Source: Mumia sp. Pv4-285
Lineage (GTDB): Bacteria; Actinomycetota; Actinomycetes; Propionibacteriales; Nocardioidaceae
NCBI RefSeq assembly: GCF_041320275.1
Contig: NZ_CP162023.1
Span: 1,612,001 to 1,676,000, forward strand
Length of the DNA stretch: 64,000 nt
Direction of reading: 5' to 3'
Under the pieces are notes generated by a model. It did no database searches, had not been told where the DNA came from, and was given only the letters and a program-made list of their open reading frames with translations. Below, in pieces: positions 1-64,000 of this stretch. A program made the position numbers and the translations under genes. Positions within the stretch are counted from its first letter, which is position 1. Each line of letters begins with the position of its first letter.

Positions 1-2
1 TC

Positions 3-284
3 GCGTTCCGGACGGTGACGCTCGAGCGCCCCCGCTACGCCGCGTTCCGATGGATCAGCGACCATGCGGCGCCCGAGCCTGACGCCGAGTCCACGCTCGT
101 CGAGTTCTGGATCGACGAGCGCCCCGGAGGAGTGACCCTCCGGGTCGCGGAGAGCGGCTTCGCGTCGCTCGGCGGGACCGAGGACGATCGCCGCAAGCGC
201 CTCGCCGACAACACCGAGGGCTGGACCATCGAGCTCGCGATCGCCCGGGCGTACGTCGAGTCGGTCGCGACGGCGCAGGCGTGA
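3..284 (+). CDS. SRPBCC/AHSA1-like domain protein, 5' end cut by window edge
   Basis: The reading frame is already open at the left edge, so the true start lies outside the window. The visible 93 residues look like the C-terminal half of an SRPBCC (Bet v1/AHSA1-type) ligand-binding fold: alternating strands, then a closing amphipathic helix in which a GW and an acidic/hydrophobic pattern is visible. Its stop overlaps the GTG of the next gene (GTGA), so the two are co-transcribed. Pairing of an SRPBCC protein with an ArsR regulator is a common actinobacterial arrangement. The ligand is unknown. The family call rests on a partial sequence and context. Confidence 0.6.
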   Translation, partial: AFRTVTLERPRYAAFRWISDHAAPEPDAESTLVEFWIDERPGGVTLRVAESGFASLGGTEDDRRKRLADNTEGWTIELAIARAYVESVATAQA

Positions 285-604
285 GCGCTGGCGCGTCCCC
301 CGCGCCGGCGTTCGCGGCCCTGGGGGACGAGACCCGTTGGGCGCTCCTCGTCCGGCTGGGCGACGGGCCGGCCTCGGCCTCGTCTCTCGCCGCGGAGCTG
401 CCGATCTCGCGGCAGGCCGTCCTCAAGCACCTCGAGATCCTCCGCGACGTCGGGCTCGTCGAGTCGCAGCGGCGCGGCCGCGAGGTGCTGTTCCGTCCGA
501 TCGGCTCCGAGCTGAGCCGGCTCGGGCGTGACCTGCAGCGGCACGCCGACGCCTGGGACCGTCGTCTGAAACTCCTCAAGCGCGCCGCCGAGAACGGTGC
601 CTGA
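281..604 (+). CDS. ArsR-family winged-helix transcriptional regulator
   Basis: 107 residues, the usual length for ArsR/SmtB repressors. The N-terminal part has the typical 'ALGDETRWALLVRL' opening. It is followed by a helix-turn-helix around residues 32-55 ('ISRQAVLKHLEIL') and a beta-wing ('GLVESQRRGREVLFRP'). No cysteine metal site (CxC) is visible, so it is probably not a classical metal sensor. It starts at GTG overlapping the stop of the SRPBCC gene, and this pair is likely a self-regulated operon. The effector cannot be read from the sequence. Confidence 0.85.
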   Translation: MSAGASPAPAFAALGDETRWALLVRLGDGPASASSLAAELPISRQAVLKHLEILRDVGLVESQRRGREVLFRPIGSELSRLGRDLQRHADAWDRRLKLLKRAAENGA

Positions 605-632
605 CGACCCGGTCTCGACAACTCCTCGGAGG

Positions 633-651
633 ATTGGTTAGGTTTACCTAA
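633..651. promoter_or_regulatory. IdeR/DtxR-type iron box
   Basis: The 19 bases match the DtxR/IdeR consensus TTAGGTTAGGCTAACCTAA at 15 positions by my count. Within it is an inverted repeat, GTTAGGT and ACCTAAC (637-652), with a 2-bp spacer. It lies 22 bp before the start of a siderophore-interacting protein gene, where an Fe-loaded IdeR would block transcription. The family consensus is established; occupancy here is inferred. Confidence 0.75.
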
Positions 652-673
652 CTCATCCGTCCGAGGAGGACCT

Positions 674-1507
674 GTGGCCCGCACGAACCTGGACTCGACC
701 CACGTCGAGGCCCGCACGCCCGGCTTGACCACCCTGCACGTCCTTCGGCGGACGCAGGTGTCCCCGAGCTTCGTGCGCGTCACCCTGGGAGGCGGGGACG
801 TCGCCGACTTCGTCGCGCTCGGGTACGACCAGTGGTTCCGGCTCTTCCTTCCGGTCTCCGACACCTCACTCACGCGGGTCCCGAAGAAGCTCACCACACT
901 CTCGTACCTGAAGTTCCTCACCGTCTCGAAGACCGATCGCCCGGTGCTGCGCAACTACACCGTGCGCGCCTACCGGGCGGACGGCGCCGACGGGCCGGAG
1001 CTCGACGTCGACTTCGTCGTCCACGGCTCGACCGAGGACGGCACGGCAGGCCCGGCTGCATCGTGGGCACAGACCTGCAGCCCCGGGGACGCCGTCGCCG
1101 TCCTCGACGAGGGCGTGTGCTTCAACCCGCCGCCCGGGACGTCCCGCGTCGTGCTCGCGGCGGACGAGACGGGCCTGCCCGCCGTGGCAGGGATCCTGGG
1201 CTCGCTCGACGTCGACGCGGCCGGCCACGTCGTGGTCGAGGTCCCCACCGACGGCGATCGCCAGGACCTCGATGCGCCGGCCGGGATCGACATCACCTGG
1301 GTCGTCCGCGACGACCACGCCGCCGTGCCCGGTCGGGCGGCGCTCGCTGCCGTGCAGGCGCTCGAGCTCCCTGACGAACCGGCGTACGCCTGGGTCGTCG
1401 GGGAGTCCGGCCTCGTGACGGGCGCGCGACGCCACTGGGTGCAGGCCGGCCTGCCGAAGGAGAGCATCACGTTCGTCGGCTACTGGAAGGCGGGCAAGGC
1501 CCACTGA
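674..1507 (+). CDS. siderophore-interacting protein (FAD-dependent ferric-siderophore reductase)
   Basis: 277 residues. It has the SIP architecture: an N-terminal FAD-binding beta barrel with the flavin motif 'RNYTVRAYR' near residue 95, then a C-terminal NAD(P)H-binding domain ending in the family signature 'GYWKAGKAH'. Such cytosolic flavoproteins release iron from imported ferric siderophores by reduction. The GTG start has a strong GAGGAGGA ribosome site. An IdeR-like box immediately upstream predicts iron repression. No siderophore transporter is adjacent, so it may serve several xenosiderophore systems. A perfect hairpin follows the stop. Confidence 0.92.
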   Translation: MARTNLDSTHVEARTPGLTTLHVLRRTQVSPSFVRVTLGGGDVADFVALGYDQWFRLFLPVSDTSLTRVPKKLTTLSYLKFLTVSKTDRPVLRNYTVRAYRADGADGPELDVDFVVHGSTEDGTAGPAASWAQTCSPGDAVAVLDEGVCFNPPPGTSRVVLAADETGLPAVAGILGSLDVDAAGHVVVEVPTDGDRQDLDAPAGIDITWVVRDDHAAVPGRAALAAVQALELPDEPAYAWVVGESGLVTGARRHWVQAGLPKESITFVGYWKAGKAH

Positions 1508-1510
1508 GTC

Positions 1511-1546
1511 GTCGAGGCGCCCTCTCGGGGGTGAGGGCGCCTCGAC
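1511..1546. terminator. bidirectional hairpin terminator between convergent genes
   Basis: A perfect 14-bp GC-rich inverted repeat (arms 1511-1524 and 1533-1546) with an 8-nt loop lies 3 bp after the siderophore-interacting protein stop and before the convergent zinc-ribbon gene. There is no U tract, which is usual for actinobacterial terminators. Confidence 0.8.
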
Positions 1547-1561
1547 CCGCGGCTGGGAGCC

Positions 1562-1861
1562 TCAGTCGAACAGGTCGGAGAGCCAGTTCTCCTTCTTCTT
1601 CCGCTTGTAGCCGCGGTCGTCGTAGCCACGCTGCTGGTAGGAAGGCTGCTGGTACGACTGCTGCTGAGGGCGCTCCTGGTAGGTCGGCGCGGGCGCCGGG
1701 GCCGGAGCGGCTGCGGGCGGGGCCTGGGTGCCGGCACGGTCGATGATCTTGTCGAGCTCGCCGCGGTCGAGCCAGACGCCGCGGCACTCCGGGCAGTAGT
1801 CGATCTCGATCCCGCTGCGTTCGCTCATCACGAGGGTGGTCTCGTCGTTGGGGCATCTCAT
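1562..1861 (-). CDS. TFIIB-type zinc-ribbon protein (zf-TFIIB)
   Basis: 99 residues from ATG at 1861; a longer in-frame start exists but adds an unrelated Arg/Thr-rich stretch. Residues 1-40 form a zinc-ribbon module: 'CPND' near the N terminus, then 'DYCPECRGVWLDRGELDKI'. The second ligand of the first knuckle is Asp rather than the usual Cys (CPND instead of CPxC). The rest is a Pro/Ala then Gln/Tyr-rich low-complexity linker ending in a basic KRKKK patch and a short acidic-hydrophobic tail. Role unknown; the family may bind nucleic acid or protein. It follows a small same-strand gene by 4 bp and is probably co-transcribed with it. Confidence 0.8.
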   Translation of the reverse strand: MRCPNDETTLVMSERSGIEIDYCPECRGVWLDRGELDKIIDRAGTQAPPAAAPAPAPAPTYQERPQQQSYQQPSYQQRGYDDRGYKRKKKENWLSDLFD

Positions 1862-1865
1862 GGGT

Positions 1866-2090
1866 TCATCCTGCTGGGTCGGAGGGCCGCAACCAAGGGT
1901 CGTCCTCGTTGCTCGACCGCTGTGCCAGCATCGCAAGGACGGTGGGCTCCTCCGACGACAGCCGCTCGACCTCTTCGCCGCCGTCGCACCGGCACAGCGC
2001 GACGGTCGCTCGCGCGGAGGTCCGGGCCACGACTTGCCAGGTCCCGCCGGCGTCTTCCCAGCGCTCCAGCATCTCGATGACGTCGGTCAC
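1866..2090 (-). CDS. small conserved hypothetical protein, 74 aa
   Basis: A 74-residue protein from GTG at 2090. It has a compact alpha/beta pattern with 'WQVVARTSARATVALCRCDGGEEVERL' split over residues 14-41, then a Ser-Glu-Pro loop and a helix. I recognise this as a small actinobacterial protein type (W-x-V-x-x-R ... CDGGEEV) of unknown function, but no characterised family. It sits 4 bp upstream of the zinc-ribbon gene and 45 bp from a divergent gene. The only alternative readings of this stretch are unconvincing frames. Length and start are moderately sure. Confidence 0.6.
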   Translation of the reverse strand: MTDVIEMLERWEDAGGTWQVVARTSARATVALCRCDGGEEVERLSSEEPTVLAMLAQRSSNEDDPWLRPSDPAG

Positions 2091-2135
2091 GACACCATCA
2101 TGGCGCGGTCCCGCCGGCCGTGGGACCCTTCGAGC

Positions 2136-2522
2136 ATGCCGATCCCGACCCGCGTCGGTCGCTTCAACCGTGCCCTGCCCAACCGGCTGATCGTGCACGT
2201 CGCGCCGTTCGTGCCGGGCTTCGGTGTGGTCACGCACCGCGGACGGACCTCGGGCCGTGCCTACCGGACCCCGGTCGCGGTGTTCCGGCGTGGCGACGAG
2301 GTGGCCATCGCGCTCGTGTACGGGCCCGGGGCGGACTGGGTCCGCAACGTGCTGGCCGCCGGTGGTGCGACGGTGACGACACGGCGGCGCTCGATCGACC
2401 TGACGGCGGTCCACCAGGTCCACGACCCCGGTCGGCGACGCGCGCCGCGGCTGATCAGGCCGCTGCTCGGCGCGTTGCGCATCGACGACTTCGTGATCGG
2501 GGAGGTCGCCTCCGAGCGGTGA
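2136..2522 (+). CDS. deazaflavin (F420)-dependent nitroreductase-family protein
   Basis: 128 residues from ATG at 2136, matching the Ddn-like split-barrel family, which binds F420 or another flavin. The conserved block 'THRGRTSGRAYRTPV' around residues 31-45 corresponds to the family's GRxSG...RTPV phosphate/cofactor-binding motif. It is followed by 'GADWVRNVLAAGGATV', also typical. Members reduce enones, quinones or nitro groups with F420H2, or have unknown substrates. It is transcribed away from the zinc-ribbon pair and converges with lysG, 11 bp away. The exact substrate cannot be inferred. Confidence 0.8.
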   Translation: MPIPTRVGRFNRALPNRLIVHVAPFVPGFGVVTHRGRTSGRAYRTPVAVFRRGDEVAIALVYGPGADWVRNVLAAGGATVTTRRRSIDLTAVHQVHDPGRRRAPRLIRPLLGALRIDDFVIGEVASER

Positions 2523-2533
2523 GAGGCGGGAGG

Positions 2534-3409
2534 TCAGCGCAGGTGCAGGCCCGCACCCTCGCGTACCGCCTCCGACAGGACGGCGAGGGCGGGGGACTCT
2601 AGCTGGTACTGGTGCCAGAACAGCCTCACGTCGGCGCGGGCGTCGGCAGCGATCGCCCGGACCGCGCCCGAGGCCTCAAGGTCCGTCGCGTGGAGCGCAG
2701 GAAGCATCCCCCACCCGATCCCGAGCCGGATCGCCTCCCGGAACGCGTCCGACCCGGGCACGTAGTGGTGCGGCGGATCCGTACGGTCGCGGGTGACGCT
2801 CCGGACGAACCGGCGCTGCAGGTCGTCGACGCGATCGAAGTTCACGAAGGGAGCCCGGGCGAGCGACGCCGGCGACACTCCGTCGGCGAACCAGCGGTCG
2901 ATGAACGCGGGGCTCGCCATCGCGCGGTAGCGCATCGTCCCGAGCGCGGTGACGGAGCAGCCGGGCACGCGCTCGGCCTCCGCCGACACGGCGGCGAGCG
3001 CGGAACCGTCCCGCAGCCGTGCGAGGGAGTGCCGTTCGTCCTCGCGCTGGACGTCGATGCGCACCCGGTCGAGGACCGGCGCGACCGAAGGAAGGAACCA
3101 GGTCGCGAGCGAGTCTGCGTTCACGACGACGGCGACGGTGGGCGGGGTGTCCTCGGCACGAGAAGGACGGAGCTCGCGCACGAGGAGGTCGACCTGGCGC
3201 GAGAGGCGCAGCACCTCCGCGCCCTGCTCGGTCATGACGACCGGCCGCGTCCGGCGGACGAGGACGCGCCCGGTCGCCGCCTCGAGCGCCTTGACGCGCT
3301 GGCTCACGGCCGACGGGGTCACGCGCAACGCTGCGGCAGCAGCCTCGAAGCTACCTTCGTCGATGACGGCGACCAGCGTACGAAGCTGGTCGAGGGCAAG
3401 ATCCTTCAT
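2534..3409 (-). CDS. lysG: LysR-type regulator of amino-acid export (LysG/ArgP-like)
   Basis: 291 residues from ATG at 3409, chosen because AAGGAG lies 6 nt upstream. An N-terminal winged HTH (residues about 4-60, with 'VTPSAVSQRVKALEAATG') is followed by a periplasmic-binding-like effector domain. Length and the opening 'LDQLRTLVAVIDEGSFEAAA' fit the ArgP/LysG subgroup. These activators sense basic amino acids and turn on a divergently transcribed LysE exporter, exactly the arrangement here. The 70-bp AT-richer intergenic segment is the expected binding region. Confidence 0.88.
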   Translation of the reverse strand: MKDLALDQLRTLVAVIDEGSFEAAAAALRVTPSAVSQRVKALEAATGRVLVRRTRPVVMTEQGAEVLRLSRQVDLLVRELRPSRAEDTPPTVAVVVNADSLATWFLPSVAPVLDRVRIDVQREDERHSLARLRDGSALAAVSAEAERVPGCSVTALGTMRYRAMASPAFIDRWFADGVSPASLARAPFVNFDRVDDLQRRFVRSVTRDRTDPPHHYVPGSDAFREAIRLGIGWGMLPALHATDLEASGAVRAIAADARADVRLFWHQYQLESPALAVLSEAVREGAGLHLR

Positions 3410-3466
3410 TAAGTGCTCCTTCATCGAGGTAAGAAAGTTTAGCTGGACTGAAGGAGACAGGCTGCC

Positions 3467-3472
3467 TACCGT
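3467..3472 (+). promoter_or_regulatory. -10 element of lysE, leaderless
   Basis: TACCGT fits TANNNT and lies exactly 7 nt before the lysE GTG at 3480, the spacing expected if transcription starts at the start codon. No good -35 is seen, which is consistent with activator dependence on LysG. Confidence 0.55.
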
Positions 3473-3479
3473 CGAAGGC

Positions 3480-4094
3480 GTGGCAGATACATCGTCGGTC
3501 GTGGTGGCCGGACTTCTCACGGGCCTCTCGCTGATCGTGGCGATCGGCGCCCAGAACGTCTTCGTCCTCAGGCAGGGGCTCCGTCGTGAGCACGTCGGCA
3601 CCGTGATCCTCGTCTGTGCGCTGTCCGACACCGTGCTGATCGTCGCCGGCGTCGCAGGCATGGGAGCGCTGATCACCGGAGTGCCGGCGCTGGTCACGGC
3701 GGCACGCTGGGGAGGCGCGGCCTTCCTCGCGGCTTACGGCCTGCTGGCGGCGCGCCGGGCCGTCTCCGGCGGCCGGCTCGACGTGGACGACCGCGGCGCG
3801 CGGACATCCACCTGGGTCGTGGTCTCGACCGCGCTCGCCCTGACCTGGCTCAACCCGCACGTGTACCTCGACACGGTCCTGCTGCTGGGCTCGGTGGGCT
3901 CCTCGTACGGTGGCTCCCGCTGGCTGTTCGCGCTCGGGGCGGTGACAGCGAGCTGGGGGTGGTTCGCCGCGCTCGGGTACGGATCGCGCCTCCTGCGGCC
4001 GGTCCTCGCGCGTCCCGCGGCGTGGCGGGCCGTCGACGCGGGAATCGCCCTCGTGATGTTCTCGGTGGCGTACGCGTTGGTCCGCGGAGCGTGA
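3480..4094 (+). CDS. lysE: LysE-family basic amino-acid exporter
   Basis: 204 residues with about six hydrophobic helices. It opens with the LysE signature 'GLSLIVAIGAQNVFVLRQGL' and later carries 'TWLNPHVYLDTVLLLG', both hallmarks of LysE/ArgO exporters of lysine and arginine. It sits in the plasma membrane and relieves excess cytoplasmic basic amino acids. GTG at 3480 was chosen because the hydrophobic core begins 8 residues later and a TACCGT -10 box sits 7 nt upstream. It is divergent from the LysG-like regulator, matching the Corynebacterium lysG-lysE pair. Confidence 0.92.
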   Translation: MADTSSVVVAGLLTGLSLIVAIGAQNVFVLRQGLRREHVGTVILVCALSDTVLIVAGVAGMGALITGVPALVTAARWGGAAFLAAYGLLAARRAVSGGRLDVDDRGARTSTWVVVSTALALTWLNPHVYLDTVLLLGSVGSSYGGSRWLFALGAVTASWGWFAALGYGSRLLRPVLARPAAWRAVDAGIALVMFSVAYALVRGA

Positions 4095-4172
4095 CGCGCC
4101 GCCGGGAGACGGCCGTTGGCCGGGAGCGTTGCTACGCTTCCCAGACAGCACCGACGACGTACGAGGGGCCGG

Positions 4173-5855
4173 ATGTCAGCGGGCGAAACCGCGGAGGACC
4201 ATGTCCCGACGGTCCAAGTGGGCGACCGTCGGGCTGAACGCGATGCCCCGACGACCCGCGTCGCGACCGCGACGCCACAGCCGCTGGACGCGGAGGTCGC
4301 GGCGGTCGGCCCGTACCGGCTGAAGGGCTTGATCGGCTCCGGCGGCTTCGGTGCGGTGTACGTCGGACGTGCTCCGGGCGGTCAGCCCGTGGCGGTCAAG
4401 CTCCTGACGTACGTCGGAGACGGTGCACGCGAGCGCTTCGCGCGGGAGGCCGAGCTCTTGCACCGGCTCGGCGGCGCCGGGTTCCCTCGTTACCTCGACG
4501 GTGACCTTCGCGCCGCTCGGCCCTGGTTCGCGATGGAGCTGCTGGAGGGGGTCACCGTCGCCGACGCCGTCCGCCACGTCGGCCCGCTATCCGAGGAGAC
4601 GGTGGTCACGGCGGCTCTCGACGCCGCGCGCTCGCTCGGCCGACTCCACGACCTCGGCTACGTCCACCGCGACGTGAAGCCCGCCAACGCCGTCCTCGCC
4701 GGGCGCCGCGCAACCCTGATCGACGTCGGCATCGCGAAGGGTGAGCACGTCCACGACCTCACCACCACCGGCGAGATGATCGGATCCGTCGCGTGGGCCG
4801 CACCCGAACGCCTCGCAGGGGACCGGGGCACGACGGCGAGCGACGTTTACGGGATCGGTCTGCTCATCGCGTTCGCGTCCTCCGGCGCGATGCCGTTCCC
4901 GCGCGGCGACGATGCCGCGACGATGAGCGCGGTCGCCGAGGGGCGCAGCGACCTGTCGGGCGTGCCCGACGCACTCCTCCCGCTCGTACGCCGCACCACG
5001 GCCGTCGCCCCTGAGGCCCGCCCGCCGATGCGCGAGGTCGTCGCCGAGCTCCAGCGGATGGCGCCCGGCGCGCTGACCCCGCAGCGGCCGACCCGCACGC
5101 CCGAGGTGCCGAGCCCGACGCGGGTCGCTTCCGCCGTCGCGCCGACCCCGCGTCCGGTGCCAGAGCCGCCGGCGGCGAGCCCGCCGGCGCCGCAGACGGT
5201 CGCCGTACCCCAACCGACGCCACCTGCCGGCCCGCCCGACGGTCTGCAACGGATGTTCGACAACCGCCACCTCGCGCTCGCGCTCAAGGCGGCTCACGAG
5301 CGCGGCTACGACGCCACAGCGGTCCACCTGGTGGCGCGCGCGCAGCGCAGGACCCACCGCAAGGCCGTGAGGGCGCTCGACCCGGCTCGTGTGAAGGCGT
5401 CGATCTGGCGCCGCAACGGCTGGTGGGACGGCCAGTACGCAGGTCGTCGGCGGTTCCCCGACACCGAGCAGGGGTGGTCCCAGGAGCGGGCGATGGTCCG
5501 GCGGGGGTGGTGGCTCGACAAGGCGGCAGGCGTCCTCGCGCTCGTCGCGTTCCTCGCGGTCGTGGTCGGCAGCCTGACCGGTCAGGACGCGTCCGTGCGT
5601 GCGCCCTTCGGCTGGTTGCGTCAGATCCTGCCGGTCGTCGAGATCGGAGGACGAGCCATCGCGTGGGACCTGGTCGGCCTGCTCATCGCGGTCGCCGCGG
5701 CGCTCTACGGGGCAGTGCGCATCTCGCGCAACGCGCAGCGCGACCGCGGTGTCGGCGCGCCGCAGAGCATCCGCTTCGCGCCGGGTCTGATCGCCCTCGG
5801 CTACGCGGTCGTGGCTGCGGCGGGCCTGCTGGCGCTCCTCGGCGTGCTGACCTGA
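4173..5855 (+). CDS. membrane-anchored serine/threonine protein kinase
   Basis: 560 residues from ATG at 4173, preceded by GAGGGG. The kinase domain spans about residues 45-310: P-loop GSGGFG (55-60), ATP lysine K76, catalytic HRDVKPAN (165-172), APE (210-212). The magnesium-binding triad is DVG (184-186) instead of DFG. A Pro/Ala-rich linker (about 320-385) follows. Next comes a basic, Trp-rich cytoplasmic segment, then two or three transmembrane helices near 450-470, 490-510 and 535-558. The C-terminal membrane segments without a large extracellular sensor differ from PknB. The next gene starts 5 bp later and may be functionally linked. Confidence 0.92.
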   Translation: MSAGETAEDHVPTVQVGDRRAERDAPTTRVATATPQPLDAEVAAVGPYRLKGLIGSGGFGAVYVGRAPGGQPVAVKLLTYVGDGARERFAREAELLHRLGGAGFPRYLDGDLRAARPWFAMELLEGVTVADAVRHVGPLSEETVVTAALDAARSLGRLHDLGYVHRDVKPANAVLAGRRATLIDVGIAKGEHVHDLTTTGEMIGSVAWAAPERLAGDRGTTASDVYGIGLLIAFASSGAMPFPRGDDAATMSAVAEGRSDLSGVPDALLPLVRRTTAVAPEARPPMREVVAELQRMAPGALTPQRPTRTPEVPSPTRVASAVAPTPRPVPEPPAASPPAPQTVAVPQPTPPAGPPDGLQRMFDNRHLALALKAAHERGYDATAVHLVARAQRRTHRKAVRALDPARVKASIWRRNGWWDGQYAGRRRFPDTEQGWSQERAMVRRGWWLDKAAGVLALVAFLAVVVGSLTGQDASVRAPFGWLRQILPVVEIGGRAIAWDLVGLLIAVAAALYGAVRISRNAQRDRGVGAPQSIRFAPGLIALGYAVVAAAGLLALLGVLT

Positions 5856-5860
5856 CCGGC

Positions 5861-6469
5861 GTGGTGCGGTTCAGGTCCGGTGTCGGCGCGAAGCTGGTCC
5901 CGATCGTGGCGGTGGCGCCGGGCATCGTCGGCGTCGCGCTCGCGGCGGCGGTCATCGATCAGGGCGCGGTTCCCGATGACGCAGCGCTCCCGGTGCTCAC
6001 GACGCTCGCGGTCTCGGCGCTCTTCGGGACGGCGGCCCTCCTCGCCTCGCCCTCGCACCGCTGGGATCTCTCGCGCGGTGTGATCCAGCTCGGCGGTCGC
6101 GAGATCTGGTTCCGTGAGATCGAGCGCGTCGTCGTGTTCACCGGGTTCCGTGGATGGCGCGGGATGGCGTTCTTCGGTCCCGCCGGGCGGGTCCGTCGGC
6201 TCGGAGCGGACCTGTCCTTCGGGACGCGCTCCGCGCTGGGCCGCGACCAGTGGGTCGCCCTGCGTGCGCTGCTCGCTGCACCTTGGGCGCCTCCACTGCA
6301 GGCGTACGGACACGTGAGCTATCGCGCGATGGACTCGGAGCCTCCGCTGCGATCGGTCTCCGGCGAGGCTGCGCTCCGGCTCGTGGACGCACAGATCGCC
6401 TGGATCGACGCGGGGCGTCGGTCAGCGAGCACGGAGTCGCCGGTCGGGCGGTTCCTCACCGGGCGCTGA
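5861..6469 (+). CDS. hypothetical membrane protein, possible PH-like domain
   Basis: 202 residues from GTG at 5861, 5 bp after the kinase stop, so probably in the same operon. Two hydrophobic helices lie at about residues 10-30 and 42-62. A soluble domain then resembles bacterial PH-like folds, with 'LSRGVIQLGGREIWFREIERVVVF' split over 70-93. A C-terminal helix-rich segment ends in a Ser/Thr-rich tail. I do not recognise a named family. Adjacency to the kinase makes it a candidate substrate or partner, but this is inference only. Confidence 0.65.
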   Translation: MVRFRSGVGAKLVPIVAVAPGIVGVALAAAVIDQGAVPDDAALPVLTTLAVSALFGTAALLASPSHRWDLSRGVIQLGGREIWFREIERVVVFTGFRGWRGMAFFGPAGRVRRLGADLSFGTRSALGRDQWVALRALLAAPWAPPLQAYGHVSYRAMDSEPPLRSVSGEAALRLVDAQIAWIDAGRRSASTESPVGRFLTGR

Positions 6470-6486
6470 TTCGGACAGGCTCGCCG

Positions 6487-7014
6487 TCAGTCCTCCGCGA
6501 GCGCGGCGCGGCACTGCGGATCCTCGTCGGCGGCGCGCGCGAGCCGGGCGCCGAGGAGGGTCGCGGTCTCGGCCAGGTCGTCGACACGGTCCGGACCGAG
6601 GGTGTCGACGACGAGCGACCGCAACGACGCCTCGCGTACGGCGCGGGCCTGGGCGGCCGCCTCCCGCCCCTCGGCCGTGACGACGACGTCGGCGCTGCGG
6701 CCGTCTGCCTCACACGTCTCGCGGGCGAGGAGGCCGCGCTGCTCCATCCGTCGGGTCTGGTGGGAGAGGCGACTCTTCTCCCACTCGAGCGCGAGCCGCA
6801 GGTCGCGGGCGCGCAATCGTCCGGCAGGCACGTCGACCAGTGCCTCGAGGACCGCGTAGTCGGCGTCCGAGAGCCCTGTCTCGCGCGTGATCTCACGCGC
6901 CAGGTGACGCACGAGGCGCTCGTGCGTGGCCGCGTACGCGCGCCAGGCGTCGAGCGAGGTGTCGGTCGGTGTCGCGGTCACGTCCTCCACCGTACTCGGA
7001 GGTTGATGTGTCAT
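6487..7014 (-). CDS. MarR-family transcriptional regulator
   Basis: 175 residues. A winged HTH occupies about residues 45-115: 'LRARDLRLALEWEKSRLSHQTRRMEQRGLL' (split) is the MarR recognition region, followed by a wing with 'DGRSADVVVTAEGREAA'. The flanking helices form the dimer interface. ATG at 7014 is favoured because TAGCGC, a near -10, lies 7 nt before it. It faces the flavin-enzyme fusion gene across 46 bp holding a perfect inverted repeat, so it most likely represses both itself and that gene and is released by a phenolic or similar ligand. Confidence 0.88.
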   Translation of the reverse strand: MTHQPPSTVEDVTATPTDTSLDAWRAYAATHERLVRHLAREITRETGLSDADYAVLEALVDVPAGRLRARDLRLALEWEKSRLSHQTRRMEQRGLLARETCEADGRSADVVVTAEGREAAAQARAVREASLRSLVVDTLGPDRVDDLAETATLLGARLARAADEDPQCRAALAED

Positions 7015-7028
7015 CCAGCCCGCGCTAC

Positions 7029-7044
7029 GGTTGATCCATCAACC
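7029..7044. promoter_or_regulatory. MarR operator
   Basis: GGTTGAT-CC-ATCAACC is a perfect 7+7 inverted repeat with a 2-bp centre. It overlaps a -10 element TACGGT (7026-7031) for the rightward gene and the promoter side of marR. A further GGTTGAT half-site stands at 7001-7007 inside the first marR codons. Position between divergent marR and its presumed target makes it the expected repressor site. Confidence 0.75.
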
Positions 7045-7060
7045 AAACCTGGAGGACCGC

Positions 7061-9292
7061 ATGCCCGACTACGGCCACGACCTGAGATTCGGCACGTTCA
7101 TCACACCCCAGAACGCCGCGCCCGACCAGGTCGTCGCTCTGGCACAGCTGAGCGAGCAGGTCGGATACGACCTGGTCACCTTTCAGGACCACCCGTACCA
7201 GCCGGCATTCCTCGACACGTGGACGCTCCTCAGCTACGTCGCAGCGCGGACCGACCGCGTTCACCTCGCCCCGAACGTCCTGAACCTCCCGCTGCGCAAC
7301 CCTGCCGTCACCGCACGCTCCGTGGCGAGCCTCGACCTGCTGACCGGCGGCCGGATCGACCTCGGGCTCGGCGCCGGAGCGTTCTGGGAGGCCATCGAGG
7401 CGATGGGCGGCCCGAGACTCACGCCCGGAGAGAGCGTGACCGCGCTCAGCGAGGCGCTCGACGTCATCCGCGGGATCTGGGCGGCGGGCGAGCGCGGCGG
7501 CGTGTTCGTCCAGGGCGAGTTCCATTCCGCGAACGGCGCCAAGCGGGGTCCGGCGCCGGCTCACGACGTGCCGATCTGGCTCGGCGCCTACAAGCCGCGC
7601 ATGCAGCGGCTCATCGGTGAGAAGGCCGACGGATGGCTGCCGAGCCTGAGCTACCTCCAGCCGGGCGGCCTGACCGCCGGCAATGCCGTGATCGACGAGG
7701 CCGCGCAGGCTGCCGGGCGTGATCCGCGTGAGATCCGGCGCCTGCTGAACATCTCCGCCGGCGACCTCGGTGGCGGTGACGTCCTTCGAGGGCCGTCGCA
7801 GGCCTGGGTCGAGCAGCTCCTCCCGTACGTGATCGAGGACGGGATCAGCACGTTCATCCTCGGCACGGACGATCCCCGCACCATGCAGGAGTTCGCCGAC
7901 GACGTGATCCCGGCGCTGCGTGAGGCGGTCGACGCGCAGCGGGAGACCTCGCCGTCGGGCGAGCGCGTGCGCGGTCCGGGAGCGGTCGCCCGCCGATCGG
8001 CGGGGATCGACTACGACGCCGTCCCCGAGTCGCTGGCCTCGGACGCCGTCGAGCCGGGCGACGCGGCGTACGCGAGGGTCCGGCACAGCTACGTCCACCC
8101 GGGCAGTCCGGGACTGGTCCTGCGGCCGGCCGACACGGGCGGCGTCGCGGAAGCCGTGGCGTACGCGCGCCGTCAGCCGGTGCCGTTCGTCGCCCGCAGC
8201 GGGGGACACGGCGTCGGCGGTGTCTCGACCAACGACGGAGGGATCGTCATCGACCTGGGTCGGCTCAAGACAGTGGAGGTGCTCGACCGCGAACGGCGGC
8301 TCGTACGGCTCGGCGCGGGCCTGCGCTGGCGCGAGGTCGCCCAGGCCCTCGCACCGCACGGGCTGGCGATCAGCTCCGGAGACTCGGGCGACGTCGGCGT
8401 CGGGGGACTGGGGACGTCGGGAGGCATCGGCCTCCTCGCCCGCTCGTACGGTCTCACCATCGACCACCTCGTCGGTGCCGAGGTGGTCCTCGCCGACGGC
8501 ACGGTGGTCCGGACCGACGCCGACCACGACCCGGACCTGCTGTGGGCGCTCCGTGGAGGCGGCGAGTACGTCGGGGTGGTCACCAGCCTCGACGTCGAGG
8601 CCATGGAGCTGACCGACGTCGTGCTCGCCGTGATCGTGCACCAGGTCGAGGACTCGGCCGACTATCTCGCCCGGCTCGGCGCTCTGACGGAGGCGACACC
8701 GCGCCAGCTCACCCCGTTCACGACGCTGTTCCCGGCCGGCGACGGCCAGACGTACGCCCGGATCATGCTCGTCTGGGCTGGCGACGACACCGAGGCGGCG
8801 GTCGGCTCGATCGAGCCGTACCTCCATCTCGCCCCGGTCCTGCAGCAGCAGGCGCAGGTCGCGCCCTACAAGGGCATCATCCGCTCCACCGGCGACCCGA
8901 CAGCCGGACACCCCCAGCCGCCGACCCGCTCGGCCCTGGTCGCGCACCTCGGCGACGACGCCGTACGGGCGGCGGGACGACTGATGGACGAAGGCCGACT
9001 CGGGCTCATCCAGGTCCGCGCCTTCCCGGGTGCGGCCGGTGACGTGGACGTCGACGCGACCGCCTTCGCCCACCGCGACCGCGCGTACAGCGTGATCGTC
9101 ATGGCGGCCACGGGTCAGGACCTCGACGGCGAGTGGGACCCGCTCGTGGACGCCGTCTACGGGAACTTCGAGACCGTGACCACGCCGGAGACGATCGCAA
9201 AGACGTTCCCACCCGCGACGCTGGCGCGCCTGCGCCAGGTCAAGGCGGCGTACGACCCCGACGGTGTGCTCGGGCGGGCACCGCTGGGGTGA
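7061..9292 (+). CDS. fusion of luciferase-like monooxygenase and FAD-linked (BBE-like) oxidase
   Basis: 743 residues from ATG at 7061 with a GGAGG site. Residues 1 to about 305 are a TIM-barrel luciferase-like (LLM) flavin enzyme, with 'SLDLLTGGRIDLGLGAG' and 'VPIWLGAYKPRM'. Residues about 325-743 are a complete PCMH-type FAD oxidase with a C-terminal BBE domain ending 'AAYDPDGVLGR'. His about 383 in 'ARSGGHGVGG' is the expected 8-alpha histidyl-FAD attachment. The second attachment cysteine of berberine-bridge enzymes is absent (GDSGDVGVGGLG), so mono-covalent FAD is predicted. The single uninterrupted frame argues for a true fusion. Substrate unknown; MarR control suggests an aromatic or xenobiotic compound. 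Confidence 0.88.
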   Translation: MPDYGHDLRFGTFITPQNAAPDQVVALAQLSEQVGYDLVTFQDHPYQPAFLDTWTLLSYVAARTDRVHLAPNVLNLPLRNPAVTARSVASLDLLTGGRIDLGLGAGAFWEAIEAMGGPRLTPGESVTALSEALDVIRGIWAAGERGGVFVQGEFHSANGAKRGPAPAHDVPIWLGAYKPRMQRLIGEKADGWLPSLSYLQPGGLTAGNAVIDEAAQAAGRDPREIRRLLNISAGDLGGGDVLRGPSQAWVEQLLPYVIEDGISTFILGTDDPRTMQEFADDVIPALREAVDAQRETSPSGERVRGPGAVARRSAGIDYDAVPESLASDAVEPGDAAYARVRHSYVHPGSPGLVLRPADTGGVAEAVAYARRQPVPFVARSGGHGVGGVSTNDGGIVIDLGRLKTVEVLDRERRLVRLGAGLRWREVAQALAPHGLAISSGDSGDVGVGGLGTSGGIGLLARSYGLTIDHLVGAEVVLADGTVVRTDADHDPDLLWALRGGGEYVGVVTSLDVEAMELTDVVLAVIVHQVEDSADYLARLGALTEATPRQLTPFTTLFPAGDGQTYARIMLVWAGDDTEAAVGSIEPYLHLAPVLQQQAQVAPYKGIIRSTGDPTAGHPQPPTRSALVAHLGDDAVRAAGRLMDEGRLGLIQVRAFPGAAGDVDVDATAFAHRDRAYSVIVMAATGQDLDGEWDPLVDAVYGNFETVTTPETIAKTFPPATLARLRQVKAAYDPDGVLGRAPLG

Positions 9293-9369
9293 CCGAGCCC
9301 ACTGGAAACAGCGGCAGCCCCGTGGTTGCCTGGAGGAAAGACACGCACGCGAAGAAGGAGGAGCACCTG

Positions 9370-9897
9370 ATGACCAGCACGACGAAGCGCGACACCAACC
9401 GGACGGTCGAAGCACCCTTCCGGGCCTCCCAGCAGATGGCCGACCACCTTCAGCAGCTGCACGTCGACCTGATCGACCTCCACCTCGTCGGCAAGCAGGC
9501 GCACTGGAACGTCGTCGGCAAGAACTTCCGCGACCTCCACCTGCAGCTCGACGAGATCGTGGCAGCGGCACGCGGGTTCAGCGACGACGTCGCGGAACGG
9601 ATGCGGGCGGTGTACGTCACGCCCGACGGTCGTGCCGCCACGGTCGCCGAGCGGAGCAGCCTGCCGGCCTTCCCACCCGACGAGGTCGACACCGCGGAGA
9701 CGGTCGACCTCGTGACGAGCGCACTGCACGCGGTCGCGGCGACCGCACGGCGCATCCACGACGACGTCGACGAGGAGGACCCGACGACGGCCGACCTGCT
9801 GCACGCGGTCCTCGAGCGCCTCGAGCAGCTGGCGTGGATGGTCGAGTCGGAGAACCGCATCGCCAACCGCAGCATCCCGCGGCCGATCCACGAATGA
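9370..9897 (+). CDS. dps: Dps/ferritin-like DNA-binding protein
   Basis: 175 residues, the usual Dps size, from ATG at 9370 behind AAGGAGGAG. A four-helix ferritin-like fold is indicated by 'LHVDLIDLHLVGKQAHWNV' followed by 'NFRDLHLQLDEIVAAARGFSD' (split); the His and the Asp/Glu there are the intersubunit ferroxidase ligands of Dps. The N terminus is polar with Lys/Arg, compatible with DNA binding. Dps dodecamers oxidise and store Fe(II) and shield DNA under oxidative or stationary-phase stress. It lies 77 bp after the flavin fusion gene and likely has its own promoter. Confidence 0.92.
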   Translation: MTSTTKRDTNRTVEAPFRASQQMADHLQQLHVDLIDLHLVGKQAHWNVVGKNFRDLHLQLDEIVAAARGFSDDVAERMRAVYVTPDGRAATVAERSSLPAFPPDEVDTAETVDLVTSALHAVAATARRIHDDVDEEDPTTADLLHAVLERLEQLAWMVESENRIANRSIPRPIHE

Positions 9898-10037
9898 CCC
9901 CAGGGTGAGCATGGGCTCGCCGTCGTCGTGCCCGGCGGGACTACGATGAGCGAGGCGATGGATCCCGCCGAGACCCCACCGGTCTGAGCCGCCGTCACGG
10001 CTGATGGACCCTGTGCCGTTCGAGACAGGAGCATGCC
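9898..10037 (+). promoter_or_regulatory. intergenic region upstream of the universal-stress/FluC operon
   Basis: 140 bp between dps and the universal-stress gene. A candidate -10 element TACGAT lies at 9942-9947, preceded by GGGAC, which resembles half of a DosR-type site, but no second half is visible. AGGAG near 10027 precedes the downstream GTG. I see no fluoride riboswitch signature. The promoter call is weak. Confidence 0.3.
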
Positions 10038-10511
10038 GTGGCCGACGCATCGGACCAGCGCCCCGTCGTGGTGGGCGTCAACGCCACCCAGGATGCCGTC
10101 GTCCTGCGCGAGGCGGCATCGCTCGCAGCACGTCTGGACACCGGCCTCGTCTGTGTCTGGATCGACACGGCCCGGCTCCCGCGCGAGGGCGACGGCACCG
10201 ACGCGTCCAGCGTTCCCGTCGACCCCGACGTGGTCGGCGCGGACGACGGGGAGTCCGAGGTGCTCGCGCGGGTGCGGTCGGTGCTCGACGGATCCGCAGC
10301 GCGGTGGAGGCTGGTGCGCGCCAGCGGGGAGGTCGTCAGGGCGCTGACGACGGTTGCGTCGACGTACGACGCGCAGCTCCTGGTCGTCGGGACCCGTCGG
10401 CCGGGGATCGTCGAGTGGGTCGACGCGGCGATCGGCGGCTCGGTCGCGGCGCACCTGGCGCACACGCAGCGGCGGCCGGTGGTGGTCGTCCCGCAGGGCC
10501 GGTCCGAGTGA
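10038..10511 (+). CDS. universal stress protein family (UspA-like)
   Basis: 157 residues, a single Usp domain: an N-terminal strand 'PVVVGVNAT' and a C-terminal 'LLVVGTRRPG...GGSVAAHLAHTQRRPVVVVP' corresponding to the ATP-loop GxxxxxGSxxxxxxxxxxxPVxVVP. The family's G-2x-G-9x-G-S/T signature is only partly kept. GTG at 10038 follows AGGAG. Its stop overlaps the GTG of the first fluC gene (GTGA), making a three-gene operon. Coupling of a stress protein to fluoride exporters is unusual; the role is probably stress signalling or nucleotide binding. Confidence 0.85.
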   Translation: MADASDQRPVVVGVNATQDAVVLREAASLAARLDTGLVCVWIDTARLPREGDGTDASSVPVDPDVVGADDGESEVLARVRSVLDGSAARWRLVRASGEVVRALTTVASTYDAQLLVVGTRRPGIVEWVDAAIGGSVAAHLAHTQRRPVVVVPQGRSE

Positions 10512-10924
10512 GGGGGGCCGCGAGGCGCCCGGTCTTCCTCCTCGTCGTCGTTCTCGGCGGAGCGGCCGGGACCCTCGGACGCGCCGGTCTCGGTGAGCTC
10601 TGGCCCCACGACCCCGACGCCCTGCCGCTCGCCACCGGGACGGCGAACGTGGTCGGCGCCTTCCTCCTGGGACTCCTGCTCGAACGCCTGGTCGTGGGGG
10701 GAGAGGAGACACCGCCGCGGCTGCTGCTGCGGCTCGGCCTCGGCGCCGGGGTGCTCGGTGGTTTCACGACCTTCTCCGGGCTCGCCCTGGACACGGTGAC
10801 TCTCGTACGGGCGGACGCCCTCGCGCTCGCCCTCGCGTACGCGGTCGGATCGGTCGTCCTCGGGCTCGCGGCGTGCCTGGCCGGAGTCCGTCTCGGTGCC
10901 GGACGACGGTGGGAGTCGCGGTGA
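10508..10924 (+). CDS. crcB: fluoride exporter FluC/CrcB, first subunit
   Basis: 138 residues, four transmembrane helices. Family motifs are clear: 'GTANVVGAFLLG' (the pore-lining Asn motif of helix 2) and 'GGFTTFSG' (the TTFS break that coordinates the central Na+ and fluoride path). Fluc channels are dual-topology dimers that leak fluoride out of the cytoplasm. Two adjacent paralogues, as here, usually form a heterodimer. The start overlaps the universal-stress gene stop and the stop overlaps the second crcB start, so translation is likely coupled and stoichiometric. Confidence 0.93.
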   Translation: MRGAARRPVFLLVVVLGGAAGTLGRAGLGELWPHDPDALPLATGTANVVGAFLLGLLLERLVVGGEETPPRLLLRLGLGAGVLGGFTTFSGLALDTVTLVRADALALALAYAVGSVVLGLAACLAGVRLGAGRRWESR

Positions 10925-11295
10925 GCGCGGCGACGTGGGTCCTCGTCGGTCTGCTCGGCGGGACAGGCGCGGGGTGCCGGTTCCTGGTCGACAGCGCCGT
11001 GCGCTCGCGCTGGCCCACCGCGATGCCGTGGGGGACGATCGTGGTCAACCTGAGCGGGTCGCTGCTGATCGGCGTCCTCGCCGGCGCGCACCTCGCGGGC
11101 GTCGTCGGCACGGACACCTACACCGTCGCCGCGGTCGGATTCTGCGGCGGTTACACGACCTTCTCGACGGCGATGCTTGAGACCGTGCGCCTCACCCAGG
11201 CGGGCGACGTGCGGCGGGCCGCGCTCAACGTGACCGGGACGCTCGTCCTCACCTGCGTGCTCACGGCGGTCGCACTCGTCGGCGTGCAGGGGTGA
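10921..11295 (+). CDS. crcB: fluoride exporter FluC/CrcB, second subunit
   Basis: 124 residues, four transmembrane helices. Motifs 'VVNLSGSLLIG' and 'GGYTTFSTAM' mark it as FluC; the TTFST version is closer to the canonical form than that of its upstream partner. GTG at 10921 overlaps the previous stop by 4 bp. The two copies are divergent in sequence, as expected of an obligate heterodimer of opposite membrane orientation. A strong hairpin follows the stop, ending the operon. Confidence 0.93.
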   Translation: MSAATWVLVGLLGGTGAGCRFLVDSAVRSRWPTAMPWGTIVVNLSGSLLIGVLAGAHLAGVVGTDTYTVAAVGFCGGYTTFSTAMLETVRLTQAGDVRRAALNVTGTLVLTCVLTAVALVGVQG

Positions 11296-11307
11296 CGGGC
11301 GGTCGTA

Positions 11308-11347
11308 CGAACGACGGCCAGCCCCGCACGGGACCGGCCGTCGTTCG
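11308..11347. terminator. hairpin terminator between fluC operon and betaine operon
   Basis: A perfect 12-bp inverted repeat, CGAACGACGGCC (11308-11319) and GGCCGTCGTTCG (11336-11347), with a 16-nt loop between convergent transcription units. It probably serves both directions. Confidence 0.8.
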
Positions 11348-11361
11348 CGCTGCGGGATGGG

Positions 11362-12279
11362 TCAGCTCACGCCGGCCTTCTCCTTGAGGTCGTCGACGAA
11401 GGTCGGGTTGTCCTCGAGCCACTGGTCGACCGCGTCCTCGGGGTCCACGTCGTCGCCGGAGTTGAACATCAGGTTCTCGAGGGAGAACAGCTGCTCATCG
11501 GTGAGCGTGAAGGAGCCGAAGAGGTCGGCCAGGTCGGGGTACCGGTCGGCGAAGTCCTTCGTACCGTAGGTGTGGACCTCCTCGGCCCCACCCAGCCTGC
11601 CCTCGGGGTCCTCGAGGTCACGGACGGGGAACTCGTCGTACGCCCAGTGCGGGCGCCAGAGCGTCACCGCGATGTTGTCGCCGCTCTTGGTCGCACTCTT
11701 GAGCTCGGCCAGCATCGCGGGCGTCGAGGACGTGACGAAGTCCATGTCCTCGAGGCCGTAGGTCGGGATCACGTTCTCCTCGGTGGCCTTCGTGAGCCCG
11801 GCGCCCGGCTCGATGCCGACGATCCGGTTCCCGTAGTCGTCACCCATGGCCTTCAGGTCAGCGATCGTCTTCGCCGGCGAGGACTCGTTCACGGCGATCG
11901 TCAGCTTCGCGTTGTCGTACCACGTGCCGAGGTCGCTCAGGTCGTCGCCGTACTTGTCGAGGTAGGACTTGTGCGTCGTCGGCAGCCAGGTGTCGAAGAG
12001 CACGTCGAAGTCACCACCGGCGAGCCCGGTGAAGATCACGCCGATGTCGGCGGTCTCGGTCTCGACGTCGTAGCCCTCGTCCTCGAGGACCGACTTCCAC
12101 AGGTGGGACACCGCGATGCCCTCGTCCCATCCGGACGGGATCCCGATGGAGATGCTCTTGCTGTCCTCGCCGCTCGCCGAGTCCTCGCCGCCGCATGCCG
12201 CGAGGCCGGCGCTCAGGACGAGCGCCGAGGCCACGGCAGTGAGGCCGCGAAGGATTCCGGGGGTGCGTACGCGTGACAT
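11362..12279 (-). CDS. glycine betaine/proline ABC transporter, substrate-binding lipoprotein
   Basis: 305 residues. The N terminus is a lipoprotein signal with lipobox 'LAAC', then a Ser/Asp-rich linker. The mature part is an OpuAC-type binding protein: 'IGIPSGWDEGIAVSHLWKSV', 'DTWLPTTHKSYL' and 'LWRPHWAYDEFPV' carry the Trp/Tyr box that cages quaternary ammonium groups by cation-pi contacts. It is the last gene of a three-gene importer read leftwards, separated from the permease by 53 bp that contain a small hairpin. Role: osmoprotectant (glycine betaine, proline betaine or choline) capture outside the membrane. Confidence 0.92.
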   Translation of the reverse strand: MSRVRTPGILRGLTAVASALVLSAGLAACGGEDSASGEDSKSISIGIPSGWDEGIAVSHLWKSVLEDEGYDVETETADIGVIFTGLAGGDFDVLFDTWLPTTHKSYLDKYGDDLSDLGTWYDNAKLTIAVNESSPAKTIADLKAMGDDYGNRIVGIEPGAGLTKATEENVIPTYGLEDMDFVTSSTPAMLAELKSATKSGDNIAVTLWRPHWAYDEFPVRDLEDPEGRLGGAEEVHTYGTKDFADRYPDLADLFGSFTLTDEQLFSLENLMFNSGDDVDPEDAVDQWLEDNPTFVDDLKEKAGVS

Positions 12280-12295
12280 GTGTTCCTTCCTTCGA

Positions 12296-12312
12296 CGGGA
12301 GTTGGTCTCCCG
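12296..12312. other. intercistronic hairpin before the betaine-binding protein gene
   Basis: CGGGAG-TTGGT-CTCCCG (6-bp stem, 5-nt loop) lies between the permease stop and the binding-protein start. Such processing or stabilising hairpins often let the binding protein be made in excess over the membrane parts. Function inferred. Confidence 0.4.
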
Positions 12313-12332
12313 CCTGGGTTGGGGTGTGCCGG

Positions 12333-13202
12333 TCAGGTGCGGGCGGTCGCCAGCGCCTTCGCGACGGGAGCGCGGGCCGAGAGGCCCGCGGTGACGCGAT
12401 CCAGGTAGATCGCGAGGATCACGACCGCGATCCCGGCTTCGAAGCCGGTGCCGACGTCGATGCTGGAGAGCGCGGAGTAGACGTCGCGGCCGAGTCCGTC
12501 CGCGCCGACCATGCCCGCGATGACGACCATGGACAGCGCGAGCATGATCACCTGGTTGACGCCGGCCATGATCGTCGGCAGGGCCAGCGGAAGCTGGATC
12601 TGGCGCAGGATGCGGCGCGGCGGCGCACCGAACGCCTGCCCGGCCTCGACGATCTCCGCGTCGACCTGCCGGATGCCCAGCTCCGTGAACCGGACACCCG
12701 GCGCCATCGCGAAGATGACGGTCGCGACGATGCCCGGGACGACACCGGTGAGGAAGATGACCACGACCGGGATCAGGTAGACGAACGCCGGCATCGTCTG
12801 CATGAAGTCGAGGACCGGCCGCACGACCGCGGAGACGGTGTCGTTGCGCGCGGCCCAGATCCCCACCGGGATGGCGATGACCAGCGCGATCACCGACGCG
12901 ACGAGCACCAGCGCGAGCGTCTTCATCGCGTTCTCCCACTGGTCGACGCCGGCGATCACCACGAAACCGATCGCGGCGACGACGGCCGTCCGCCAGCCGG
13001 CGGCCAGGACCGCGAGCACGACGAGCAGTCCCGCCATCAACCAGAACGGCGGCGCCAGCAGCGCCTCGCTGAGCAGGTCGAACGCGCCGGAGAGGATGTC
13101 CTTCACGACGTCGAAGACAGGGTCGAAGGTGTCGGTCACCCAGTCGACGACGTTCTCGACCCAGTCGCCGAGGGGGATGCGGGGGATCGGTCCCTCATTC
13201 AT
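12333..13202 (-). CDS. glycine betaine/proline ABC transporter permease
   Basis: 289 residues with about six transmembrane helices, of the ProW/OpuAB type. The cytoplasmic coupling (EAA-like) segment is 'EIVEAGQAFGAPPRRILRQI', and 'MQTMPAFVYLIPVVVIF' is characteristic of ProW. It overlaps the 3' end of the ATPase gene by 8 bp, so it is translated from the same message. A homodimer of this subunit would form the channel. No second permease gene is present. Confidence 0.92.
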   Translation of the reverse strand: MNEGPIPRIPLGDWVENVVDWVTDTFDPVFDVVKDILSGAFDLLSEALLAPPFWLMAGLLVVLAVLAAGWRTAVVAAIGFVVIAGVDQWENAMKTLALVLVASVIALVIAIPVGIWAARNDTVSAVVRPVLDFMQTMPAFVYLIPVVVIFLTGVVPGIVATVIFAMAPGVRFTELGIRQVDAEIVEAGQAFGAPPRRILRQIQLPLALPTIMAGVNQVIMLALSMVVIAGMVGADGLGRDVYSALSSIDVGTGFEAGIAVVILAIYLDRVTAGLSARAPVAKALATART

Positions 13203-14520
13203 CGGTACCTCCCGTGGTCGTGTCGGTCGGTGCCATCGCGTTCAGAAGTGTCGCCCGCGGGACGACGCCGACGAGGCGCCCGTCGTCGTCGGTCACCGCC
13301 ACCGGGAGCGGCTGCTCGGCCGCCGGGGCGAACACGTCCGCGAGGGGCGTGGTCGTCCGGACGGAGGGCACGTCGTCGAGCTCCAGGTCGGCGAGCGTCT
13401 CGCGACCGGCGCGCAACGCGGCCGCGGCGGCGGTGTCGCGCACGACCCCACGGAGCACGCGCTGACGGTCGACGACGTAGGCCGCGGGCACCTGCGCGTC
13501 GCGCATCGTGCGGCTCGCCTGTCGCGGACCGCCGGTCAGCGGGACGACGGCCGCCGGGCGCACCATCACGGCCGAGGCGGTGAGAACGCGGCTGCGGTCG
13601 ACGTCGGCAGTGAACTGCGCGACGTAGTCGTTCGCCGGGTCCGAGAGTATCTGCTCAGCCGTCCCGACCTGCGCGATGCGGCCGTCGCGCATGACGGCGA
13701 TGCGGTCGCCGATGTGCATGGCCTCGTTGAGGTCGTGCGTGATGAAGACGATCGTCTTGCCGAGGCGCCGCTGCAGGTCGAGCAGCTGCTCCTGCATCTC
13801 GCGCCGGATCAGCGGGTCGAGCGCGGAGAAGGCCTCGTCCATCAGCAGGATGTCGGTGTCGGCGGCCAGCGCCCGCGCGAGCCCGACACGCTGGCGCATG
13901 CCACCGGACAGCTGGGACGGCAGAGAGTCCTCCCAACCGTCGAGGCCGACCAGTGCGAGCGCGTCGCCGGCCTTGGCGCGCCGTTCCTTCTTGCCGACAC
14001 CTTGGATCTCGAGGGGGTACGCCGCGTTGTCGAGCACCGTGCGGTGCGGGAGCAGGGCGAAGTGCTGGAACACCATGCTGACCCGCGCCTGCCTGAGCGC
14101 GCGGAGCTCGCGTGCGCCTACGGCGCTCAGGTCGTCGTCCCCGACGAGGACGCGACCCGCGCTCGGCCGCCACAGCCCGTTGAGCATGCGGATCAGGGTG
14201 GACTTGCCCGAGCCGGACAGACCCATCACCACGAAGATCTCGCCTGCGCGGACCTCGAGGCTCGCGTCGATGACGGCGGCGGTGCCGTACGCCTTGACCT
14301 CGTCACGGCTCGCGCCGGACTCGAGGCGTCGTACGGCCTCGGAGGGGCGGGGCCCGAACACCTTGTACACGTTCTCCACGCGAAGCGTGACCGGTGCGTC
14401 GTCGCTGCGTGACGACGGTTGCGTCGGTGTCGGATCAGGGGCGGCAGTCGCCGGGGGTGTTGCTGGGGGACGGGTCGGGGGTTCGGGAGAAGGGGGTCCT
14501 TGACTCACGCCGGGGGTCAT
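13195..14520 (-). CDS. glycine betaine/proline ABC transporter ATP-binding protein with CBS domains
   Basis: 441 residues from ATG at 14520. A Pro/Thr-rich leader of about 40 residues precedes the ProV-like ATPase: Walker A 'GLSGSGKST', signature 'LSGGMRQRVGLARAL', Walker B 'ILLMDEAFSALDPL', and 'FITHDLNEAM'. Residues about 320-441 form a CBS pair, with 'YVVDRQRVLRGVVRD' and 'VAVTDDDGRLVGVVPRATLL'. In OpuA the tandem CBS module senses ionic strength and gates transport. The Pro-rich N-terminal extension is longer than in most ProV proteins. First gene of the leftward betaine operon. Confidence 0.92.
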   Translation of the reverse strand: MTPGVSQGPPSPEPPTRPPATPPATAAPDPTPTQPSSRSDDAPVTLRVENVYKVFGPRPSEAVRRLESGASRDEVKAYGTAAVIDASLEVRAGEIFVVMGLSGSGKSTLIRMLNGLWRPSAGRVLVGDDDLSAVGARELRALRQARVSMVFQHFALLPHRTVLDNAAYPLEIQGVGKKERRAKAGDALALVGLDGWEDSLPSQLSGGMRQRVGLARALAADTDILLMDEAFSALDPLIRREMQEQLLDLQRRLGKTIVFITHDLNEAMHIGDRIAVMRDGRIAQVGTAEQILSDPANDYVAQFTADVDRSRVLTASAVMVRPAAVVPLTGGPRQASRTMRDAQVPAAYVVDRQRVLRGVVRDTAAAAALRAGRETLADLELDDVPSVRTTTPLADVFAPAAEQPLPVAVTDDDGRLVGVVPRATLLNAMAPTDTTTGGTDE

Positions 14521-14812
14521 AACGGGACGTCCTCGCCACCTTTCGGTCGTCTCTGCGCGCGCCGCGTCGGGGGTCGACGCGAGGGGCGTCAGGCGCAGCG
14601 TTGCTTCACGTTGTCGACGTCGGCACCGAAGGTGCCCGTGACCGGGGTCCCGCTGGAGGCGGGCGCGCCGTGCAGTCGTACGTCGCGCTCTCTCCATCGT
14701 GCCTGGTCAAGGTCACGACAGGTAACGGCAGGGGGGTGTTTTGAGCCTTACGTCGCCATGCGGTCGACCGGAATTCACCGTCTGACCAGGAAAGTTGCAG
14801 GTCTCAACTTCG
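14521..14812. promoter_or_regulatory. 292-bp region upstream of the betaine operon
   Basis: No gene is apparent. A weak hairpin, AAGTTG-N7-CAACTT (14792-14810), directly follows the methyltransferase stop and may terminate it. CCTGGTCA (14702-14709) and TGACCAGG (14783-14790) form a wide inverted pair of 8-bp arms. The leftward promoter of the osmoprotectant operon should lie here, but I cannot place its -10 with confidence. Confidence 0.4.
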
Positions 14813-15352
14813 TTATCGGTTCGTGATGCCCTGCCGGCCTCGAGAGGCTGTGAACCCCCCGAGTCGTGGCGCCGCTGTGAAGCCGGTCACGCCCCCGAGA
14901 CCGCCGCCGCGGAGGGACCTCGAGCAGCCGTCCGCGACCCGTCCGTCCACCGATCCGGACGGTGTCTCGAAGAACAGCCAGAGCGTTCCGCCGGGACGTA
15001 GCACCCGACCGAGCTCGGCTGTCAGCGCGGAGGCGTCGCCGGTCCAGAACGCGTTCACGTTGACGGCGAACACGACGTCGAGCGCAGCGGACGGGAGCGT
15101 GGTCACGACGTCCTCGATCGCTCCGCGGCGCACCTGCCAGCGGGCCTCGGAACCCGTGTCCGCGCAGCGCTGCCTCGTACGGCTCTCGGAGACCGCCGAG
15201 CGGTCGACGCTCAGGTACGAGCCGCCGGCGCCGAGGCGCTCGAGGACGAGCTGTGCTGCTACGCCCGGGCCACCGCCGATCTCCAGAACGTCGCTCGACG
15301 GCGTGAGCGGGAGAGCCTCGACGGCGGCGGCGATGCGTCCGGGCACAGGCAT
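14813..15352 (-). CDS. class I SAM-dependent methyltransferase
   Basis: 179 residues. The Rossmann core is visible: motif I 'DVLEIGGGPGVAAQLVLERL' (residues 21-40), an acidic end of strand 2 at 'YLSVDRS', 'DVVFAVNVNAFW' as motif II, and 'RVLRPGGTLWLFFETP' as motif III. It is short and ends in a Gly/Arg-rich tail, lacking a substrate-binding cap, so the substrate is unknown. It diverges from the HhH-GPD gene across 32 bp. A TACGGT box stands 5 nt before the ATG. Confidence 0.8.
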   Translation of the reverse strand: MPVPGRIAAAVEALPLTPSSDVLEIGGGPGVAAQLVLERLGAGGSYLSVDRSAVSESRTRQRCADTGSEARWQVRRGAIEDVVTTLPSAALDVVFAVNVNAFWTGDASALTAELGRVLRPGGTLWLFFETPSGSVDGRVADGCSRSLRGGGLGGVTGFTAAPRLGGFTASRGRQGITNR

Positions 15353-15384
15353 GCCCCACCGTACGACGGTGGGATGATCGACGC

Positions 15385-15966
15385 ATGAGCCTCAACCTCA
15401 CCGGTGACGCCGACGCCGACCAGCTCCTCGACTCCGACCCGTTCGCGCTGCTCGTGGGCATGCTGCTCGACCAGCAGTACCCGATGGAGGCGGCGTTCGC
15501 CGGGCCGTACAAGCTCGCGCAGCGGCTCGGGACCCTCGACGTGGCGACGATCGCCGAGCAGGACCCCGAGACGTTCGCCTCGATGTGCGCGACCCCGCCG
15601 GCGGTGCACCGCTATCCCGGGGCGATGGCGAAGCGGATCCAGGAGCTCGCCCGACTCGTCGTCGCGGAGTACGACGGCGACCCCACCCGCATCTGGACCG
15701 ACGGCGACCCCGACGGCAAGACCGTCCTCAAGCGCCTCAAGGCGTTGCCCGGGTACGGCGACCAGAAGGCCCGCATCTTCCTCGCCCTCCTCGGCAAGCA
15801 GCGGGGGATCGAGCCGCAGGGCTGGCGCGAGGCGGCGGGCGCGTACGGCGAGGACGGCTCACGCCGCTCCATCGCCGACGTCGTCGACGCCACGACGCTG
15901 CAGGAGGTGCGCACCTTCAAGAAGGAGCAGAAGGCGGCTGCGAAGGCGGCCAAGGCGGACGGATAG
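15385..15966 (+). CDS. HhH-GPD family base-excision-repair-like protein
   Basis: 193 residues, the size of the small actinobacterial HhH-GPD family. Helix-hairpin-helix: 'LKALPGYGDQKARIFLALLG' near residues 113-132. The N-terminal 'DPFALLVGMLLDQQYPMEAAF' corresponds to the first helix of the glycosylase fold. No 4Fe-4S cysteine cluster and no clear catalytic Lys/Asp pair as in Nth or MutY are visible, so glycosylase activity is uncertain. The C terminus is a Lys/Ala-rich basic helix. A 15-bp hairpin ends the transcript. Confidence 0.8.
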   Translation: MSLNLTGDADADQLLDSDPFALLVGMLLDQQYPMEAAFAGPYKLAQRLGTLDVATIAEQDPETFASMCATPPAVHRYPGAMAKRIQELARLVVAEYDGDPTRIWTDGDPDGKTVLKRLKALPGYGDQKARIFLALLGKQRGIEPQGWREAAGAYGEDGSRRSIADVVDATTLQEVRTFKKEQKAAAKAAKADG

Positions 15967-15985
15967 GTCCCGGCTCGTTCCTCGA

Positions 15986-16019
15986 CCCTCGACCAGCGGG
16001 GTCACCCGCTGGTCGAGGG
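15986..16019. terminator. strong bidirectional hairpin terminator
   Basis: A perfect 15-bp inverted repeat (arms 15986-16000 and 16005-16019) with a GTCA loop separates the HhH-GPD gene from the convergent fasciclin gene. Confidence 0.88.
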
Positions 16020-16036
16020 GCGGAGGGATCAAGACC

Positions 16037-16714
16037 TCAGCTCGGGGGCATCAGCACCGTGTCGATGAGGTAGACGGTCGCGTTGGCCGTCTTGACGCCG
16101 CCGCAGATGACCTTCGCGTTGTCGCCTCCGACCGTCAGTGCGTCCGGTGAGCCCTTGACCTCGACCTCCGCGCCGTTGGCGGTGGGGTGCGTACCGACGA
16201 CCTCGTCCGGGCTGAGCTGGCCCGGCACGACGTGGTACGTCAGCACCGAGGTCAGCGTCTCGGCGCCGGGCGGCGTCGACAGCGTCGCCACGGTCTCCTT
16301 CGGGAGCTTCGCGAACGCGTCGTCCACCGGTGCGAAGACGGTGAACTCGTCGCCGTTCAGCGTGTCGACGAGGTTGACGTCGGGGTTGAGCTGGCCGCTG
16401 ACCGCAGCGGTGAGCGTCTTGAGGAGCGGGTTGTTCCCGGCGGCGGTCGCCACCGGGTCCTGGGCCATCCCGTCGACCGACCCGGCGCCGTCGGGCACCT
16501 GCTCGGCGTACGCGGCGCAGCCCGGTCCGACCAGGTCGGACGAGGCTTCGGACATCTCGGTGGCGTCGTCGCTCGGCGACGCAGAGGCGCTCGACGAGTC
16601 GCTCGCTCCGGCGTCGGAGTCGTCGCCGCCGCACGCGGAGGTGACGAGGGTGAGCGAGGCGAGGAGGACTGCCGTCGCGAAGAGCCGGTTCTTGCCTGTG
16701 GTGGTACGCATCAT
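16037..16714 (-). CDS. fasciclin-domain lipoprotein (MPT70/MPT83-like)
   Basis: 225 residues from the tandem ATG at 16714/16711 behind AGGAAGG. A lipoprotein signal ends at 'TSAC', followed by a Ser/Asp-rich linker. A single fasciclin (FAS1) domain occupies about residues 90-225: H1-like '[26 protein letters not shown]' (split), then '[16 protein letters not shown]' and the H2-like terminal '[13 protein letters not shown]'. It is the second gene of a leftward operon after the molybdopterin oxidoreductase and faces sigK-rskA. In mycobacteria the fasciclin proteins MPT70/83 are the main SigK targets, so SigK control is likely here too. Confidence 0.92.
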
Positions 16715-16737
16715 CGTGCCTTCCTGTAGTGGATCGG

Positions 16738-18312
16738 TCACTTCACCGAGAACCTGACGCTGTGCCAGCCGGTGGATCCGTCCGGGCGCGGTTGAGCCCG
16801 GTCGGAGGTCTGGGTGTTGCCGTCTGCATCGGTCGCGCGCACCGTGAGCTCGTGGTCACCCGGAGTGGCGTCCTGCCACTGCCAGGTCCACTGGCGCCAG
16901 GTGTCGATGCCGTCCTGGGGCACGAGGCGCGCAGGTTCCCACGGCCCGTCGTCGACACGCACCTCGACGTTGTCGACCCCCACGTGCTGCGCCCAGGCCA
17001 CGCCGCCGACCCGTACCGCGTCGGGGGCGAACGACTCGAACGAGCGAGGGACGTCGATGCGGGACGCGAGCTTGATCGGTGCCTTCTCGGCCCAGCCACG
17101 CTCGGTCCAGTACGCCTCGAACTCGGAGAACCTCGTCACCTCGATGTCGACCAGCCACTTGGTCGCCGACACGTAGCCGTACAGGCCGGGGACGACCATG
17201 CGCGCAGGGAACCCGTGGTCGAGGGGGAGCGGCTCGCCGTTCATCGCGATCGCGATCATCGCGTCCCGCCCGTCGGTTACGACGTCCAGCGGCGTGCCGA
17301 TGACCATCCCGTCGGCACTCGTGCACTTGAGCGCGTCGGCGCCGTCGCGGACACCGGCGCGACGAAGGAGGTCAGTGAGCGGGACACCGATCCAGGTGGC
17401 GTTGCCGGCGTACGGTCCGCCGACCTCGTTCGAGACGCACGTCAGCGTGATGCGGCGTTCGATCAGACGTTGGTCCAGCAGCTCGGCGAAGTCCAGCTCG
17501 AGCTCCTGGTCGACGTCACCGTGGATGCGCAGACGCCAGGTGTCGGCGGGGACGTCGGGGACGATCAGTGCGGTGTCCACGCGATAGAAGTCCCGGTTGG
17601 GCGTCAGGTAGGGGGAGATGCCGCGGAGCGGGTCCGTCCCGGCCGGGAGCGGCGGTGCTGCGCTTGCGGGCGCGGGGATCTTCACCGCGGCGCGCGACGT
17701 CGCCGCGCCCGACGTCCCGAGCGTCCGGCTGATGCCGGCGCCGACGGTGGCGACGGCGGCCGTGCCGAGGACGGCGACGAGGAAGCGGCGGCGGTCGAAC
17801 CCGGACGGCAGGTCGTCTCCGGGACGACGCCCGAGCGGATCGGCTCCCGCGTCGGGCTCGCGCGCCTCTCGCAACGGTCGGAGCAGGAGAACGATCGCGG
17901 TGGCCCCGACCGCCGTCGTCACCAACGGCGCGAGCAGCGCGACCACGAGCGAGGCGGAGGTGGAGGTGTCGACGGCGGTCGCGAGGGCGGCGAGGGCTCC
18001 CAGCGCCAGCACCAGCCCGACCGCGACCTCGATCCGGGTCAGTCCGATCCAGCCGGCGACCGCTGCCAGCGCGACGAGAACGACTGCCATCCCCCCGAGA
18101 AGGACGGCCTTGTCGTTCTCGCCGAACTGGCGTACGGCGAAGTCCTTCAAGAACCCCGGCGTTCGTGCGACCACGGCGTTGCCGACCGCGATCACGGGGG
18201 AGGGTCCCCCGGTGAAGACCGCGGTCGCCGACCCCGCTGCTATGCCGGCGAGTCCTGCGAGGACTCCCGCACCTGCAGCGAGGGTTCGATGAGCAACCGT
18301 GGTTTCGACCAT
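16738..18312 (-). CDS. membrane-anchored molybdopterin-dependent oxidoreductase (sulfite-oxidase fold)
   Basis: 524 residues from ATG at 18312; a longer upstream frame is rejected because the SigK-type promoter lies inside it. The N-terminal about 145 residues hold four or five transmembrane helices. An RRRFL twin-arginine-like motif (174-178) then precedes a hydrophobic stretch. The oxidoreductase domain follows with the Moco cysteine C292 in '[11 protein letters not shown]'. The C terminus is the Mo-co dimerisation Ig-like domain ('[19 protein letters not shown]'). It probably reduces or oxidises a small S/N-oxide or repairs methionine sulfoxide outside the membrane; the substrate is not known. 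Operon with the fasciclin gene, 23 bp downstream. Confidence 0.88.
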
Positions 18313-18319
18313 GCCCCTG

Positions 18320-18346
18320 ATTCGGCACCAGCGGGGCGTCGGATGG
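18320..18346 (-). promoter_or_regulatory. SigK-type ECF promoter for the oxidoreductase-fasciclin operon
   Basis: Reading leftwards: CCATCC (18346-18341), 16-nt spacer, CGAAT (18324-18320), then 7 nt to the ATG at 18312, so the message would be leaderless. The same hexamer, spacing and -10 recur on the opposite strand before sigK. Confidence 0.78.
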
Positions 18347-18382
18347 GTGGATGACGGCAGAATGAGGACCAGACCCTCGGAC

Positions 18383-18409
18383 CCATCCACCACGCCCGCA
18401 GCGTCGAAT
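18383..18409 (+). promoter_or_regulatory. SigK-type ECF autoregulatory promoter
   Basis: CCATCC (18383-18388), 16-nt spacer, CGAAT (18405-18409). Predicted start near 18416, giving a leader of about 27 nt that contains the sigK ribosome site. It is an exact counterpart of the divergent promoter at 18346-18320. Confidence 0.78.
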
Positions 18410-18442
18410 CACCCGTGACATCCCCCAGGAGCAGGAGCAGCG

Positions 18443-19042
18443 ATGCCAGGTCCGGAGCGCGGTCGACGCATGGAGGCCCACGACGGCGGCCCGCCGATCG
18501 AGGACGCGCTCGAGCCGCTGATGGCTCGCGTCGCACGTGGTGACGAGCAGGCGTTCGGCGCGGTCTACGACGCGCTCGCCGGGACCGTCTTCGGCCTCGT
18601 ACGCCGGGTCGTCCGCGACCCCGTCCGGGCCGAGGAGGTGACCCAGGAGGTGTTCCTCCAGGTCTGGCAGAAAGCCCCCCGCTTCGATGCGGCACGCGGC
18701 CGTCCCAAGACCTGGGTGCTCACGCTGGCGCACCGCCGCGCGGTCGACGCCGTACGCCACGACCAGGCGGCGGCGGACCGCGACCAGCGCTACGACTGGT
18801 CGGGAGGACCGGCGTACGACCAGGTCGCCGACGAGGTCACCGTGCGCCTCGAGCACCAGGCCGTACGACGCTGCCTCGAGACCTTGACCGAGCTCCAGCG
18901 GGAGGCGGTCGGCCTGGCCTACTACCAGGGACACACCTACGCCGAGACGGCGTCGATCCTCGGCGCGAACCCGGCAACGGTCAAGACACGACTTCGGGAC
19001 GGTCTCATCCGTCTCCGCGACTGCCTGGGGGTGACGGCATGA
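18443..19042 (+). CDS. sigK: ECF RNA polymerase sigma factor SigK
   Basis: 199 residues. Sigma region 2: 'AFGAVYDALAGTVFGLVRRV' with 'AEEVTQEVFLQVWQKAPRFD'. Region 4: 'LTELQREAVGLAYYQGHTYA' then 'ANPATVKTRLRDGLIRLRD'. The 'GRPKTWVLTLAHRRAVDAVR' segment is typical of SigK (ECF19). The start has AGGAG upstream, and the stop overlaps the anti-sigma start (ATGA). Directs polymerase to CCATCC/CGAAT promoters, including its own and that of the divergent redox/fasciclin operon. Confidence 0.92.
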   Translation: MPGPERGRRMEAHDGGPPIEDALEPLMARVARGDEQAFGAVYDALAGTVFGLVRRVVRDPVRAEEVTQEVFLQVWQKAPRFDAARGRPKTWVLTLAHRRAVDAVRHDQAAADRDQRYDWSGGPAYDQVADEVTVRLEHQAVRRCLETLTELQREAVGLAYYQGHTYAETASILGANPATVKTRLRDGLIRLRDCLGVTA

Positions 19043-19758
19043 CCAGCGATCCGCACAACCTCTCGGGCGCGTACGCGCTCGACGCCCTCGACCCGACGGA
19101 GCGTGACGCGTACGAGGCTCACCTCGCCGAGTGCTCCGACTGCGCCGAGGAGGTCCATGGCTTCCGTGCGACGGCGGCCCGTCTCGGCGCCGCCGAGGAG
19201 GTGCTGGTGCCCGAGCACCTGCGTCGCGCGGTTCTCGACGCCGTCGCCCGCACCCCGCAGGAGCGTCCGGTCGTCGTCGACCTCGCCGGGCACCCGCGTG
19301 CTCGTCGGATGACGCGAGCGCTGCTGGTGGCTGCGGCCCTCGCGCTCATCGTGGGGTCTGCGGTGTTCGGCGTGACGCAGCGCGACCGGGCGGATGAGTC
19401 CGTAGCGCAGCAGGAGGCGATCGCCGCCGTCCTGGCCGCTCCCGACGCGGCGATGGTGTCGTCGCCGGTCGAGGGCGGCGGGACGGTCCGCGTCGTGCAG
19501 TCTGCCGATCTCGCCAAGGCCGTGATGGTCGTCTCGGACCTTCCCCGGCTGGACGAGGACGAGGACTACCAGATGTGGACCCAGAGCGACGGGACCATGC
19601 ACAGTGCAGGCGTGCTGCCACGCGACGAGCAGGAGTCCCGCGCGGCGCACGTCATGGACGACGTCTCCGGAGTCACGGCGGTAGCGATCAGCATCGAGCC
19701 GGCCGGAGGGTCGGAGGAGCCGACGTCGGACCCGATCGTGCTGATCGAGACCGCCTGA
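19039..19758 (+). CDS. rskA: anti-sigma-K factor RskA
   Basis: 239 residues. The N-terminal zinc-associated anti-sigma (ZAS) domain carries H28-x3-C32-x2-C35. One transmembrane helix lies at about residues 92-112. The extracytoplasmic C-terminal RskA domain includes 'VSDLPRLDEDEDYQMWTQ' and 'AVAISIEPAGGSEEPT', family hallmarks. It holds SigK at the membrane until regulated proteolysis, probably by redox or envelope signals. Its ATG overlaps the sigK stop for coupled synthesis. It ends directly against the convergent DinB gene with no spacer. Confidence 0.93.
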   Translation: MTSDPHNLSGAYALDALDPTERDAYEAHLAECSDCAEEVHGFRATAARLGAAEEVLVPEHLRRAVLDAVARTPQERPVVVDLAGHPRARRMTRALLVAAALALIVGSAVFGVTQRDRADESVAQQEAIAAVLAAPDAAMVSSPVEGGGTVRVVQSADLAKAVMVVSDLPRLDEDEDYQMWTQSDGTMHSAGVLPRDEQESRAAHVMDDVSGVTAVAISIEPAGGSEEPTSDPIVLIETA

Positions 19759-20295
19759 CTATCCGAGCCCAGCGCGCTCGGCGAGGCCTCGGACGTACGA
19801 GGCCTGCCCGAGATGCTGGATGCTGTCGTCGAGCATGCTGACGATCCGGACGGACGCCGTGACGGGCGGGTCCCAGCGCGTGTCGACGACGCGGGCGAGC
19901 TCGTCGACGTCGAGCCCGCGGACGTAGTCGCGGAGGCGGTCGGTCACGTCGTGGTGATAGCCGGCGAGGTGCGAGCCGCTGACGACCACCTCGCCGGCCT
20001 CGTCGGCGGACTGGCCGTAGCCGGTGGCCGAGACCGGGAAGGGAAGACCGAGCCGGTCGAACCACCCGCCTGCCGTCCAGGCCTGCGGTGCGCCGGTCAG
20101 GTCCGAGCCGTGGTCGTCGAGCACCCGAGCCTGGTGCCACAGCAACCAGCACACGGTGTTGGACTGCGGGTCCGGCCGATAGGTGCCGATCGGAGTCGGC
20201 AGGTCGTCCGTGAGGGTGTCGACCAGCTCGTCGATCCGGTCGACGTGGTCGAGCAGCAGGGAACGGAGGGCCTCGAGGGTGGGTTCGACACTCAT
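19759..20295 (-). CDS. DinB-fold protein (DUF664/mycothiol-transferase type)
   Basis: 178 residues. The DinB four-helix fold is suggested by 'LRSLLLDHVDRIDELVDTL', 'NTVCWLLWHQARVLDDH' and 'MLDDSIQHLGQASYVRGL'. The histidines in 'WHQAR', 'YHHDV' and 'IQHLGQ' are in the positions that bind a metal in DinB-type thiol transferases. In actinobacteria these often use mycothiol. ATG at 20295 is supported by a TAACGT -10 box 7 nt upstream. It abuts the rskA stop tail to tail. Confidence 0.82.
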   Translation of the reverse strand: MSVEPTLEALRSLLLDHVDRIDELVDTLTDDLPTPIGTYRPDPQSNTVCWLLWHQARVLDDHGSDLTGAPQAWTAGGWFDRLGLPFPVSATGYGQSADEAGEVVVSGSHLAGYHHDVTDRLRDYVRGLDVDELARVVDTRWDPPVTASVRIVSMLDDSIQHLGQASYVRGLAERAGLG

Positions 20296-20302
20296 GGCTG
20301 CC

Positions 20303-20308
20303 ACGTTA
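20303..20308 (-). promoter_or_regulatory. -10 element of the DinB-family gene, leaderless
   Basis: TAACGT on the minus strand, 7 nt before ATG at 20295. Confidence 0.5.
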
Positions 20309-20427
20309 AGGGTGGCGACCGACATCGCGGGGCTCGGTGCCGCTGGGAATAGCCCTCCCGTGCAGATAGTTGAAGGGTGTACTAGTTTGATCCAGTGATC
20401 GCAGACGCGGTCGGAGAGAAGGCAGAG

Positions 20428-21588
20428 ATGCAGTTCGGGATCTTCACCGTCGGTGACGTCACGACCGACCCCACCACGGGTCGTACGCCGACGGAGCACG
20501 AGCGGATCAAGGCGACCGTCGAGATCGCCAAGAAGGCCGAAGAGGTGGGTCTGGACGTCTTCGCGACCGGCCAGCACCACAACCCGCCCTTCATCCCGTC
20601 CGCCCCCACCACCACGCTCGCCTACATCGCCGCCCAGACCGAGCGGATCATCCTCTCGACGTCGACGACGCTGATCACGACGACCGACCCGGTCCGGATC
20701 GCGGAGGACTACGCCACGCTGCAGCACCTGTCGGACGGTCGCAACGACCTCATGATGGGGCGCGGCAACACCGGCCCGGTCTACCCGTGGTTCGGTCGTG
20801 ACATCCGGGACGGCATCGAGCTCGCGATCGAGAACTACCACCTCCTGCGGCGCCTGTGGACCGAGGACGTCGTCGACTGGGAGGGCAAGTTCCGTACGCC
20901 CCTCCAGGGCTTCACCTCCACCCCGCGGCCCCTGGACGGCGTCGCGCCGTTCGTCTGGCACGGATCGATCCGCAGCCCCGAGATCGCCGAGCAGGCCGCC
21001 TACTACGGTGACGGGTTCTTCTCGAACCACATCTTCTGGCCGGCCAGCCACACCGAGCGGATGATCGCCTTCTACCGCCAGCGCTTCGAGCACTACGGCC
21101 ACGGCAGCGCCGACCAGGCCATCGTCGGCCTCGGCGGCCAGGTCTTCATGCGCAAGAACAGCCAGGACGCGGTCAACGAGTTCCGGCCGTACTTCGACAA
21201 CGCACCGGTGTACGGGCACGGGCCCAGCCTCGAGGACTTCACCCGCGAGACCCCGCTCACCGTCGGCAGCCCTCAGCAGGTCATCGAGCGGACGCTCGGG
21301 TTCCGCGACTACGTCGGCGACTACCAGCGTCAGCTCTGGCTGATGGACCACGCCGGCCTGCCGCTGAAGACGGTGCTCGAGCAGCTCGACATCCTCGGCG
21401 AGGAGGTCGTGCCGGTCCTCCGCAAGGAGTTCGCCGCGCTCAAGCCGGACCACGTGCCCGACGCCCCGACCCACGCGTCCCTGGTCGCCGCCGCCGGCGG
21501 CGGGCACGACGCCACCGTCCACGCCCAGGGTGACGACGTCACCGGACGCTCGCCCGAGCAGACCATCGCCGAAGAGGTGTCCGCATGA
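20428..21588 (+). CDS. FMN-dependent luciferase-like monooxygenase, CE1758 type
   Basis: 386 residues from ATG at 20428; an upstream in-frame GTG at 20395 is less likely because the family begins at 'MQFGIFTVGDV'. The TIM-barrel LLM fold shows 'VFATGQHHNPPFIPSAPTTT', 'LQHLSDGRNDLMMGRGNTGP' and 'FVWHGSIRSPEIAEQAAYYG'. Together with the overlapping FMN reductase downstream, this matches the CE1758/CE1759 two-component pair of corynebacteria and relatives, in which the reductase supplies reduced FMN. Substrate unknown. The C-terminal about 45 residues are a low-complexity tail. Direct repeats TAGTTGA/TAGTTTGA (20367-20390) lie upstream. Confidence 0.9.
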   Translation: MQFGIFTVGDVTTDPTTGRTPTEHERIKATVEIAKKAEEVGLDVFATGQHHNPPFIPSAPTTTLAYIAAQTERIILSTSTTLITTTDPVRIAEDYATLQHLSDGRNDLMMGRGNTGPVYPWFGRDIRDGIELAIENYHLLRRLWTEDVVDWEGKFRTPLQGFTSTPRPLDGVAPFVWHGSIRSPEIAEQAAYYGDGFFSNHIFWPASHTERMIAFYRQRFEHYGHGSADQAIVGLGGQVFMRKNSQDAVNEFRPYFDNAPVYGHGPSLEDFTRETPLTVGSPQQVIERTLGFRDYVGDYQRQLWLMDHAGLPLKTVLEQLDILGEEVVPVLRKEFAALKPDHVPDAPTHASLVAAAGGGHDATVHAQGDDVTGRSPEQTIAEEVSA

Positions 21589-22202
21589 CCACCCGAAGGA
21601 TCGCCGTCGTCAGTGCGGGTCTGAGCCAGCCGTCGTCCACCCGGCTGCTGGCCGACCGCCTGGCCCAGGCCGTCCGCGACGACCTGATGACCAGGGGTGT
21701 CGACGCCGAGGTGACGGTGCACGAGCTGCGTGAGCACGCGCACGAGATCACCGATGCGATGCTGACCGGGTTCGCCCCGGCCGGGCTCCAGTCGGTGGTC
21801 GACGACGTCGTCGCCGCCGATGGGCTGGTCGTCGTCACGCCGATCTTCACCGCGTCGTACTCGGGCCTGTTCAAGTCCTTCTTCGACGTGCTCGAGAAGG
21901 ACGCTCTCGCCGGTAAGCCCGTGCTGGTCGCAGCGACGGCGGGCACCGCCCGTCACTCGCTCGCACTCGAGCACGCGCTGCGTCCGATGTTCGCCTACCT
22001 GCGTGCCGTAATCGTCCCGACGGCCGTGTTCGCGGCGTCGGAGGACTGGGGCGGTGTGGACGGCGTCAGCGGAGCGCTCCAGGCGCGAGTCAGGCGCGCG
22101 GGTGCCGAGCTCGCAGACCTGGTGGCGTCGCGGCAGTCGTCGGCCCCCGCCGACCCGTTCGCGCTGACCACGTCCTTCGAGGACATGCTCGCCGGACGGT
22201 GA
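21585..22202 (+). CDS. NAD(P)H-dependent FMN reductase, CE1759 type
   Basis: 205 residues with a flavodoxin-like fold: 'IAVVSAGLSQPSSTRLLADR' (phosphate loop of FMN) and 'VVVTPIFTASYSGLFKSFFD' (the second FMN loop, typical of NADPH-dependent FMN reductases), then 'GKPVLVAATAGTARHSLALE'. ATG overlaps the monooxygenase stop (ATGA). Expected to pass FMNH2 to its partner in the cytoplasm. Confidence 0.92.
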   Translation: MTTRRIAVVSAGLSQPSSTRLLADRLAQAVRDDLMTRGVDAEVTVHELREHAHEITDAMLTGFAPAGLQSVVDDVVAADGLVVVTPIFTASYSGLFKSFFDVLEKDALAGKPVLVAATAGTARHSLALEHALRPMFAYLRAVIVPTAVFAASEDWGGVDGVSGALQARVRRAGAELADLVASRQSSAPADPFALTTSFEDMLAGR

Positions 22203-22251
22203 CACCGCGTGGCACCGAGACTCGGGCAGGTCGATGTGCTGTGATGCGGGC

Positions 22252-22674
22252 ATGCGCAGGCCGGTGACGTTGTCCGACCGGGCGCGCGGGTACGGGCTGT
22301 GGCCGGGAGACGTCCTCGCCAGCCTGCCCGGCGCCCGGCTCGGTCACGTCTCGTTCCAGTCGGGCTCGGAGCCGGTCATGGTCGTGACGCTTCTCCTCCC
22401 GGCCGACATCTCGCCCGTCGCCGACGTCCCGGTGCGGGTCGTCCTGACCTTCGCCGACGCCCGCGTGCGCTCCTGGCGGCCGTCGTGGCGTGCGCGCCTG
22501 CGTCCTTCCCGGACCGAGCGGCCGCAGCTGGTGGAGATGAACCGTGGGCGCGCCGGCCGCTACCGCCTGCTGCACACCGCCGGGCGCATCGTGGTGAAGG
22601 GCCGCGAGCTGCTGGTCGACGTCGTCCCCGCGAACCATCTCGTGTCGGTGAGCGACGACGCCGTCGCCTCCTGA
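22252..22674 (+). CDS. hypothetical protein, 140 aa
   Basis: 140 residues from ATG at 22252 (an ATG six codons earlier is also possible). It is Arg-rich and soluble, with a mixed beta pattern: 'RLGHVSFQSGSEPVMVVTLLL', then 'DARVRSWRPSWRARLRPSRT' and 'RAGRYRLLHTAGRIVVKGRE' (each split). No signal peptide or membrane helix. I do not recognise a family. The coding signal (GC at third positions, no competing frame) is good. It sits between the flavin pair and the wall-polymer locus and could be single. Confidence 0.6.
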   Translation: MRRPVTLSDRARGYGLWPGDVLASLPGARLGHVSFQSGSEPVMVVTLLLPADISPVADVPVRVVLTFADARVRSWRPSWRARLRPSRTERPQLVEMNRGRAGRYRLLHTAGRIVVKGRELLVDVVPANHLVSVSDDAVAS

Positions 22675-22705
22675 CCGGGACGCCGGGTGCGCGTGGGCCG
22701 GACGA

Positions 22706-22711
22706 TACGGT
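22706..22711 (+). promoter_or_regulatory. -10 element of the first glycosyltransferase gene, leaderless
   Basis: TACGGT, 7 nt before GTG at 22719. The spacing decides between this start and an in-frame GTG three codons earlier. Confidence 0.5.
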
Positions 22712-22718
22712 GGCTCGC

Positions 22719-23606
22719 GTGACCAGCGCCCGCGTACGCCCCCGAGTCGGAGTCGTCGTCCTCACCCAGGGCAAGCGTCCTGAGGACCTCACGGCTGCCA
22801 TCGAGTCGGTCCTCGCGCAGGACGACGTCGACGTCGACGTCGTGTGCGTCGGCAACGGTTGGGCACCGACCGGGATCCCCGATGGTGCCGCCGCCGTCGC
22901 CCTGCCGGAGAACCTCGGCATCCCCGCCGGACGCAACGCCGGCGTGCCCCACGTCTCGGGCGACCTGCTCCTGTTCGTCGACGACGACGCGCGCCTCCCC
23001 GACGCGGACTTCCTGCGCCGCGCCGCCGAGCTCTTCGCCGCCGACCCGCGGCTCGGCGTCGTCCAGCCGAGGGTCGAGAGCCCGGGGGAGGACGCACCCA
23101 CCCGGTGGATCCCGCGGATGCGCAAGGGCGATCCGAGGCGGTCGTCGCCCGCGTTCTCGCTGTGGGAAGGCGTCCTGGTCGTGCGCCGTGCCGCCTTCGA
23201 GGCGGCCGGAGGATGGGGCGACGAGTTCTTCTACGCCCACGAGGGCATCGAGCTCGCGTGGCGGGTGTGGGACGCCGGCTACGAGGTCTGGTACCGCGGT
23301 GACCTGCGGTGCGAGCATCCCGCGATCGATCCGGCGCGGCACGCCTACTACTTCCGGCTGAACGCCCGCAACCGGGTGTGGCTCGCGCGCAGGAACCTGC
23401 GGTGGCCCTTCAGCTGGGCGTACGTCGCCACCTGGACGGCCGTCGCCGTGGCGCGCGGTGTCCGGTCAGCAGACGGGCGCCGGTCCCTCCGACCTTGGTT
23501 CGCGGGGTGGCGCGAGGGGTGGCGTACGGATCCGGGACCGCGTCGGCCGATGCGGTGGCGCACGGTGCTCGCGATGACGCGCCGCGGGCGGCCACCTGTC
23601 GTCTGA
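22719..23606 (+). CDS. glycosyltransferase family 2
   Basis: 295 residues. GT-A fold: strand 'RVGVVVLTQGKRPEDLTAAI' at the N terminus, 'ENLGIPAGRNAGVPHVSGD', then the DxD-type metal site 'LFVDDDARLPD'. Acceptor region 'EGIELAWRVWDAGYEVWYRG' follows. The C-terminal part is basic and Trp-rich, suggesting peripheral membrane attachment. First gene of the wall-polymer region; probably adds a sugar (rhamnose- or galactofuranose-type enzymes look similar) to a lipid-linked or polymer acceptor. The ABC exporter gene converges with it 15 bp away. Confidence 0.85.
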   Translation: MTSARVRPRVGVVVLTQGKRPEDLTAAIESVLAQDDVDVDVVCVGNGWAPTGIPDGAAAVALPENLGIPAGRNAGVPHVSGDLLLFVDDDARLPDADFLRRAAELFAADPRLGVVQPRVESPGEDAPTRWIPRMRKGDPRRSSPAFSLWEGVLVVRRAAFEAAGGWGDEFFYAHEGIELAWRVWDAGYEVWYRGDLRCEHPAIDPARHAYYFRLNARNRVWLARRNLRWPFSWAYVATWTAVAVARGVRSADGRRSLRPWFAGWREGWRTDPGPRRPMRWRTVLAMTRRGRPPVV

Positions 23607-23621
23607 CAGGGTGGCTCGCGG

Positions 23622-24470
23622 TCAGACGACCGTACGGAGGCCGTCTTCCTCGTCGTCTTCCTCGTCGTCGTCGGACAGCAGGCCCAGCTTGCGCATGCGG
23701 CGCATCCGGCGCTCGTGGCGGCGACGGAGGGCGGCCTCGTCGCCGGAGTCGCTGAAGTACTGGTCGACGACGTCCTGGATCGGACCGTCGAGGATCAGCT
23801 GCCCCTCACGCAGGTAGAGGCCACGGCTGCAGAAGCGCGTCAGGTTGGCCTCGCTGTGCGACACCATGAACAGCGTGCGGCCGTTGGACAGCATCTCGTC
23901 GATCCGCTCGAAGCACTTCTCCCGGAACGCGCGGTCACCGACGGCGAGGACCTCGTCGACCAGCAGGATCGGCTCGTCCAGACGCGAGACCACGCTGAAC
24001 GCCACGCGCACCTTCATGCCGGACGACAGGTGCTTGTAGGGCGTGTCGACGAAGTCCTCGATCTCGGCGAACTCGACGATCTCGTCGAAGGACGCGGCGA
24101 TCTCCTTCTTGCTCATGCCGTGCAGCCCGGCGGCCAGGTAGATGTTGTCGCGGACCGTCAGGTCACCGACGAAGCCGCCGGTGATCTCGATGAGCGGCGC
24201 GACGCCACCGTTGACGACCACTCGGCCTTCGTCCGGGATCAGAACGCCGGCGATGGTCTTGAGCAGGGTCGACTTGCCCTGGCCGTTGCGGCCGACGACG
24301 CCGATCGCCTCTCCCGGCTGCACGTCGAACGAGATGTGGCGGAGGCCGAAGAACTCGCCGGCGCGAACGCCGGACTGGCCCTTGAAGATCAGGTCGCGGA
24401 CACTGCGATGCCGGCGCGAGCGGTGGAACCGGACCGACACGTTCTGCACGGAGATGATGGGTTCGGTCAT
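23622..24470 (-). CDS. polysaccharide/teichoic acid ABC exporter, ATP-binding protein (TagH/Wzt-like)
   Basis: 282 residues. Walker A 'GRNGQGKST' (Gln replacing the usual Ala/Ser), Walker B 'ILLVDEVLAVGD', signature 'HLSSGMKVRVAFSV', H-loop 'MVSHSEANL'. The N-terminal insert 'FKGQSGVRAGEFFGLRHISF' is typical of TagH/Wzt. There is no Wzt carbohydrate-binding C-terminal domain; instead a basic Arg-rich helix ends in an acidic run (DDDEEDDEEDG). It starts 1 bp after the permease stop. Exports undecaprenyl-linked polymer across the membrane. Confidence 0.92.
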   Translation of the reverse strand: MTEPIISVQNVSVRFHRSRRHRSVRDLIFKGQSGVRAGEFFGLRHISFDVQPGEAIGVVGRNGQGKSTLLKTIAGVLIPDEGRVVVNGGVAPLIEITGGFVGDLTVRDNIYLAAGLHGMSKKEIAASFDEIVEFAEIEDFVDTPYKHLSSGMKVRVAFSVVSRLDEPILLVDEVLAVGDRAFREKCFERIDEMLSNGRTLFMVSHSEANLTRFCSRGLYLREGQLILDGPIQDVVDQYFSDSGDEAALRRRHERRMRRMRKLGLLSDDDEEDDEEDGLRTVV

Positions 24471-24471
24471 G

Positions 24472-25284
24472 TCAGAGCTCCTTGAGGACAGTGCGCTCGA
24501 GCCGAGCGAACAGCCACCAGCCGACGGCGAGGACCAGGAGCGACATCGCGGCCGCATAGCCGACGTGCCACCACTCGAGGTAGTGCGGATAGATCCCTGC
24601 CCGGAACAGCTGGAGGATGTCCGCGACCGGGTTCGCGACGTAGACCCACCGGAGGTCCTCGGGCAGCCGAGTGACGGAGTAGAGGACGGGGGAGGCGTAG
24701 AAGAAGAGCCTCAGGAAGATGGCGACGAGTCGCTGGAGGTCGGGCACGAGGACGGTGAGGACGCTCAGCCCCAGCCCGACGCCTGCCAGCAGAACAGCCA
24801 TGATCAGCATGGCGAGGGGGAAGGTGATCAGCATGTTCCAGTGCAGCGGGGTCTGAGTCGCAAGGAGGAAGCCCGCGAGCACGGGAAGGGCGAGCAGGAA
24901 CTCCACGCCGTTGGACGCCACGACCCGCAGGACCCAGATCTCGCGCGGCAGGTTGGTCGACCTCACCAGGCGCGACGAGCTCCTCAGCGCCTTGGAGGCC
25001 TGCGACACGGAGCTGTTGAACCACTGCCACGGGAGCATGCCAGCCAGCAGGAAGACGATGTAGGGGTCGTCTCCGGGGACGTCCCTGGGAAACAGCAGAC
25101 TGAAAATCGCCCAGTAGACGAGGCTCATCAGCAGCGGGTCGAGCACCGTCCAGACGTATCCGAGGACGGAGTTGGCGTAACGGACCTTCAGATCCCGGCG
25201 GATGAGGAGAAGGAGGATCTTGCGTGCGCCCCAGATGGCACGAATTCGCGCCAAGGGCGAACGCGTGTAGCTCGAGTCGACCAT
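24472..25284 (-). CDS. polysaccharide/teichoic acid ABC exporter, permease (TagG/Wzm-like)
   Basis: 270 residues of the ABC-2 permease family with six transmembrane helices. The cytoplasmic N terminus has 'LLLLIRRDLKVRYANSVLGY', the classic Wzm/TagG pre-TM1 motif, and 'MLPWQWFNSSVSQASKAL' in the gating region. Pairs with the ATPase immediately downstream. It is divergent from the cytidylyltransferase/SDR fusion across 136 bp, and both promoters lie there. Confidence 0.92.
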   Translation of the reverse strand: MVDSSYTRSPLARIRAIWGARKILLLLIRRDLKVRYANSVLGYVWTVLDPLLMSLVYWAIFSLLFPRDVPGDDPYIVFLLAGMLPWQWFNSSVSQASKALRSSSRLVRSTNLPREIWVLRVVASNGVEFLLALPVLAGFLLATQTPLHWNMLITFPLAMLIMAVLLAGVGLGLSVLTVLVPDLQRLVAIFLRLFFYASPVLYSVTRLPEDLRWVYVANPVADILQLFRAGIYPHYLEWWHVGYAAAMSLLVLAVGWWLFARLERTVLKEL

Positions 25285-25407
25285 CGGTCCCTTTCGTCCG
25301 GAATCCCGTCCCGCTCCGGGGACGGACCCCCGCTCAGCACGCCCACTGTACGCGCGCGATCAAGCAGATCCGCGAGCACCCTCAGGCTCGTGTCACGTCC
25401 GACAAGT

Positions 25408-25413
25408 TACCCT
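25408..25413 (+). promoter_or_regulatory. -10 element of the cytidylyltransferase/SDR operon, leaderless
   Basis: TACCCT, 7 nt before GTG at 25421; no ribosome site is present, in line with a leaderless message for the long polymer operon. Confidence 0.5.
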
Positions 25414-25420
25414 CTAGGTC

Positions 25421-26827
25421 GTGACTAGGATGCGAAACGTGGCCGTCGTGCTCGCCGGCGGTGTCGGGACCCGGGTGGGCCTCTCGATCCCGAAGCAGCT
25501 GATCAAGATCGCCGGGAAGCCGATCATCGAGCACACCATCGCAGTCATGCAGGCATCCCCTCTCATCGACGAGATCATCGTCTTGATGACGCCGGGTCAC
25601 CTCGACCCCGTCCGTGCCATCGTCCGCACCGGCGGGTACGACAAGGTCACCCAGATCCTCGAGGGTGCCGACACCCGCAACGCGACCACCCAGCGCGCTC
25701 TCGCCGCTCTCGGCGACGAGGAGTGCAACGTCCTCCTCCACGACGCCGTCCGCCCGCTCCTGTCGCAGACGATCCTCGAGGACGTCGTGGCGGCGCTCGA
25801 CGACTACGAGGCCGTCGACACGGTCATCCCGTCCGCCGACACCATCGTCCAGGTGCACGAGGACTCCGGCACGATCGCCGACGTCCTCCCTCGCCACCTG
25901 CTGCGGCGGGGGCAGACGCCGCAGGCGTTCCGCCTGTCGGTGATCCGCGCCGCGTACGCGGAGGCCGACAAGGACCCCGACTTCGTCGCGACCGACGACT
26001 GCACCGTGGTCCTGCGCTACAACCCGAGCGTGCCGATCACCGTCGTCGACGGTCACGAGCGCAACATGAAGGTCACGGAGCCGATCGACGTCTACATCGC
26101 CGACAAGCTCTTCCAGCTGGCGTCGGCCGAGCGTCCGGCCGCGCTGAGCGAGGCCGAGCAGGTCGCGGCGCTGGAGGGCAAGACCGTCGTGGTGTTCGGC
26201 GGGTCGTACGGGATCGGCGGCGACATCGCCGCCGTCGCCGAGCGGGCGGGAGCCAACGTGTTCTCGTTCTCGCGCTCGGCGACCGAGACCCACGTCGAGC
26301 GGCGCGGTGACATCCGCGCCGCGGCGGAGACGGTGCTCGCGAAGACCGGCCGCGTCGACTACGTGGTCAACACCGCCGGTGTCCTCCCGATCGCGCCGCT
26401 GTCGGAGACGAGCGAGGAGACCATCTACAACGCCACCGAGGTCAACTACCTCGGCCCGATCTTCATCGCCCAGGAGTTCTACCCGCACCTGGCCGAGACC
26501 TCCGGCTCGCTCCTCCTGTTCACCTCGTCGTCCTACACGCGCGGACGCTCGGGCTACTCGCTCTACTCGTCGGCGAAGGCAGCCGTCGTCAACCTGACCC
26601 AGGCGCTCGCCGACGAGTGGGCCGGGTCGGTCCGCGTCAACTGCGTGAACCCGGAGCGCACCGGGACCCCGATGCGTACGAAGGCTTTCGGCGACGAGCC
26701 GGCAGGCACGCTGCTCTCGTCCGACGAGGTCGCTCGGCAGTCCCTCGACGTGCTCCTCTCGTCCCAGACCGGCCACGTCGTCGACATCCGACGCGAGAGC
26801 GGTCCCGCGGCGATCACGAATGGCTGA
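25421..26827 (+). CDS. bifunctional ribitol-5-phosphate cytidylyltransferase / SDR reductase (TarI-TarJ or Bcs1-like)
   Basis: 468 residues. Residues 1-235 are an IspD/TarI-type cytidylyltransferase: 'LAGGVGTRVGLSIPKQLIKI' holds the CTP-binding loop and the PKQ. Residues about 248-468 are an SDR: cofactor loop 'GGSYGIG', 'NTAGVL', catalytic Ser and 'YSSAK' (YxxxK). The order and size match H. influenzae Bcs1, which reduces ribulose-5-phosphate and makes CDP-ribitol. It supplies activated polyol for the wall polymer. The 3' end overlaps the polymerase gene by 8 bp. Confidence 0.88.
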   Translation: MTRMRNVAVVLAGGVGTRVGLSIPKQLIKIAGKPIIEHTIAVMQASPLIDEIIVLMTPGHLDPVRAIVRTGGYDKVTQILEGADTRNATTQRALAALGDEECNVLLHDAVRPLLSQTILEDVVAALDDYEAVDTVIPSADTIVQVHEDSGTIADVLPRHLLRRGQTPQAFRLSVIRAAYAEADKDPDFVATDDCTVVLRYNPSVPITVVDGHERNMKVTEPIDVYIADKLFQLASAERPAALSEAEQVAALEGKTVVVFGGSYGIGGDIAAVAERAGANVFSFSRSATETHVERRGDIRAAAETVLAKTGRVDYVVNTAGVLPIAPLSETSEETIYNATEVNYLGPIFIAQEFYPHLAETSGSLLLFTSSSYTRGRSGYSLYSSAKAAVVNLTQALADEWAGSVRVNCVNPERTGTPMRTKAFGDEPAGTLLSSDEVARQSLDVLLSSQTGHVVDIRRESGPAAITNG

Positions 26828-29800
26828 CCCGGGGCTGGCGCCGCCGGAGGCGGGACGCGTCACGGCGGCTCGCGGGGGCGATGCCGCGACGCAGATCGGG
26901 ACGGCCGCCACGGTCGTCCTGGCCACGGCTGCGGCGCTGACGGGCGTGGTGGAGGCCGTCGTCGTGGCCGTGCTGCTCGTGGCGCTCGCCGCCCTCGCCG
27001 TGGACGCGTGGCGGTTCACGCGCAGGGACGACCTCCCGTTGACCGAGGATCTCGTCCTTCTCGGGCACGACGGCCCCGTCCGTGGCGGTGTCGGCGCGGC
27101 CGTGACCGTCTGCTTCGTGGCGTGGAGCGACTCGTCGGTGTGGCTCGCGTCGCTCGCCGCGCTGATCAGCATCGGCATCGTCGTCCTGGAGCCGGTGCTC
27201 GGCCAGGCCCGCCAGTACCGCGTCACCTTCGTCTCGAACGTCCCGGGCCTGTCCCAGGCGCCGAAGCAGATCGACCTCGAGGGTGCGGCCACGGGAGCCC
27301 ACCTCGGCGCCCTCGCGTTCGGCGCGATCGCCGCCGGGCTCGGGCTCCCCGTCGCGTGGTGGGCGGCGGTGACGCTCGTGGCCGCGGTCCCCGACGTGAT
27401 CATGGGCATCAACGCCGCCGTCAGGATGCGCGCCGGCCGAAGGATCGAGGCCGAGCTGGCCGGTGCTGTGACCCGGTACGCCCCCGAGGCGGTCGTCTAC
27501 ACCGCGTGGCCGGAGGACGGCACCCACCAGGTGACGATGTGGCTGCCGTACCTCCAACGGACCGAGCGCCGTCTGCTCATCGTGGCGCGGCACAACTTCC
27601 CGGCCGAGCTCCTCGCCGAGCACACCGATCTCCCGATCGTCGTCCGTCGGGGCTCGCGTGACCTCGACGACGTGGTCGTGCCCTCGCTCACGACGGCGTT
27701 CTACGTGAACGCGTCGTCCGGCAACAGCATCTTCGTCCGTCACAACCAGATCACCCACGTGTTCCTGGGCCACGGCGACTCGGACAAGCCCACCTCGTAC
27801 AACCCGACGCACGCGATGTACGACCGCATCTTCGCGGCCGGCGAGGCGGCTGTCCGCCGGTACGCCGCGCACGGCGTCGCGATCCCACGCTCGACGTTCG
27901 ACATCGTCGGCCGACCGCAGGTCGAGGGTGTCCACCGTGTCGACGGTCCCGTGCCGGCCGACCCGACAGTCCTGTACGCGCCGACCTGGCGCGGACACGT
28001 CGACGAGACCGCCTACCACTCGCTCCCGATCGGCGTCGCGATCGTCCGCGGGCTGTTGGCCCGCGGGGCGACCGTCGTCTTCCGGCCACATCCGTTCAGC
28101 TACCGCTTCGAGACCGACGCGGACACCATCCGTACGATCCACCAGCTGCTGCGTGAGGACGCCGACCGGACCGGGCGGCAGCACGTGTACGGCGAGCGGG
28201 CCGAGAAGGCGATGTCGATCTTCGACTGCATCAACGCCGCTGACGCGATGGTGTCGGACGTCTCGAGCGTCGTGGTCGACTGGCTGTTCTCGGGCAAGCC
28301 GTTCGCGATGACCGCCATGACGGAGACCGGCCCGGACTTCGTCGCGCACTACCCGATCGCCTCCGCCGCGTACGTGATCGAGGGCGACGCCGCCAACCTG
28401 GACGCTGCGCTCGACCCTCTGCTGGGCGCCGACCCGCTCGCGCTCGATCGTCGTGCCGTGCGCACCGACTACCTGGGCGACTTCGCGGCGGACGGCTACG
28501 CCGACGTGTTCGTCGACCGCGCCCGAGCGATCATCGACGCGCCGCGGGAGCATGCGGCGGACGAGTCGACGGCGGAGGCCGACACCGAGGACGGGGGCGG
28601 ACGCCTCACGCTGGGCGCCATCCGGCGCGAGCTGGCCGTCGCCGCGCGCGACGTCGTGACGGGCGGCCTGGCGCTGCTCGTGTTCGTGGCGACGCTGGTC
28701 GGGTCCTCCGCCACGCTTCCCTTCGTCGTCACGCTCGTCGCGATGGCGCTGTTCGTCCCCCTGCACCGGCGCGCCCGTCCGGGCAATCCCCAGTACGCCC
28801 AGATCGCCGGCACGCTCCAGATCTCACGCATCCTCCTGCTGCTCGCCCTCGTGGTCGGGTGGTTCGACTGGCACGGGCCGTCGTGGGCGGTCGCCGCCGC
28901 CGTAGCCGCCGTCGCGGCAGCGACAGCAGCCGAGTCCACGGTGTTCGAGAACTGGGAGCGGGTCGGTCTCGAGGCCCGCAACCTGCCGACGTTGAGGGTC
29001 GAGGTCCGCGAGGTCGTCTCGCGAGGGACGGTCGGCGTGATCAACGTCCTCGCGGTCGTGGCGTTGTGGATCTGCGGTGCAGCCGGCTGGGCCGCTGTGC
29101 TCGTGGCCGTGGCGGCGGCGGTCGCCGCCACGACTCTCGTGTCGCTGGTGGTGGGCCTGACGCGCGTCCACCGCTGCGTCGACGCCGAGGACCGGCTGTA
29201 CGCGACGCTGGAGGACCACGCGCCCGAGTTCGCGGTCTACTTCGGTTCGAACATCGGCGCGCCCTACCAGCTCGGCATGTGGATGCCGTACTTCGAGCGT
29301 CTCGGGCGGCCGTTCGTGGTGGTCACCCGCAACCTCACGATGTTCCGCACGATCGAGGGGATCACCTCGGCGCCGATCGTCCACCGACCGAGCATCCGGA
29401 GCCTGCAGGAGGTCGTCGTCCCGAGCATGCGGGCGGCGTTCTACGTCAACAACGCTCCCAACAACACGCACTTCATCGAGCGACGCCAGATGGTCCACGT
29501 CTGGCTGAACCACGGCGACTCGGAGAAGCCGGCCTGCTACAACCCGGTGCACGCGATCTACGACCGGATCTTCGCGGCCGGCCAGGCCGGTGTCGACCGG
29601 TACGCGCGCCACGGCGTCGACATCCCTCGGGAGAAGTTCGAGATCGTCGGCCGTCCGCAGGTCGAGGACATCGTCCCGGCGCGCGGGCCGATCGACTCGC
29701 TCGAGGACCGAACCGTCCTGTACGCACCGACCTGGCGCGGCCCGTACGCCGACTCCGAGGTCTACTCGCTGCCGCGCGGCGAGGAGATCGTCGCGGCGCT

Positions 29801-30314
29801 GCTGGCCCGAGGCGCCCGAGTGGTGTTCCGGTCGCACCCGTTCAACTACCGGTTCCCCGACGCCACCCGGACGATCGCGCGGATCGGTGCGCTGCTGGAC
29901 GGCGACCGCGCCCGCACCGGCCGACAGCACGTGTGGGGCGACGCGGCAGAGGTCGCGATGTCCGTCGTGGACTGCTTCAACGCCTCCGACGCCATGGTCG
30001 CCGACGTGTCGGCCGTCGTGTCCGACTACCTCCAGTCGGGCAAGCCGTACGCGATGGTCTCGGTGGGACGCACGCCGGAGCAGCTGTGCGCGGAGGCGCC
30101 GGCCGCGCGGGCGGCGTACGTGGTCGAGGGCAACCTCGCCAACCTCGACGACGCGCTCGACGCGATGCTCGGCGCCGACCCGCTGGCCGAGGAGCGCGCC
30201 CGTACCCGTGCCTACTACCTCGGTGACTTCGCGCAGGGTGCGTACGCCGACGGCTTCCTGACCGCCGCCCGACGCCTGATCGACGTCGGCCCGCTCGACG
30301 AGGGACTGCGATGA
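26820..30314 (+). CDS. duplicated membrane/CDP-polyol glycerophosphotransferase (tandem TagF-like modules)
   Basis: 1164 residues made of two homologous halves, about 581 residues apart. Each has a Val/Ala-rich membrane portion (about 25-195 and 610-800) and a TagF/TarL-type transferase. Matching motifs: HGDSDKP (near 317) and HGDSEKP (near 898); 'YDRIFAAGEAAVRRYAAHGV' and 'YDRIFAAGQAGVDRYARHGV'; 'TVLYAPTWRG' in both; 'FRPHPF' and 'FRSHPF'; 'MVSDVSSVVVDW' and 'MVADVSAVVSDY'. Predicted to polymerise ribitol- or glycerol-phosphate from CDP-polyol at the membrane. Both active sites look intact, unlike a degenerate repeat. Its start and stop both overlap neighbours. Confidence 0.85.
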   Translation: MADPGLAPPEAGRVTAARGGDAATQIGTAATVVLATAAALTGVVEAVVVAVLLVALAALAVDAWRFTRRDDLPLTEDLVLLGHDGPVRGGVGAAVTVCFVAWSDSSVWLASLAALISIGIVVLEPVLGQARQYRVTFVSNVPGLSQAPKQIDLEGAATGAHLGALAFGAIAAGLGLPVAWWAAVTLVAAVPDVIMGINAAVRMRAGRRIEAELAGAVTRYAPEAVVYTAWPEDGTHQVTMWLPYLQRTERRLLIVARHNFPAELLAEHTDLPIVVRRGSRDLDDVVVPSLTTAFYVNASSGNSIFVRHNQITHVFLGHGDSDKPTSYNPTHAMYDRIFAAGEAAVRRYAAHGVAIPRSTFDIVGRPQVEGVHRVDGPVPADPTVLYAPTWRGHVDETAYHSLPIGVAIVRGLLARGATVVFRPHPFSYRFETDADTIRTIHQLLREDADRTGRQHVYGERAEKAMSIFDCINAADAMVSDVSSVVVDWLFSGKPFAMTAMTETGPDFVAHYPIASAAYVIEGDAANLDAALDPLLGADPLALDRRAVRTDYLGDFAADGYADVFVDRARAIIDAPREHAADESTAEADTEDGGGRLTLGAIRRELAVAARDVVTGGLALLVFVATLVGSSATLPFVVTLVAMALFVPLHRRARPGNPQYAQIAGTLQISRILLLLALVVGWFDWHGPSWAVAAAVAAVAAATAAESTVFENWERVGLEARNLPTLRVEVREVVSRGTVGVINVLAVVALWICGAAGWAAVLVAVAAAVAATTLVSLVVGLTRVHRCVDAEDRLYATLEDHAPEFAVYFGSNIGAPYQLGMWMPYFERLGRPFVVVTRNLTMFRTIEGITSAPIVHRPSIRSLQEVVVPSMRAAFYVNNAPNNTHFIERRQMVHVWLNHGDSEKPACYNPVHAIYDRIFAAGQAGVDRYARHGVDIPREKFEIVGRPQVEDIVPARGPIDSLEDRTVLYAPTWRGPYADSEVYSLPRGEEIVAALLARGARVVFRSHPFNYRFPDATRTIARIGALLDGDRARTGRQHVWGDAAEVAMSVVDCFNASDAMVADVSAVVSDYLQSGKPYAMVSVGRTPEQLCAEAPAARAAYVVEGNLANLDDALDAMLGADPLAEERARTRAYYLGDFAQGAYADGFLTAARRLIDVGPLDEGLR

Positions 30315-31297
30315 CGACCGACAGCACGGGCTCGATGCCTCCGGTCTCGGTCTTCATGACCGTCCGCAACGAGGAGCGTGACCTGGCCGAGTGCGTCGAA
30401 CGCATCCTCGCCCAGGAGTACGTCGGGGTGATCGAGGTCGTCGTGGCGGTCGGCCCGTCGGAGGACAGGACCCGAGAGATCGCCGACGGGCTCGCGTCGA
30501 CGCACCCGACGGTCACGATCGTCGACAACCCGAGCGGGTTGACCCCGCACGGGCTGAACGCCGCGGTCGCGGCTGCCTCGCACGACTACCTGGTGCGAGC
30601 CGACGGGCACGCACTGTTCCCGCCGGACTACCTGGCCCGCATCGTCTCGGCCCTCGCGGACACCGGCGCCGCGAACGTCGGTGGCCGCATGTCGCCTGAG
30701 GGTCTGAGTCCCTTCGGGCGCGCCGTGGCGCGCGCGATGTCGTCGCGGTTCGGCATCGGCGGTGCCGCGTTCCACACGGGAGGAGAGGCGGGTCCGCAGC
30801 CGACCGTGTACCTCGGGGCGTTCCGTCGTGACGCTCTCCAGAAGGTCGGCGGCTACGACGAGCACTTCGTGCGAGCCCAGGACTGGGAGCTGAACCACCG
30901 GCTGCGTGAGACGGGGGAGACGGTGTGGTTCCTCCCGGACGTCGCCGTCACCTACCGGCCGCGGGAGACGTGGAAGGCGTTCGCCACGCAGCAGTACCGC
31001 ACCGGCGGTTGGCGCCGTCGAGTGATCAAGCGGCACCCCGAGACGGCCTCCGTCCGCTACCTCGCACCGCCGGCCGTGGTGGTGGGCAGCACGCTCGGCC
31101 TCGCTGCCGGCGCGGTCGGTGCGTTCACGACGCCGTGGCTGATGCTTGGTCTCGCCGTTCCGGCCGGCTATCTCGTGGGCGTCGGTGCAGCGGCTCTCTG
31201 GGAGGGACGCGACCTTGATCCGCAGGCTCGACGGCGTCTCCCGGCGGCCATGGTGACGCTCCATGGAGCATGGGGGCTAGGCTTCCTCTTGAGTTAG
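30311..31297 (+). CDS. glycosyltransferase family 2 (ExoA-like), membrane-associated
   Basis: 328 residues from ATG overlapping the polymerase stop. GT-A domain: 'PVSVFMTVRNEERDLAECVE' at the N terminus, 'LVRADGHALFPPDYL' as the DxD-like metal site (ADGH, as in ExoA-type enzymes), 'VGGYDEHFVRAQDWELNHRL' as the ED acceptor motif. Two hydrophobic helices at about residues 245-300 anchor it. ExoA-like enzymes extend lipid-linked sugars; here it likely builds the linkage unit or decorates the polymer. Confidence 0.87.
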   Translation: MTTDSTGSMPPVSVFMTVRNEERDLAECVERILAQEYVGVIEVVVAVGPSEDRTREIADGLASTHPTVTIVDNPSGLTPHGLNAAVAAASHDYLVRADGHALFPPDYLARIVSALADTGAANVGGRMSPEGLSPFGRAVARAMSSRFGIGGAAFHTGGEAGPQPTVYLGAFRRDALQKVGGYDEHFVRAQDWELNHRLRETGETVWFLPDVAVTYRPRETWKAFATQQYRTGGWRRRVIKRHPETASVRYLAPPAVVVGSTLGLAAGAVGAFTTPWLMLGLAVPAGYLVGVGAAALWEGRDLDPQARRRLPAAMVTLHGAWGLGFLLS

Positions 31298-31319
31298 TCG
31301 ATTATCTTAGGAGACATTT

Positions 31320-32585
31320 GTGACGCGCTTGCTGCTCCGGGCTCACAAGAGCCCCTTCACCGCACCGTCGGCCGGACGAGTGCTCGCGCGCAACCTCATC
31401 GGCAACAACGTCGGCAACCTCGTCTTCAGCTACTCGGTCCAGCGCACCCTGTCGGTGCCCGGCACGACGATCGACGTGGCACGGCTCAACCGAGCCCGTA
31501 CGCTCGGCACCGAGGAGATCGACGAGAAGTACGACCACGTCGTCATCCCGCTCGCGAACGCGTTCCGCAAGCGCTTCCTGCCGAACCTCGACGCGATCAC
31601 CGAGACCATCGAGAAGCTCTCGGTGCCGGTCACCGTGGTCGGCGTCGGCGTCCAGTCGGCGGTCGACGAAGGAGTCGCAGCACCGCGGCAGGTCGCCGAT
31701 GCCGTCACCCGGTTCGTGCGCGCCGTGCTCGACCACTCGCCGTCGATCGGCGTCCGCGGCGAGCGGACCGCCGACTACCTCGCCGGGCTCGGCTTCGGGC
31801 CCGAGCACGTCGAGGTCATCGGCTGCCCGTCGATGTTCCTCCACGGCGACCGGCTCCCGCTGCGTCGGACGGAGCCGCGCCTCGATCCGGACGGGCCCAT
31901 CGCGTTCAACCTGTCGCCGTACCTCGCGCAGATGGCGCCCGTGGTCGAGGACCAGGTCGCCCGCTACCCCGGGCTCGTCTACTTCGGCCAGGACATCGAC
32001 ACGCTCCGCCTCCTCCTGGAGGGCACGAGCCGCCGCAGGGGCGCCGACGAGCGGCTGCCCGTCCACCCGGACCACCCCCTGATCGCCGGCGGACGGACGC
32101 GTTTCCCGACGGATGTGACGCGGTGGCTCGAAGCGCTGTCCGCGTACCCGTTCTCCTACGGCACCCGGATCCACGGCAACATCGCGGCACTGCTGGCCGG
32201 CACCCCGGCGTACGTGCTCACCCACGACGCCCGCACGCTCGAGCTGGCGCGCTACCACGAGATCCCGCACCGCAGGATCGACGTCCCGTTCGACGGGGTC
32301 GACGCCGTCGAGCTGCACGAGGCCGCGGACTGGGGGCCGATGGTCTCGGGTCACGCCGAGCGCTTCGAGCGCTATGCGGCCTTCCTCCACGCCCACGGAC
32401 TGTCCCACGTGTTCGAACCGGGTCAGGCGGCCGGCGCCGAGGCGTTCGACCAGCGGGTCGCCCGCAAGTCCTTCCCGCCCCTCGTGGGAGAGCCGGTCGG
32501 GGCAGCGCGCCGCCCGCGCGACCTCGGCGACCGCATCACGCCGAAGCTGCGGAAGCTGGTCCGATCGGCTCGTCCGCGATCCTGA
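31320..32585 (+). CDS. polysaccharide pyruvyl transferase family protein
   Basis: 421 residues from GTG at 31320 behind TTAGGAG. The family features are 'LIGNNVGNLVFSYSVQRTLS' near the N terminus, 'GVGVQSAVDEGVA', 'SIGVRGERTADYL', and late 'SYGTRIHGNIAALLAGTPAY' (the RxHGxxxAL motif that binds phosphoenolpyruvate). It would place a pyruvate ketal on a sugar or polyol of the wall polymer, adding negative charge. The 3' end overlaps the convergent glycerophosphotransferase gene by 50 bp. Confidence 0.87.
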   Translation: MTRLLLRAHKSPFTAPSAGRVLARNLIGNNVGNLVFSYSVQRTLSVPGTTIDVARLNRARTLGTEEIDEKYDHVVIPLANAFRKRFLPNLDAITETIEKLSVPVTVVGVGVQSAVDEGVAAPRQVADAVTRFVRAVLDHSPSIGVRGERTADYLAGLGFGPEHVEVIGCPSMFLHGDRLPLRRTEPRLDPDGPIAFNLSPYLAQMAPVVEDQVARYPGLVYFGQDIDTLRLLLEGTSRRRGADERLPVHPDHPLIAGGRTRFPTDVTRWLEALSAYPFSYGTRIHGNIAALLAGTPAYVLTHDARTLELARYHEIPHRRIDVPFDGVDAVELHEAADWGPMVSGHAERFERYAAFLHAHGLSHVFEPGQAAGAEAFDQRVARKSFPPLVGEPVGAARRPRDLGDRITPKLRKLVRSARPRS

Positions 32586-33735
32586 GCGCCTCTTCGAGCG
32601 CACCGACGAAGCGCCGGGTGCTCGCACCGGCGGACATGTCGCCGAAGTAGTGCTCCGACAGCGCGAGCATGCGCTCGCGTGGCCAGTTGGCGTCGAGGAG
32701 CGTCGCCGCACGCGGGGCGTCGGCCGCGTGCAGGCGGGGAACCTCCTCGAGCAGACGCGACGGCGGTAGCGTGGCCCGCGGCTCGGTCGGCACTGTGACC
32801 AGCATCGGCTTCGCCGTCGCGAGCCAGTCGTAGGCCACCGACGACAGATCGGTGACGCACACGTCGGCGAACGCCCACTGCCACCCGTACGGGCCGGTGT
32901 CGACGATGTGCCGGTCGCCGTGCTCGGCGAGCAGCGCTCGGATCCGCCGGTCGGCCGCCGCGTAGGCAGGGTCCTGGACCCCCGCGCGCGGGTGCGGACG
33001 GTAGACGACGCGGTAGCGCGGGTCGCTCACCAACGACGACACGAGTGCAACTCCGTGCGATGCCACCGAGCCGTACGCCATGCTCGCGCGGTCGCCCTCC
33101 CACGTCGGCGCGTACAGGACGCGGGTCGTGCCGTCGTCCGCCCACTCCGGTGCGCCGGGATACGCGAGGTCGAGCTGTGGACGACCCACCTCACGGACGT
33201 GCACCGCGTCGTCGAATCCCCGCAGCGCTCCGGCCACGCGCTCGCGCGCGGCCGGGCCGGCGACCAGCACCCGGTCGTACGCCTTGTTCTGGTTGGTGAC
33301 GCTGGAGTCCTTGTCGCTCTCACCGTGGCCGAGGTGGACGTGGACCGGCGCGGCGAACCGCAGCATCCGGAAGTTCAGGGGGAGGTGGTTCAGGTAGAGC
33401 ACGGTCTTGACGGCGCCGCGGGCGAGCAGGTCCTCGAGGTAGGTCGATCCTGGTGCGAAGAAGACGGGGAGGGACGTCTCGGCGAGCACGCGGCGTCCGG
33501 TGTCGGGCCGCGAAACGACGACGACGACGGGCCACGGGAGCGCCGTCAGGACTCGGTCCCACTGACGGAGCTGGTAGAGGTTCTCGGGCCCGTCGGCGAA
33601 GTACACCGCGACCGGAGCGGCGAGCGCACGCGGGTCGGAGTTGCAGCGGGAGGCGAACGTGCTCCGCTCGAGCCGGTTGCGGACCTGCCTGCTCGCCCGC
33701 GAGACGATCCTGGCCATCCCTCTCAACCGGTGCAC
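32536..33735 (-). CDS. CDP-glycerol/ribitol glycerophosphotransferase-like protein
   Basis: 399 residues. Shares the TagF catalytic pattern with the duplicated polymerase: 'VHLGHGESDKDSSVTNQNKA' (HGxxxK), 'VLYAPTWEG', 'VVYRPHPRAG', 'VCVTDLSSVAYDWL'. It lacks the membrane segments, so it may be a primer or single-addition enzyme (TagB-like) rather than a polymerase. GTG at 33735 is supported by TAGGAT 7 nt upstream. Its last 50 bp overlap the pyruvyl transferase gene tail to tail, with both frames coding. Confidence 0.85.
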   Translation of the reverse strand: MHRLRGMARIVSRASRQVRNRLERSTFASRCNSDPRALAAPVAVYFADGPENLYQLRQWDRVLTALPWPVVVVVSRPDTGRRVLAETSLPVFFAPGSTYLEDLLARGAVKTVLYLNHLPLNFRMLRFAAPVHVHLGHGESDKDSSVTNQNKAYDRVLVAGPAARERVAGALRGFDDAVHVREVGRPQLDLAYPGAPEWADDGTTRVLYAPTWEGDRASMAYGSVASHGVALVSSLVSDPRYRVVYRPHPRAGVQDPAYAAADRRIRALLAEHGDRHIVDTGPYGWQWAFADVCVTDLSSVAYDWLATAKPMLVTVPTEPRATLPPSRLLEEVPRLHAADAPRAATLLDANWPRERMLALSEHYFGDMSAGASTRRFVGALEEALRIADEPIGPASAASA

Positions 33736-33742
33736 GTCGCCG

Positions 33743-33748
33743 ATCCTA
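33743..33748 (-). promoter_or_regulatory. -10 element of the glycerophosphotransferase-like gene, leaderless
   Basis: TAGGAT on the minus strand, 7 nt before GTG at 33735. It overlaps the stop codon of the upstream CDP-alcohol phosphotransferase gene. Confidence 0.5.
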
Positions 33749-34570
33749 GGCGCGAAGGCGGGACGAGGCGAGGATCGTCACGAAGTGGCCGATGACGGCG
33801 AGCAGCGCCAGGGGGAGCAGCACCACCAGCAGCGTGCGGGTCCCGGCGAGGCCGCCCCACGCCGAGCCGGCCACGATGTCGACGATCGCCGCGACGAGCG
33901 CCAGCAGCGTCAGCTCGACGGAGTGGTAGAGCCGGTGGAAGGGGATGAACCGCGCGACGCGGCGCAACCTCGCGACGAGACCCGGTCGCGGCGCGGCGGT
34001 CTCAGCGCTGTCGGCGAGGCGAGGCAGCCCCGAGAACGTGCGCGAGACGTGGACGAAGTCGTTGAGCGCCTTGTTGTGGAGGATCAGCACGGCGAGCAGA
34101 GCGCCGAGCGTCGTCCAGCCGTAGTGTCCGTCGAGGTCGCCGAACCCGCCTGCGGCGCGCACGCCCAACGCGATGGGGATCAGCGACTCCGCCGTGTAGT
34201 GCCCGATCTTGTCGAGGAAGGTCCCAGCCGGCGAGAACGTCCCGCGCCAGCGGGCGACCTCACCGTCGGCGCAGTCGAGCAGCATCTGCAGCTGGCCGAA
34301 GAACACCGCGAGGAGGGCGCCGACCAGACCGGGGATCAGCAGCGAGCCGGCGGCCGCCCACCCGCTGAGGATCATGAGTCCGGTGACCGCGTTCGCGCTC
34401 AGCCCGAGGCGTACGAGTGGGCGGCTCAGGTACGGCGAGATGTCGCGCAGGTAGACGTCGGCGACCCAGTGCTCGGCGCTGCGGCGGGAGCGCACCTCGG
34501 GCGGCTGCGCGATCGCGCGGTACTCGGCGAGCGTCGGGTGGGTGGGGCGCACGGTGGACGAGTCGGACAC
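33746..34570 (-). CDS. CDP-alcohol phosphatidyltransferase family protein with altered motif
   Basis: 274 residues from GTG at 34570, chosen because TACGGT lies 7 nt upstream. Several transmembrane helices follow a cytoplasmic N terminus. The family motif is D99-x2-D102-G103-x2-A106-R107-x8-G116-x3-D120-x3-H124: the last position, normally the catalytic Asp, is His. The first three metal-binding Asp are kept. The enzyme may use an unusual alcohol acceptor or may have lost activity. Neighbouring CDP-polyol enzymes suggest a role with CDP-ribitol, CDP-glycerol or a lipid anchor. Confidence 0.83.
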   Translation of the reverse strand: MSDSSTVRPTHPTLAEYRAIAQPPEVRSRRSAEHWVADVYLRDISPYLSRPLVRLGLSANAVTGLMILSGWAAAGSLLIPGLVGALLAVFFGQLQMLLDCADGEVARWRGTFSPAGTFLDKIGHYTAESLIPIALGVRAAGGFGDLDGHYGWTTLGALLAVLILHNKALNDFVHVSRTFSGLPRLADSAETAAPRPGLVARLRRVARFIPFHRLYHSVELTLLALVAAIVDIVAGSAWGGLAGTRTLLVVLLPLALLAVIGHFVTILASSRLRA

Positions 34571-34577
34571 GGCCGCC

Positions 34578-34583
34578 ACCGTA
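34578..34583 (-). promoter_or_regulatory. -10 element of the CDP-alcohol phosphotransferase gene, leaderless
   Basis: TACGGT on the minus strand, 7 nt before GTG at 34570. An in-frame GTG three codons earlier would overlap this box. Confidence 0.5.
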
Positions 34584-34592
34584 GCACCAGGG

Positions 34593-35162
34593 TCAGTAGA
34601 CCCCGCGCGCCAACATCGGGGGCTCCTGCACCGACCACCGCAGTGCCTCGGGACAGTACGGCCCGTGCCACTCGCGCACGACCTGGATCCCGCCCGACGG
34701 GACGATCTCGGCCCACCACTGCGGACAGTGCGCGCACGGGGTGATCACGAGGTCGGAGGCGTCGAACTCGACCGGAACCATCGGCGCGCTCTGGGCGGGG
34801 TGGCCACCGACGTCGCTGAGGTCGACGAGGAAGCCGTCGACCCGTACACCGAGCCTGCCGCCGTCGGGGACGACCCGTCCGACCACGACGACCTCGTGGA
34901 CGAGCCCGAGCGAGTCGACGATGCGGTGCGGGTAGCTGTAGTCGCTCGGCTTGCTCAGGTCGCGCAGCGCGAAGGCGATCTCTGTGCGGCCCGCGTCGTC
35001 CGGGTGCTGGTGGCGTCGCACGAGCTCCGTCGTGACCGTCGTCGACTCCGGGATCCCGAGGATCGAGTACATCCCCTCCGAGAACTCCCAGACCTCGGCC
35101 TGCGGCCAGTAGGTGTAGTGGCCCATCGCCGGTGAAGGTCCCCACGGCATGTACTTCTTCAT
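34593..35162 (-). CDS. stand-alone PAS-fold domain protein
   Basis: 189 residues from ATG at 35162, behind GGGGGAG; an ATG 12 codons earlier (35198) is possible. A PAS_3-like fold is indicated by 'YTYWPQAEVWEFSEGMYSIL', 'HQHPDDAGRTEIAFALRDL' and 'YSYPHRIVDSLGLVHEVVVV'. No kinase, GGDEF, HTH or other output domain is attached. The C-terminal part contains 'CAHCPQWWAEIVPSGG', whose Cys/His pair might bind metal. Stand-alone PAS proteins often sense small molecules and act through partners. No obvious partner is adjacent. Confidence 0.72.
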   Translation of the reverse strand: MKKYMPWGPSPAMGHYTYWPQAEVWEFSEGMYSILGIPESTTVTTELVRRHQHPDDAGRTEIAFALRDLSKPSDYSYPHRIVDSLGLVHEVVVVGRVVPDGGRLGVRVDGFLVDLSDVGGHPAQSAPMVPVEFDASDLVITPCAHCPQWWAEIVPSGGIQVVREWHGPYCPEALRWSVQEPPMLARGVY

Positions 35163-35273
35163 CAGCTCCCCCGAGCGCTCAGGCCACCCCCGTGGCATAC
35201 GACGACCGTAGGTCACCGTCCGCGAACGCGACAAGGGTTGCACCCCCGTTGCGCCGAAACCACGACGTGCCGT

Positions 35274-36527
35274 TCAGCGAGGGAGCCGGTGCCGCCCTGC
35301 CATCACCATGCGGATCGCGGGCACCGTGAGGAACGCGGCCACCACGTTGAGGGGCCCGAACCCCCACACGCTCACGATGACGCCGGCGAGCAGGCCGCCC
35401 ATCGCCCCCGCGAGGTTCATCACCATGTCGGACGCGCCCTGCACGGCGGGGCGCGTGTCGGGCTCGACGGACTGGGCGACCAAGGAGGAGCCGGCGATGA
35501 TGGACGCCGACCAGCCGAGCCCGAGAAGGACCAGACCGACGATGATCCGGACCTCCGACTCGCCTGCCGTGCCGGCGACGAGCGTGGCGAGCAGCAGGGT
35601 GGCCTGGCCGAGCGTGATCGTACGGCCGCGGCCCCACCGGTCCGTGAGGATGCCCATCACGGGTGCGAGGGCGAACATGCCGGCGATGTGCAGGCTGATG
35701 GTGAGGCCGATCACGGTGAGCGTCGCGCCGTGGTCCTCCATGTGGACCGGGGTCATCGCCATCACGGCCACCATGACGGCGTGGGCCCCGGCGACGGTGA
35801 CGACGCCGGTGCGGGCAGCGGCGTTCGTCCGGAGGACCGGCCACGCGTCCCGCATCCGCGAGCGCCGGGGTGCCTCGCCCTGCGAGGCTGGCCGGATCGT
35901 CCGGGCGACCCGCAGTGGGTCCGGGTTGAGCATCACGGCCATCAACGTCGCCGTCAGGACGAAGCCGACCGCCGCGAACACGAAGGGACCGGCGAGGTCG
36001 GGGATCCCGAGGGCTTGAGCGGTGCGCGCGCCGAGGTCGGTGAGGTTGGGCCCGATCACCGAGCCGATCGTCGTCGCCCACACGACGAGCGAGAGCGCCC
36101 GACCGACGTGCATCGGCTCGGCGAGGTCGGTCGCCGCGTAGCGGGACTGGAAGTTCGTCGCGCTGTTGGCGCCGACGACGAAGAGGCCGATCAGCACCAG
36201 CCACGTCGCGTCGAGCTGGGCTCCTCCGACGACGACGACGGCGCCGAACGACGCGATCAACCACCCCGTCGAGAGACTGGTGCGGCGGCCGCGGGACGAC
36301 GCGAGCGCGGCGAGCGGGACGGCCAGCAGCGCGGCGCCGAGCGTGAGCATCGTCGTCGCGAGCCCGGCGACGGCCGAGGACCCGGAGACGTCCTTGACGA
36401 GGAGTGCGCCGACCGACAGCGCGGCCCCTGCGCCGATGCCGCCGACGACCTGCGCGGACGCGAGGACCCCGATGGTACGACGCTGGATCCCGGCTACCCG
36501 GTCGGCGGTGTAGACGTCGGTGGTCAC
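35274..36527 (-). CDS. MFS transporter, probable drug/metabolite exporter
   Basis: 417 residues with about twelve transmembrane helices. The MFS loop 2-3 motif is degenerate: 'LAALASSRGRRTSLSTGW'. The equivalent in the second half is 'MGILTDRWGRGRTITLGQA' (closer to the canonical GxxxDRxGRR). GTG at 36527 overlaps the M13 peptidase stop (GTGA), so the two genes are co-transcribed. Substrate cannot be inferred. Confidence 0.85.
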   Translation of the reverse strand: MTTDVYTADRVAGIQRRTIGVLASAQVVGGIGAGAALSVGALLVKDVSGSSAVAGLATTMLTLGAALLAVPLAALASSRGRRTSLSTGWLIASFGAVVVVGGAQLDATWLVLIGLFVVGANSATNFQSRYAATDLAEPMHVGRALSLVVWATTIGSVIGPNLTDLGARTAQALGIPDLAGPFVFAAVGFVLTATLMAVMLNPDPLRVARTIRPASQGEAPRRSRMRDAWPVLRTNAAARTGVVTVAGAHAVMVAVMAMTPVHMEDHGATLTVIGLTISLHIAGMFALAPVMGILTDRWGRGRTITLGQATLLLATLVAGTAGESEVRIIVGLVLLGLGWSASIIAGSSLVAQSVEPDTRPAVQGASDMVMNLAGAMGGLLAGVIVSVWGFGPLNVVAAFLTVPAIRMVMAGRHRLPR

Positions 36528-38494
36528 CAGATCGTCACACGCTGATCGGGCTCCAGCCACATCGCGTCGTCCGGCGTCACCCCGAAGGTGTCGTGGAAGG
36601 CGTCGAGGTTGCGGACGACCTGGTTGCACCGGAACTCCGGCGGGGAGTGAGGATCGACGGTGAGGCGGCGAACCACCTCGGCCGGGCGAACCTTGCCGCG
36701 CCAGACCTGGGCCCACGACGTGAAGAACCGCTGCCGGCCCGTGAGCCCGTCGAGCACCGGCGCCTCCTCGCCGCCCAGCGCGAGCTGGTAGGCCTTGTAG
36801 GCGATGCCGAGCCCGCCGAGGTCGCCGATGTTCTCGCCGATGGTCAGCGCACCGTTGACCGCCTGCCCGTCGGCGCCGTCGGGCGAGAGCGCGTCGTACT
36901 GGGCGATCAGCGTGCCGGTCAGCTTCTCGAACGCCGCTCGGTCGTCGTCGGTCCACCAGTTGCGCAGCGCGCCGGTGCCGTCGTACTGCGAGCCCTGGTC
37001 GTCGAAGCCGTGCCCGATCTCGTGACCGATGACCGCGCCGATGCCGCCGTAGTTGACGGCGTCGTCGGCGTCTGCGTCGAAGAACGGCGGCTGCAGGATC
37101 GCCGCCGGGAAGACGATCTCGTTCATCGTCGGGTTGTAGTAGGCGTTGACGGTCTGCGGCGTCATCAGCCACTCGTCGCGGTCGATGGGCTGCCCGATCT
37201 TGGCGAGCTCACGGTCGGTCGCGACGTCGGAGGCGCGACGGACGTTGCCGAGCAGGTCGGTGGGATCGACCGACAGGGCGCCGTAGTCGCGCCAGTGCAG
37301 TGGGTAGCCGACCTTCGGGGCAAAGGAGGCGAGCTTCTCGAGGGCACGCTTCTTGGTCTCGTCGCTCATCCAGGTCAGCGCCATGATGCTGTCGCGGTAG
37401 GCGACGACGAGGTTGGCGACGAGGGCGTCCATCCGTGCCGCGGCGGTCGGCGGGAAGTGACGCTCGACGTAGAGACGGCCGATGCCCTCACCGATCGCGC
37501 CCTCGGCGAACCCGACGCCGCGCTTCCAACGGGCGCGCAGCTCGGTGGTGCCCGACAGCGTGCGACCGTAGAACTCGAAGTTCGCGTCGACGAAGTCGCT
37601 CGACAGGTACGGGGCAGCCGACGAGACGAGGCGGAAGCGCAGCCAGTCCTGCCAGGACTCGACCGGCTCCTCGCGCAGCGCCTCCGAGAGCGCCTCGAGG
37701 TAGGACGGCTGGGCGACCACGACCTCCGCCAGGACCGACATGTCGAACCGGGCGGCCGCTGCCCACGCGCGCCAGTCGAGCGCCGTCGTGAGGAGCTGGA
37801 GCGCGTCGACGTCCAGGAGGTTGTAGGTCTTCACTGCGTCACGGCACGCGACGCGGTCCCAGTGGCCCTTCGCGAGCCGTTCCTCGAGGGCGTACACGCG
37901 GGCAGCCCGGATCTCGGGCTCGTCGAGACCGGCGAGGCCGAGCATGGTCGCGACGTGCGCGCGGTACGCCGTACGGACGGCCTGGAACTGGTCCTCGCGG
38001 TAGTACGCCTCGTCGGGCAGGCCGAGCCCGCCCTGGACGACGGTCACGACGTAGCGGTCGGGGTCGCCGGCGTCGGGGCCGACGTACATGCCGATCACGC
38101 TCGACGCGCTCTGGCGCTCAAGCCGGCCGATGGCCTCCACGACGCCGTGCAGGTCGCTGACCGCGTCGACGGCGGCGAGGTCGGCCGCGAGCGGAGCGGC
38201 ACCCAGCGCCTCGACCCGCTCGGTGTCCATGAAGCTCGTGTAGAGGGCGCCGATCTTGGCGGCCTCGTCCTCGACGGACGCGCCGGTCGGATCGCCGGCC
38301 GCGCTCTGGCACTCCTCCACGATCGCTCGCACGTTGGCCTCGGCCTCGTCGACGAGCGTGACGAACGAGCCGGCGACGGCGCGGTCGGCGGGGATCTCAC
38401 TGGTGGCGAGCCACGTCCCGTTGACATGCCTGAAGAGGTCGTCCTGCGGACGGACCTCCGGGTCGATGCCGCTGCCGTCGATGCCTGACCTCAC
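36524..38494 (-). CDS. pepO: M13-family zinc endopeptidase (PepO/neprilysin-like)
   Basis: 656 residues, the usual length for bacterial PepO. Catalytic zinc site HEIGH in 'VIGHEIGHGFDDQGSQY'; the third ligand Glu and catalytic Asp lie in 'GENIGDLGGLGIAYKAY'; the substrate loop is 'NAYYNPTMNEIVFPAAILQP'. No signal peptide or N-terminal membrane anchor is visible, so it is probably cytosolic, as in many actinobacteria. It degrades oligopeptides below about 40 residues. The start is GTG with GAGGAGG. The overlapping MFS gene downstream might export or import peptide-like compounds. Confidence 0.93.
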   Translation of the reverse strand: MRSGIDGSGIDPEVRPQDDLFRHVNGTWLATSEIPADRAVAGSFVTLVDEAEANVRAIVEECQSAAGDPTGASVEDEAAKIGALYTSFMDTERVEALGAAPLAADLAAVDAVSDLHGVVEAIGRLERQSASSVIGMYVGPDAGDPDRYVVTVVQGGLGLPDEAYYREDQFQAVRTAYRAHVATMLGLAGLDEPEIRAARVYALEERLAKGHWDRVACRDAVKTYNLLDVDALQLLTTALDWRAWAAAARFDMSVLAEVVVAQPSYLEALSEALREEPVESWQDWLRFRLVSSAAPYLSSDFVDANFEFYGRTLSGTTELRARWKRGVGFAEGAIGEGIGRLYVERHFPPTAAARMDALVANLVVAYRDSIMALTWMSDETKKRALEKLASFAPKVGYPLHWRDYGALSVDPTDLLGNVRRASDVATDRELAKIGQPIDRDEWLMTPQTVNAYYNPTMNEIVFPAAILQPPFFDADADDAVNYGGIGAVIGHEIGHGFDDQGSQYDGTGALRNWWTDDDRAAFEKLTGTLIAQYDALSPDGADGQAVNGALTIGENIGDLGGLGIAYKAYQLALGGEEAPVLDGLTGRQRFFTSWAQVWRGKVRPAEVVRRLTVDPHSPPEFRCNQVVRNLDAFHDTFGVTPDDAMWLEPDQRVTIW

Positions 38495-38534
38495 CGCGTC
38501 CTCCTCGTCTCGCCGGTCGTGAGACGAGCTTGCC

Positions 38535-39098
38535 TCACGACCTGGTCAGTCTAGGCGTGACGATCACCAGAACGCCTTGTGCATTTTCGCCGCCGAGCGC
38601 GAGGTAGTGGTGCGGGACGTCCGCGTCGAAGGTCGCGTGCTCGCCGGCCCGCACCTCGACGGGTGCGGCGTCCGGGCCGATCCGGAGCGTGCCCGCGACG
38701 ACGACGAGGTGCTCACGGACGCCGGCGCCGTGCGAGGGTGAGCGGCGCAGCTCACCCGCCGCGAAGTTCATCACGTACGTCTCGACGGTGGCCTCGGGTC
38801 GGTGCCCGACGTCGACCAGGCGCGCGGTGACGCCGCTGCCGGAGACCTCGGCTCCGATCGCCTCGTCGAGGAGCGCCGCGAGGGGCACGCCGAGGGGTTC
38901 GGCGAGCGCGTAGAGGGTCGCCAGCGTGGCGTTCCGGCGGCCCGCCTCCAGCTCGGAGAGCGAAGCCTTGCCGATCCCGGCAGCGCGGGCGAGCGCGGAC
39001 TGGCTCAGTCCGCGGTCCTCGCGCAGCCGGCGCACCTGGGCGCCCACCCGCGTCGGCGTACCGGCGCCGTCGGCGGGAGCCGTACGGGTCTCCTCCAC
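38535..39098 (-). CDS. XRE-family regulator with C-terminal cupin sensor
   Basis: 187 residues. N-terminal HTH_3 domain (about 15-70): 'VRRLREDRGLSQSALARAAG' and 'KASLSELEAGRRNATLATLY'. C-terminal cupin (about 105-185): 'REHLVVVAGTLRIGPD', 'EVRAGEHATFDADVPHHYLA'. This is the PuuR/YdcN type, in which the cupin binds a small effector. GTG start behind GGGGAGG. It faces a BenE transporter over 84 bp containing a 32-bp palindrome, so it very likely represses both genes. Confidence 0.9.
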   Translation of the reverse strand: MEETRTAPADGAGTPTRVGAQVRRLREDRGLSQSALARAAGIGKASLSELEAGRRNATLATLYALAEPLGVPLAALLDEAIGAEVSGSGVTARLVDVGHRPEATVETYVMNFAAGELRRSPSHGAGVREHLVVVAGTLRIGPDAAPVEVRAGEHATFDADVPHHYLALGGENAQGVLVIVTPRLTRS

Positions 39099-39123
39099 CT
39101 GGGCCTCCCCTGAGTCGGCTATC

Positions 39124-39155
39124 GTTCCACATACGGAACGTTCCGTAGGTGGAAC
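39124..39155. promoter_or_regulatory. 32-bp palindromic operator with four GTTCC/GGAAC half-sites
   Basis: Two adjacent 16-bp inverted repeats, each GTTCC-N6-GGAAC (39124-39139 and 39140-39155). The whole 32 bp is also one palindrome with a single mismatched pair. It lies between the divergent XRE-cupin and BenE genes, as expected for cooperative binding of two regulator dimers. Confidence 0.82.
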
Positions 39156-39182
39156 ACCTCATCCTCGCACGAAGGAGAAGCT

Positions 39183-40403
39183 GTGAGCGCCTCTCGACGC
39201 ACTCCGCTCACGACGGGCCTCGTCACCGCGCTCGTCGGCTTCACCAGCTCCTTCGCCGTCGTCCTCGCGGGCCTCCAGGCGGTCGGGGCGAGCGACGCCG
39301 AGGCCGCGTCCGGCCTGCTGGTGCTGTGCGTGACGCAGAGCGTCGGGATCATCGTGCTGTCGTGGAGCTACCGGATGCCGATCACCCTCGCCTGGTCCAC
39401 GCCCGGCGCGGCGATGCTGGCCGGTGCCGCAGCGATCGACGGCGGGTGGCCCGCTGCCGTCGGCGCCTTCGTCGTCACGGGCGTCCTCGTGCTCGCGACC
39501 GCCGGCTGGCCGGCGCTCGGCCGCCTCGTGGCCCGCATCCCGCGACCGGTCGCCCACGCGATGCTCGCCGGCGTGCTCCTGCCCCTCGTCGTGGAGCCGG
39601 TACGGGCGCTCACGACCAGCCCGTGGCTGGTGGCCCCAGTCGTCCTCACCTGGCTCGTCCTGCTGCGCCGGGCCCCGCGTTGGGCCGTCCCCGCTGCCTT
39701 CGCGGTGACGATGGTGGTCGTCGGCATCTGGCTCGCTGGCCACGGGAACGCCGTCGACGGGCCGCTGCTGCCTCAGGTCGTCTGGACCACGCCGACCCTC
39801 GAGTGGCAGGCGGTCGTCGGCATCGCCCTCCCGCTGTACGTCGTCACGATGGCCGCACAGAACGTCCCGGGAGTCGCCGTGATGGCGTCGTACGGCTTCA
39901 CGGTCCCGTGGCGCGCGGCGATGGCGACCACCGGGCTCGGCACCGTGCTCGGAGCGCCCGGCGGCGGTCACGCGATCAACCTGGCGGCGATCACGGCGGC
40001 GATGACGGCGGGCCCCGAGGCCGGGCCCGAGCGCTCGCGACGGTGGATCGCCGCGCAGACGGCCGGGTGGGCCTATCTCGTGATCGCGCTCGGTTCGACC
40101 GCCCTGGCGACCGTCGTCGTCGCCGCGCCGGCGGGCGTCGTCGAGGCCGTGGCCGGTCTCGCGCTCGTCGGCACGCTGGGCGGCGCGCTGCACGGCGCGG
40201 TCACCGCCGAAGGGCCGCGCGAGCCGGCCGTCGTCACGTTCGTCGTCGCCGCCAGCGGCGTCGCCGTCGCGGGCATCGGAGCAGCGTTCTGGGCACTGGT
40301 CGCCGGGGTCGCCGTGCATCTCGTCGTCGTGCGGCGTACGAGCGGGCCGGCTGCCGCCGACGCGCCGCCGGCTACTTCACGGACCCCGACACCAGGCCGT
40401 TGA
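39183..40403 (+). CDS. benE: BenE-family benzoate/proton symporter-like transporter
   Basis: 406 residues with about eleven or twelve transmembrane helices. BenE features: 'GFTSSFAVVLAGLQAVGAS', 'SWSYRMPITLAWSTPGAA', 'LPLYVVTMAAQNVPGVAVM', 'APGGGHAINLAAITAAMTAG'. The family imports benzoate or related aromatic acids, though many members are uncharacterised. No benzoate-degradation genes are near. GTG at 39183 follows AAGGAGAAG. Its 3' end overlaps malG by 32 bp tail to tail. Controlled by the divergent XRE-cupin regulator. Confidence 0.9.
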   Translation: MSASRRTPLTTGLVTALVGFTSSFAVVLAGLQAVGASDAEAASGLLVLCVTQSVGIIVLSWSYRMPITLAWSTPGAAMLAGAAAIDGGWPAAVGAFVVTGVLVLATAGWPALGRLVARIPRPVAHAMLAGVLLPLVVEPVRALTTSPWLVAPVVLTWLVLLRRAPRWAVPAAFAVTMVVVGIWLAGHGNAVDGPLLPQVVWTTPTLEWQAVVGIALPLYVVTMAAQNVPGVAVMASYGFTVPWRAAMATTGLGTVLGAPGGGHAINLAAITAAMTAGPEAGPERSRRWIAAQTAGWAYLVIALGSTALATVVVAAPAGVVEAVAGLALVGTLGGALHGAVTAEGPREPAVVTFVVAASGVAVAGIGAAFWALVAGVAVHLVVVRRTSGPAAADAPPATSRTPTPGR

Positions 40404-41253
40404 CGATGTAGCGCTGCAGCGCCAGGAACACCGCCATGACGGGGATCGCTGCGAGCACGGCCCCCGCGGCGAAGATCGTCCAGTTCGTCGACGTCTGCTC
40501 CGACACGTAGCCGAACAGACCGACGGCGAGCGTCTGCTGGTCCGGGTCGGTGAGGAACACGCTCGCGATCACGAACTCGCTCGTCGCGGTGATGAACGCC
40601 AGGAGGCCGACGACGGCGAGGATCGGCGTGACGAGCCGCAGGATGATGCCGAAGAACACCTGCGCGTGGCTCGCGCCGTCGAGCCGGGCGGCCTCGTCGA
40701 TCGAGACCGGCACCGTGTTGAAGAACCCGTACATCAGGTACGTGTTCACCCCGAGGGCACCGCCGAGGTAGACGAGGATCAGCCCGGCGTGCGTGCCGAT
40801 GCCGATCGCGGGGAAAACGTCGCCGATGGTCGACATGAGGATGAAGATGGCGACCACCGCGAGCATCTGCGGGAACATCTGGACCAGCATCAGCGAGAGC
40901 AGGCCCATGCGGCGTCCCGTGAAGCGCATCCGCGAGAACGCGTACGCGGCGAGAGCGCCGAGGAACACCGTGCCGACCGCCGTGACGCCACCGACCACGA
41001 GCGTGTTGACGAACCACCGCCCGTACGGACGCGACGGGTCGGTGAAGAGGTCGTGGTAGTTGCTCAGGTCGATCGTGCTGAAGAGTCGGGAGCTGCCCGC
41101 GAGCGTGCCCGACGGGTCGAGCGAGGCCGACAGCACGTAGAGGATCGGGAACGCGGCGTAGACCGTGACGGCGATGCCGACCAGGTGCCGCCAGCCGAGC
41201 TCGGCGAACCAACGCCGGAACGTGCGCCGGCGCGGAGCGGTGACGGTGCTCAT
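40372..41253 (-). CDS. maltose/oligosaccharide ABC transporter permease MalG-like
   Basis: 293 residues with six transmembrane helices. EAA loop 'EAARLDGASHAQVFFGIILR' marks an MalG-type CUT1 permease; the C terminus 'IVNGLVSGSVK' is the usual MalG ending. The ATG overlaps the malF stop (TGATG), so translation is coupled. Takes up alpha-glucosides with MalF and MalE. No ATPase gene is present, so a shared MsiK-type ATPase encoded elsewhere is expected. Confidence 0.92.
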   Translation of the reverse strand: MSTVTAPRRRTFRRWFAELGWRHLVGIAVTVYAAFPILYVLSASLDPSGTLAGSSRLFSTIDLSNYHDLFTDPSRPYGRWFVNTLVVGGVTAVGTVFLGALAAYAFSRMRFTGRRMGLLSLMLVQMFPQMLAVVAIFILMSTIGDVFPAIGIGTHAGLILVYLGGALGVNTYLMYGFFNTVPVSIDEAARLDGASHAQVFFGIILRLVTPILAVVGLLAFITATSEFVIASVFLTDPDQQTLAVGLFGYVSEQTSTNWTIFAAGAVLAAIPVMAVFLALQRYIVNGLVSGSVK

Positions 41254-42845
41254 CAGTGGATGTCCTCCAATGCCTTGGTGCGGCGGAAGAGCAGGCCTGC
41301 AATGACGCCGATGACGACGAAGATGATGATCGCCAAGGCGCTGGCGAGCCCGTAGTCGCGGCCGGTGCCGGTCCCGAAGGCGACCTTGTAGACCATCGTG
41401 ATCAGCAGGTCCGTCGCCCCGATGTCGCTCGTCGTGTCCTCGAAGCGCGGACCGCCGCGCGTCAGCATGTAGATCACGTTGAAGTTGTTGAAGTTGTAGG
41501 CGAACGTCGTGATCAGCAGCGGCGCCACCGACACCAGCAGCAGGGGGAGCTTCACCGCCCGGAACGCCCGCCACGGGCCGGCACCGTCCATGCGCGCCGC
41601 CTCGCTCATCTCGTCGGGGATGGACTGCAGCGCGCCCGTGCAGACGAGGAACATGTAGGGGAAGCCGAGCCAGAGGTTCACGAACAGGACGCTGAAGCGT
41701 GCGAGCCACGGGTCCGTCAGCCACGGGATCTCGGCGCCGCCGAGCAGCACCTGGTTCACGAAGCCGAACTCCGTGTTGAGCAGGCCGGACCAGACGAGGC
41801 CCGACAGGAACGCGGGGAACGCGTACGGGAGGATCAGCATCACCCGGTAGAACCTCTTGCCGCGCATGCTCGCGACGTTGAAGACCATCGCGAGGAACAG
41901 GCCGAGCCCGAACACCAGCGCGACGGAGAGCGTCGCGAACACGAACGTCCAGACGATCACCGAGACCAACGAGTCGCGCAGCTGGGGCGTCTCGACCGCA
42001 CGGCGGAAGTTCTCGAGGCCGACGTTGATCTTCCAGCCGGGGACCAGCTCCTCTCCGTCGTCCGACACGAACGACCCGTCGCCCCCGTCGCGGTAGACGG
42101 CGCCCGTCGTGGCGTCGGTGAACGTGTCCTCCGCCTCGTCGTAGCGGAGGTTCGAGCGGTACTCGTACGCGGTGCTGCCGTCGGCGGTGCGGAGGCTGCC
42201 GTCGGACGGGTTGTCGGACACCGGGACGGCGACCTCGAGGATCGCGTCCTGCTGGGCGAGCAGCTCGTCGAACGACAAGGGGGAGTAGCCGTCGACCGCG
42301 ACCGCCTTGCCGCTGCCGTCGACCTCGGCGTCGTCGACCTCCTCGAGCGGCTCGTCAGAGGATCCGAGGGCGACGGTGCCGTCGGGAGCGGTGACGAGGA
42401 ACCACAGGTCGTCACGCTTCTCGAGGACCGACAGCTGGTACTGGGGGGAGTCGGGGACGCGCTCCTGGCCCTTGGTGGCGATGGACTCGATCGCGTCGGA
42501 CTTCGTGCTGTTGTGGCCGTCTCCGGCGTTCGTGAACGCGATGTAGCCGGTGTAGCCCATCACGAACACCTGGAACACCAGCAGCAGCGTGATCCCGGGC
42601 GCGAGGTACTTGGCGGGGAGCCCGTCGCGTCGCAGGTACACGACGTTCACCCCGACGGTCAGCACGACCGCCACCACGAGCACCACCCACTTCTCCTGCG
42701 CGGCGAGCACGAAGACCGCGTACAGCGCGACCGCGTCGACGAGACCCAGCAGGACGATCTTGACCAGGATGCCGACCAGGCCGTCGGTCTCACCGGGACG
42801 GCTCAGGCGAGCCCGCAGGCCGCGGGCTTCGTCGGGGGGCGTCAT
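41253..42845 (-). CDS. maltose/oligosaccharide ABC transporter permease MalF-like
   Basis: 530 residues from ATG at 42845 with GGAGG upstream. Eight transmembrane helices: two extra N-terminal ones, then a large extracytoplasmic insert (about residues 105-290) between TM3 and TM4, like the P2 loop of E. coli MalF. The insert is acidic and rich in Asp, Gly and Ser. The EAA loop is 'EAARMDGAGPWRAFRAVKLP'. The P2-like loop is expected to touch MalE. Preceded by a strong hairpin after malE. Confidence 0.92.
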   Translation of the reverse strand: MTPPDEARGLRARLSRPGETDGLVGILVKIVLLGLVDAVALYAVFVLAAQEKWVVLVVAVVLTVGVNVVYLRRDGLPAKYLAPGITLLLVFQVFVMGYTGYIAFTNAGDGHNSTKSDAIESIATKGQERVPDSPQYQLSVLEKRDDLWFLVTAPDGTVALGSSDEPLEEVDDAEVDGSGKAVAVDGYSPLSFDELLAQQDAILEVAVPVSDNPSDGSLRTADGSTAYEYRSNLRYDEAEDTFTDATTGAVYRDGGDGSFVSDDGEELVPGWKINVGLENFRRAVETPQLRDSLVSVIVWTFVFATLSVALVFGLGLFLAMVFNVASMRGKRFYRVMLILPYAFPAFLSGLVWSGLLNTEFGFVNQVLLGGAEIPWLTDPWLARFSVLFVNLWLGFPYMFLVCTGALQSIPDEMSEAARMDGAGPWRAFRAVKLPLLLVSVAPLLITTFAYNFNNFNVIYMLTRGGPRFEDTTSDIGATDLLITMVYKVAFGTGTGRDYGLASALAIIIFVVIGVIAGLLFRRTKALEDIH

Positions 42846-42892
42846 GGGCGGGGTCCTCCAGGGTCTGGGGAGAAGCGGGGGGAACGTGAGTG

Positions 42893-42923
42893 CGGCCGGG
42901 GAGCGGGTCACGCTCCCCGGCCG
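42893..42923. terminator. intercistronic hairpin between malE and malF
   Basis: A perfect 13-bp stem (42893-42905 and 42911-42923) with a GGTCA loop, 12 bp after the malE stop. Probably a partial terminator or 3'-end stabiliser that raises MalE over MalFG. Confidence 0.72.
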
Positions 42924-42934
42924 TCAGGAGAGGG

Positions 42935-44191
42935 TCAGCCGGCGACCTTCGTCTGCACGCTCTGGACCATCTTGGGCCAGGCCGCGGCGGGGTCGGCCTT
43001 GCCCTTGATGATGTCGAGCTCGGTGGCGCCCCAGTCGGCCCACACCGCGTCCATCTGCGGGATGGCCGGCATCGGCGCACCGGTCTTGCCGATCTCGCCG
43101 AACGCGGCGACGACCGGGTCCGACGCGGCCTTCTCGAACGACGCCTTCAGGGCCGGCGGGCGGCCACCGGTCTCGAACAGCGCGTCCTGCGCGTCCTCGG
43201 TGCTGAGGTAGTTCAGGACGAACTCGCTCGCGGCGAGGGAGTTCTTGGCCTTGGAGCTGATGAAGAAGCCGTTGACGCCGATGAACGGGGTCGCAGCCTC
43301 GTCGCCACCGGTCGGGATGGGGTCGATCGCGATGTCGAGCCCGGCCTTCTGCATGTCCGGGACGTTCCAGGGCCCGGTCAGGAAGTACGGGGACTGGCCC
43401 TTGTTGAACGCGTCCTTGGCGATGTCGCCGGTGATGCTCGCGTTCAGGGCGCCCGCCTTCGCCCAGGTGGCGAGGTCCTTCGCGAACTCGACACCACCGG
43501 GGTTGCCGAGGCCGAGCTGGTTCGGGTCGTAGTCGCCGGCGTCGTTGCGCTCGAAGACCGGCGCTCCGTACGAGGTCTGGATGCCGTACAGGTGGTAGGG
43601 GTCGCCCTGCTTGGGGTCGAGCCCGACGAGGAACGGGTACTTCGCCTTGCCGGCCTTCACGACGCCGTTGCCGGCGGCGACCACGTCGTCCATCGTCTGG
43701 GCGGGCGTGTCGAGGAGCGCGGTGTTGCGGACCAGCGCGACGTTCTCGATCGCGTAGGGGAGGCCGTACGTCTTGCCCTCGTACGTCATCGCCTGGATCG
43801 CGGCGTCCTCGAACTCGCCGGCCTTGTCGCCGAGCTCGAGGGGGGCCACGACGCCGTTCTGGACGAACTTGCCGAGCCAGTCGTGCGGGCCGACGATCAT
43901 GTCCGGGCCCTTGCCCGTCGGGACCTGCGTGATGAAGTCGTCGCGCGCGGACTGGAAGTCCTTGATGACGAGCTTGACCTCGACGCCCTTGTCCTCCTTG
44001 AAGGACGCCGCAGCGTCCTTGAGAGCCGGTGCGCGCTCGGCGTCCACCCACATCGTGATGGTGGTCGAGCCGGACGACGCGCTGTCGGCGTCCTTGTCGT
44101 CGTCGGACGACTGGCCGCAGGCGCCGAGCAGAAGTGATGAGGCGACGGCCAGGGCACCAGTGGCCAGGACGCCTCTGCGGTTCACCAGCAT
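42935..44191 (-). CDS. maltose/oligosaccharide-binding lipoprotein MalE-like
   Basis: 418 residues. The signal peptide ends in lipobox 'LGAC', then a Ser/Asp-rich linker. Solute-binding family 1 features: 'ITMWVDAERAPALKDAAASF', 'GPDMIVGPHDWLGKFVQNG', 'PFLVGLDPKQGDPYHLYGIQ', 'PYFLTGPWNVPDM'. First gene of a leftward malEFG operon, divergent from a GH13 glucosidase. A LacI-type operator overlaps its start region at 44214-44227. Confidence 0.93.
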   Translation of the reverse strand: MLVNRRGVLATGALAVASSLLLGACGQSSDDDKDADSASSGSTTITMWVDAERAPALKDAAASFKEDKGVEVKLVIKDFQSARDDFITQVPTGKGPDMIVGPHDWLGKFVQNGVVAPLELGDKAGEFEDAAIQAMTYEGKTYGLPYAIENVALVRNTALLDTPAQTMDDVVAAGNGVVKAGKAKYPFLVGLDPKQGDPYHLYGIQTSYGAPVFERNDAGDYDPNQLGLGNPGGVEFAKDLATWAKAGALNASITGDIAKDAFNKGQSPYFLTGPWNVPDMQKAGLDIAIDPIPTGGDEAATPFIGVNGFFISSKAKNSLAASEFVLNYLSTEDAQDALFETGGRPPALKASFEKAASDPVVAAFGEIGKTGAPMPAIPQMDAVWADWGATELDIIKGKADPAAAWPKMVQSVQTKVAG

Positions 44192-44213
44192 GGGGAGCGC
44201 TCCTTCGAGGTTG

Positions 44214-44227
44214 TGGAATCGGTTCCA
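44214..44227. promoter_or_regulatory. LacI-family operator, malE side
   Basis: TGGAATCGGTTCCA: outer arms TGGAA/TTCCA with a central CG, the typical shape of LacI/GalR sites. It lies just after a TAGAAA -10-like box on the minus strand, so it covers the expected malE transcription start. Confidence 0.75.
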
Positions 44228-44378
44228 TTTCTAGGTGACGCGCGGCGCTCATGGCAAGGGGCATCGGGAAACCTGCTCGCAACAGTTCGATAACGAGGCA
44301 GCAAGAACTGCGGGAATTCCAGCGATCTGCACGGGCCGCCAAGGGCGAGGGTTGCGATCAGCGAGGCGATGACTATGG

Positions 44379-44392
44379 TGTAATCGCTTCCA
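44379..44392. promoter_or_regulatory. LacI-family operator, glucosidase side
   Basis: TGTAATCGCTTCCA matches the malE-side operator at 12 of 14 positions. It begins at the last base of a TATGGT -10 box (44374-44379) of the glucosidase promoter, so binding would block transcription. Confidence 0.72.
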
Positions 44393-44418
44393 ACATTTCG
44401 CCTTCAAGGAGCACGCCC

Positions 44419-46128
44419 ATGATCGACGTGGCCCCGCGTACCGACGGATCCGCCCCACACCCGAGCCCCGTGCAGGAGCATGGCTGGTGGCGCGACGCCG
44501 TGGTCTACCAGGTCTATCCGCGCTCGTTCGCCGACGGTGACGGTGACGGCACCGGTGACCTCCCCGGCATCGCCGCGCGCATGGAGTCCTTGGCCGAGCT
44601 GGGCGTCGACGCCGTGTGGCTGTCACCCTTCTACCCGTCGCCCCAGCGCGACGGAGGGTACGACGTCAGCGACTACTGCGACGTCGACCCGATGTTCGGG
44701 ACGCTCGCCGACTTCGACCGGGTGGTCGAAGCGGCCCACACGCACGGCGTACGCGTCATCGTCGACCTCGTCCCCAACCACTGCTCGAGCGACCACGCGA
44801 TGTTCCGAGCAGCCGTGGCCGCCGCCCCGGGCAGTCGCGAGCGCGGCCACTTCCACTTCCGAGACGGCCGCGGCGACGCGGGGGAGCACCCGCCGAACGA
44901 CTGGCAGTCGCACTTCGGCGGACCCGCGTGGACACGGGTGACCGAGACCGACGGGAGCCCCGGCCAGTGGTACCTGCACCTGTTCGACCCGTCGCAGCCG
45001 GACTTCAACTGGGAGGACGACGACGTCCGCGCGTACTTCGACCGCGTTCTCGACTTCTGGCTCGCGCGCGGTGTAGACGGGTTCCGGGTCGACGTCGCCC
45101 ATGCGCTGGTGAAGGCGCCGGGGCTGCCCGACTGGGGAGGACGACCCGACGGCGCGAGCAGCCCGGGCTTCCCCGGCGAGGACGCCCCGATGTTCGACCA
45201 GCCCGGCGTGCACGTCGTCTTCGAGCGGTGGCGCGAACGGCTCGAGAGCTGGGGTCCTGACCGCATCCTGTGCGCCGAGGCCAACGTCGCGCCTCTCGAG
45301 CGTGCGGCCAAGTGGGTACGCCCGCACGAGATGCACCAGGCCTTCAACTTCGCGTACCTGCACGCACCGTGGGACGCGCACCGGCTCCGGGGCGTGATCG
45401 ACGAGTCCCTCGCGGCGTTCGGCGGCGTCGGGGCGCCCAGCACGTGGGTGCTCTCCAACCACGACGTCACCCGTCACGCCACGCGGTTCGGGCTCGTCGA
45501 CGGCGCCCACGTGGACCTCGGTCACGGCATCCGCGCCGGGACTCCGTTGGACCCCGAGCTCGGCGAGCGGCGGGCACGTGCGGCGGCTGCCCTGATGACG
45601 GCGCTCCCGGGCGCCGTCTACGTCTACCAGGGGGAGGAGCTCGGACTCCCCGAGGTGCTGGACATCCCCGACGACGCCCGGCGCGACCCCTACTTCCTGC
45701 GCAGCGGCGGCACGGTCGTCGGCCGGGACGGCTGCCGGGTCCCCATCCCCTGGGAGTCCGACGCCCCCGCGTACGGGTTCAACGCGACCGGCAGGTCGTG
45801 GCTGCCGCAGCCCGAGAAGTGGAGCCGGTACGCCCGCGACGTGCAGCGCGCCGACGAGACGTCGACGCTCGCCCTCTACACGCACGCGCTCGCGACGCGA
45901 AAGAGCCTCGCGCTCGGCTCGGGTTCGCTAGTTTGGGTCCGCACCGACGACCCTGCGGTGCTCGCGTTCGTCAACGGAGAGGTGCTCGTGGTCGCCAACC
46001 TGTCCGACCACCCGGTGGCCATCGGCACCGACGAGGTGCTGCTGGAGAGCGTCCCGTCCGCGGTGCACGACGGCCGGCTCGCGCCCGACGCCGTCGCGTG
46101 GTTCCGTGCGTCGTCGGACGCGGTCTAG
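44419..46128 (+). CDS. GH13 alpha-glucosidase (oligo-1,6-glucosidase/maltase type)
   Basis: 569 residues from ATG at 44419 with AAGGAG. GH13 regions: 'DAVVYQVYPRSFADGDGDGT', 'DLVPNH', nucleophile D225 in 'GFRVDVAHA', acid/base E287 in 'ILCAEAN', and D349 in 'LSNHDVTRH'. No signal peptide, so it cleaves sugars after import. Upstream malEFG and a downstream LacI regulator make an alpha-glucoside use cluster. The C-terminal all-beta domain is short. Sucrose or trehalulose specificity cannot be excluded. Confidence 0.93.
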   Translation: MIDVAPRTDGSAPHPSPVQEHGWWRDAVVYQVYPRSFADGDGDGTGDLPGIAARMESLAELGVDAVWLSPFYPSPQRDGGYDVSDYCDVDPMFGTLADFDRVVEAAHTHGVRVIVDLVPNHCSSDHAMFRAAVAAAPGSRERGHFHFRDGRGDAGEHPPNDWQSHFGGPAWTRVTETDGSPGQWYLHLFDPSQPDFNWEDDDVRAYFDRVLDFWLARGVDGFRVDVAHALVKAPGLPDWGGRPDGASSPGFPGEDAPMFDQPGVHVVFERWRERLESWGPDRILCAEANVAPLERAAKWVRPHEMHQAFNFAYLHAPWDAHRLRGVIDESLAAFGGVGAPSTWVLSNHDVTRHATRFGLVDGAHVDLGHGIRAGTPLDPELGERRARAAAALMTALPGAVYVYQGEELGLPEVLDIPDDARRDPYFLRSGGTVVGRDGCRVPIPWESDAPAYGFNATGRSWLPQPEKWSRYARDVQRADETSTLALYTHALATRKSLALGSGSLVWVRTDDPAVLAFVNGEVLVVANLSDHPVAIGTDEVLLESVPSAVHDGRLAPDAVAWFRASSDAV

Positions 46129-46140
46129 GAGTCCTCGCCC

Positions 46141-47175
46141 GTGGCCAGCGTGACCATCAAGGACGTCGCCGAGCGTGCAGGTCTCTCGGTGGCGACGGTG
46201 TCACGGGCGCTCAGCGGGCGCGGTCACGTCTCCGAGGCCGCTCGCGCACAGAGCGAGCAGGCAGCGCGCGAGCTGGGCTACGTCGCGTCGTACAACGCGG
46301 CGAGCCTCGCGTCGGGCCGCAGCAAGAACGTCGGCATGGTGGTCCCGTGGGTCAACCGGTGGTTCTTCAGCACCGTGATCGAGACCGCGTCCACGGTGCT
46401 CGCGGCCGAGGGCTACGACCTCACGCTCTACTACCTCGGTGGCGGCAAGCGCGAGCGCGACCTCGTGCTGTGCGACTTCCTGCTCCGCAAGCGCATCGAC
46501 GGCATGCTCGCCGTGGCCCTGGAGCTCGACGACGCCGAGCGTGCCGACCTGCTCCGCGTCGGCACCCCTATCGTCTGCATCGGCGGCGTGATCCCCGGCG
46601 TCTCGACGGTGAGCATCGACGACTTCGCGGCGGCGCGACTGGCGACCGAGCACCTCGTGGCGCTCGGCCACCGCAGGATCGCCCACATCGGGTGGGAGGG
46701 TGCCGGAGACTTCGCACTGGCGACCACGCGTCAGGGCGGCTACGCCGACGCCGTACGCGCCGCCGGTGTCGAGATCGTCCCCGACCTGATCGCGCTCGGC
46801 GACTTCACCACCCAGGACGGGTACGCCGCGGCCAAGCGGCTGCTCGCCGATCCGAGGCTGCGTCCGACGGCGATCTCCGCGGCGTCCGACGAGCTGGCGA
46901 TCGGCGCGATCACCGCGGCGCGCGACCTCGGCCTCGACGTACCCCGTGACGTCTCGGTCGTCGGCATCGACGGTCACGACCTCGGCGACGTGTTCGGGCT
47001 GACCACGGTCGACCAGCACGTGCGCGAGCAGGCGACGCAGGCGGCGACGCTGCTCCTGCGTCAGCTCGGCCAGGAGCCCGACACGCGAGAGCCCGTCCAT
47101 GCCGAGGTCGCGGTGGAGCTCGTCGTGCGCTCGAGCACGATGGCTCCGCGCCCACCGCGGTCCGTGACGGGGTAG
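46141..47175 (+). CDS. LacI-family regulator of the alpha-glucoside cluster
   Basis: 344 residues. HTH 'TIKDVAERAGLSVATVSRAL' with hinge helix 'AASLASGRSKNVGMV'; periplasmic-binding-like effector domain with 'VSVVGIDGHDLGDVFGLTTV' near the end. GTG at 46141 follows AGGAG that overlaps the glucosidase stop, 12 bp away. It most likely binds the two TGGAATCGGTTCCA-like sites in the malE/glucosidase interval and is released by maltose or a related sugar. Confidence 0.92.
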   Translation: MASVTIKDVAERAGLSVATVSRALSGRGHVSEAARAQSEQAARELGYVASYNAASLASGRSKNVGMVVPWVNRWFFSTVIETASTVLAAEGYDLTLYYLGGGKRERDLVLCDFLLRKRIDGMLAVALELDDAERADLLRVGTPIVCIGGVIPGVSTVSIDDFAAARLATEHLVALGHRRIAHIGWEGAGDFALATTRQGGYADAVRAAGVEIVPDLIALGDFTTQDGYAAAKRLLADPRLRPTAISAASDELAIGAITAARDLGLDVPRDVSVVGIDGHDLGDVFGLTTVDQHVREQATQAATLLLRQLGQEPDTREPVHAEVAVELVVRSSTMAPRPPRSVTG

Positions 47176-47178
47176 CCT
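47173..47178 (+). promoter_or_regulatory. -10 element of the ktrB gene, leaderless
   Basis: TAGCCT lies 6 nt before GTG at 47185 and overlaps the lacI stop, implying ktrAB has its own promoter. Confidence 0.45.
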
Positions 47179-47184
47179 GCCCGC

Positions 47185-48555
47185 GTGGCACTGTCCTCTC
47201 GGCGGTCGCGCTGGGGCGCTCTGCTCTCTGCGTTGGCGCACCCCGTCCGCATCCTTCCCGCGACGTTCGTCGTGGGCAGCGTCGTCGGCACCTTCCTCCT
47301 GATGATTCCCGGGATGCGTGCCGAGGGACAGGAGGGTGACGCGCTGCTCCCGGCCGCGTTCACGTCGGTGTCGGCCGTGACCGTGACGGGCCTCTCCGTC
47401 GTCGACATCTCGACCTACTGGACGCCGCTCGGACAGGTCGTGATCCTCGTCCTGGTCCAGATCGGCGGGTTCGGGTTCGTCACGCTCGCGACGATCCTCG
47501 GCGTCGTCGTAGGCGGACGCATCGGGCTGCGGTCGCGCCTCGCGACACAGATGGACCTCCACCTCGTGAACCTCGGCGAGGTCGTCCCGCTCCTGCGCCG
47601 GATCCTCATCACCATGCTCGGGTTCGAGGCCGTGCTCGCCGTCATCCTCACCTTCGGGTTCGAGTCACGGCACGGAGAAGGCTGGGGCGAGGCCCTCTGG
47701 CACGGCATCTTCTACGCGGTGATGGCCTTCAACAACGCGGGCTTCGCGCTGGCCCCCGACAGCCTGGTCCAGTACGCCGGCGATGCGGGCCTCATCATCC
47801 CGATCTCGATCGCCGTCTTCATCGGCGCCATGGGGTTCCCCGTCCTGGCCGAGCTGTCGCGCGGCTGGCGGCGTCCCGAGCGGTGGTCGATCCACACCAA
47901 GCTCACGGTGTGGGGCTCGTTCCTGCTCCTCGCCGTCGGCACCGTGCTGTTCGCTGTCGTCGAGTGGTCGAACCCGGGGACACTGGGCCCTCAGTCGGTC
48001 GGTGAGAAGCTCGTGACCTCGTTCGAGGGCGGTGTCATGCCGCGCTCGGGCGGCTTCAACTCGGTGGACTACGCCGAGGCCTATCCCGAGACCAACCTCA
48101 TCGCGACGATCATGATGTTCATCGGCGGCGGCTCCGCGAGCACCGCCGGCGGCATCAAGGTCACGACGTTCCTGCTGCTCGGCTTCGTCATCCTCGCCGA
48201 GGTGCGTGGTGACCCCGACGTCACGATCGGTTCGCGCCGCATCGGGGCGAGCACCCTGCGCCAGGCGCTGACCGTCGCGCTGCTCGCGGTGATGCTGGTG
48301 GTCGCGTCCACCCTGGCGGTCCTCACCGTCGCAGACGTGAGCGTCGAGGAGGCGCTCTTCGAGTGCACGTCCGCCTTCGCCACTGCCGGGCTGTCCATGG
48401 GCATCACCGGCGACCTGCCCGCCACGGCGCAGGTCGTGCTGATGATCTTGATGTTGATCGGGCGTGTCGGTACGGTCGCGACGGCGTCCGCGCTCGCCCT
48501 GCGCTCCCAACCTCGCCGTTTCCACCTGCCTGAAGAGCGACCGATCATCGGCTAG
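47185..48555 (+). CDS. ktrB: potassium uptake channel subunit KtrB (TrkH/KtrB family)
   Basis: 456 residues, the KtrB length. Four M1-P-M2 repeats are visible with selectivity-filter glycines in 'SVSAVTVTGLSVVD', 'AFNNAGFAL', 'VMPRSGGFNSVDY' and 'TSAFATAGLSMGI'. The gate loop region is 'IGGGSASTAGGIKVTTFLLL'. Forms a dimeric K+ channel-like transporter with the KtrA ring from the next gene. No cytoplasmic extension. Confidence 0.93.
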   Translation: MALSSRRSRWGALLSALAHPVRILPATFVVGSVVGTFLLMIPGMRAEGQEGDALLPAAFTSVSAVTVTGLSVVDISTYWTPLGQVVILVLVQIGGFGFVTLATILGVVVGGRIGLRSRLATQMDLHLVNLGEVVPLLRRILITMLGFEAVLAVILTFGFESRHGEGWGEALWHGIFYAVMAFNNAGFALAPDSLVQYAGDAGLIIPISIAVFIGAMGFPVLAELSRGWRRPERWSIHTKLTVWGSFLLLAVGTVLFAVVEWSNPGTLGPQSVGEKLVTSFEGGVMPRSGGFNSVDYAEAYPETNLIATIMMFIGGGSASTAGGIKVTTFLLLGFVILAEVRGDPDVTIGSRRIGASTLRQALTVALLAVMLVVASTLAVLTVADVSVEEALFECTSAFATAGLSMGITGDLPATAQVVLMILMLIGRVGTVATASALALRSQPRRFHLPEERPIIG

Positions 48556-48565
48556 GAGCTGACCA

Positions 48566-49237
48566 GTGCCCAAGAACACCCCACCGCCGGACGCCCCGGT
48601 CCTCGTGATCGGCCTGGGCCGGTTCGGGACCGCGGTCGCCTCGTCGCTGACCCGCATGGGCCACGAGGTCCTGGCCATCGACGAGAGCATGGAGCTCGTG
48701 CAGAAGTGGGCGACCGAGTTCACCCACACCGTGCAGGCGGACTCCACCGACGAGGAGGCGCTGCGCCAGATCGGCGCCGACCAGTTCGACCGGGCCGTCG
48801 TCGGCATCGGCACCGACATCGAGGCCAGCGTGCTCACCGTCCTCACGCTCACCCAGCTCGGCGTGCGCGAGGTGTGGGCCAAGGCCATCAACCGCAAGCA
48901 CGGCCAGATCCTCGAGCGGGTGGGGGCGAGCCACGTCGTCTATCCCGAGTCGGCGATGGGGGAGCGGGTCGCCCACATGGTGTCCGGCTCGATGATCGAC
49001 TTCATCGAGTTCGACGACGGCTTCGCGATCGCGCGTACGGCTGCTCCCACCGGCGCGATCGGGCGGACGCTCGCCGAGTCCGCGCTGCGCAGCCAGTACG
49101 GCATCACGGTCGTCGGCGTGAAGCGGCCCGGGGCCGACTTCACGTACGCGCGACCGGAGACCTTCCTCGGAGAGTTCGACGAGCTGATCGTGTCGGGCCC
49201 GACGAGCAAGGTCGAGAAGTTCGCCGGTCTTGCCTGA
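48566..49237 (+). CDS. ktrA: potassium uptake regulator KtrA (RCK/TrkA-N)
   Basis: 223 residues. TrkA-N Rossmann domain: 'VLVIGLGRFGTAVASSLTRM' with acidic end 'VLAIDESME', then TrkA-C domain after residue 140. Binds ATP/ADP or NAD(H) and forms an octameric ring that gates KtrB. Starts 10 bp after ktrB, in one operon. Confidence 0.93.
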   Translation: MPKNTPPPDAPVLVIGLGRFGTAVASSLTRMGHEVLAIDESMELVQKWATEFTHTVQADSTDEEALRQIGADQFDRAVVGIGTDIEASVLTVLTLTQLGVREVWAKAINRKHGQILERVGASHVVYPESAMGERVAHMVSGSMIDFIEFDDGFAIARTAAPTGAIGRTLAESALRSQYGITVVGVKRPGADFTYARPETFLGEFDELIVSGPTSKVEKFAGLA

Positions 49238-49250
49238 GCCGTGAGCGGGG

Positions 49251-50231
49251 TCAGCCCGCCGCGCCCTGGGCGCCGACCTGCGTCCAGGCGGCCCACGCGC
49301 TCCGGACCATGTCGTCGAGGGTGTGCCGCATCTGCCAGCCGAGGTCGCGTCCGGCGAGCTCGCCGGACGCGACGATCCGGGCCGGGTCGCCCGGGCGGCG
49401 AGGGCCGACCACCGGGTCGAAGTCGATGCCCGTGACGTCGGCGATCGTGTCCATGATCTGCCGGACCGAGACGCCGTCACCGCTGCCCAGGTTGTAGACG
49501 GGCTCAAGCGGCGAGCCCTCGGCCAAGGCATGGGCGGCGACGACGTGGCTGTGAGCCAGGTCGGCGACGTGCACGTAGTCGCGGACGCACGTGCCGTCCG
49601 GCGTGGGGTAGTCGCCGCCGTTGATCTGCGGCACGCCGCCGGTGGTCAGCGTCTGGAAGACCTTGGGAAAGAGGTTGTGCGGGCTCGAGTCGTACAGGTC
49701 GGCGTAGCCCGAGCCCACCACGTTGAAGTAGCGCAGCGACGTCTGCCGCAGCCCGGTCGCGCGCGCCTGCGCCCGCAGGAGCCACTCGTCGACCAGCTTG
49801 CTCTCGCCGTACGGCGACTCCGGGGAGGTCGGCGTCGTCTCCGTGACCAGGTCGGTGTCGGGAGTGCCGTAGACGGCGGCCGAGGACGAGAAGACGACCG
49901 ACTCGACGCCGACCTCGGCCATCGCGTCGAGCAGGTGGAGCGTGCCGGTGACGTTCTGCTCGTAGGTGTGCAGAGGGCGCTGCACGGACACCCCGGCGTA
50001 CTTGTAGCCGGCGACGTGAACCACCCCGACCACGCCGTGCTCGCTCAGCGTGCGGCGTACGAGCCCGGTGTCGGTGACGTTGCCCTCGACGAACGGCACG
50101 TCCCCGTCGACGAACTGCCGGTGCCCGGACTCCAACGAGTCGAGGACGACGACGGGCGTCCCGGCCTCGGTCAGAGCGCGCACGACGTGGGATCCGATGT
50201 AGCCGGCGCCGCCGGTCACGAGCCAGGTCAT
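49251..50231 (-). CDS. galE: UDP-glucose 4-epimerase
   Basis: 326 residues of the extended SDR type. NAD loop 'VTGGAGYIGSHVVRAL'; 'VVHVAGYKYAGVSVQRPLHT'; catalytic Ser in 'VFSSSAAVYG' and Y-x3-K in 'SPYGESKLVDEW'; 'RDYVHVADLAHSHVVA' near the end. Interconverts UDP-glucose and UDP-galactose for wall sugars or galactose use. ATG at 50231 is supported by a TAGGGT box 7 nt upstream. Confidence 0.92.
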   Translation of the reverse strand: MTWLVTGGAGYIGSHVVRALTEAGTPVVVLDSLESGHRQFVDGDVPFVEGNVTDTGLVRRTLSEHGVVGVVHVAGYKYAGVSVQRPLHTYEQNVTGTLHLLDAMAEVGVESVVFSSSAAVYGTPDTDLVTETTPTSPESPYGESKLVDEWLLRAQARATGLRQTSLRYFNVVGSGYADLYDSSPHNLFPKVFQTLTTGGVPQINGGDYPTPDGTCVRDYVHVADLAHSHVVAAHALAEGSPLEPVYNLGSGDGVSVRQIMDTIADVTGIDFDPVVGPRRPGDPARIVASGELAGRDLGWQMRHTLDDMVRSAWAAWTQVGAQGAAG

Positions 50232-50238
50232 GCGCTCG

Positions 50239-50244
50239 ACCCTA
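50239..50244 (-). promoter_or_regulatory. -10 element of galE, leaderless
   Basis: TAGGGT on the minus strand, 7 nt before the galE ATG. It overlaps the stop-codon region of the upstream sugar dehydrogenase gene. Confidence 0.5.
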
Positions 50245-51381
50245 ACCGACCGTGACGCGCAGGATCCGGTCGTCGTCGTCCGCCGGATCACCGCGACCGT
50301 CGGTGTTGCTCGTGGTCACCCACAGGGTCCCGTCCGGCGCGGGCACGACGTTGCGCACACGGCCGAGGTCCTCGCCTGCGAGGCGGCGGCGCGGGCGACC
50401 TGCATCGGTCCCCGAGAGCGGGACGGCCCAGACGCACTCACCGCGCAGCGCGCCCACGTAGGCCGTCCCGTACGCGATGCCCACCCCTGCGGGCGACGCG
50501 TCGTCGGTGCTCCACCACGCCTTCGGCCCGACGAGTCCGCGCTCGTCGGTGGGCCCCTCGGTCTGCGGCCAGCCGTAGTTGCCGCCGCGCTCGATCAGGT
50601 TCAGCTCGTCGGTGGCCTGGTCACCGAACTCCGCCGCCCAGAGGCGCCCGTCGGCATCGAACGCGAGCCCCTCGACGTTGCGGTGGCCGTACGACCACAC
50701 GCGGTTGCGGAACGGGTTGCCGTCGGCGGCCTTTCCGTCCAGCGTCATCCGCAGGATCTTGCCCGACGGGGAGTCCACGTCCTGCGCGCGGTCGCGCTCG
50801 CCGGCGTCGCCGGTGCTCGCGTACAGGAGTCCGTCCGGTCCGATGACGAGGCGGCCGCCGTTGTGGTTGAGCGCGCGGGGGATGCCGTCGAGCAGGACCT
50901 CCGGTCGTCCGAGCCGGCGCCCGTCGTACGACATGCGGACGAGGCGGTTGTCGTCGGCAGACGTGAGGAAGGCGAGGACCGCGTCCTCGTCGGGGGTCAG
51001 CACGAGACCCATGAGCCCACCCTCGCCGCTGTCGGTGTCGACGCCGGGGACCTCGCCGACGGTCTGCGTCCGTCCGTCGCCGACCCGGACGACGCGAGCG
51101 GTGTCGCGCTCGGTGACAAGCGCGCCACCGGCTCCGAGGAACGCGATGCCCCACGGCACGGTGAGCCCGTCCGCGACGACGTCGTCGATGCGCAGTCGCG
51201 TCGGGTCGTCCGGGGTGGTCGGCGTCGGCGCGGGCCGGGTCGTGGGAGGGGATGCCGTCGGCTCGGTCGTCGGCTCGGTCGTGGGGTCGGGGTCCGGTGA
51301 GTCGTCACCGCTGCACCCGGTGGCCAGTCCGACCCCGGCAGCAGCCAGCGCAACGAGGACGTCGCGGCGAGTCAGCGTCAT
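50242..51381 (-). CDS. quinoprotein glucose/sorbosone-dehydrogenase-like lipoprotein
   Basis: 379 residues. The N terminus has 'TRRDVLVALAAAGVGLATGC': a twin-Arg-like signal with a lipobox Cys, then a Pro/Thr-rich linker to residue 60. A six-bladed propeller of the GSDH type follows: 'LTVPWGIAFLGAGGALVTER', 'ALNHNGGRLVIGPDGLLYAS', 'WSYGHRNVEGLAFDADGRLW' (the catalytic-His and PQQ/Ca2+ region of soluble glucose dehydrogenase). Oxidises an aldose outside the membrane if PQQ is available; many actinobacterial members have no known substrate. Confidence 0.88.
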   Translation of the reverse strand: MTLTRRDVLVALAAAGVGLATGCSGDDSPDPDPTTEPTTEPTASPPTTRPAPTPTTPDDPTRLRIDDVVADGLTVPWGIAFLGAGGALVTERDTARVVRVGDGRTQTVGEVPGVDTDSGEGGLMGLVLTPDEDAVLAFLTSADDNRLVRMSYDGRRLGRPEVLLDGIPRALNHNGGRLVIGPDGLLYASTGDAGERDRAQDVDSPSGKILRMTLDGKAADGNPFRNRVWSYGHRNVEGLAFDADGRLWAAEFGDQATDELNLIERGGNYGWPQTEGPTDERGLVGPKAWWSTDDASPAGVGIAYGTAYVGALRGECVWAVPLSGTDAGRPRRRLAGEDLGRVRNVVPAPDGTLWVTTSNTDGRGDPADDDDRILRVTVG

Positions 51382-51463
51382 GCGTGCCAGTCTCGCGCAC
51401 CGCACGCCGTCGGACACGGCGCCGCGGGAGCGGAATCGACCGGGCACGTCTCGGTCTGCCAAC

Positions 51464-51478
51464 CTCCGACCTTCGGAG
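51464..51478. promoter_or_regulatory. inverted repeat at the symporter promoter
   Basis: CTCCGA-CCT-TCGGAG lies directly before TAACGT (51479-51484), a possible -10 element for the rightward symporter gene about 60 bp downstream. It could be an operator; the regulator is unknown. Confidence 0.4.
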
Positions 51479-51540
51479 TAACGTGCCGTGCGGGCCAGTC
51501 CTCTGACCCCGAGAACGACAGCGACGACGCAGGAGGGCGG

Positions 51541-53256
51541 ATGGACGGCACCGTACTGCTGGCGGCCGACGACACGTTTCGGCTGGACACCACTTTCTCC
51601 GACTACCTGATCATCGCGATCTACTTCGTCTTCGTGCTCGGCATCGGCGTGATCGCGAAGCGACAGGTGTCGACCAGCATCGACTTCTTCCTCTCCGGCC
51701 GGTCGCTGCCCGCCTGGGTGACAGGCCTCGCGTTCATCTCCGCGAACCTCGGCGCCGTCGAGATCATGGGGATGTCCGCCAACGGCGCGCAGTACGGCAT
51801 GCCGACGATGCACTACTTCTGGATCGGTGCCGTCCCCGCGATGCTGTTCCTCGGCATCGTGATGATGCCGTTCTACTACGGGTCCAAGGTGCGCAGCGTC
51901 CCCGAGTTCATGCGGATGCGGTTCGGCACGGGCGCACACCTCGTCAACGCGCTCAGCTTCGCGATCGCCCAGCTGCTCATCGCCGGCGTCAACCTCTACC
52001 TGCTCGCGACGATCGTCAACGTGATCCTCGGCTGGCCGCTGTGGGTGTCGCTGATCGCCGCGGCCGTCGTGGTCCTCACGTACACCACCCTCGGTGGTCT
52101 CTCCGCCGCGATCTACAACGAGGTCCTCCAGTTCTTCGTGATCGTCGCCGCACTGCTGCCGCTCACGCTCGTCGCCCTCCACAAGGTGGGCGGCATCGAC
52201 GGCCTGACCAGCAAGATCACGGACTCGCCGGGCGGGGCGGAGCAGCTGTCGTCGTGGCCGGGCACCAACCTCACGGGCATCGACGACCCGTTCTGGTCGG
52301 TGGTCGGCATCGTGTTCGGTCTCGGATTCGTGCTCTCGTTCGGCTACTGGACGACGAACTTCGTCGAGGTGCAGCGCGCGATGGCCTCGAAGTCGATGTC
52401 GGCCGCTCGGAGCGCTCCGATCATCGGCACGTTCCCCAAGATGTTCATCCCGTTCATCGTGGTCGTCCCGGGCATGATCTGCGCGGTCCTCGTCCCAGAG
52501 ATGATCGCCCTGAAGGCTGGCGACGACAGCTCAGGCGTCCAGTACAACGACGCGATCCTGCTGCTCATGCGCGACCTGCTGCCCAACGGCATGCTCGGCC
52601 TCGCGATCGCCGGCCTCATCGCGTCGTTCATGGCTGGCATGGCCGCGAACATCTCCGCGTTCAACACGGTCTTCAGCATCGACCTGTGGCAGCAGTACGT
52701 GAAGAAGGACCGCGAGGACAGCTACTACACGCAGATCGGCCGTTTCGCGACCATCGGCGCGACGGTGATCGCCATCTTCACCGCGATCATCGCCTCCGGC
52801 TACTCCAACCTCATGGACTACCTCCAGACCCTCTTCGGGTTCTTCAACGCGCCGCTGTTCGCGACGTTCATCCTCGGTATGTTCTGGAAGCGGATGACCG
52901 CCACCGCCGGTTGGGTCGGTCTCGTCTCGGGCACGCTCGCCGCCGTCGCCGTCGCGTTCCTCAGCGAGGACGCGTTCGGGAGTGCGAGCCTGGGCGTGAT
53001 CCCGCTGTCCGGTCAGGGCGCCAGCTTCGTCGCGGCGAGCGCGGCGTTCGTGGTCGACATCGCCGTCAGCATCGTGGTGAGCCTCGTGACGCAACCGAAG
53101 CCTGCGACGCAGCTGCGCGGCTTCGTCTACTCGCTCACGCCGAGGGACCAGCTGCGCGACCCGCTCGCGCACCTGCTTCCCTGGTACCAGCGTCCGACGG
53201 TGCTCGCGTCGATCTCGCTGGTGCTCGTGATCGCCCTGAACATCATCTTCTGGTGA
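51541..53256 (+). CDS. sodium:solute symporter, SGLT-like sugar transporter
   Basis: 571 residues, about fourteen transmembrane helices. Features: 'SIDFFLSGRSLPAWVTGLAF' and 'GAVEIMGMSANGAQYGMPT' of the SSS N terminus, 'YTTLGGLSAAIYNEVLQFFV' (the sodium:solute symporter signature 1), and 'FNAPLFATFILGMFWKRMTA'. Closest in style to vSGLT-type Na+/sugar symporters. ATG at 51541 after GGAGG. A small two-helix protein follows 13 bp later, a common companion of this subgroup. Confidence 0.92.
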   Translation: MDGTVLLAADDTFRLDTTFSDYLIIAIYFVFVLGIGVIAKRQVSTSIDFFLSGRSLPAWVTGLAFISANLGAVEIMGMSANGAQYGMPTMHYFWIGAVPAMLFLGIVMMPFYYGSKVRSVPEFMRMRFGTGAHLVNALSFAIAQLLIAGVNLYLLATIVNVILGWPLWVSLIAAAVVVLTYTTLGGLSAAIYNEVLQFFVIVAALLPLTLVALHKVGGIDGLTSKITDSPGGAEQLSSWPGTNLTGIDDPFWSVVGIVFGLGFVLSFGYWTTNFVEVQRAMASKSMSAARSAPIIGTFPKMFIPFIVVVPGMICAVLVPEMIALKAGDDSSGVQYNDAILLLMRDLLPNGMLGLAIAGLIASFMAGMAANISAFNTVFSIDLWQQYVKKDREDSYYTQIGRFATIGATVIAIFTAIIASGYSNLMDYLQTLFGFFNAPLFATFILGMFWKRMTATAGWVGLVSGTLAAVAVAFLSEDAFGSASLGVIPLSGQGASFVAASAAFVVDIAVSIVVSLVTQPKPATQLRGFVYSLTPRDQLRDPLAHLLPWYQRPTVLASISLVLVIALNIIFW

Positions 53257-53269
53257 GAGGAGTACGCCC

Positions 53270-53554
53270 GTGGCTGACGGCAAGCGTCGCTTCCAGATCT
53301 CTTCCGCATTCGACATCCGGACGATCATCGGCGCCCTGATGGGCATCTACGGGGTGATCCTGACGTTCCTCGGCATCTTCAACGCCACCGACGCCGAGCT
53401 GGCGAAGGCCGACGGGTTCAACGTCAACCTCGTCAACGGCCTGATCCTGCTCGGGGTTGCGGCGGTGTTCGTCCTCTGGGCGTTCTTGCGACCCCTCGTG
53501 GTCGAGGACGTGCCCCCCGAGGTTCTCGACGACCACCAGTCGGGGCCGGAGTAG
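53270..53554 (+). CDS. small two-helix membrane protein, symporter companion
   Basis: 94 residues with helices at about 18-38 and 54-74. The N terminus is basic ('GKRRFQISSAFDIRTIIGAL') and the C terminus acidic. It follows the SGLT-like gene within one operon, with AGGAG before GTG. Similar small proteins accompany actinobacterial SSS transporters; the function is unknown, perhaps assembly or regulation. Confidence 0.75.
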   Translation: MADGKRRFQISSAFDIRTIIGALMGIYGVILTFLGIFNATDAELAKADGFNVNLVNGLILLGVAAVFVLWAFLRPLVVEDVPPEVLDDHQSGPE

Positions 53555-53581
53555 GCGCCCACCGGTCAGTACGGTGCGCGC

Positions 53582-53587
53582 TAGCAT
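53582..53587 (+). promoter_or_regulatory. -10 element of the leuS leader, leaderless
   Basis: TAGCAT, 7 nt before ATG at 53595, so transcription should start at the leader peptide itself. Confidence 0.55.
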
Positions 53588-53594
53588 GGGACGC

Positions 53595-53627
53595 ATGTAC
53601 GGCGAGCTCCTTGTCGAGCCGCGCTGA
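53595..53627 (+). CDS. leuL: leucine leader peptide of leuS
   Basis: A 10-codon open frame reading MYGELLVEPR with adjacent Leu codons CTC CTT at 53607-53612. The start follows TAGCAT by 7 nt, as in other leaderless genes of this window. The last codons and the stop lie in the 5' arm of a perfect 12-bp hairpin, and a second, terminator-like hairpin comes before leuS. This is the layout of a ribosome-mediated attenuator sensing charged tRNA-Leu. Classical attenuators before leuS have been predicted in some Streptomyces; this one is inferred from sequence only. Confidence 0.72.
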   Translation: MYGELLVEPR

Positions 53628-53647
53628 CCCCGACCGGTCAGCGCGGC
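53618..53647 (+). promoter_or_regulatory. leuS leader hairpin 1
   Basis: A perfect 12-bp stem, GCCGCGCTGACC (53618-53629) with GGTCAGCGCGGC (53636-53647), and a 6-nt loop. Its 5' arm overlaps the end of the leader peptide, so ribosome position decides whether it forms. Confidence 0.75.
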
Positions 53648-53669
53648 AGCCCCTCTGTACGAGGGGCTG
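53647..53669 (+). terminator. leuS leader terminator hairpin
   Basis: A 9-bp stem, CAGCCCCTC (53647-53655) with GAGGGGCTG (53661-53669), and a 5-nt loop, followed by TTCTGTGT. It stands 46 nt before leuS and after the leader peptide, where an attenuation terminator is expected. Confidence 0.7.
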
Positions 53670-53714
53670 TTCTGTGTACGGAGCCGTACGTGACGGACAT
53701 TCGAGGAGAACCAG

Positions 53715-56189
53715 GTGAGCATCCAGAGCGGCGAGGCAGCGTCGTACGACGTCCGCGCGATCCAGGACAAGTGGCGCGCGGTGTGGGACGAGCTCCGGCC
53801 CTTCGACGCCGACGGCACCGATGTCGGCCGTGAGCGCCGCTACGCGCTGACGATGTTCCCCTACCCGTCGGGCGACCTCCACATGGGCCACGGCGAGGTC
53901 TTCGCGCTGCACGACGTGCTGGCACGCTACTGGCGCCTGAAGGGCTACGACGTCCTCAACCCGATCGGCTGGGACTCCTTCGGGCTGCCGGCCGAGAACG
54001 CCGCGATCAAGCGCAACGAGAACCCGGCGACGTTCACCTACGACAACATCGAGACACAGGCCGAGTCGATCCGGCGCTACGGCGTGAGCTTCGACTGGAC
54101 GCGTCGTCTGCACACCTCCGACCCCGAGTACTACCGCTGGACGCAGTGGCTGTTCCTGCGGATGTTCGAGCGCGGCCTCGCGTACCGGAAGGCCTCGTAC
54201 GTCAACTGGTGCCCGAACGACCAGACGGTCCTCGCCAACGAGCAGGTCGTGCAGGGGATGTGCGAGCGCTGCGGCGCTGTGGTCACCAAGCGCGAGCTGA
54301 CCCAGTGGTACTTCAAGATCACCGACTACGCGCAGCGCCTGCTGGACGACATGGAGCAGCTCGAGGGCCGGTGGCCCGAGCGGGTCCTCACCATGCAGCG
54401 CAACTGGATCGGCCGCTCGGAGGGCGCTTTCGTCGACTTCGCCGTCGAGGGGCGCGAGTCGCCCGTACGCGTGTTCACGACGCGTCCCGACACGCTCTTC
54501 GGTGTGACGTTCTTCGTCGTCGCCCCCGACTCGCGGATCGCGGCCGAGCTGGTCACGGACGAGCAGCGCGGCGCGTTCGACGCCTATCTCGAGCGTACGA
54601 AGCAGGCGACCGAGATCGAGCGGCAGTCGACCGAGCGCCCGAAGACCGGCGTCTTCCTCGGCGTGCACGCGACGAACCCCGCCACGGGAGAGCAGGTGCC
54701 GATCTACGCTGCGGACTACGTGCTCGCCGACTACGGCACGGGCGCCGTGATGGCCGTCCCCGGTCAGGACCAGCGCGACTGGGACTTCGCGAAGGCGCAC
54801 GACCTCCCGATCATCCGCACGGTCGAGCCGTCGGAGGGATTCGACGGGGACGCGTTCACCGGTGCGGGTCCGGCGATCAACTCCGCCAACGAGGAGGTCT
54901 CGCTCGACGGTCTCGAGATCGAGGCCGCCAAGTCGGCCATCATCGACTGGCTGGAGCAGCGCGGGACGGGAGAGCGAACGATCAACTTCCGGCTGCGCGA
55001 CTGGCTCCTCAGCCGTCAGCGCTACTGGGGCTGTCCCATCCCGATCGTGCACTGCCCCTCCTGCGGCGAGGTCGCGGTGCCCGACGACCAGCTGCCGGTC
55101 GAGCTGCCCTACCTGACCGGCGCCGACCTGGCGCCCAAGGGCACGTCACCTCTGGCGGCGGCCACCGACTGGGTCGAGACGACCTGCCCGCAGTGCGGTG
55201 CTGACGCCCGGCGCGACACCGACACGATGGACACGTTCGTGGACTCGTCGTGGTACTACCTCCGCTACTGCTCGCCGGGCACCACGGACGCTCCGTTCTC
55301 GCCCGAGGACGTGAAGCACTGGATGCCCGTCGACATGTACGTCGGCGGTGTCGAGCACGCGATCCTGCACCTTCTCTACAGCCGGTTCTTCACCAAGGCC
55401 TTGCACGACATGGGTCTGGTGGACTTCACCGAACCGTTCACGGCGCTGATGAACCAGGGCCAGGTGATCAACCAGGGCAAGGCCATGAGCAAGTCGCTCG
55501 GCAACGGCATCGACCTGGGTGAGCAGATCGAGGCCTTCGGCGTCGACGCGGTGCGGCTGACCCTCGTCTTCGCCGGTCCGCCCGAGGACGACATCGACTG
55601 GGCCGACGTCTCGCCCGCCGGTGCCTCGAAGTTCCTCCAGCGCGCGTGGCGCGTGTCGCACGAGGTCGCGAGCGAGCCCGGCACGGACGCGACGGCCGGT
55701 GACGTCGCGCTGCGTCGGACCACCCACAAGACGGTCGCGGAGTGCGAGCACCTCTACGACTCGAAGCGCTTCAACGTCGTCGTCGCACGCGTGATGGAGC
55801 TGGTCAACGCGACGCGCAAGACGATCGACTCCGGCGCGGGCGCCGCGGACCCGGCCGTGCGCGAGGCCGCCGAGGTGACCGCGATCCTGCTGAGCACGGT
55901 CGCTCCGTACGTCGCCGAGGAGATGTGGGCCGAGCTCGGGCACGGGCCCTCGGTGTCGCAGCAGGCCTGGCCGACGGTCGATCCGTCGCTGCTCGTCGAC
56001 GACACGGTGACGTGCGTGGTTCAGGTCAAGGGCAAGGTCCGCGGCAAGCTCGAGGTCTCGCCGTCGATCTCCGACAAGGAGCTCGAGGCGCTGGCGCTCG
56101 CTGAGCCGAACGTCGCCCGGCACCTCGAGGGCGCGGAGATCCGCAAGGTGATCGTCCGCGCCCCGAAGCTCGTCAACGTCGTGATTTGA
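53715..56189 (+). CDS. leuS: leucyl-tRNA synthetase
   Basis: 824 residues, class Ia. HIGH motif as HMGH in '[15 protein letters not shown]'; KMSKS as '[12 protein letters not shown]' near residue 590. The CP1 editing domain spans about 220-420, with '[20 protein letters not shown]' and '[19 protein letters not shown]'. Zinc-knuckle cysteines are seen in '[15 protein letters not shown]' and '[16 protein letters not shown]'. GTG at 53715 is preceded by GAGGAGA. The C-terminal tail ends within a 24-bp tandem repeat. Expression is likely tuned by the upstream leader. Confidence 0.97.
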
Positions 56190-56241
56190 TCACGCGTCAA
56201 CGTCGTGATCTGATCACGCGTCGGTGCCGGATCTGATCACG
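56171..56241. repeat. 24-bp tandem repeat, three copies, across the leuS 3' end
   Basis: Units begin at 56171, 56195 and 56219. The first two differ by one base; the third is 23 bp and degenerate but keeps CTGATCACG. Unit 1 encodes the last LeuS residues and stop; unit 3 covers the stop of the convergent membrane-protein gene. Unit 2 contains CGTGATC-T-GATCACG, a palindrome that could form a hairpin. Confidence 0.85.
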
Positions 56242-56650
56242 CGTTCGCGCCGGTCACGACCAGGCTGATTCCCGTCGTGGCAAGCCCGACCGCGAGGATC
56301 GCCGCGCCCGTGTAGACGAGAGCGACGAGGCGTCCCGGACGCTGGGGGTCGCTGCCGAGAACCGACAGGAAGAACCCGGCCGGCATCACGATCGCGGCCA
56401 CGAGCACGCCCAGCGGGCCGATCCACTTCCACGGGTCGGCGACGTCGGCTGCGCTGGTCAGCAGGAGCGTGACGAGCCCGAGGATGACCAGCACGCCCGC
56501 GTGGGCGTGACCTGCTCGGAAGAACGACGTCTGGAGCGCGTTCGCGGGCTGCTTGCCGCCGACGACACGCAGCATGAAGGCGCCGCCGGTCTCGATCGTG
56601 ATCACGGTGAGCACGACGATGCCTGCGGTGATGGTGGTTGCTGCGTCCAT
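56237..56650 (-). CDS. hypothetical four-helix membrane protein
   Basis: 137 residues, four predicted transmembrane helices: 'ITAGIVVLTVITIETGGAFM', 'HAGVLVILGLVTLLLTSAAD', 'WIGPLGVLVAAIVMPAGFFL', 'LVALVYTGAAILAVGLATTG'. A conserved-looking 'FFRAGHAHAGVL' sits between helices 1 and 2. I do not recognise a named family. It faces a MerR regulator over nested palindromes and is probably its target. GAGGAA precedes the ATG. The stop lies in the tandem repeat after leuS. Confidence 0.75.
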   Translation of the reverse strand: MDAATTITAGIVVLTVITIETGGAFMLRVVGGKQPANALQTSFFRAGHAHAGVLVILGLVTLLLTSAADVADPWKWIGPLGVLVAAIVMPAGFFLSVLGSDPQRPGRLVALVYTGAAILAVGLATTGISLVVTGANA

Positions 56651-56661
56651 GGCGGTTCCTC

Positions 56662-56715
56662 GACTATTGGAGAGTCTGACTATCCAATATTAGATAGTGC
56701 TACTCTCCAATAGTC
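56662..56715. promoter_or_regulatory. nested palindromic operator between MerR and membrane-protein genes
   Basis: A perfect 14-bp inverted repeat, GACTATTGGAGAGT (56662-56675) and ACTCTCCAATAGTC (56702-56715), spaced by 26 bp. Inside lies ACTATC-N8-GATAGT (56679-56698). The element ATTGGA(G/T)AGT occurs three times: 56666-56675 on the plus strand, 56679-56688 and 56702-56711 on the minus. AT-rich for this genome. Probable binding region of the divergent MerR protein. Confidence 0.75.
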
Positions 56716-56741
56716 AAGACGTCGTCGAACGGGAGGCACGG

Positions 56742-57380
56742 ATGCGGATCTCGGAGCTCGCACAGGCGTCCGGCGTCGCGGTCCCGACCATCAAGTACTA
56801 CCTCCGCGAGGGCCTGCTCCCACCCGGTCGGGCGACCAGCGCCACCCAGGCGTCGTACGACGACGGGCACCTCCAGCGCCTGCAGCTCGTACGCTCGCTC
56901 GTCGAGGTCGGCGGGATGCCGCTCGCCAAGGTGCGCGCAGTCCTCGACGTCCTGGAGGACCCCGCACCCGACCCCTACACCGCGGTCAGCGAGGCGCTCG
57001 CGGCGCTCCCGCCGTACGTGTCCGCCGGGCCGCCGTACGAACGAGCCACCGCCGCGCTGGACGAGATAGGTCTCGCGTACGAACCGTCGTCCTACGCGGT
57101 CGCGCAGCTCGAGGCCGCACTCGCCGGGCTGGAGGCGGCAGGGCGTCCGCTGGACGCCGGTGCGCTCGGCCGGTACGCAGAGCAGATGATGGTGATCGCA
57201 CGACGAGAGGTCGCCACCGTCGAGGCGCAGCGCGACCCCGCCGTGCCTGCCGAGCTCGCCGACGTCGTCCAGGACGTCGTCCTCGGGACAGTGCTGGTGG
57301 AGCCCGTCATCCTCGCGCTGCGCCGCCTGACCCATGCAGCGCTCTTCCGCGAGCGCCACCCGCCGGGCGGTGCCGGCTGA
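56742..57380 (+). CDS. MerR-family transcriptional regulator
   Basis: 212 residues from ATG at 56742 with GGGAGG. N-terminal winged HTH: 'MRISELAQASGVAVPTIKYY' and 'LREGLLPPGRATSATQASYD', then a dimerisation helix. The C-terminal part (about 85-212) is a helical effector domain of the TipAS-unrelated type, with no metal cysteines. It is divergent from a four-helix membrane protein gene and ends 6 bp from the convergent araA. Likely controls the membrane protein and itself via the nested palindromes. Confidence 0.88.
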   Translation: MRISELAQASGVAVPTIKYYLREGLLPPGRATSATQASYDDGHLQRLQLVRSLVEVGGMPLAKVRAVLDVLEDPAPDPYTAVSEALAALPPYVSAGPPYERATAALDEIGLAYEPSSYAVAQLEAALAGLEAAGRPLDAGALGRYAEQMMVIARREVATVEAQRDPAVPAELADVVQDVVLGTVLVEPVILALRRLTHAALFRERHPPGGAG

Positions 57381-57386
57381 GCAGAG

Positions 57387-58883
57387 TCAGAATCCCGCGG
57401 CGAGCCGGTAGTACGCCTGGTTCCAGCGCAGCTCCTGGCGCAGCGCTCGCGTGGTGGTCGACGCGTCGATGTGGACGAGCTCGGTGCGAAGCATCTCGGC
57501 GAGGTCGTCGAACTCCTCGAACCCGACGGCGGTCGTGAGCACCGTGTGGTGGGGGCCGCCGGTCATGAGCCACGCCTCCGCCGCCGTCGTCAGCGACGGG
57601 TGCGCCTCCCACATCGCGCACGCGACGGGCAGGCGGGGCAGCGGCTCGTCGGGCTCCACCAGCGTCACGTCGTTGGCGCTCAGACGGAACCGCTCACCCT
57701 GGTCGGAGAGGCCGACGACGATGCCGTCGCCGGGGTCGGCCACGAACCGCAGGCGGACGGGGTCCTCGCGGCTACCCATCGACAGCGGGTGCGCCTCGGC
57801 CGTCGGACGTTGCGAGGTGAGGCTCGGACAGACCTCCAGCATGTGCGCGCCGAGCGACTTCATGTTGCCCGGCTCGAGGTGGTACGTGTAGTCCTCCATG
57901 AACGAGGTGCCGCCCGGCCGGCCGGCCGCCATCGTCTTGGTCGCGCGCACGAGCATGGACGTCTTCCAGTCGCCCTCGCCACCGAATCCGAACCCCTCGG
58001 CCATCAGCCGCTGCACCGCGAGGCCCGGCAGCTGGCGCAGCCCGCCGAGATCCTCGAAGCTCGTCGTGAACGCTCCGAAACCGCCCTCGGTCAGGAACGT
58101 GCGCAAGCCCGCCTCGAGCCGCGCGGCGTAGCGCAGGGAGTCGCGCCGCTCGCCGCCTTCGCGCAGCGCCGGGGAGACGTCGTACAGGTCGTCGTACTCG
58201 ACGACGAGCTTCGTCACGTCCTCCTCGGGCACCTGGTCGACGACGGCCACGAGGTCGTTCACACCGTAGGTGTTCACCGAGACCCCGAAGCGCAGTTCGG
58301 CCTCGACCTTGTCGCCCTCGGTGACGGCCACGTCGCGCATGTTGTCGCCGAAGCGCGCCAGCCGCAGCGAGCGCAGGTCGGCGTACGCCGCGGCCGCGCG
58401 AGCCCACGTCGCGACGCGGCTCCCGACCGCGGGGTCGGACACGTGCCCCGCGACGGTCTTGCGGGGCACCCCGAGCCGGGTCTGCACGAAGCCGAACTCC
58501 CGGTCGCCGTGCGCGGCCTGGTTGAGGTTCATGAAGTCCATGTCGAGGGTGGCCCACGGGATCTCGACGTGGTGCTGCGTGTGCAGGTGCAGGAGCGGCT
58601 TCGCAAGCGCGTCGAGCCCGGAGATCCACATCTTCGCCGGCGAGAACGTGTGCATCCAGGCGACGACGCCGACGCACGAGTCGTCGGCGTTCGCCTCGAG
58701 CAGCAGCCGTCGTATCGCCTCGGACGAGGTGAGCACGGGCTTCCAGACGACCGGTAGCGCGAGGTCCTCCGTGCGGTCGAGGGCCTCGGCGATGTCGCGC
58801 GACTGCGCGGCCACCTGGCGGAGGGTCTCCTCGCCGTAGAGGGTCTGGCTCCCGGTCAGGAACCACAGGGCGCGGTCGGTCAT
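57387..58883 (-). CDS. araA: L-arabinose isomerase
   Basis: 498 residues, the standard AraA length. '[20 protein letters not shown]' at the N terminus; '[20 protein letters not shown]' and '[20 protein letters not shown]' are AraA hallmarks, with metal-site Glu/His in '[15 protein letters not shown]' and the later '[18 protein letters not shown]'. Converts L-arabinose to L-ribulose. Last gene of the leftward operon; its start overlaps the araD stop by 4 bp. Confidence 0.97.
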
Positions 58884-59578
58884 CGAAGCTCTCTCTCCCC
58901 GGCCTGCTGGCCGTACACGTTCTGGTAGCGCTCGTACAGCCGGTCGACGTCCTCGGGCGCGATCGCCACCGGCTCGCCGATCTGGCGGCTGATGTGGACC
59001 GTGCGGGCGACGTCCTCGCACATGACGGCGGCCTTGACCGCGTCCTTCGCGCTGGACCCCACCGCGAAGACGCCGTGGTTGCGCATGAGCACCGCACGCG
59101 ACCTGCTCTGCGCGAGCGTCTCGACGATGCCGCGCCCGATGGAGTCGTCACCGATCAGCGCGAACGGCCCCACGGGGATCTCCCCGCCGAACTCGTCGGC
59201 GATCATCGTCAACGTGCACGGGATCGGCTCCCCACGCGCGGCCCACGCCGTCGCGTACGTCGAGTGGGTGTGCACGACGCCGTTCACGTCCGGGCGGTGC
59301 CGGTAGACGTAGGCGTGCGCGGCGGTGTCGCTCGACGGCGACAGGTCGCCGTCGAGGAGACGGCCGTGCAGGTCGGTCACGACGATCGATGCGGGTGTCA
59401 GGGCGTCGTACGCGACGCCGCTCGGCTTGATCACGAGCGCGTCCTCGCCGGGAACGCGCGCAGACACGTTGCCGGCGGTCCACACCACCAGGTCGTACCG
59501 GGTCAGCTCGGCGTGCAGGTCGCACACCTCGCGCCGCAGCCGCTCGATGGTGCGGCGGACCTCGTCCACCACGGTCAT
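58880..59578 (-). CDS. araD: L-ribulose-5-phosphate 4-epimerase
   Basis: 232 residues, class II aldolase fold. '[20 protein letters not shown]' and '[20 protein letters not shown]' bind the phosphate; zinc ligands include the pair in '[17 protein letters not shown]' and a later His in '[13 protein letters not shown]'. Produces D-xylulose-5-phosphate for the pentose-phosphate pathway. Start and stop overlap araB and araA. Confidence 0.96.
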
Positions 59579-61254
59579 CGCGCCCGCTCCCGGATCCGGG
59601 ACGCCTCGTCGCGCAGCGTGCGCAACCGGTGCATCACCTCGTTGCCACCCCGACCGAAGTAGTCGTGCAGCGTCACGTACTCGGCGTACAGCCGGTCGTA
59701 CGTGCGCGCACGCTCCTCGTCGGGGACGTAGACCGCCTTGCGCACCGACCCCATCGCCTTCGCGGCGGCGCGTATGTCCGCGTACGCGCCGGCCGCGACG
59801 GCGGCATGGAGTGCGGCGCCCAAGGCGGGGCCTTGTGCCGACCCGACCACGGACAGCGGGAGCCGGGTCACGTCGGAGTAGATCTGCATCAGCAGGGCGT
59901 TGCGGGCGAGGCCACCGGCGACGACCAGCTCCTCGACCGGCACGCCGCTGCCCACGAACGCGTCGATGATGGTGCGGGTCCCGAACGCGGTCGCCTCGAT
60001 CAGCGCGCGGTAGACGTCCTCGGGACGGGTCGCCAGGGTCTGTCCGAGCACGACGCCGGAGAGTCCGTGGTCGACGAGCACCGAGCGGTTGCCGCTGTGC
60101 CAGTCGAGCACGACGAGCCCGTGCTCGCCGACCGCCTGCGCCGCCGCCAGTGCGGTCAGGTGCTCGTGGACGGTGAGCCCGGCCGCGGCCGCGTCGGCGT
60201 GGACGTACGCGGGGGTGCCGTGGTCGACGAACCAGGCGAAGACGTCGCCGACGCCGCTCTGGCCCGCCTCGTACCCCCAACGACCAGGCACGATGCCGCC
60301 GTCGACGACGCCGCACATGCCCGGCACCTCACGGAGCACCGACGAGCTCATCACGTGGCACGTGGAGGTCCCCATGATCGCGACCATCTGCCCGTCGTCG
60401 ACCGCCTGGGCGGCAGGTGCACTCACGTGCGCGTCGACGTTGCCGACGGCGACCGGGATGCCGACGGGGAGGCCGGTCCACGACGCGGCCTCCGCGGTCA
60501 GCGTCCCGGCTCGCTCACCGAGCTGCACGACGGGCTGATTGATGTGAGCGTTAACAAAGTCGCCGAACGACGGATGGAGTGCCGAGAGGAAGTCCTCGCT
60601 CGGGTAGTGGCCGTCCTGGTAGATCGCCTTGTAGCCGGTGGCGCACGCGTTGCGCACGTACTTCCCGCAGAGCTGCCAGACGATCCAGTCCGACGCCTCC
60701 ACCCACCGCTCCATCGCGGCGAAGAGCTCCGGATCCTCCTCGAGAACCTGCAGCCCCTTGGCGAACTCCCACTCCGAGGAGACCAGACCGCCGTAGCGTG
60801 CGAGCCAGGGTTCGCCCCGCTCGGCGGCCAGCGCGTTGATGCGGTCGGCCTGGCCCTGAGCAGCATGGTGCTTCCAGAGCTTGACGTACGCGTGCGGGCG
60901 ATCGACGAACGCGGGCAGCTCGCAAAGCGGCGTCCCGTCTGCGGTGGTCGGGATCATCGTGCAGGACGTGAAGTCGGTCCCGACCGCGATCACGTCCGCG
61001 GGATCGATGCCCGCCTTGCGGATCGCCTCGGGGACCGCCGTACGCAGGACGTCGACATAGTCCGAAGGCACCTGGAGCGCCCAGTCGGCCGGCAGCCGTC
61101 GTCCGGGTGAGCCCGGCACGGCGTCGGTGACGACGCCGTGGGCGTACACCGACTCCGCGCTCGCGATCTCGCGGCCGTCCTCGACGGCGACGACGAGCGC
61201 ACGGCCCGACAGCGTGCCGAAGTCGATGCCGACGGCGTACTCGGGTCTGCTCAC
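59575..61254 (-). CDS. araB: L-ribulokinase
   Basis: 559 residues from GTG at 61254. FGGY kinase: 'AVGIDFGTLSGRALVVAVED', 'AVGTDFTSCTMIPTTADGTP', 'NVDAHVSAPAAQAVDDGQMV', 'IMGTSTCHVM', and 'VVAGGLARNALLMQIYSDVT' near the ATP site. Phosphorylates L-ribulose. GTG overlaps the regulator stop (GTGA) and its stop overlaps araD. Confidence 0.96.
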   Translation of the reverse strand: MSRPEYAVGIDFGTLSGRALVVAVEDGREIASAESVYAHGVVTDAVPGSPGRRLPADWALQVPSDYVDVLRTAVPEAIRKAGIDPADVIAVGTDFTSCTMIPTTADGTPLCELPAFVDRPHAYVKLWKHHAAQGQADRINALAAERGEPWLARYGGLVSSEWEFAKGLQVLEEDPELFAAMERWVEASDWIVWQLCGKYVRNACATGYKAIYQDGHYPSEDFLSALHPSFGDFVNAHINQPVVQLGERAGTLTAEAASWTGLPVGIPVAVGNVDAHVSAPAAQAVDDGQMVAIMGTSTCHVMSSSVLREVPGMCGVVDGGIVPGRWGYEAGQSGVGDVFAWFVDHGTPAYVHADAAAAGLTVHEHLTALAAAQAVGEHGLVVLDWHSGNRSVLVDHGLSGVVLGQTLATRPEDVYRALIEATAFGTRTIIDAFVGSGVPVEELVVAGGLARNALLMQIYSDVTRLPLSVVGSAQGPALGAALHAAVAAGAYADIRAAAKAMGSVRKAVYVPDEERARTYDRLYAEYVTLHDYFGRGGNEVMHRLRTLRDEASRIRERAR

Positions 61255-62279
61255 GGCGCCACCTCCGGTCGGTACGGGCGTGCCGTGCTGGCGCGCAGGA
61301 TCACGTCGGGGGAGACGAGGCGCTCGAGGTGGGGCTCGACGCCCTTGATGCCGGCGTCGAGGAAGGCGATCGCACGGCGCCCGACCTCCGCGAAGTCCTG
61401 CCGGACCGTCGTCAGGGGCGGTTGGAGGTACTCGGCCTCCGGGGTGTCGTCGAAGCCCACGACGCTCACGTGCCGCGGCGCCGGCCGACCACCCTCCTGG
61501 TACGCCCGGAGCAGGCCGATCGCCATCTGGTCGTTCGCGACGAACACGGCGGTCGTCTCTGCCTCGGCGACGAGCGTCCGCCCAGCCGCGTAGCCGCTGC
61601 GGGCCGACCAGTCGCCCTGCAGCAGCGTCCCAGCCTGCAGACCGGCGTCGGCGAGGGCGTCGCGCCACCCGGTCTCGCGGGCGTCGGCCTCGGTCCAGCT
61701 GCGCGGGCCGCGGACGTGCGCGACCCGCGTGTGGCCGAGCTCGACGAGGTGGGCCGTGGCGGCGTACGCGCCGGCGTGCTGGTCGACACCGACCACGTTC
61801 GTCGCCTTCGACAGGTCGCCCTCGACGACCACGAACGGCACACCGAAGTCCTGGTGGCTCACCAGCTCGAGGGCCTCGACCTGGCCGGCGATCATGACGA
61901 TCCCCTCGACGGCCTGGCGAAGGAGGTGGTCGATCGCGTCGGTGAGGGTCGACGCCGTCACCGTCGCGAGGCTCACCGACCCGGCGAACCAGCCCGCGCT
62001 TCGTGCCGCGTCCTCGATCGTGCGGTGGATGCTGTTGGGGCCGTAGAGGCCGCTGCCGGTGCTGATGATCCCGATCGTCGACGAGCGTCGAGTGACCAGG
62101 GCTCGGGCGGCGGTGTTCGGGCGGTAGCCGAGCTCGCGGATCGCGGACTCGACCCGCTCCCGCGTCGAGGGGCGGATGTTGGGGGAGCCGTTGATCACGC
62201 GCGAGACGGTCTGGTGGGACACTCCGGCGGCCCGAGCGACGTCCGCCATCACCGGTGGGGACTGACGATCGGTGCTCAC
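61251..62279 (-). CDS. LacI-family regulator of the arabinose operon
   Basis: 342 residues from GTG at 62279. HTH 'VMADVARAAGVSHQTVSRVI' and hinge 'AARALVTRRSSTIGIIS'; effector domain with 'VVGFDDTPEAEYLQPPLTTV'. It is placed inside the operon, between the permeases and araB, with 4-bp overlaps on both sides. It is therefore made together with the genes it presumably controls. A LacI-type rather than AraC-type regulator for arabinose is usual in actinobacteria. No operator is visible because the promoter lies beyond the right edge. Confidence 0.9.
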   Translation of the reverse strand: MSTDRQSPPVMADVARAAGVSHQTVSRVINGSPNIRPSTRERVESAIRELGYRPNTAARALVTRRSSTIGIISTGSGLYGPNSIHRTIEDAARSAGWFAGSVSLATVTASTLTDAIDHLLRQAVEGIVMIAGQVEALELVSHQDFGVPFVVVEGDLSKATNVVGVDQHAGAYAATAHLVELGHTRVAHVRGPRSWTEADARETGWRDALADAGLQAGTLLQGDWSARSGYAAGRTLVAEAETTAVFVANDQMAIGLLRAYQEGGRPAPRHVSVVGFDDTPEAEYLQPPLTTVRQDFAEVGRRAIAFLDAGIKGVEPHLERLVSPDVILRASTARPYRPEVAP

Positions 62280-63289
62280 GAGACCTCCCGGCGGGTGAAG
62301 AAGCGTTGCAGGACGACGAAGACGAGCAGCAGCACACCGATCGAGATCTTCGTCCACCACGAGCTCAGTGTCCCGTCGAACGAGATGAACGTCTGGATGG
62401 TGCCGAGCACGAGCACACCGAGGAGCGAGCCGATCACCAGACCGTACCCGCCGGTCAGGAGCGTGCCACCGATCACGACCGCGGCGATCGCGTCGAGCTC
62501 CATGCCTACCGCGTGGAGGCTGTAGCCGGAGAGCATGTACAGCGCGAACAGGAGGCCTCCGAGCGACGAGCAGAACCCGCTGATCGCGTACACGCCGACC
62601 TTCACGCGGGCGACCGCGAGACCCATGAGCATCGCCGAGGTCTCGCTGCCACCGACCGCGTAGACGGTGCGGCCGAAGCGGGTGAGGTGCAGCACCCAGG
62701 CCGCGACCGCCACGACGAGGAGGGAGATCAGCACGGTCGGCGTGATGTAGAGCTCGCCGGGGAGCGTGATCGACGCCCCGGAGATCGACTGGAACGTCTC
62801 GTCCTTGATCGGGATCGACTCGACGCTGATGAGGTAGCAGAGGCCGCGGGCGAGGAACATCCCGGCCAGCGTCGCGATGAACGGCTGGACCTCGAAGTAG
62901 TGGATGACCAGACCCATCGCGAGACCGAGCACGGTCCCGGTGAGCAGGACTGCGAGGACTGCCAGCGCGGGCGGCCAGCCCGCACGCAACGTCGACGCCG
63001 CGATCATCGTCGAGAGTGCGACGACCGACCCGACGGAGAGGTCGATGCCCCCGGTGAGGATGACGAACGTCATGCCGACGGCGAGGACGATGAGGAACGC
63101 GTTGTCGACGAAGAGGTTGAGGACGACCTGCGGAGAGGCGAACCCCTCGTACCGGACCGAACCGACGCCGAACATCCCGACGAGCAGGGCGAAGGTCGCC
63201 AGCACGGGGAGCACCTGCGACGGAGGGGAGTAGCTCTTCAGCCGGCTCGCGAGGGTGCCCCCGGGCGCATCGGTCGTGGCGGTGCTCAT
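62276..63289 (-). CDS. CUT2 sugar ABC transporter permease (YjfF-like)
   Basis: 337 residues from ATG at 63289, eight to ten transmembrane helices. BPD_transp_2 family: 'AVGMTFVILTGGIDLSVGSV' and 'ELDAIAAVVIGGTLLTGGYG' are the RbsC/YtfT-YjfF signatures. Together with the preceding permease it forms a heterodimeric sugar channel, as in the galactofuranose/arabinofuranose-type systems. Its start overlaps the stop of the upstream permease and its stop overlaps the regulator start. Confidence 0.92.
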   Translation of the reverse strand: MSTATTDAPGGTLASRLKSYSPPSQVLPVLATFALLVGMFGVGSVRYEGFASPQVVLNLFVDNAFLIVLAVGMTFVILTGGIDLSVGSVVALSTMIAASTLRAGWPPALAVLAVLLTGTVLGLAMGLVIHYFEVQPFIATLAGMFLARGLCYLISVESIPIKDETFQSISGASITLPGELYITPTVLISLLVVAVAAWVLHLTRFGRTVYAVGGSETSAMLMGLAVARVKVGVYAISGFCSSLGGLLFALYMLSGYSLHAVGMELDAIAAVVIGGTLLTGGYGLVIGSLLGVLVLGTIQTFISFDGTLSSWWTKISIGVLLLVFVVLQRFFTRREVS

Positions 63290-64000
63290 GCTCGACCTGC
63301 CTTCACGAGAGAGGGACGGTTGCGACGGCGGCGCCAGACCGCCGCCCGGGCCTTCGGCGACTGGAGGAGGCACACCGCGATGACGACGACTGCCTTGAAG
63401 AGGTAGTTCGTGTCCGACGGGATACCGATGGTGGGGATCGTCGTCGACAGCGTCTGGATGAAGAGCGCGCCCACCAGCGTCCCCGTGAGCGAGAACCGCC
63501 CGCCCGCGAGCGACGTACCCCCGATCACGACGGCGAGGATGGCGTCGAGCTCGATCCACAGCCCGGCGTTGTTCGCGTCGGCCGAGCTGGTGTTCGCCGC
63601 GATCATCAGGCCCGCCAGTCCGGCGCAGAAGGCGGAGAACACGTACACGGTCCAGATGATCGTGCGCGAGCGCACTCCGGCGAGCCGGCTGGCCTCAGGG
63701 TTGATGCCGACGGACTCCACGAGCATGCCGAGCGCCGTACGGCGGGTGACGAGCCCGGTGAACGCGAGCAGGGCCAGCGACACCAGGATCGCGATCGGCA
63801 AAGTGAGGAAGTAGTCCGCACCGAGCGCCTTGAAGAACGCGTTGTTCACGGTGGTGACCTGGCCGCCGGTCACGAGCATCGCGAGTCCACGCCCGGCGGT
63901 CATCAGGACCAGGGTGGCGATGATCGGCTGGATGCCGACCACCGAGACGAGGAAGCCGTTCCACAGACCGAGCAGGATGCACACGGCGAGGGCGAGCGTG
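63286..64000 (-). CDS. CUT2 sugar ABC transporter permease (YtfT-like), 5' end beyond window
   Basis: 238 C-terminal codons are visible; the frame stays open to the right edge. 'GIQPIIATLVLMTAGRGLAM' and 'ELDAILAVVIGGTSLAGGRF' identify the RbsC/YtfT family. The C terminus is basic ('ARAAVWRRRRNRPSLVKAGR'). Binding protein and ATPase genes of the system should lie just outside, to the right. Overlaps the next permease by 4 bp. Confidence 0.9.
   Translation of the reverse strand, partial: TLALAVCILLGLWNGFLVSVVGIQPIIATLVLMTAGRGLAMLVTGGQVTTVNNAFFKALGADYFLTLPIAILVSLALLAFTGLVTRRTALGMLVESVGINPEASRLAGVRSRTIIWTVYVFSAFCAGLAGLMIAANTSSADANNAGLWIELDAILAVVIGGTSLAGGRFSLTGTLVGALFIQTLSTTIPTIGIPSDTNYLFKAVVVIAVCLLQSPKARAAVWRRRRNRPSLVKAGRA

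Follow-up and report, generated by a model that had tools for sequence, protein, structure and literature searches.

Organisation of the leader upstream of leuS

In the window, by which we mean the whole 64,000-nucleotide stretch of DNA analysed, leuS occupies positions 53715-56189 of the forward strand, with a GTG start codon at 53715, and encodes a leucine--tRNA ligase of 824 amino acids that matches the TIGR00396 leuS_bact model at 969.6 bits against a cut-off of 548.4 (E 1.3e-291). Directly upstream of its leader region, on the same strand, lie a 571-amino-acid ORF resembling a membrane transporter (51541-53256; by eye a sodium:solute symporter) and a membrane protein of 94 amino acids (53270-53554); by eye, a similar small protein precedes leuS in locus L103.

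The leader itself, also on the forward strand, can be read directly from the sequence. It begins with a -10-like element, TAGCAT (53582-53587), and 7 nt further on the ATG of a short ORF, MYGELLVEPR* (53595-53627; ten codons and TGA), in which the adjacent Leu codons CTC CTT (53607-53612) are the putative control codons. The end of this ORF runs into a hairpin, H1 (53618-53647), a perfect 12-bp stem (53618-53629 with 53636-53647) with a loop of 6, whose 5' arm contains the last leader codons and the stop codon and which we propose to be an antiterminator. H1 abuts H2 (53647-53669), a 9-bp terminator hairpin with a loop of 5 (53647-53655 with 53661-53669), and in the window C53647 is the sole base common to the two. 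The T-rich tail that follows, TTCTGTGTAC (53670-53679), is weak in the window, where most relatives have an unbroken run of at least five T; its bases after H2, TTCTGTGT, hold 5 T of 8 with a longest run of two. By eye, the likely ribosome-binding site of leuS is GAGGAG at 53703-53708. An earlier note on this DNA had described the TAGCAT-N7-ATG arrangement, the 10-codon frame, the CTC CTT pair, both hairpins and their one common base, all of which hold on direct reading.

Since the start codon lies 7 nt past the -10-like element, the leader is probably leaderless. The stretch 53595-53680 folds at -51.4 kcal/mol, compared with a shuffle mean of -32.0 (z -5.6; none of 200 shuffles as low). A two-hexamer sigma-70 scan of 53450-53800 found no promoter, and a simple terminator scan called a terminator-like site in the window only via 5 of the pairs. 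Rfam 15 gave no gathering-level match over the window, and at E<=0.1 on the related loci L010, L198, L200 and L220 it returned only a tRNA, in L198.

Conservation of the layout across leuS loci

We then searched related genomes for matches to the LeuS N-terminus (E<=1e-40), which were found in 6 of 6 genomes of the genus, 139 of 197 of the family, 83 of 97 of the order and 134 of 246 of the class, these sets overlapping. Thirty loci came with the family search, 80 more of its matches were added and 29 were left out (three of them entering later as L156-L158); the order search contributed 27 new loci and the class search 28, 10 of which were dropped as repeats, giving 155 distinct leuS loci. 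Because the order and class searches added few loci, families beyond the order are thinly sampled in this set. Among the family genomes listed, those of genus g20 had no LeuS match at this threshold except G129, and may carry a more distant type of LeuS.

A common layout was identified in 138 of the 155 loci, 130 by pattern and 8 of the remaining 25 by covariance model (E<=6e-15). It consists of TAnnnT, 6-7 nt, a start codon, a short ORF ending in Leu codons, H1, 0-2 nt, H2 and a T-tract. A clear element is absent from 17 loci, among which L149 is doubtful (E 0.02); in some loci without the element (L056, L069, L071 and L158) leuS itself looks leaderless by eye. The arrangement TAnnnT-N4-9-RTG followed by a short ORF with two adjacent Leu codons arose in 9 of 2600 trials with dinucleotide-shuffled 330-base upstream stretches, as against 127 of the 155 real loci, for which the scanned stretches were longer (420-511 bases). 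A leader with two adjacent Leu codons plus a T-tract was also present in 56 of 80 named contigs, including Nocardioides, Kribbella, Nonomuraea, Actinomadura, Arthrobacter and others, a set that overlaps the other genomes searched and is thus not independent of them. Finally, at E<=0.01 the covariance model R1 matched 182 of 296 class genomes, counting matches before genes other than leuS; since R1 includes the window among its 40 leaders, the window's own score (1e-17) is not independent.

In the 130 pattern-found leaders, for which a distance of 4-9 nt between TAnnnT and the start codon had been allowed, just two values occur, 6 nt (98 leaders) and 7 nt (32 leaders). A distance of 6-7 nt between the -10 element and the start codon is what is expected of leaderless transcripts from actinobacterial promoters. 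A crude scan found -35-like sequences in only 7 of the 130. The last leader Leu codon is CTT in 115/130 and CTY in 127/130; CTT is rare in coding sequence, making up 6 of the 847 Leu codons counted in LeuS N-terminal stretches and, for three genes of the window, 2 of 140, and the preference for it here may reflect slow decoding or a requirement of the RNA. The codon two past the last Leu is TAG in 71 and CAG in 27 of the 130, and a single C-to-T change (CAG to TAG) is enough to bring the stop out of H1 to a position immediately ahead of it.

The distances further downstream are similarly constrained. The Leu codons lie 4-6 nt before H1 in 113 of 130 leaders. For the parse, H2 was cut back to the outermost G-C pair and the nearest preceding helix was assigned as H1; the gap between the hairpins is then 0, 1 or 2 nt in 39, 29 and 62 of the 130 parsed leaders (37, 29 and 59 of the 125 that remain without five bad parses). 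At least 5 T occur among the 8 bases after H2 in 125 of 130 leaders, the broken tail of the window included. We also note a TGYC motif 4-18 nt past H2 in 89 of 130 leaders (from L002 to L166), compared with 9, 3 and 1 of 130 in three intervals further on; this motif sits after the T-tract, beyond the expected release point.

Covariation of the two hairpins and alternative pairings

Forty leaders were picked for diversity from a pool of 126, from which L018, L045, L090 and L095 had been omitted, and were aligned (A1). In this alignment 95.0% of cells are paired and 11 of 17 pairs show changes on both sides (75 such cells). None of 500 shuffles reached the same or a higher score on any of five measures, and slid versions of the same 40 leaders were only 40-55% paired. 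Both-side changes occur at 8 of the 10 modelled pairs of H1 and at 3 of the 7 of H2, and because of this covariation we regard both hairpins as real RNA structures. Conservation and compensatory changes among relatives were the check that the earlier note had set beforehand for its candidate leucine attenuator, and the proposal came through it: Leu codons, hairpins and T-tract recur in relatives (138/155 loci), both hairpins covary, and the uniform distance of TAnnnT from the start codon (6 or 7 nt in every pattern-found leader) speaks indirectly for the leaderless start that it had suspected.

We compared the duplex energies of each leader's own segments with those of segments swapped between leaders, using 125 leaders and 15 combinations, two of which were H1 and H2 as controls; a pairing that is invariant would escape this comparison. 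The four loci named above and L092, in which H1 is badly parsed or atypical, were omitted here, from the other sets of 125 leaders used below and from an all-pairs scan of 124 rows. The own combination was the stronger for the arms of H1 (92%) and of H2 (86%). For the thirteen other combinations, including those of the trp type and the Leu codons with the ribosome-binding region of leuS, own was stronger in only 37-57% of the 125 leaders. No combination among those tested thus coevolved as a trp-type antiterminator that would exclude the terminator, in line with the doubt on this point voiced in the earlier note. In the all-pairs scan, some helices outside H1 and H2 showed many double changes at low pairing (for example 107 at 60% paired, 68 at 64% and 52 at 74%), and the H2 3' arm paired trivially with the T-tract.

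A fold had in addition suggested that the leader start, ATGTACGGC, pairs with GCCGTACGT (53684-53692). When the leader start was paired, across the family, with the 40 bases that follow H2, the own pairing was on average 1.25 kcal/mol stronger, yet it was stronger in only 0.56 of the 125 leaders, and this candidate was rejected. A GTACGG..CCGTAC repeat is seen in L002, L004, L005 and L006 of the genus and not in L003.

The same layout before cimA, ilvB and leuA

Some genomes contain a second R1 match, and in eight proteins scanned next to such matches we identified cimA (TIGR00977) four times, ilvB (TIGR00118) twice and leuA (NF002086) once. By eye, the cimA leaders carry Ile codons (VQRTAIIIP*, VHRTAIIIN*, VAQALIIG*), the ilvB leader reads VRFDILVLH* and the leuA leader MTNLLLT*, so that the control codons match the gene, with Leu codons before leuS and leuA, Ile codons before cimA and Leu/Val codons before ilvB. 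An alignment of 16 cimA and ilvB elements (A2) is 95.7% paired, with none of 500 shuffles as high on four measures and 106 of 500 as high on the fifth. The model built from it, R2, finds three elements in the genome of the window, before cimA (4.8e-15; itself one of the 16 in R2), before ilvB (2.8e-6; named by sequence motif) and before leuS (1.7e-5). At E<=1e-5, R2 matches 150 of 197 class genomes, including cross-hits on leuS leaders. In 31 R2 elements, nearly all before cimA or ilvB as named by sequence motifs (L229 and L248 remained unnamed by motif), the gap between H1 and H2 is 0 nt in 23 cases, 1 nt in 7 and 2 nt in 1.

The two further copies in this genome lie outside the window, both on the minus strand. 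The first, L200 (about 1564-1642 of that locus; G000:C1 3036763-3036841), has the leader MHRVTGVVISQRV* before cimA (TIGR00977), and the cimA leaders of its relatives carry runs of Ile codons. The second, L220 (G000:C1 3053633-3053714), is ilvB-like, the gene being assigned by motif only, and its leader was read as VRNLLLVRH*. The cimA leaders suggest that citramalate synthase is controlled by isoleucine through the layout of the leuS leader. A literature search on a cimA leader of this layout found no report, its only return being a paper on an archaeon.

Ribosome position and a proposed mechanism

The effect of ribosome position was modelled by folding the 125 leaders with the A-site codon and the following 9 nt masked. 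H1, counted when at least 6 of its pairs formed, was present in 125 of the 125 with no ribosome, in 125 with the ribosome at the third-last codon, in 124 at the next codon, in 115 at the last Leu codon and in 31 at the stop codon. H2, with at least 5 pairs, was present in 122, 125, 125, 124 and 125 of the 125 in the corresponding states. Because H2 folds in every modelled state, base pairing alone gives no switch of H2. Furthermore, since the stop codon lies 18-47 nt before H2 in all 125 leaders, a ribosome that has finished the leader should mostly not block H2 itself. With a base-pairing switch lacking, the constant contact between H1 and H2 remains as the candidate basis of control, and we infer that H1 blocks termination by abutting H2.

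Under this scheme, the first transcribed base would be the A of the leader's start codon, and the 10-codon leader would be translated at once. With enough Leu-tRNA the ribosome would run through to the stop codon and, with its leading edge about 9-10 nt beyond the A site, would there cover the 5' arm of H1; with H1 prevented, H2 would fold at the T-tract and transcription would stop. When Leu-tRNA is short, the ribosome would halt on CTC or CTT and leave H1 largely free. H1 could then fold right up against the first base of H2, and its stem would prevent closure of the H2 base within the polymerase, resulting in readthrough into leuS. The anatomy, the conservation, the covariation, the codon bias, the spacing, the lack of a coevolving alternative among those tested and the modelled effect of the ribosome on H1 and not on H2 are directly supported; from these we infer that transcripts start leaderless in this organism, that the ribosome stalls, which way control runs and that H1 acts sterically on H2. 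That the element is an attenuator of some kind we consider highly likely, and a ribosome-mediated transcription attenuator of leuS working by the full mechanism above is our favoured reading and a reasonably probable one.

For the step in which the abutting hairpin blocks termination, the arguments seem to us evenly balanced. In E. coli, termination is reported to be about 90% with a stop codon 28 bp before a terminator and to drop below 10% when that codon is moved to 5 bp, and the last 2-3 bp of a terminator must reportedly close (PMC4824070); by analogy, a stable hairpin in contact with H2 would act as the ribosome does there. Against the step, H2 folds beside H1 in the energy model, and hairpin clusters have been reported to induce termination at operon ends (PMC8355165). 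In S. coelicolor, codon changes in the ilvB leader are described as without effect, and those in the leuA leader as having an effect not consistent with classical attenuation (PMC1262725), a point against simple ribosome control at both genes. We also counted against our reading the 17 loci that lack a clear element, the weak tail and few Leu codons in most species of the genus, and a survey whose tally of predicted intrinsic terminators for a Nocardioides genome was only 30 (PMC2965389).

A broader proposal may be put forward tentatively, and we would place it somewhat short of an even chance. It holds that this is a distinct mechanism, in which an antiterminator hairpin abuts the terminator (0-2 nt) without competing for bases and the finished ribosome removes the block; that a single module would be reprogrammed across Actinomycetes by its control codons alone, for leuS and leuA (Leu), cimA (Ile) and ilvB (Leu/Val); and that the rare CTT would set the sensitivity of the leuS leaders.

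Alternative explanations

Two alternatives invoke other base pairings. In a classical trp-type attenuator, stalling would permit an antiterminator pairing with part of H2 that our tests missed. Streptomyces leuS leaders have been termed classical attenuators with antiterminator and terminator hairpins (PMC1262725), a strictly invariant pairing is invisible to covariation, and some of the helices outside H1 and H2 do have many double changes, albeit at low pairing (60-74%). The Leu codons can pair with the H2 3' arm in 95% of cells, but this pairing shows a single double change among 124 sequences, includes G-U pairs and has the wrong polarity, because a ribosome past the codons would free it rather than block it, and we rejected it. 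With H1 and H2 the only tested combinations that are stronger in own than in swapped sequences, we regard a trp-type switch as unlikely. Translational control of the LEU-element type would have the Leu codons pair with the ribosome-binding site of leuS and a stalled ribosome free that site, as has been described for the LEU element of leuA (PMC1262725). Although CTCCTT is complementary to AAGGAG, and GAGGAG stands at 53703-53708, the Leu codons bind their own downstream region no more strongly than swapped ones (own stronger in 0.50 of 125 leaders), and a terminator and T-tract intervene in most loci; we rejected this sequestration and consider such control very improbable.

Two further alternatives accept both hairpins and dispute what they do. 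If H1 aided termination, the pair would be a double-hairpin terminator that lowers leuS expression or stops read-in from upstream, with no sensing of leucine. The side-by-side folding of H1 and H2 in the energy model would suit this, as would the hairpin clusters reported as intrinsic terminators (PMC8355165), but it leaves unexplained the fixed Leu codons before leuS and Ile codons before cimA, the constancy with which the Leu codons stand 4-6 nt ahead of H1 (113/130) and the -10-like element 6-7 nt from the ORF, and it appears improbable to us. The last alternative concerns only the genus of the window, and is compatible with a ribosome-mediated attenuator in the family at large: H1 and H2 would persist in a decaying copy in which leucine control is slight or lost. 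In five of the six species of the genus the leader has two Leu codons or one and the tail TTCTGTGT (two Leu codons in the window, one in L004, L-H-L in L003), whereas the sixth, L007, has LLL and TTTTT, and the cimA and ilvB copies in the genome of the window have runs of six T. On the other hand, H1 and H2 are intact in five species, L003 shows a compensated change (CCACGC/GCGTGG for CCGCGC/GCGCGG), and H2 has 9-10 bp here. The genus copy of the leuS element looks weakened; that leucine control has become slight or been lost with it is a minority possibility, though one to be taken seriously.

Relation to known attenuators

Classical attenuators were predicted before leuS in S. coelicolor and S. 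avermitilis in 2005, as were leaders with terminators before ilvB in Streptomyces (PMC1262725), and an RNA-seq study of S. lividans TK24 in 2021 describes a leaderless leader peptide, LeuL2 (MRAVRLLLSEPR), before leuS, followed by a hairpin and uridines (PMC8079986). By eye, exactly MRAVRLLLSEPR is also encoded at L198 and L199 (genus g55, probably Streptomyces), which were found with R1; the model covers the window element, which is among its 40 leaders, and these two loci, which are not. Use of a leaderless leader peptide, which the earlier note had taken for the novel part, was therefore already on record for S. lividans leuS (PMC8079986). The Streptomyces element resembles that of the window in its gene, the order of its parts, the Leu codons followed by ..EPR* and the hairpin; as described, LeuL2 has three Leu codons and a uridine stretch, compared with two and a weaker tail here. 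Since LeuL2 is published and is encoded in loci found with R1, the window element can be placed with the Streptomyces leuS attenuators and, judged by its sequence, is very probably a leucine-sensing switch of the kind reported there.

The attenuator published for Streptomyces is thereby traced into Nocardioidaceae, Kribbella and many further Actinomycetes. The element gains significance from the fact that the family has been termed classical (PMC1262725), yet in the leaders compared with the window no competing structure was seen to coevolve. What is new here is that only H1 and H2 coevolve in the swap test, together with the modelled ribosome states, the constant abutment of H1 and H2, and the reuse of the layout before cimA and ilvB. 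Should a terminator prove to be switchable by a hairpin that abuts it, other attenuators will have escaped searches in which overlapping helices are required.

Enteric trp-type attenuators combine control codons matched to the gene, a leader peptide and a terminator before the gene. The window element has all three, but its control codons lie 4-6 nt before H1, outside its arm, and no mutually exclusive antiterminator was detected. The LEU element before leuA shares with it a leader with Leu codons in the same phylum, and is described as a pseudoknot with pairing of Leu codons to the Shine-Dalgarno sequence (PMC1262725), whereas the window has a terminator and its Leu:SD pairing does not coevolve. 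Finally, the ilvB (ilvBHC) leader of Actinobacteria, including IlvL of S. lividans, is likewise a leaderless short leader with a terminator before the gene; it differs in its Ile/Val/Leu codons and in serving a biosynthetic gene, and R2, although derived from cimA and ilvB leaders, also finds the leuS leader of the window (E 1.7e-5).
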